Assembly: GCF_000003605.2 (NCBI RefSeq)
Contig: NW_003137823.1
Location: 382,651 to 406,589 of the forward strand
Reading direction: 5' to 3'
DNA from: Saccoglossus kowalevskii
Lineage: Eukaryota > Hemichordata > Enteropneusta > Harrimaniidae
Length of the DNA stretch: 23,939 nucleotides
Shown in pieces: positions 1 to 23,939 of this stretch; within the stretch, counting starts at the first letter, position 1, and every line of letters begins with the position of its first letter. The translations under genes were made by a program, and so were the position numbers. The notes under the pieces were generated by a model. It ran no database searches and was not told where the DNA came from. It saw nothing but the letters and a program-made list of their open reading frames with translations.

Positions 1-94
1 AATTCGTGAACATATTTCTGGCTTAACGTTTCGAATGCGTTTTATTCAACGTTTTACAATAGACAATTAAATTGCAACAACAATTTATTTGTGT

Positions 95-225
95 TTGTTT
101 TTAGTCTGCAGCATCAGTATTTCGAGAATGTTTCAAACTCTTCTAAATTGTGAAACATAATGTGTTGATTCCATTAAAAAAAATATTTGCACTGTGACTG
201 AGCTCATTAATATTCATAATTGTAA
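95..225 (+). repeat. Dispersed repeat, copy 1
   Basis: Two blocks here recur in reverse orientation at about 16571-16780. Block one (about 100-136) contains GTCTGCAGCAT, then GTATTTCGAGAATGTTT. Block two (200-217) contains AGCTCATTAATATTCATA. Blocks occur in the same relative order in both copies, but the distance between them differs by roughly 85 bp, so one copy has an indel. This is a diverged interspersed repeat of unknown family; the ends are not defined because this copy may run off the window edge. Confidence 0.55.
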
Positions 226-266
226 ATGAGTTCTGTTAATTAATGAAGGAAATGTACGTAAATGAT

Positions 267-298
267 ATGCAAATTATTATGCAAATTAATATGCAAAT
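267..298 (+). promoter_or_regulatory. Three phased ATGCAAAT octamers
   Basis: The octamer ATGCAAAT occurs at 267-274, 279-286 and 291-298, exactly 12 bp apart. ATGCAAAT is the classical site for POU-domain (Oct) factors. In AT-rich DNA this may equally be a short tandem repeat with no regulatory role; no gene start is recognised nearby. Confidence 0.25.
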
Positions 299-887
299 TA
301 GTTGCAGCGCTATGCATTTTTTCTGGGGAGAACCCTGCTTCATTTAAAGTGCATCTTTAATAGAAGTTCATGTCCATCACAAATAACATTTATTGTATAT
401 ATCATTAATTATAGTGATCTATAAACTAATTTGGTTTTCTGGCCATGGTGTAAAAAAAAGTACTTGATAGGTAGGCAGGGTTTCCTTCATTTATATTTCC
501 TTTCTCAATGAGTTGCACTATTTAGTTTTTTTGTAGGCATAATTTAACTATAGTTGTGCAAAATTACATCTAAGTTGATTTACAGAATGTCCATTTGATC
601 CCATAGGCCACAGATCATTTTAAATATTTTAGAAAAAATATGAGAAAAACATTATGTGGGTGTAAAAGGTGACAAAAGTTGCTTTGTCTCAAAGGCTAAG
701 AAAGCACCATAACAGCTCGCTGACTTTGTGCGAGTCAAGATGAGAAAAGAAGACTGAATACTAGCAGTTTAATTATGGCTGTAGCCAAACTGATTTAGAG
801 TAGCTGTGAACTTGACAAAGTGGTAGGGTTCACAAGTGAAATTGAGATGAATTGACAAGATTTGTGAAATCCAAATTGTACTTAATT

Positions 888-1724
888 ACCGTACTCGTCC
901 GCGTTAGCACCCATGCCCGGTCAAGCCCCCCCCCCCCCACTTTTGCGCAATGTTTATATTCGGGGTCACATTCGGCAAAGCGCCCACCCTTTCAAAATGC
1001 CAATAATTTAAAACTTGGTCTTTGATCATTACTTAATGAATACTGGTAATCGTTTTTGTATCATGATACAGCGTGAATATCGACTGCCGTGAACATGTTG
1101 TGAATTGCTAGTTACCATTTAAAAAAAAAAAAAAACCATGTCGTTTATTCGCCAAAATCAATTCCAACGGATCGTACTTCGACATTGATGATTCACTTCC
1201 GCGTTGCGTTACCCTAGAGTCCTTGGGAATTTCCAAAGAATTGCGTTGGTACAACACAGCATTTTGATTGGATAATAACAGACTTGACCCATTAGGTCAA
1301 AGGACGTTGATGCAGGTTAAATGCAAATGGCGGAAAGTGCTTTTTATCGAGAGTTTGTGTATGATCCGACACATACGTCAGTGGCGATACTGATGAAGAC
1401 TTTGACTTTGACTGTGTTCCAACAGACTCAAATATTTTTAATCTCGTAAATTCAGGTGGTACGTAATTAATATTGTGTAAATAAAATGTGCATATTTGAC
1501 CATTTCTGTTTCTTCATTGTAAGAGTCAATGACGACGCACCTAATTTCGTAATTTTATTTTCCCTCAAATTTTCAAAGACGTAATATCCCCCTCAATCTG
1601 TCACGGTGAATTAAAATTGTCAGTTGCACTCTTTTCTGAGGGGGTCCTCGGGTAAGCGCCCACCCCTAAAAAATCCTGATTTTATGAGTTGAGGATCCTG
1701 GGCTCTAACGCGGTCGAGTACGGT
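888..1724. mobile_element. 837-bp TIR DNA transposon or MITE
   Basis: The two ends are inverted repeats of 25 bp (888-912 and 1700-1724), matching at 22 of 25 positions and starting ACCGTACTCG, then CCGCGTTAG after one variable base. Both ends are flanked by AATT (884-887 and 1725-1728), a plausible 4-bp target duplication. Just inside each end lies a direct copy of AAGCGCCCACCC (about 978-989 and 1652-1663). The interior has a run of 13 C (926-938) and a short coding-like segment at 1321-1467 but no intact transposase. It looks like a non-autonomous DNA transposon; superfamily not recognised. Confidence 0.65.
1321..1467 (+). pseudogene. Possible transposase 5' exon remnant
   Basis: An ATG at 1321 (second ATG at 1327) opens a 42-codon frame starting MQMAESAFYREF. 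Just downstream, another frame reads SGDTDEDFDFDCVPT and stays open to a good splice donor, GGTG|GTACGT, near 1468. The acidic stretch resembles the N-terminal acidic regions common in transposase genes, and the two frames are offset, as a decayed gene would be. It lies wholly inside the inverted-repeat element. No catalytic domain is present, so the assignment is inference only. Confidence 0.25.
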
Positions 1725-4025
1725 AATTTCAACAAATACACAAACACAGAGAATTATTTTTTCAACCAGGTGTTAGTCTTTTCTAAAGCTACTTAACTGG
1801 TACTTTCTTTGCAGAGGTCCATTAAATAATATATTTTTGCTGATGTTTATTAGTACCCTTTGTGCTTCCGTGTGTCCATGCGTGTGTGTGTGTGTGCGTG
1901 CGTCCGGACCTATATCTTAGACATGCCTGGACTGATTGCATTCAAACTTCACACATACATCGACATAATATTATACATATGCACATCAATTTGTATCATG
2001 ATCTGATTAAAGATGGCCAAATGTTTGCCATTTGTGTGCTAAAATGAACATCATGACATACCGGTAGATATATAACTGATTCAAAATGGTCAAATGGAAG
2101 CCATTTTTTAAATCATCAAAAATCAAGCATTTCTGTGTGTTTCGGTTGGTGCATACATTGTAGGTTTAGGGACATTGATGTAAAAAAATTGATGTGGGAC
2201 AACACACAACAAAATCATTTATGTAACTTGCATTATTTATCAAATCATTATATGTTATAAATCACAACTATTAGGAACTTTTGTGATATCTCTACATTAT
2301 CACACTATAATGTAATCCTCTATTCACCTGTAAATTTATTTCTGCTAAAAGCTTTCAAATTTAGCTAAATTGGTAATTGTGATGAGAAATACCTAACAGC
2401 ATCACATTGGGTATGGAGAAGGGGTTAGATGCTGCATGCAATATTGTGTTCAGTTGGCCTTCACATTATGTTGCCAGAGACCCAGTTTGATGCTGCAATG
2501 ATTCATTATTGTTTAATTAACTAGAATAAATTTGATGAAAAAGACATTCCCTTTATTTTGTTCTGGTATACTTGCATGTATTCACCAATTACTGTGTTTG
2601 CTCTATTAGTAGCACATGCATTTAAATTACAGATATGTTTCTGTGGTTAATAATTCAGCTTACAATTAGTACAATGCTTAGTTTACTTGTATTAAAGATT
2701 ATATCCATTCCAGGCAGTCAGGTTGATGACATTGAAACCGTAATTCAATTACAGTAATGGAAGGAGAGTTCCCCCATTATTACATAACACATTTCACAGG
2801 TTTTACTGTATTATTTGAAAACTTACACCTCATTGTTTTGCCCATCACCATGACAATAGAGCAGAGTGCTGCCAACTAAAATGAGTCTCATGGAGGTATA
2901 GGTGATAACTGCTCACACTGTGTTAATTACCTCACATGCAAATTACAACAATTATACATTCTATAATATATAACCCCTTTTAACCTCCATGGTAGGATTT
3001 AATAGAAAGCTTTTTATATGTGTCATCTATGGTTCTCAACTGATTACACTCAGTAAGCAGAATTCCTTTAAAATAGAGATATATTACAGGAATTATTGAT
3101 ACTGTTTAAAAAGAAAAATCAATTGTAGGTTTTAGTTTATAGGAGATTGAACCCTGTATACTTGATTAAATAAAGAATGCAATCTATCTGTGTGTCCCAA
3201 ACTACCTTTACTTATCATAAGTGATGCTCCTAAGGTCTCAAAAACAGACAATTTAAACTATTTAATTTAAATTATTTACTACTGGTATTATAAGTTGTGT
3301 CATTTGTTGCTTTCTTGTCAATCTTATCAAAATTAATGTGAAAATAATATTCATTGGATTATAATGTAGACCATGGTCTATGACTCTCTAATCCCTTGAT
3401 TACACCAGCCCATCATTTACTATGCATGCAAATGTGTACCAGAGTCCTAACCCTAGCTCCATAATTAGAGAACAAGACCTGATTTTGTTATGTGGGTGAT
3501 TTAACTAAATAAGGGTGATTTGCAAACCAAAATGCAAATGTGCCCCAGACATTTGAACAATGCATCCCTGCAAGCAAGATAAACATTCTCACTTACAATA
3601 ACATGAGGAGTTCCATTATAGCTATTATTACATCATCCAGTCCCCAGTGTTCTAAATCTGTCTATTGTTTGCATATATAGTTGAGATTAACCACTAAAAC
3701 AACAAAGTCAGGCTCCATGCATGGCTTCACCCACTGTTTTACCATGGAACTAATTTACTAATTTATACATATATATATAGCTTTTCCTTTTATCTTAAAA
3801 CAAACCACTACACAAGCGCAATTAATGGTAGTTTTGACTTTCGCCTCAGCTCATTATCAATTGTATAAAGATCACATTGATTAAATAGTTAATTTGTTTT
3901 TCAGACAAATTTTAAGTGTTTATATACGCCAAAGTTTTCCCTGTGGAAATAATTCATTCTATTGACCAAAATGAGGAAGTTGAATATGTAAAACATTTCA
4001 ATAATTTACTAATATTAAGTGGAAT

Positions 4026-4046
4026 GTATATATATATATATATATA
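4026..4046. repeat. (TA)n microsatellite
   Basis: An uninterrupted alternation of T and A of about 20 bases. Other TA tracts are near 3768, 9530-9550 and 11259-11272. Confidence 0.9.
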
Positions 4047-4195
4047 GACTTATCAAAACTTGAAGTCAGTCTGATGATGGGTTATCACCTCATTAACAAT
4101 TACATCATCCTTTGTTAGACCAACCTAGATATGATTGGTTGCTGAGATGACCAATCACAATAGCATAACACCTCAGAATGAGTAGTGCTTCACAC

Positions 4196-4222
4196 CAGGG
4201 AGCTGTTCATTACAGCTCCCTG
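4196..4222. repeat. Perfect 10-bp hairpin
   Basis: CAGGGAGCTG at 4196-4205 is the exact reverse complement of CAGCTCCCTG at 4213-4222, with a 7-base loop. It stands out from the AT-rich surroundings and lies about 160 bp before the first recognised exon of gene 1. Function unknown; it may be a transposon relic. Confidence 0.5.
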
Positions 4223-4384
4223 TTCACACATACCTCATTGTTTTACCCTTCAAAACCAGCCACTGGATCAAAGATGATTTCATAATAACCACAGCAGTCA
4301 CTTAGTTAAGACATACTGAGCTGATTTTATTATTATTTCTCACTTAGTGGTTTACTTACTATGCGTTTCAATGTTTGTTAACAG

Positions 4385-4494
4385 TTGGAAAAGATCAACA
4401 CCAATCATGGATGGTAATATTGGACAATATCACTGTCCATATCCGTATGCCGTCAGGAGAACTCGTAAATACATCAATCAGTACAGGTCTTCAG
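4385..4494 (+). CDS. Gene 1 exon A
   Basis: The acceptor is TTTGTTAACAG and the donor is TTCAG|GTTAGT. The frame used reads MDGNIGQYHCPYPY from 4407 and then a basic tract RRTRKYINQYR. It runs through the junction into exon B as RSSGYGVTPYYPY, so the phase fits. A second frame of this exon is also open but does not continue into exon B. The same frame stays open upstream of the acceptor to a TGA at 4317, with another ATG at 4371, so an unspliced alternative start is possible. Confidence 0.6.
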
Positions 4495-7400
4495 GTTAGT
4501 ACTTACAGTATTTATTGTACATTCACTGTTCAGATTGATGTATTATATCTAACATGTGTGCAGTCCCAATTTGTGTGTGAATTCACTTGTTACACAGTCC
4601 ATATATGATAGCCCCAACCCTTGCACTTCTTGTGATTCCACCTAAATGGACTATACATGCTAATACGTACATGTACAAAAAATATCTAGTACAAGAAAAG
4701 CCATGTGCTTACTTTATAATCTCCAGCAGTGTTCAGGTTGTCATAATATTTATGTACATTACATAAAACTCTCAATGACAGAATTCTACTGCGCAGAAGA
4801 CCGTAGTGGTGTTTGTAATCTATAAAAAGGGATATTCACTTGCTTTGAAATTCAAAGAAGAAACAAATTGTTTTGTAAACTTGGTATATTCATTGAATTT
4901 TAATTTAGTGCGTTTTGCTATCAGTGAAAATAATAACCCAGTAAATAATTACAAATGTAAACCCTGTATGGTATTAATAAATTCCTGACTAACTCTGTTT
5001 ATTCTAGGTTATGGTGTGACACCATATTATCCCTATACAGTAGCAGAAAGCAGGAGAGCTGTGTCAGTCAATGCTGTGCTAGCAACTCAACAAATTGAGG
5101 AGCCACTAGACTTCAGTTTAAAACCCAAGGCCCCGGAGGATCTTCAGCCAATAGATTACAGTTGTCGTAAGACTTCTGAGGAAGAACCAGAAGATTTGTC
5201 TGTGAGGAAACAAAATGATGTATGTACCTGTTCCATTGTCGATGTGAAATCAGAGAATGGAAAGCATGCAGATCACCGGGATAGACAACCAGAAGTTCAG
5301 ACAGACATGGCGTCTGAGTCTGAGGCAGCACCAGTGTCAGATGCAGCATGGGTACCGGAGACTGCAACTAAATCAGAGACGGAAACAGAACCAGTTACAG
5401 CAACAGAACCAGTTACAGCAACAGAACCAGAGGCAACAGAGGTAGAACATCAATCCAGGCTGGAAATGGAGGAATGCAGCTCAACAAGAGGTGGCAAGAC
5501 ACCATCAATAACAGATCACTCAGATGTAGTAATTAAGATGGAGTGTGATACTAATGAACAAAACGAATTGACAACAGTTGGTGATTCTGAGAACACTATT
5601 GAAATAGTTTGTCGACAGTGTGGAGATGCAAATGTTGAACAACTATTTATTGCGATGGTGTGCAAACATATGCGGTGCTGGAAGTGCATTGTCAAGTCAC
5701 GAAATTGTACATGTCAAGGAATTGACCATGGTAAGTGAAATTATTCATACTTGTGATGACTGTTTTTTTAAGTAAACAGTAGAGCCCTAACAAATGGGAA
5801 ATGATCTCTTCTGAAATTTGTTGGCACTGTACTTTTGGACGTTTTTAAATTGTGCATCGCTGTTACTGTAAAAATGTTTGTACTGTTTTGTATAAAATTC
5901 ATTTTCACTGATGTAAAATGTTGAATGTAAAAAAACAGAAAAAAGGTATATTCGCCGGATTTTATTTTCGCTGAATCATTCCTTCAGCGAGAATAGCGAA
6001 AATGAATTTCAAGCGAAAATAAAGCATTTTACAGTACTTTTACTGTGGTTCTAGGGAGTCACAATGACTTTCACTGGGGTCCCAAGGAGTCACAGTGACT
6101 TTCACTGGAGTCCCAGTGACTTTCACTGGTGTCCTAGTGACTCGTCTTGGTTTCCCGAGAGTCACAGAGACTTCAAAAAATTAGGTCTCGCACACGCTCT
6201 CAAATTAGTGTTTCTAACAACTGAATTATTTGGTTGTGTTTCAGATTCTGGTGCTGAACTTGACACTGCAAGCTACCCAGAAGAGCCTATAGATGAGACT
6301 GCAAGGAAACCAGCAGATGGAGGTCAGACTGATGCTACATGGAGAAATGAGAAACATCACAGCAATGAAACAGTGGAAAATGATAACAGTGATACATTGC
6401 TTAATGATCAGAAGGTGATGGAAGATCCACTAAATAGCACTGCAGAACAGAAAGATGAAACCAGCGAAAAAATGAATGATTCTAAAGACAGTGGGGAAGA
6501 AAACATAAGTACTGATCAAATTCCTGATGAACAATCCACAAATGTACCAAAGAATGACGCTGCGAAAAAATCCAGAAAAAGAAAGTATGGAGGGAGAAGG
6601 AGGGGAAGAAGTAGGAAATGCAAAAAGGCTAGGGTTCATCGTGATGAGGAGTCCTCTCCTGCGTTGGAAATGACAGAACCGAGCAGTACAGAAAATGTGG
6701 ACGATTCTGAGATATGTGAACATAATGGCAATGAGGACACTACTAATGAGTTATGTGAACATAATGGCAATGAGGACACTACTAATGAGATATGTGAACA
6801 TAATGGCAATGAGGACACTACTAATGAGATATGTGAACATAATGGCAATGAGGACACTACTAATGAGATATGTGAACATAATGGCAATGAGGACACTACT
6901 AATGAGACACATAGCACGCAGGAATCAACAACAGTAATATACCAACATACTGAAGAGAATGATTCACTCTCGGTACATGTTTCTCCAATCAAGGAAAAGG
7001 GAGATGATGATATAACCACTGCCTCAATAAATACTACATCTAAAGATCTACTGACCACTCCCTCAATGGTCAAAAAAGATAGTGTGACAGATATTGTTGA
7101 ACCAATAAACAAAAATGACAATATGACCAGTGAATCAGTTGCCCCTGCTATCACAAGTGATAATGAAAATCCAGAGTTATCAGGAGTGAATAGTGTAGCC
7201 TCTGTGATGGACAATAATACTTTGGCCATTAGACCACTCACGAATACACTGCTGGTCAGTGATGATGCTACCATGACACCCCAGGTTGAGGACAATGTTG
7301 CCAGTGTACCAGTGGTCAAGGAAGATGCAACCAGTGTACAAGAGGTCAAGGAAGATGCTACCAGTGTATCAGAGGTCAACGAAGATACTACCAGTGTATC

Positions 7401-9372
7401 ACAGGTCAACGACAATGCTACCAGTGTACCAGAGGTCAATTACAATGCTACAAGTGTACCAGAGGTCAACGAAGATGCTACAAGTGTACCAGAGGTCAAT
7501 TACAATGCCACAAGTGTACTGGAGGTCAACGAAGATGCTACAAGTGTACCAGAAGTCAACGAAGATGCCACAAGTGTACTGGAGGTCAACGAAGATGCTG
7601 CAAGTGTACTGGAGGTCAACGAAGATGCTGCAAGTGTACCTGAAGTCAATGAAGATGCTACCAGTATACCAGAGGTCAGTGACGATGCTACAAGTGTACC
7701 AGTGGTCAATGAAGATGCTACAAGTGTACCAGAGGTCAACAAAGATGCTACAAGTGTACCAGAGGTCAACGAAGATGCTACAAGTGTACCATTGGTCAAC
7801 AAAAATGCTACCAGTAGACCACTGGTCAATGAAGATGCTACAATTACAACACAGCTGAATAATGATGCTACCATTACGACAAAGCTCAGTAAAGATTCAA
7901 CTATTGCACCATTGGTCGTTGACAATGTTTCTGCAGCCAAGTCTGTTGATTGGTGGGACACTGAGAAATCTGAGAAAATGGAAACCAGAAGTAAACCAGT
8001 AGTAGTCCACACAAGTCCACTTGCCATCTTAAGTGGTGATGACTTCTCTAATAGACACAAGATTGCTCTGGTTAGAGCTTTCCTGCTGGTCAACTACAAG
8101 AATGCTCCAATGTCTCAAGTCAAGGTCAAACGATCACAGCTGATACAGGAATTTGATGACTACTGTGAACATCACGGTTTTAAGGACCATGTGTACGTAG
8201 ATGGTGTGCTTATCACGTATGCATCTTTGACAACTTTCCAGGACTGTGTTTATGTTGGAAAGTCCAAGTTTTTCGTTGGCATAGTGAAAGCATCACCAGC
8301 ACCTATCTTGGGACTCTTTAAGCCTGAGGCTGTACTTGATGTGGAAGATTTTGAAACTGCTGCCATCGATTTCTTGGCCCGAAATTATGAAATTTGTCCT
8401 GATAACTGCATTCCAGCAGACTCCATTGCAGTGCATTTTATTCAAGAGTGTGATGACAGGAAGTTGAAGTTGCCGCCTTCGCTGTCTGGAAAAATGTACT
8501 TGACTCGACAGCTGGGATTGCATCAGTGTGCTGCGTCTTTCCGTAACTGCAAATACGATGAATCAATTATGACTGTTCAAGGTTTGAAACGAAAAGTAAT
8601 GCACCACGATAATAAGAAGAAAGCATCTACAAATAACAAACATCCTGCAGGGAGTGTACTTGAGCCGCCAGCTAACAGAACACTTGGTGGACGTCCAACA
8701 AAAGAAGCAGCGGAGAACAAGAAGAACAGTGCAAATCAGGAGAGCAGTGTTCCTAACGAGGTCATCACGTACGCACAAGTGTATGAATATTTATTCCGTG
8801 CATTCATATTACTCAATTACCAAATCTGCAACGACAGTAATATCAAAATAAGCTTCAAATCAATTGAGAAAGCGTTTCGACGAGAATGTGACGAAGACGG
8901 GCGTCAGAGGTTTCCACTGACAATTCTTCATAAATTACGCATAATCGGAATCGTCAAGATGAACTTCCCAGAGTGCTTCTGCGATCAAGGAAATTTCGTA
9001 AAGCTGCTATCAAAGTCTTCAAATTGCTCTCTGACTGATATGCTGGATGCTACGAAGCCTGTTGATTATTTAACACTTGCCTCTTACTTCATTAGCAAAA
9101 ACTTTCATAGTAGCCCCGAAGAATGCATGTTGGCTTCAGATATCGTCACATCATTTAAAGAACAGTGTGCTGCACACAGTCTGTTGATACCACCTGTGTT
9201 TCAGAATGATCAGATTCTACAGAACATGGTTGGTAATATATGCATAGCTCTTTTTAAGAAGTGTACATATGACAGCAAGATCGATATTGTTTGTGGTATA
9301 AGCAGAAAAGTAGCTTCTAAGCAAATAGATCTAGACTTAGAGCTGGAGCAGGAAGAGGAGGATGATGAATAA
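4407..9372 (+). CDS. RING-like, CtBP-motif, four-module nuclear protein
   Basis: Three exons join in frame: 4385-4494 (coding from ATG 4407), 5008-5730 and 6245-9372, giving about 1312 residues. The introns begin GTTAGT and GTAAGT and end TTCTAG and TTTCAG. Order along the protein: Tyr/Arg-rich N-terminus; three motifs PLDFSLK (62-68), PIDYSCRK (77-84) and PEDLSVRK (90-97) of the PxDLS CtBP-binding type; an acidic, Thr/Glu-rich linker; a RING-like cluster (231-265); a basic NLS-like stretch (about 378-404); five 13-residue repeats (427-491); 22 ten-residue repeats (612-831); four related modules (about 872-960, 969-1058, 1113-1198, 1209-1296); and an acidic tail EQEEEDDE. The modules loosely recall RFX-type winged helices. 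Likely a nuclear regulator. Exon 1 begins with an acceptor, so upstream exons may exist. Confidence 0.7.
5008..5730 (+). CDS. Gene 1 exon B: CtBP-like motifs and RING-like cluster
   Basis: The exon lies between TTCTAG|GT and CCATG|GTAAGT. It encodes the three PxD[F/Y/L]S motifs within 36 residues, then a Glu/Thr/Ala-rich acidic linker containing near-identical short repeats EPVTAT, and ends with CRQC (231-234), CKHMRCWKC (248-256) and NCTC (262-265). The spacing C-x2-C-x13-C-x-H-x2-C-x2-C-x6-C-x-C matches the first six ligands of a C3HC4 RING, but the last pair is C-x-C rather than C-x2-C, and the domain is short. It may be a degenerate RING or a different zinc knuckle. Confidence 0.75.
5864..6036. 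repeat. Small foldback repeat in intron B-C
   Basis: TACTGTAAAAATG at 5864-5876 pairs with CATTTTACAGTA at 6025-6036. Between them lie several inverted ATTTTCGC and GCGAAAAT units (about 5966-6020), including a TTCGCTGAA and TTCAGCGA pair. This pattern is typical of small non-autonomous elements (MITEs) in invertebrate introns. No target duplication was established. Confidence 0.4.
6054..6165 (+). repeat. Intronic GTGACTTTCACTGG tandem repeat
   Basis: Imperfect tandem units of about 20-30 bp built on AGTGACTTTCACTGG and GTCCCA run up to about 80 bp before the exon C acceptor. They happen to be open in the exon C frame, extending an apparent open frame upstream to 6064, but this is intron: the TTTCAG acceptor at 6239-6244 and the phase match to exon B place the exon start at 6245. 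Confidence 0.6.
6245..9372 (+). CDS. Gene 1 exon C: repeats and C-terminal modules
   Basis: One 3.1-kb terminal exon runs from the TTTCAG acceptor to TAA at 9370-9372. It opens with an acidic, Asn/Thr/Glu-rich region, followed by a Lys/Arg-rich stretch containing KSRKRKYGGRRRGR, the two minisatellite-encoded regions, and from about 8041 the conserved part. Aligned by eye, module 1 (RAFLLVNY ... FQDCVYV) matches module 3 (RAFILLNY ... FPECFCD), and module 2 (NCKYDESIMTVQGLKRKV) matches module 4 (KCTYDSKIDIVCGISRKV). So the C-terminus is a duplicated two-module unit. Confidence 0.85.
6712..6906 (+). repeat. 5 x 39-bp coding minisatellite
   Basis: Five head-to-tail units of exactly 39 bp encode ICEHNGNEDTTNE (one unit has Leu for Ile). 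The units are nearly identical at the nucleotide level, which points to recent expansion or homogenisation. Because 39 is a multiple of three, copy-number change keeps the frame. The antisense and +2 frames are also open across the repeat, which creates shadow open frames. Confidence 0.95.
7267..7926 (+). repeat. 22 x 30-bp coding minisatellite
   Basis: Twenty-two consecutive 30-bp units without an indel encode the decapeptide consensus ATSVPEVNED. Central units are close to identical; the first and the last four (for example ATITTQLNND and STIAPLVVDN) are the most diverged, the usual pattern for arrays homogenised from the middle. Variants such as VPEVNYN and VLEVNED alternate, suggesting some spread as 60-bp dimers. 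The Ser/Thr-rich acidic product should be disordered. Confidence 0.95.
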
Positions 9373-10757
9373 TGTGTAACTATAGTTACTGAACATGTAC
9401 TATTTAATTTTTACTTGAAATATTATATTACACAATTTTTCTCCATACATTAATTTATTTTTATTTATATATTTTATTTTAAAATATCCCTTTTTCAATT
9501 TTATCTATTTTTGTTTTGGCTTTTTTCGTGTATATATATATATATATATTCAACATGTACTACTGACTGCAAAGATGTGATTATGAGCCTCACGAAAATG
9601 TTTTGTTTTTGTTTTTTATATATTTAATTTATTTTTAATACGGTAACTTTTTTTTTAATCATAATTAATTGTAGGAGATGTTAATGAATTGCTGTATGTC
9701 CTTAAAATTATGTGTTATACAGCATTCTCTCACTGCCACATTTTTTTTTTACATTTTCACTTTTCTGTAAATTTCACTGATTTTAATTTTATTTTGGAAG
9801 CAAACTCTCTGAAGAAGATACTGCTTACCGTTTTCATGAAATATATTTAAATTTTGATAAATATAAATTGATTTCAAACAGTGATAATGAAAGTGAAATG
9901 GTTTATTTATTGCAAACTAAATTTTTACATAGTAAATATGTATTTTTTTTAATTAACTGTATTTTTATTTGTATTTTGTTTCTGTACTCTTATGCAGGTT
10001 AGGTACCAAATAGTGGTAACCTTGTTAATATATTATTGGAGGGAAAAAAGTTCATCGCAGAGTACATTTAAAAAAAAAATGCACTTTTTAAAGTAAAGCA
10101 AAAAAGTTTCACTTTTTTTAATAAGTTTTCACAAAAAAAGCCTTCCAGTACATACTATAGGTAGTGTGTTTTAGTGAGATTTGTTTTTATCGGAAAATGT
10201 TTTCCTTTAACATGTGAATTCACCATTTTTAACTCAATAACTACAGTATTAATATTTTATTGCTACATTGTGTACATTTTTGCCAAAACTACTTTATTGT
10301 TGTTTACCACCATTGAATTTTTTCCTGTTCTATTTTTTAAAAGTACATGTGTCTATGTATCAATACTGCCAAAATTCTTCGAACTTTACTTTCTTTCTTA
10401 AATTTTAACTAAATCTATCATGTAAAAAATATTTCTTTCTTGGTCAGATGTGATTCTTACAATGTCAGCTGTCTATCTTTGCTCTAAAATGTTCAGTAAC
10501 ATATTTGTTTTAATTAATTCCCACCGCCATTATTTGTTTTGATGACTTCTAATGCTACTATATGTATATATATGATTATAGTGTTATGTATGCTGTATTG
10601 GACTGCCATAGTTGTCTACTGTCCTGTAAACATAAATTGTTTTATAGAGTGTATAATGTGTAATTCACACTATATGTAATATTAAATATTTGCAGTCTTT
10701 ATACAGTCCATCATTTGTCTTGTCTCACTAATTGATTCTGTGTTTCGCCCCACTCAA
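9373..10757 (+). other. T-rich 3' flank, probable long 3' UTR of gene 1
   Basis: About 1.4 kb after the gene 1 stop is very rich in T runs and ATTT/TATTT words, with a TA microsatellite at about 9530-9550, and no coding potential. The composition fits a long AU-rich 3' UTR. The first clear poly(A)-signal-like hexamer seen is ATTAAA at 10681-10686. Confidence 0.45.
10681..10686 (+). terminator. Candidate poly(A) signal ATTAAA
   Basis: ATTAAA is the commonest variant of AATAAA. It is followed within about 30-45 bases by a T/G-rich run (CATTTGTCTTGTCTC), as expected of a cleavage and polyadenylation region. It lies 1.3 kb after the gene 1 stop, so its use is a guess. Confidence 0.3.
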
Positions 10758-11053
10758 GTACTTGCATTGTAGACCAGTACTGTACTGATGTATCAGGGAG
10801 TACTGCATTGTAGACCAGTACTGTACTGATGTATAATGTAGTACGTGTATTGTAGACCAGTACTGTACTGATGTATAATTGAGTACTTGCATTGTAGACC
10901 TGTACTGTACTGATGTATAATGTAGTACGTGTATTGTAGACCAGTACTGTACTGATGTATAATGGAGTACTGTATTATAGACCAGTACTGTACTGATGTA
11001 TAATGGAGTACTGCATTGTAGACCAGTACTGTACTGATGTATAATGTAGTACA
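10758..11053. repeat. 41-42-bp minisatellite, seven copies
   Basis: Seven tandem units share GTAGACCAGTACTGTACTGA followed by TGTATAAT and a variable GTAC-rich tail. Each unit carries the palindromic core AGTACTGTACT. Two unit variants (tails like TGTAGTACGTGTATT and TGGAGTACTGCATT) are interspersed. An antisense open frame runs through it only because of the periodicity. Confidence 0.95.
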
Positions 11054-11267
11054 TGTAATTCACAGTGATATCCATGCATGTGGTAGGTGTCCAAATAAGT
11101 AACGCCCTCTAGAGGCGTAAATTAGTAACACCGATTACAGCACATTGATGTTTTGTTCTTCTGTTGTCAATCAGTGAAACAGACTTCATTTTCCAACATA
11201 CTGTTCATTTGAACCACATTGTTTGTGACTGCCCGACGGTACTTTCATCTGAAATATGTATATATAT

Positions 11268-11486
11268 ATATACAGACCACTTTCCGGAAAGTAACGAAAC
11301 TGGAGTGCAGAAATATGCCTGCGTTGTCATGGCCACAAATACAAACTTGTAATTTTTATTTTTGTGACGTCGATTGGTATACGCAGAAGCACAATATCAC
11401 GTGTACAAGTTTAGGTAACAACCCAAAGCGCTATGCGCGCATGTGAAACGCCGTATTTTTGACTTCCGGGAAAGTGGTCTACATAT
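11268..11486. repeat. Inverted repeat with 25-bp arms
   Basis: The left arm at 11268-11292 contains AGACCACTTTCCGGAAAGT. The right arm at 11462-11486, read on the other strand, contains AGACCACTTTCCCGGAAGT. The arms match over about 22 of 25 positions and enclose about 170 bp. It may be a small foldback element; no target duplication was confirmed. Confidence 0.5.
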
Positions 11487-12219
11487 ATGCATGGTACATA
11501 TGGGTCGATTTTTTTTTTACTCTCACTATCCATTACTGAAATTATAAATAGAAGCTCATCGTTCAAACCATGAAATTTGTGGCAGAAAATGGCACATGTA
11601 AATTCATTAACCATTTTGAAAAATAAACATGTGAAGGGGTTTTTTGCTGTTGAAATTATTTTTCGCATTTATAACTTTCTGGAAGTGTGTAGGGGCCTGG
11701 AGGTGCTGTCGGCATATTTTGCAGGAAAGCCCCCCTTCCCTCGCCTATGTCATTTTTGAAGTCAGAGAAACACACGTCTTCGTTTTGAGAGATAATGACG
11801 AACGAATTGGTGACTCAGTTATGAAACGCGTATTAACTAAGTGCATTACAGTGGTGTATTATATAATGTGAAATGAATTGTCTTATACACTATTGTCTTG
11901 GTGAGCTGTATATTTCAGTAAAATTCATTGCATAATGTAAAGTCGACTCGTAGTTGAAACAGAATCTCTGCTAAAACATGTTTATATTTATTGTATGCAT
12001 GCTGGATTATAATAATAGTATAAACATGATTTAAATTTATTTATTAAAGTAAAAATGAGTGCACGTACTGAAACTAATGCAACCGACACGTGATACTAAA
12101 ATTGCAACATAATAATGTTATTCGATAAAGCATATCTATATATGGTAATTTTCAGTTATACGACCAAGTGGTGGAAGAATTTAATGTTGACTATATTAAC
12201 TAAACCAGCTTATCGGCCA
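11487..12219. other. Non-coding stretch between the convergent genes
   Basis: No supported gene. AT-rich with short TA runs and scattered short open frames without splice or homology support. Confidence 0.45.
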
Positions 12220-12402
12220 ATAATGGATCAATGTCACGAAGATCGCCATCATCTTGGGCAGTGTCGTCACATAAGCTGCGGACGATGCCTGCTTTGCTTG
12301 CACTGTGCACTTGATATTAATCACAGAATATGTAACCATTGACGGTGTTCGAATTGTTACATCAACATCTTCATATCCGTAGCATGCTGCCCCTGTCGAT
12401 AA
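12220..12402 (+). pseudogene. Cys-rich RING-like fragment with in-frame TGA
   Basis: Read in one frame, this segment gives MDQCHEDRHHLGQCRHISC and then GRCLLCLHC, a TGA at 12340-12342, and in the same frame RCSNC and CCPCR before TAA at 12400. The core C-x-H-x2-C-x2-C and a terminal CPCR resemble parts of a RING finger, with twelve Cys in about 60 codons. The first CxxC pair is not in place and no confirmed splice sites bound it, so it is most likely a decayed gene fragment; an AATAAA follows at 12402-12407. The family is uncertain. Confidence 0.3.
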
Positions 12403-13101
12403 ATAAATATTTACAATAAGAAGCGCCCCCAGGCGTCAAAGCGCTTATGTGACGTTAAAATGATGTGGCTGGATGAAAACAATGCGAAAACTGTGTTTGA
12501 TTGTGGAGTTCTTCATCATCTCGAATACATCTTTACAAAAACATTATTACAGATCAAGTTAACTCAACATTCTGAACGGCCTTCCTTAGTGACAACACAT
12601 TAGCACATGTGCCCTAGATGGTGCAATCGTCACATGACAAGCGTATTGCTTATAACAATACAAGGCAATAGCATTAATGTGATATTTTTATCACGTGACT
12701 AGTGGATATGTTGTACCTTGTGTACCACCCATTTCGTTCATAAAAAAATGTAATCACGATAATTCCTTGAAAGATTTTTGTTTCCATTTTAGGAACATAT
12801 GTTCAGTATGATACAATGCGCAGTCCATAACTCGTTACGATGATGAAACAAGCGGGACATTAATAGTAACATTATTCACGTGATAACACGTGTGCTGCCT
12901 TCACGCTATCCTGACTCCCATTCCTGACAAGTAATAAAATGTCTTCACTAATAGAGTTTAATTTCACTACAAATGAAATTACACCATCCAATTCAATGTT
13001 GAATACAAATTTAGCCATAGTAGTCATAAATGCAATTCATAAAACGTATACAATCACATTAAAATACCAAAAGGTGAAAAATAAATACATGTACATACAT
13101 A
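12403..13101. other. Downstream flank of AGA
   Basis: No exon seen. The stretch contains three CACGTG E-boxes (12692-12697, 12877-12882 and 12887-12892), the first two in the wider palindrome TCACGTGA. The nearest poly(A)-like signal for the minus-strand gene, ATTAAA, is at 12962-12957. Confidence 0.5.
12957..12962 (-). terminator. Candidate AGA poly(A) signal ATTAAA
   Basis: On the minus strand ATTAAA lies 140 bases after the AGA stop codon. It is the first variant poly(A) hexamer met in that direction; the next full AATAAA is beyond 12050. Placement is plausible, use unproven. Confidence 0.35.
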
Positions 13102-13324
13102 TTACTTCGTCCAATCGCTCATACACACTTTCACAACATGCCCCACCCCTACAATGTAATAGAATGCATATGACGACATTAATCCCATACCGTAGTCTCC
13201 ATCTTTACTAACTGCAATTAAAGCGCCATCAAAGTCTTCATATCGATAAGCAATCCTACTGAGGGCCTCGGCACATGCTTCAGTTGGAGTCATACCATGA
13301 CGCATATTTTCAACGGCTTGGTAA
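13102..13324 (-). CDS. AGA: AGA exon 10, C-terminus
   Basis: The exon encodes [20 protein letters not shown] and about 53 more residues ending KVCMSDWTK before TAA. YQAVE-MR-G--P--AC aligns with the human C-terminal helix. The Cys that pairs with this ACA Cys in human (in AACNKL) is replaced in YGMGLMSS, while a single Cys sits near the C-terminus. So the disulfide pattern of the tail must differ. The acceptor is TTTCAG; introns 7-9 are short (176, 109 and 129 bp). Confidence 0.93.
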
Positions 13325-16300
13325 CTGAAATACACGCCGTAATGTTTAATACCAATAATATATTTATATGAAGTCTGCGAAGTTTAGATTTAAATGTCGA
13401 AAGAGATCAGCTTGCATGATGACCACCTGATAGTACTAGTATTTACCACATACCTTGGTAGAAAACGCATCATAATATCACCATTCCCTGTTGCTGCAGC
13501 GCCACCAATGTCGTTGTCGGCATATGACCCAGCACCAACTATTGGGGAATCGCCGACTCGTCTGAAAGTCAATGGGTACATCACTACACTTACTACGCAA
13601 ACGTGCGAACTGTGTAAGATGCTTCAATTTATATTAATAACGAATTAGATATATAATTACTTAGATTTACCCAGCTATTTTAAAACTCAGCCCATTAGTA
13701 GATGTACCAACTGCAACGTTGCCATCGCTACTAATGACGACCATACCTATATATGTAATATATAATGAATGAACTACTAGCATGTCGTAAACTGTTTTGT
13801 AAATCAGAATTGTAAGATGTTAAAATGTGTTTATTCGATTATCTTGTTCCGTAAAGTAGCGTTCAAATGTAGCGAAGGACGACCCGTTCAGTTCGCATTG
13901 ATTGTTGTATAGCGCCGCCTACCGATTGTGTCGTGGTTATCTTTATCCAGTTTCGCGGAGCGTTCAGCCGACTTGGAACTACCAGGACTGTACGGACCAC
14001 ACTGCTGTGATGGATCCGGAGTGACATTCTGTGTTAATAAAAGTAACAATTAACATACCGTTTTGGGGTTTTGGTGTCACGTGATATGTCGGAGTATGTC
14101 ATCAAATCCACCATGTTCGTAGCCAGTCATGACCCCGGGGGTTCACTCTATATGCTGTTACTACCCCATGTGCGTTCCAAATTTAGCGGGAAAGCAGGGT
14201 GTTTTTCACCTTCCTGAGCGGGCCCGCGCGGGAGGCGAATAGGCTCCTTTTAAAATGCTAATGTCTGCAATAGGCCCCCAGAAATAAACTCACAGGGTTG
14301 CTGTGCCCGGCCTCCTCTCGCAACAACCACTCTCATACACCGCCCTAGGCCCCGAATTGGCGGACCCATAGCTCCGACTAGACCACAAACGTCCGCCTGA
14401 ACTTTCCCACTGGAACTTACCCGCTACTTCCAACACGAGCATACGGAGAAGGCTTATTGTAATCAAAGAAACGAAACGAAACAGGATAAAACGCATAATA
14501 AAAATTGAACTGTATTCAGTGAATATGGGTTTTATATGCTCAATATTTACAGAATATTTGCCGCAAATAATAATATTTAATACGTATATGGCTTGTTTCG
14601 CTAATTACAGATACTCACAAATCTGTAATCAGCGAAACAAGGTTCTTACACGTACAAAATTTACAACTGTCGGTGGAAACTTGACCAGTATATTTAGCTT
14701 TCAGTGGTGAATACAATAACATAAAACTTTTGCCGAAAATAACGGGATTTTAATTAGTAAATGGTTTGTTTCGCTAATTACAGATAATCGAAATCTGTAA
14801 TCAGCGAAACAAGACACGTACGTGTCAGACCCTCGTATCGCCTCGGTCTCATTTGCATCTAGCTTCTGCTTTTTTCTGGGTTTTCTACCCTGTATTCATG
14901 CCAAAGTCACTCGGAGCTGAACCTAAAATTGCGTAATGATATATGATGGAATAAGAATCCTGGCAATGTCGTGTGCATTGTGTATTAAACTATAAAATAA
15001 ATGATCATATTCACTATCATGTCAATAGTCTCATCTTTCTTCATCAAACAACGAATGACACCAACAGGAGTTGCATACATAGTAACTTGTTTGAGTTTAT
15101 CACACTCCACTTGATTGCAAAAAAAGAAAAAAAACGGCATAGAATGCTCGCAATATGGGGTAGGATGTTCTCAATATGTGTCTGAAATAGGGTGTGTTTT
15201 TTCTTCAATATGTCTGTTTTATGGGGTACTAAATTTACATTGCGTCCGCAATAGTGGGTATGGTTTGCCAATGTACTGCCAGCCCTAGGGGCCTAGTATT
15301 TTTTAGCAAGAACGCACATGGTGTAAGGTTTTAATATAGAGTGACCCCCCGGGGTCATGATACAGTCACATGATATCACATAATTCTGCGTTTCGACACA
15401 AGTCATGCAGAACATATCAAAACAATGCATGCCAATGACATTGCCTATTAGGTGAAACTAAAAACTAGTTACATAGCTTCAGCGAATTATGCAATTACAC
15501 ACACCTTTCCAATGAAGGGGGGGGGGGTAACATACGATCCTGACCTACCTCCCAGAAATTAGGTTGGCACTTATCATCTAACCAGTCTTCGTATCTTGTT
15601 CTGAAAATAAAGTTAAGTCAAAATTTCAGCTGCTGATCAAAGCATTTTTGAAAACTTCGAGTATTTCTTTTATAATTTAATAAGTCTGATATTAAATCCT
15701 AATACACAGCCAGGCTTGTGATTTATCGTGAGATGAATAAACAATTATTTAACTATTTAACAATGCACGTGCACTTCTATTTAATACTAGTAATTGTACG
15801 TATCGGTTATCAACACGCATGCGCATTACTGAAAAATGACTACGTCATCAAGCGCAAAGTATTTGTTGCACGACCAAGATAACTGTTTAACTTACAGTGA
15901 GAATATCAATACAAATGTAAAAAAAATATATGTTGAATGTCCTACCACTAAAATTAAATTAGTGCCATGTGCAATTAGTCCAATATATAGTCCGATGTTT
16001 GTGTGTTCATAAATAAATGTTGCTTACCTTGTTACATTATTCTCGAGAGACTCGTTGTCAAGACCACCAAATGCAGTCGCAAAAGATGTTGCTATAACAA
16101 TAAATACACAATTTATTTATTTATTCGATTTAAAAAAAATAATATCAGCAAGTAAAACTTCATAAATAAACGAAAATAACAATAACAATAAATATAAATT
16201 CGCCTATTTTTAAAATGGAGCCTATATCATATTTCCATAAGAGTGGCAAAAGCACCATGCATGCTGGGAAAATTTAATTTATTTACTTATTTATTGTTGT

Positions 16301-19300
16301 TGGAACAATTACGTCCCAATCAGTCCGGAAAAAATAGAAAAACTATTTTTTTGTCACGTCACTGATAATTACCAGAGTCTCCGACCAATAGAGTATGTCT
16401 GGTGTGATCCTTCACAAGTCTTGCTACAGATATAGCCCGTTTGATATTCTTTATGCCACCAACAGCGCCCACGTCATGGGTTGACCTGCCATAGATTAAC
16501 CAACATTATTAATAATCAAGGATCTAACTAGTCCAATGGGAGTGCTGGTCGCTTATGAATATTAATGATTTATATGAATATTAATGAGCTTGGTACTATA
16601 TTTCACAATTTCAATTTGTTTATTTCTTTATTTTTAATAAATAAATGTAGATATCCAAGCAATACTTCCTAGATTTGAACAAAGACGAAATTAAAACATA
16701 AATTCCATTAATAATAGTTTGAATTTAAAAATGAAACAATTCTAAACATTCTCGAAATACAAATGCTGCAGACTAAAATAATATTATTATTACAATCTCA
16801 AATAAAACACGTTTGTAGTAATCAACGTACGAATAATACTTAAACGATTATCAAAACTACGAAGTGACGTAGCTTACGGTTATACCAATAATGCCTCTTA
16901 CGCAGACATGATGCATGCAAACAAATTTACCTCTTTGTTTTGATGTGAAATAAAAAGAAAATTTTACTTAGTTTTATCGTGAGCGAATGTTTTCGATCAC
17001 TTGATCGCTTGTGGCGCATTAGTTGCCCGGCATGTATCCTTTGGCACATTAGGTCAAGAATGCCATTAACCAACGTCCCTTACGAAGAACGGTGCATTAA
17101 CCAATGAGCAGTGCAAAACATGTCTTTTTAGCTAGCATATTATTTTTACTAATCTGTAATTTCACCAATTCAAGATGCCGATAGTTTAAAATTAAGTATA
17201 TCACAGTGAGACTGATGACACTTTAGCTAAATTAAGATTATGCTAATTCATGTATTGAATCATATTCGCTAAAATAGCATTTCAACGTGTGCTACATACA
17301 GTACAGTGTGATACCTATCTACTCACATGACTAGGTTTTTATTTGTTCAAATGATATGTACATATTTAAAAGAGTTTATAGATGGAGATTCAGATAATGT
17401 ATAGGGTCTTTCCACACTAAACCATGAATTAAAAACCTTTTAGATGGATCATAACTGTCATTGTTCATTCGTCCACTTGGCCTGCGTGCACGAAGGAAAC
17501 ACAGTAAAGATGACCAAGTGAGGGTTGCGCCTGATATAACATTCATTTGTATTTAGGGGAAGTCTAGGTTGTTATAACATATATAGGTTGAAATGATTTA
17601 GAACTACTCTTCTGGGAATGTAATTAATATGTGTTTCACTTCCGGAAAGCGTCTAGACTACTACATCCTTAAAGTTGAGAGTCTCTATATTGAAAGTGGC
17701 TTGTTTTCCTAGTCCCTTTAGACTGTATTTTCAATAATAACTGTCTAGCGGTGAAACTGTGATTTATTCTACTTCCGTTTGTTTGCGAATGAGGTGGTAG
17801 CAGATTGCGAAGTTATCAAGGTATATTCTTACCCGTCCATTATCATTGCATCCAGTGTTGGCTCACCGCTAGTGTCAACTCTGTAATCACAAGTAATGTA
17901 CTGTCAATAAAATTCGCTTAGAATGTATTATTATACATCTGTCACCGTAGCGCCATACGTTAAAGCGTTCCGTAATTTTGCGGTATTGCACTGGGTGTTT
18001 TCATCCTACCATCTAATAATAACAAACAAAGATAGCTGCCCCCAGGCCCAGGGTTTGACCGGACCTCTCACAAAGAAGTTCGCTAAATCTGTTCTAAACT
18101 TTTTGGATTTCGGTATTCCCATGATGTATTCCTGGGAGGAAAAAATGTATAATAATAATGTTATTACGAGGATACTGCAAAGTATGACAGACAATACGCG
18201 GTCGCATCGACCTCCGCTGCGCGTCGGTCGATACTCCCGCTGTACAGTCTTCGTGCATACTTTAAGGTATCCTCGTTATAATCTCATAGTATATCATTCA
18301 ACAACATTATTTCACACAAAATTCGGAGCTAATACTCTTTTAAACAATTCTAAACACTTTATTTTTTGGGGTGGTATACGCGATGAGTAATCATGTCTAC
18401 GTAACACGTGATGAACAGAACGCAAGACTTATCATGCAAAAACTGGCATTCATTTCCCACTTACATTCCGCCGTATCCCACACTAAGGTGACAAAGCACA
18501 GGATCGTCTTCACATACGTTACATCCTTGTTCGACGGCGTCCACTGCTGTGTAAGAATTTCCGCTGACAACCTCCCAAGCTATGGAGGAATGAATACAAA
18601 AGATGGTGCAGCAGTCACGTTGTTACAATGATACGTATGATTAATACTACTTGTGTATTCTATAGCATACATGTCGTTGTATATTCCTGTAATATTATGT
18701 CGTTGGCCGAAGGTTGGTAATATGGGATATGTGCACAGACTCGGTTTGTCTCTCATCTTTATGTTTATAGTGGGGTTTTGGGTAAAAACCAACCCACTCA
18801 TGAACTAAACTACCTAGAATTTGTCCAGTACATCGTACTCTCGTTCAAAATAAGAAGGCCGACTTTAAATCGTTTGGGTCTCCAGCCTATTATTTGAGAA
18901 AATGGTAGATGACAGCCATTTTTATTTGCTAGTATTAAAATGGTTTGGCCATTGGTTGCTATAACTGAGATTTCATGACATATGGTACAGGGCGAACACA
19001 TAAAATTACACTAAAATAATATTTGTCCAATTTTCACAAAATATGGTCCACGGTAAACAAATGAAAAGTATCACACGATTTCTGACTAACCTTATCAACA
19101 ATAATGTGTATGCTTACATCTTAACGTTGTGTATAGTAATGACGTATTGTATTTCACAACGTAAGATAAACACGGACTGAAATGCTAAAGAAGTAGCAAG
19201 CAACATGATACAAGTTGGCCTTATATAGCCTTGGTAGGATTCACATGAGCTTGACAAAATAGCTCGTGCTATACTTGACTTTGTATCAAGATTTGACGTT

Positions 19301-22300
19301 CTGTTCGCAAGGATCGCATACAAGGCAGAAATGGCATGAATGGTTACACTTGTATTTGTTTGTCATTGAAATACGTGTAATTGTAACAATAAATGTAGAA
19401 CATGGTAAACGAGTGTTTATACATTTTCAACGATAACATTGGGAAATAGAATTTGGCGTATATTATTTTGTTCAGATATGTAAGGCTAACATTTGCAAAA
19501 TGAAAGTTCGTAGTATGCATATATACACACTTTCATTTTTTTTTTCATTAAGAGCATCAACTCTGAAAGCTCATTTCGATAAGTGACCAAGGAAATCAAG
19601 CAGAGGCGATCAGGAAGCGTTCTCGACACTGGAATCAATTCTGCAAATTGTTTTGTCGCTAACTATATCTAATTTGTTTTAAGCTGTCATTATAATGTCT
19701 TGTGTCTTGGCATTTTTCTGTCATTATTATGTCTTGACATTTTTGAACTTTCATTATTATACCTTGTGTTGCGATGTGATCATAATTTATGTGAAAGAAA
19801 GTAAAAACAACCCGTATATTGGAGGCGAGCGAATTGATGGGTCAATCTCAGAATATACCCAGTTTATCGCCATTAGATAAGCTACTATTTAGAAAATGTG
19901 ACCAGATTAAATTGTCGAAATCACCATAACTATATGTGACGAAATAAATGATACTTTAATATGGTGTTCGTGTCGTGTGATCGTTCTATAGCAGAAGCTC
20001 GTCGGACATTGTGGGACCTGTATCTATGATGTTGAGAGAATGCTCAGACACCGTCAACAAGTTGCTGTAACTAACGAAGCATCACAAGAAAGTAGTAGTT
20101 GTTCATACCCAGCAACAACTATTCGTGAAGAAATGCAGAGATTAAGAATCGGGGTTTGTATCGTTTGCAGTCCCCCCCCCCCCACACACACACACGGTCG
20201 CATGTTTGGGTGGCTTTGTCGTTCACGGAACAAACGTGGGTACCTGCAGTAAGCAGTAAAAGGGTGCTGGCTTGTTAAGAAAGCTGCAGTAAAAGGGTGC
20301 TGGCTTGTTAAGAAAGCTGCAGTAAAAGGGTGCTGACTTGTTAAGAAAGCTGCAGTAAAAGGGTGCTGACTTGATAAGAAAGCTGGCCTCAGGGAGAAGA
20401 CAATTTAAATGCCAATTGGTGTTGTTTTTATTAAAATGATTCTGAACGATGATGAATGCAATTTTTTTCTGTCATTTGTGCTAGCAATGCGTGGCTTCAT
20501 CGCAAAATATGGAATATTTCCTACTAACGAGAACTGTTATTTATTACTACTTGCTTATGTCATGAATTAGTTTTCGCGTATCTGTTGACTGACTTGTTTA
20601 GCTGATTACTAGTGAATGGCTGTGTTATATTTGTCATCATTTAGGCTCATGCGAGGTCCTGGACGGAACTTGACTCAGTGATTTGGAACTGATTACGAGA
20701 TAACCGTAGCTAGTCGGACTACTATTTCTGACAGTTGGTATTCGCAATTACTAATATAGTGAACGATTAATCAAAATATATGATGTATCCAGTACTTAGT
20801 GTGATTGGCTATGTGTGAAGGCCACGCCTTAGAGTCTTTTAACTGCTTTGTAATTGGTTAAGGTTTTGAAAGTAAATAAAGTTGTTTTAGTTGGTCTTGG
20901 AGAGAGCACCACGAGAGACGCAGTCTTGGGCCTGCCTTAAGATAGTCTTGGGAACTTTTCCCCAGGGCGCTGTGTCTTATAGAATACTCGATTGACCGAC
21001 TAAAGACGAGAGTTGATACGTATTTCGTTGTGTGTGTCTATTTGACTGTAAAGCTTAAGTGACTTTCCCGATCCCGCACCTCAATCAGACGAGATATAGA
21101 GACCAGACGATATTCTCCCTGACACGTGTTGGAGAACCTCAGAGGAGAAGAATTTCACGCTGATACTTATGTCATGAATTTGTTTTTGCGTATCTGTTGA
21201 TCGACTTAATTAGTTGATTATTAGCTGAATTGCTGTGTTATGTCTGTCATCGTTTAGGCCTATTTGAAGTTTTGGACGGAACTTGGCTCAGTGATTTGGA
21301 ACTAGTTACGAGATAACCGTAGCTATTCTGACTACTCATTCTGACAGTTGGTATCCGTAGTTATTAATGTAGTGAACGATTAATCAAAATATATGACGTA
21401 TTCAGTACTTAGTGTGATTGGCTTTATGATTGAAGGTTACGCCTTAGAGTCTTTATACTGTTTTGTAATTGGTTAAAGTTTAGAAAATGAACAAAGAGAG
21501 TTTTAGTTGGTATTGGCGACTACAGCACACAGACGCAGTCGTGGTCCAGTTTTGGAGAGTCGTGGGGCGAATCTTGACATAGTCTTGGGCTAGTCTTGGG
21601 CTAGTCTTGGGTCAGCCTTGCGATAGTCTTGGGGATTTCTTCCCCAGGGCGCTGTGTCTTATAGAGTGCTCGACTGATCTGCTAAGGCGAAAGTTGAAAC
21701 GTATTTTGTTGTGTGCGTCTTATTTGACTGTAAAGCTTAAGTGACTTCCCCGATCCCGTACCTCAAGGGGACGCGATAGAGAGACGAGACGAGATTCCCC
21801 CCTGACAAGTGTGGAGAACCCCAGAGGAGAAGAATTTCCCCCTGATACTTACAACAATTCAGGATGTTTGATTTGTAAAAGTAATGCCAAACTGACTTAT
21901 AATTCACTATTAATCATGTTGTGCCATGGACGGGGTAAATAGTAACTTATGTGAATACAATTTGTTTTAAGGTGTGTAGAATCCACAGTTAACATACTTA
22001 TATCAAAAAATAAGTGTATATTGAACGCATTAGAGAATACACAACGTAAGATTAGCAAATCCCTGTATCCGCCTTTTTTATTTTGTCGCAGAAACTTCAT
22101 AAAGTTAAGTAGTGGTTACTATTCAAATACTTTCAGGGGAAAAGAATATTGATATGCGTGTTTTGTATTATGTTTGGCATGTAGACAAGATGACACATTA
22201 CAGCGGGTAGCAAATTGGTCTGTAACATTGTTGTAATGGCGACCAGATGAGAGTTATTTTTCTGCAACAGCTGTATGTACAAAGCGTAGCTTATCTACAA

Positions 22301-22658
22301 GCGCATGCCAACTCGTACACAAGGTCAACAAGTGTGTCACCAAACGTATTCTCGATCTCTATTTGAACACTCTGTCTTAGTATTTTAATGTGTATTACAA
22401 TATTTACAGTTTGGGGTCTAAAACAATCGAACCGCGTTAATATTTAGGCAATCGAAGCAGATGCAATGTTTCAAGTGTATGACATATTACAAAATTGATA
22501 TCGTTTGCACCTGTAATGTTTTATTTGGTTTACTTACCTTTTGAAGTTGCTTCGGGATATGACCATGTTACCACGACAACCGGTAGTTTTGCATTATTAG
22601 CTGCCGATACGATGACGATTTGGCAAACTATCCCGACGAGCCACAAGTGGGCGTCCAT
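13102..22658 (-). CDS. AGA: Aspartylglucosaminidase (lysosomal Ntn-hydrolase), complete
   Basis: Ten minus-strand exons: 22658-22538, 18579-18465, 17880-17833, 16485-16373, 16091-16028, 15600-15549, 14028-13923, 13746-13671, 13561-13454, 13324-13102. They sum to 1026 nt, a 341-residue protein (human about 346). All introns are GT-AG and every junction keeps frame. The enzyme cleaves the Asn-GlcNAc bond in the last steps of lysosomal glycoprotein breakdown; it is made as a precursor that cuts itself before a Thr nucleophile. Here the site is HD|TIG at Thr205 (human Thr206). Also conserved: Trp32, Thr223 (GTSTNG), Arg233 and Asp236 (GRVGDSP), Thr256-Gly257 (AATGNGD), and MRFLPSYQAVE. An N-terminal signal peptide of about 20-23 residues fits lysosomal targeting. 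A TAA precedes the ATG in frame. Odd: the human late Cys306 position is not Cys here. Confidence 0.95.
13454..13561 (-). CDS. AGA: AGA exon 9
   Basis: The exon encodes [20 protein letters not shown] then [15 protein letters not shown], the most conserved block of the family. Arg233 and Asp236 hold the substrate's alpha groups, and Thr256-Gly257 form the oxyanion region, by analogy with human AGA. Acceptor TTTCAG, donor CCAAG|GTATGT. Confidence 0.97.
13671..13746 (-). CDS. AGA: AGA exon 8
   Basis: The exon encodes [19 protein letters not shown] and LSFKIAG. GTSTNG carries the Thr equivalent to human Thr224 of the active site. Acceptor ATATAG, donor GCTGG|GTAAAT. Confidence 0.95.
13923..14028 (-). 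CDS. AGA: AGA exon 7: autocleavage site
   Basis: The exon encodes [20 protein letters not shown], then [19 protein letters not shown] is the second half of the loop disulfide, and DNHD|TI is the precursor cleavage site, with Thr205 becoming the N-terminal nucleophile of the beta chain. The linker before it is the usual variable segment. Acceptor AACACAG, donor ATCG|GTAGGC. Confidence 0.95.
14593..14640. repeat. Hairpin copy 1 (20-bp arms)
   Basis: TTGTTTCGCTAATTACAGAT at 14593-14612 pairs with the arm at 14621-14640 with a single mismatch and an 8-base loop. Its flanks also resemble those of the second copy. Confidence 0.85.
14766..14812. repeat. Hairpin copy 2 (20-bp arms)
   Basis: The same two 20-base arms recur at 14766-14785 and 14793-14812, with the identical single mismatch but a different 7-base loop. 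Preceding blocks containing TTTGCCG and AAATAA also match copy 1, so about 175 bp including the hairpin was duplicated in direct orientation. Confidence 0.85.
15549..15600 (-). CDS. AGA: AGA exon 6
   Basis: The exon encodes [17 protein letters not shown], matching the family's DWLARNCQPNYW block with its Cys. Acceptor TTTTCAG, donor TGGGAG|GTAGGT at phase 0. Intron 6 downstream carries a TIR element. Confidence 0.93.
16028..16091 (-). CDS. AGA: AGA exon 5
   Basis: The exon encodes [20 protein letters not shown] then T and the first two bases of an Arg codon. It aligns with ATTFAQSMGFINEDLST. NVT near the end is a potential N-glycosylation site. Acceptor GTTATAG, donor ACAAG|GTAAGC. Confidence 0.9.
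16373..16485 (-). CDS. AGA: AGA exon 4
   Basis: The exon encodes [20 protein letters not shown], then [17 protein letters not shown], aligning with human [21 protein letters not shown] and HTLLVGESA. Acceptor ATGGCAG, donor TCTG|GTAATT. Confidence 0.95.
16561..16790 (-). repeat. Dispersed repeat, copy 2 (inverted)
   Basis: Read on the minus strand this repeats the blocks seen at 100-136 and 200-217: GTCTGCAGCAT, GTATTTCGAGAATGTTT and AGCTCATTAATATTCATA, in the same order. It lies in AGA intron 3. A short direct repeat of TATGAATATTAATGA (about 16553-16587) is at its edge. Confidence 0.55.
16791..17832. other. AGA intron 3, remaining part
   Basis: No exon, RNA gene or repeat structure that could be supported was seen in this intron stretch. 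Confidence 0.5.
17833..17880 (-). CDS. AGA: AGA exon 3 (48 nt)
   Basis: A very short exon encodes [16 protein letters not shown], matching the invariant [12 protein letters not shown] block of the family. Acceptor GATTACAG, donor GACGG|GTAAGA. It would be missed by any length-limited open-frame scan. Confidence 0.95.
18161..18282. mobile_element. Foldback MITE-like element in AGA intron 2
   Basis: The left arm TTATTACGAGGATACTGCAA, continuing AGTATG (18161-18186), is mirrored by the right arm at 18256-18282, which reads ATTATAACGAGGATACC, then TTAAAGTATG on the other strand. Inside is a GC-rich core with related CGGTCGCATCGACC and CGGTCGATACTCCCGC units. The arms differ by a few bases and a 1-bp indel. 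It is a short palindromic element of unknown family. Confidence 0.55.
18465..18579 (-). CDS. AGA: AGA exon 2
   Basis: The exon encodes [19 protein letters not shown], then [19 protein letters not shown]. This aligns with the AGA helix AAWRALASGG-ALDAVEKG and the Cys-containing loop before GFGG. Acceptor TCCATAG, donor GGAAT|GTAAGT. Confidence 0.93.
18580..19991. other. AGA intron 1, 3' part
   Basis: No exon or repeat supported in this stretch on either strand. It is AT-rich, with TGTCTTG-type short repeats near 19700-19770. Confidence 0.45.
19992..20171 (+). pseudogene. IAP-like linker and RING-start fragment, antisense
   Basis: After an acceptor-like TATAG, one frame stays open: it reads [20 protein letters not shown], then a Ser/Thr-rich linker, then [17 protein letters not shown]. 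The last part resembles the helix plus first CxxC ligands that open the C-terminal RING of IAP proteins (compare EEL-RLQEER-CKVC). The frame then runs into a poly-C and CA microsatellite, and no further RING ligands follow. It lies antisense in AGA intron 1. It is probably a broken gene piece; homology is by eye only. Confidence 0.35.
20172..20195. repeat. Poly-C / (AC)n microsatellite
   Basis: Twelve C followed by about six AC units, directly after the IAP-like fragment. Confidence 0.9.
20253..20384. repeat. 4 x 33-bp tandem repeat
   Basis: Four nearly identical 33-bp units start GCAGTAAAAGGGTGCTGGCT. Units 3 and 4 share a G-to-A change (CTGACT), and unit 4 has TTGATAAG for TTGTTAAG. Confidence 0.95.
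20558..21169. repeat. Large tandem repeat, copy 1 (612 bp)
   Basis: This copy begins TGTCATGAATTAGTTTTCGC and ends GAGAAGAATTTCACGCTGAT plus ACTTA. It contains an ATTGG (CCAAT) motif near 20803, a second one near 20853, and AATAAAG at about 20876, then CCCAGGGCGCTGTGTCTTAT. The promoter-like and poly(A)-like words in that order resemble a long terminal repeat, but canonical TG...CA ends, primer-binding site and target duplication were not shown. It lies in AGA intron 1. Confidence 0.75.
21170..21851. repeat. Large tandem repeat, copy 2 (682 bp)
   Basis: This copy abuts copy 1 head to tail and aligns along its full length, with perhaps 15-20% divergence. The size difference is largely explained by an extra internal run with CTAGTCTTGGG units (about 21570-21630). 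The AATAAAG of copy 1 reads AACAAAG here, so that signal is not conserved. The strand is undetermined. Confidence 0.75.
21852..22537. other. AGA intron 1, 5' part
   Basis: No exon or repeat could be supported here; ordinary AT-rich intron sequence that ends at the GTAAGT donor of exon 1. Confidence 0.5.
22538..22658 (-). CDS. AGA: AGA exon 1: signal peptide
   Basis: This exon encodes residues 1-40: [20 protein letters not shown] is a short hydrophobic signal peptide, followed by [20 protein letters not shown], where VVVVTW aligns with the mature N-terminus of AGA and Trp32 is the substrate-pocket Trp. An in-frame TAA eight codons upstream makes this ATG the first possible start. The donor is AAAAG|GTAAGT, phase 1, and intron 1 is 3958 bp. 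Confidence 0.88.
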
Positions 22659-22827
22659 GCCTCGTACAGTACGTGGTGTGATTTAAGATAACCTCGACAA
22701 ATTCGCAAGAACTACAGAGTTGAAGGGTCTACGGAAATATGTATAAAATTATTGCTGTTGCGCAATGCTTATTGGGAGGTCAATAAACGAAACATATGGG
22801 GTCAGATGAAGGAAAGAGTTATTAGTA

Positions 22828-23012
22828 GCGTTCACGCACATCTTCTTAGCACGGGCTAATGAGAGATGTAACACCTTATCCCGTGTAAGAAAACATGCGT
22901 GTACGCTTAGCATGGGCTAAGAAATGCTATGTACGGATTGAACTTGAATCGAGCCCGTTTTTAAGACCTGGTGCAAATCCTTAGCACGGACTAACGAAGT
23001 GAGCGTGAATGC
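22828..23012. repeat. MITE-like inverted repeat upstream of AGA
   Basis: The arm 22828-22859 (GCGTTCACGCACATCTTC, then TTAGCACGGGCTAA) and the reverse complement of 22981-23012 (GCATTCACGCTCACTTCG, then TTAGTCCGTGCTAA) match at about two thirds of positions, concentrated at both ends. The near-palindromic TTAGCAYGGGCTAA core recurs at about 22903 and, more loosely, at 23276 and 23327. It lies 170-350 bp upstream of the AGA start codon. Confidence 0.4.
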
Positions 23013-23392
23013 GTTGTCAAGGCTATGCTCCTGAAACACCATCGTATTCAATATTTATTTTAAAGATTTACTATTCATTTCGGTACGCCATTTCCGACAT
23101 GGCGATCAACGTGTTCTTAAGAAAAAAATAACTGACGATGTGACGCTGTGCAACTTCCTGTTATTTTGCAATCTGCACTTTATGAATTTACTTTGGTATT
23201 ATTTTATAACCGTGAGTAATCATAGTTAACATCATAACTGAAGAGTTTTGTATATCATGAGTTTAAGGCGTTCCTTAGCACGTACTAATCACTGATTCTT
23301 CCTGTGCATATGAGATTAGCTTAAATATTAGCCCGTACTTCGTATAGTATGAACACTACTACTATAAAGAAAATGAGGAACTGGGTATTTAC

Positions 23393-23438
23393 CAGCAGCA
23401 AGCACGCCACCAACGGTAATATTCCGTCGATTGCTTGG
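23393..23438 (-). CDS. Weak candidate exon of an upstream gene
   Basis: On the minus strand, CACCATAG precedes and GCTGCTG|GTAAAT follows a 46-nt segment. One frame reads PSNRRNITVGGVLAA, with an N-glycosylation motif (NIT) and a beta-strand-like ITVGGVLA of the kind seen at the start of periplasmic-binding-like receptor domains. All three frames are open, so length gives no support, and no partner exon lies in the window. It would belong to a different gene or an AGA 5' exon. Confidence 0.15.
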
Positions 23439-23939
23439 CTATGGTGACCCAAAGGGCTAATCAACAAACAGCGATTATTTTATGAGATTTTCAAAAGTGT
23501 AGGATCACGCCAAAACGAAAATATACAATCACACTATTCTCTCCAATAAAATGTAGTAAAATTAACAGTAAAGCACTCCATACTTAATCTGGCAGCAATA
23601 CAACAAGGATTTTCGAATTAATCTGAAAATGTAAACAGTGTATAGTAGTACTGTCTCTATGCACATCAAGTCCATTGATTCATAAATCATATATATATAC
23701 TCGGGGACAATTTTCAATTCTAGTATTTTAATAGTATGTAGGGAAACTGAATAATCTGATTGTTTTTTTTGTTGGACATTCCGTAATAACACGTCCAAGA
23801 TTCTTAAGAAGCTTTAGACAGATTTTAATATAATTTTAAGTACCTCTATTCAATGTTACATTTTATCTAAATTCAAACCTTTCAAATCTAATGTGGGTAA
23901 GTTTAATGTCATAATGCATGTATGTAGATCGGAGGCATT
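23439..23939. other. Right-hand flank
   Basis: AT-rich with nothing that could be supported as a gene or RNA; short antisense open frames lack any coding signature. Confidence 0.5.

Follow-up and report, generated by a model that had tools for sequence, protein, structure and literature searches.

What kind of protein ends in four related modules, where might such modules come from, and what could a protein built in this way do? These questions are raised by a gene in the window analyzed here (the whole stretch of 23,939 nucleotides, C2917:382651-406589 of the Saccoglossus kowalevskii genome), which is eukaryotic, has a G+C content of 36.7% and holds one clear intron-bearing gene; Rfam and tRNA searches of the window gave no matches. 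The searches of the organism's own genome mentioned below covered 572,110,611 bases in 4830 contigs.

Gene model and N-terminal motifs

Three coding exons on the forward strand, bounded by GT/AG splice sites, are in phase with one another, and the spliced translation yields about 1312 residues. Coding exon 1 (4407..4494, with the start codon as used here) is followed by a GT donor after 4494, in a phase that fits exon 2. Since an acceptor-like AACAG lies near 4383, upstream of this exon, the true N-terminus may be located farther upstream and extra coding exons are possible. Coding exon 2 (5008..5730, forward strand, AG/GT borders) carries three CtBP-type motifs and a RING-like Cys/His cluster, while coding exon 3 (6245..9372, forward strand, AG acceptor), which is open along its whole length, encodes a basic stretch, two tandem-repeat arrays, the four C-terminal modules and an acidic tail. 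The frame of exon 3 has 1105 open codons, compared with a longest run of 159 in the six frames of 9401-23939; in a Pfam search (E <= 1) the 1102-residue reading frame matched no family, primases and helicases included.

Short tandem repeats are also present outside the coding sequence: units of 31 and 21 bp within intron 2 (6036-6142), around 100 bases upstream of exon 3, a 42-bp unit 3' of the gene (10757-11052; 7.1 copies, 91% matches) and a 33-bp unit at 20253-20385 (4 copies, 98% matches).

The CtBP-type motifs of exon 2, PLDFS (residue 62), PIDYS (77) and PEDLS (90), lie on the forward strand within 33 residues of each other. Three were observed against 0.0064 expected from shuffles of residues 1-271, a figure to be read with the fact that the pattern was picked after viewing the sequence, and PEDLS is the only strict PxDLS, the other two copies being loose. 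The corepressor CtBP is reported to be bound by PxDLS motifs, and a tandem pair of ALDLS motifs in RAI2 to drive CtBP into filaments (PMC11187106). The middle motif may serve another partner, because PIDYSCRK (about 5145-5168) also resembles Pfam's APC 15-residue motif, with a score below the cut-off (15.3 bits against 19.4, E 0.025). The RING-like cluster that follows (residues 231-265, 5610-5714, forward strand) has the spacing C-x2-C-x13-C-x-H-x2-C-x2-C-x6-C-x-C; it reaches 9.5 bits with zf-RING_5, against a cut-off of 27.9, and its last ligand pair is non-standard. Exon 2 also matched PHROGs (best E 0.0016), within its acidic low-complexity part, and these matches were set aside.

Between these motifs and the modules lies an acidic middle with a net charge of -85 across residues 271-860 (as labelled). 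Its two arrays, both in frame on the forward strand, consist of a 13-residue repeat of the CEHNGNEDTTNEI type (6708..6907; 5.1 copies, 98% matches) and a 10-residue repeat of the EDATSVPEVN type (7303..7843; 18 copies), in which 23 of the 61 changes from the consensus are silent, compared with the 22% expected. Outside the modules, the protein is compatible with a function in the nucleus.

Four related C-terminal modules

The last exon encodes four related modules of about 88 amino acids each: A (residues 872-960, 8047..8313), B (969-1058, 8338..8607), C (1113-1198, 8770..9027) and D (1209-1296, 9058..9321), all on the forward strand. These are the same residue ranges that the initial annotation, made from the letters alone, had singled out, and they fall on the four modules in the three-exon model; the motifs that it had read in the first and third blocks and in the second and fourth are likewise present (RAFLLVNY and RAFILLNY, FQDC and FPEC in A and C; CKYD and CTYD, GLKRKV and GISRKV in B and D).

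The modules were compared with one another by Smith-Waterman alignment (BLOSUM62, 2000 shuffles per pair). B and D score 134, a value reached by none of the 2000 shuffles, and the same is true of A and C (58, in a match that spans only 37 residues), of B and C (58) and of the pair AB against the pair CD (164). A and D score 42, which 12 of 2000 shuffles reach, and neighbors are not clearly above chance (A-B 29, 271 of 2000; C-D 21, 1736 of 2000). As a control, AB was compared with residues 31-230 of the same protein, and 1860 of 2000 shuffles reached the resulting score of 24. The profile of A and C aligned to that of B and D over 75 columns with an hhalign score of 28.1 and E 1.1e-4, values that come without a shuffle control. 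Six residues are identical in all four modules in a MAFFT alignment (F12, N16, F34, C38, F68 and C71 in the numbering of B).

The initial annotation had proposed an A-B-A'-B' array that arose by duplication of an ancestral two-module unit. Because alternating modules match while neighbors do not detectably do so, such a duplication fits; the presence of four related modules is confirmed, with A-C, B-D and AB-CD all exceeding every one of 2000 shuffles. Support for grouping A with C falls well short of that for B with D, given that the A-C alignment extends over just 37 residues and that B-C scores equally high. Judged from these alignments, B and D are clear repeats and A and C are weaker ones; the scores speak against firmly claiming an "A type", since C scores no better with A than with B.

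Relationship of the modules to RFX domains

The predicted structure of module B is an RFX-like winged helix, for which RFX5 and RFX1 rank first in structural comparison, with identities of 19-20%. Behind them comes the D5-type C-terminal domain of AsfvPrimPol (5-7% identity), and lower-ranked matches include many protein-binding winged helices, such as cullins and PCI subunits. It is for B alone that a predicted structure shows the RFX arrangement of the winged-helix fold; the model of the AB pair (with CD as second row) has a pLDDT of 54, too poor to judge the fold, and was left out of all fold claims.

At the sequence level, each module was compared with seven RFX/ARID2 sequences (RFX1, RFX5, ARID2 and the RFX domains of the same genome on contigs C5, C1504, C3282 and C2657; 2000 shuffles each). 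A search of the genome with Pfam PF02257 gave nine matches, seven over the cut-off and none in the window, and the RFX exons over the cut-off lie on these four contigs. Module B stands out against RFX1 (51), C5 (63), C1504 (60) and C3282 (56), with no shuffle in 2000 reaching any of these scores; it is weak against RFX5 (34, 61 of 2000) and has no match above chance to ARID2 (29, 185 of 2000) or to C2657 (17, 1974 of 2000). Module A clearly matches only C5 (48, 1 of 2000), with C3282 next (32, 51 of 2000), and is at chance in the other five of its seven comparisons. None of the 14 comparisons of C and D stands out, the best being D with C5 (118 of 2000). ARID2, considered as the nearest relative by sequence, was ruled out, as no module matches it above chance (best B, 185 of 2000).

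At the profile level, against RFX, the four-module profile scores 29.6 (shuffle maximum 17.0), the BD profile 28.3 (maximum 22.0) and the AC profile 22.1 (maximum 19.8, so that all 300 shuffles are beaten, narrowly), with 300 column shuffles in each case. The alignments span 30-34 columns, and the likeness resides in some 32 N-terminal residues of the domain, from helix 1 through strand 1 to helix 2. An HMM built from the seven RFX/ARID2 sequences and run on 217 window frames, the four blocks and 200 shuffles ranks module B first (E 0.0009) and places module A (E 0.74) behind two shuffles, one chance window frame having reached E 0.037; C and D are absent among the best 19 matches listed. In the reverse search, the C5 domain (E 0.0007) is the top match after the module blocks and their own reading frame among the matches listed, which contain no RFX sequence other than C5.

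PF02257 recognizes none of the four modules (E <= 10), and at the same threshold Pfam, PHROGs and NCBIfam matched them to neither RFX nor D5 nor any other pertinent family; what these searches listed was weak and irrelevant, namely LRRNT at E 2.3 and, with E 0.035 at best, four PHROGs of unknown function. Neither phmmer with the 443-residue C-terminal region nor hmmsearch with the module alignment found a match among PDB sequences.

The guess of the initial annotation that the blocks recall RFX-type or pox-D5-type winged helices is partly supported, and fares differently from module to module. It agrees with the predicted structure of B, which matches RFX5 and RFX1 and then the D5-type domain. 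For D, which matches none of the seven sequences directly, a winged-helix fold is likely by homology to B. For A and C, the narrow win of their joint profile speaks for the guess, and the HMM search, in which A behaves like a shuffle and C is absent among the 19 matches listed, speaks against it. The modules are RFX-like in fold, in the case of B by prediction, with A, C and D presumed to share the fold of B, and they are probably RFX-like in descent.

RFX1 is reported to make its major-groove contacts through strands 2 and 3 together with wing W1, and to touch the minor groove with a single side chain from helix 3 (PMC8998557; PMC2533330); the X-box contacts are described as a conserved set in RFX domains (PMC2533330). 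Nothing in the four module sequences corresponds to the RFX hairpin RTRRLGTRGNSKYHY, and the basic signature that reads the X-box, RRLGTRGxSKYHY, is absent in all four. At the hairpin, RFX1 has six K/R/H residues, compared with one to three in the modules, which also carry one or two acidic residues there. Since the contact hairpin and the signature are missing, the features tested place the modules outside the RFX transcription factor family. The earlier description of four DNA-binding-like modules was not borne out either: the RFX contact hairpin is not conserved, and the net charges of the modules range only from -2 to +4 (A +4, B -2, C +4, D 0). These charges do not decide between a DNA anchor and protein-only binding.

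Proposed role and comparison with known systems

Taken together, these observations lead us to favor, with moderate confidence, a chromatin protein of the nucleus that most likely works as a transcriptional repressor or corepressor scaffold, with a CtBP-recruiting head and four RFX-like modules. We infer nuclear location, CtBP binding, chromatin anchoring and repression as follows. The N-terminal part would recruit CtBP through its three neighboring PxDLS-type motifs; the long, disordered, acidic and repeat-rich middle would act as a spacer; the basic stretch would direct the protein to the nucleus; and the four winged-helix modules, presumably derived from a two-module duplication, would anchor it to chromatin, either by multivalent, weakly specific contact with DNA or by contact with a partner. 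Counting against this reading are the lack of relevant family matches to the modules, the failure of C and D to match any of the seven RFX/ARID2 sequences, the shuffle-like rank of A in the HMM search, the short span of the likeness to RFX, the missing hairpin and the presence of a single strict PxDLS motif.

The main rival to a chromatin-anchoring scaffold is that the modules descend from RFX winged helices, no longer bind DNA and serve as a protein-protein interaction array, as in cullins and other complexes. The loss of the contact hairpin, the near-neutral modules and the presence of cullins and PCI subunits among the lower-ranked structural matches of B are consistent with this; the top matches of B are DNA-binding RFX domains, and winged helices can bind DNA through alternative surfaces. 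It is a serious possibility, to which we give tentative weight. That the modules arose from the D5-type winged helix found in large DNA viruses or mobile elements, and not from cellular RFX genes, is very unlikely: B is far less identical to the AsfvPrimPol domain than to RFX, the direct sequence matches are to RFX domains of the same genome, the reading frame contains no primase or helicase family, and a single scan of viral contigs, made with the 443-residue region, yielded one stretch that fitted a pattern and no confirmed relative. Finally, a fast-evolving, lineage-restricted gene or degrading copy, with RFX likeness due to convergence on a common winged-helix arrangement and no conserved regulatory role, would agree with the near-identical tandem repeats, with the lack of relevant family matches and with own-genome searches (E <= 1; distant paralogues would be missed) in which the C-terminal region (one candidate scored) and exon 2 (12 candidates) matched only themselves, but is highly improbable in view of the long open frame of exon 3, the core residues kept in all four modules, the proportion of silent changes in the 10-residue repeat and a match of B to RFX that beats all shuffles.

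The favored chromatin-bound corepressor scaffold may represent an unnamed animal gene family, in which the RFX winged helix, elsewhere a single DNA-reading domain, was duplicated to four, shed the X-box hairpin and became combined with a RING-like finger and motifs that recruit CtBP; this suggestion is speculative and somewhat doubtful. The titles and abstract openings of open-access PMC articles, among the matches listed, describe no protein of this layout, which does not imply absence from print. If the proposal is correct, the RFX fold has been reused as a multivalent scaffold, in a four-module array with CtBP-type motifs, and the protein offers a concrete case for asking how a winged helix functions once its DNA-reading hairpin is gone.

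Among known systems, the viral primase-helicase AsfvPrimPol differs in having a primase/helicase core beside its D5-type winged helix, of which Pfam found none here. ARID2 possesses an ARID domain, and no counterpart of it appeared in the Pfam scans; the likeness is that ARID2, a PBAF subunit, is described as having a diverged RFX-like domain within a chromatin protein (PMC9741621). RAI2 and other tandem PxDLS ligands of CtBP resemble the protein in having several CtBP-type motifs within a disordered part, whereas RAI2 is described as being without folded domain structure (PMC11187106) and at least one folded module is predicted here.

The closest comparison is with the RFX proteins themselves. 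The protein described here differs from them in its four modules, in the loss of the basic major-groove hairpin and in the lack of a Pfam match. To our knowledge, RFX proteins carry one RFX domain each. RFX1-3 are also described as having B, C and D (dimerization) regions; the Pfam scan of the 1102-residue reading frame listed no family. The four modules also sit in one exon, whereas three RFX domains of the same genome are interrupted. In these three genes (L002, L003 and L004 with L006, L005 and L007), the domain stops after FGK and resumes 3-9 kb away; the reading frame closes soon after FGK in L002 and L003, and not within the stretch shown of L004. The likeness lies in module B, whose helix 1-helix 2 region follows the pattern LxxNYE...CIP...H....C of the C5 domain, whose predicted order of helix-strand-helix-helix-strand-strand is that of RFX1 (1DP7) and RFX5 (8ZJR), and whose hairpin ends in GLKRK, as that of RFX1 ends in GLRIK.
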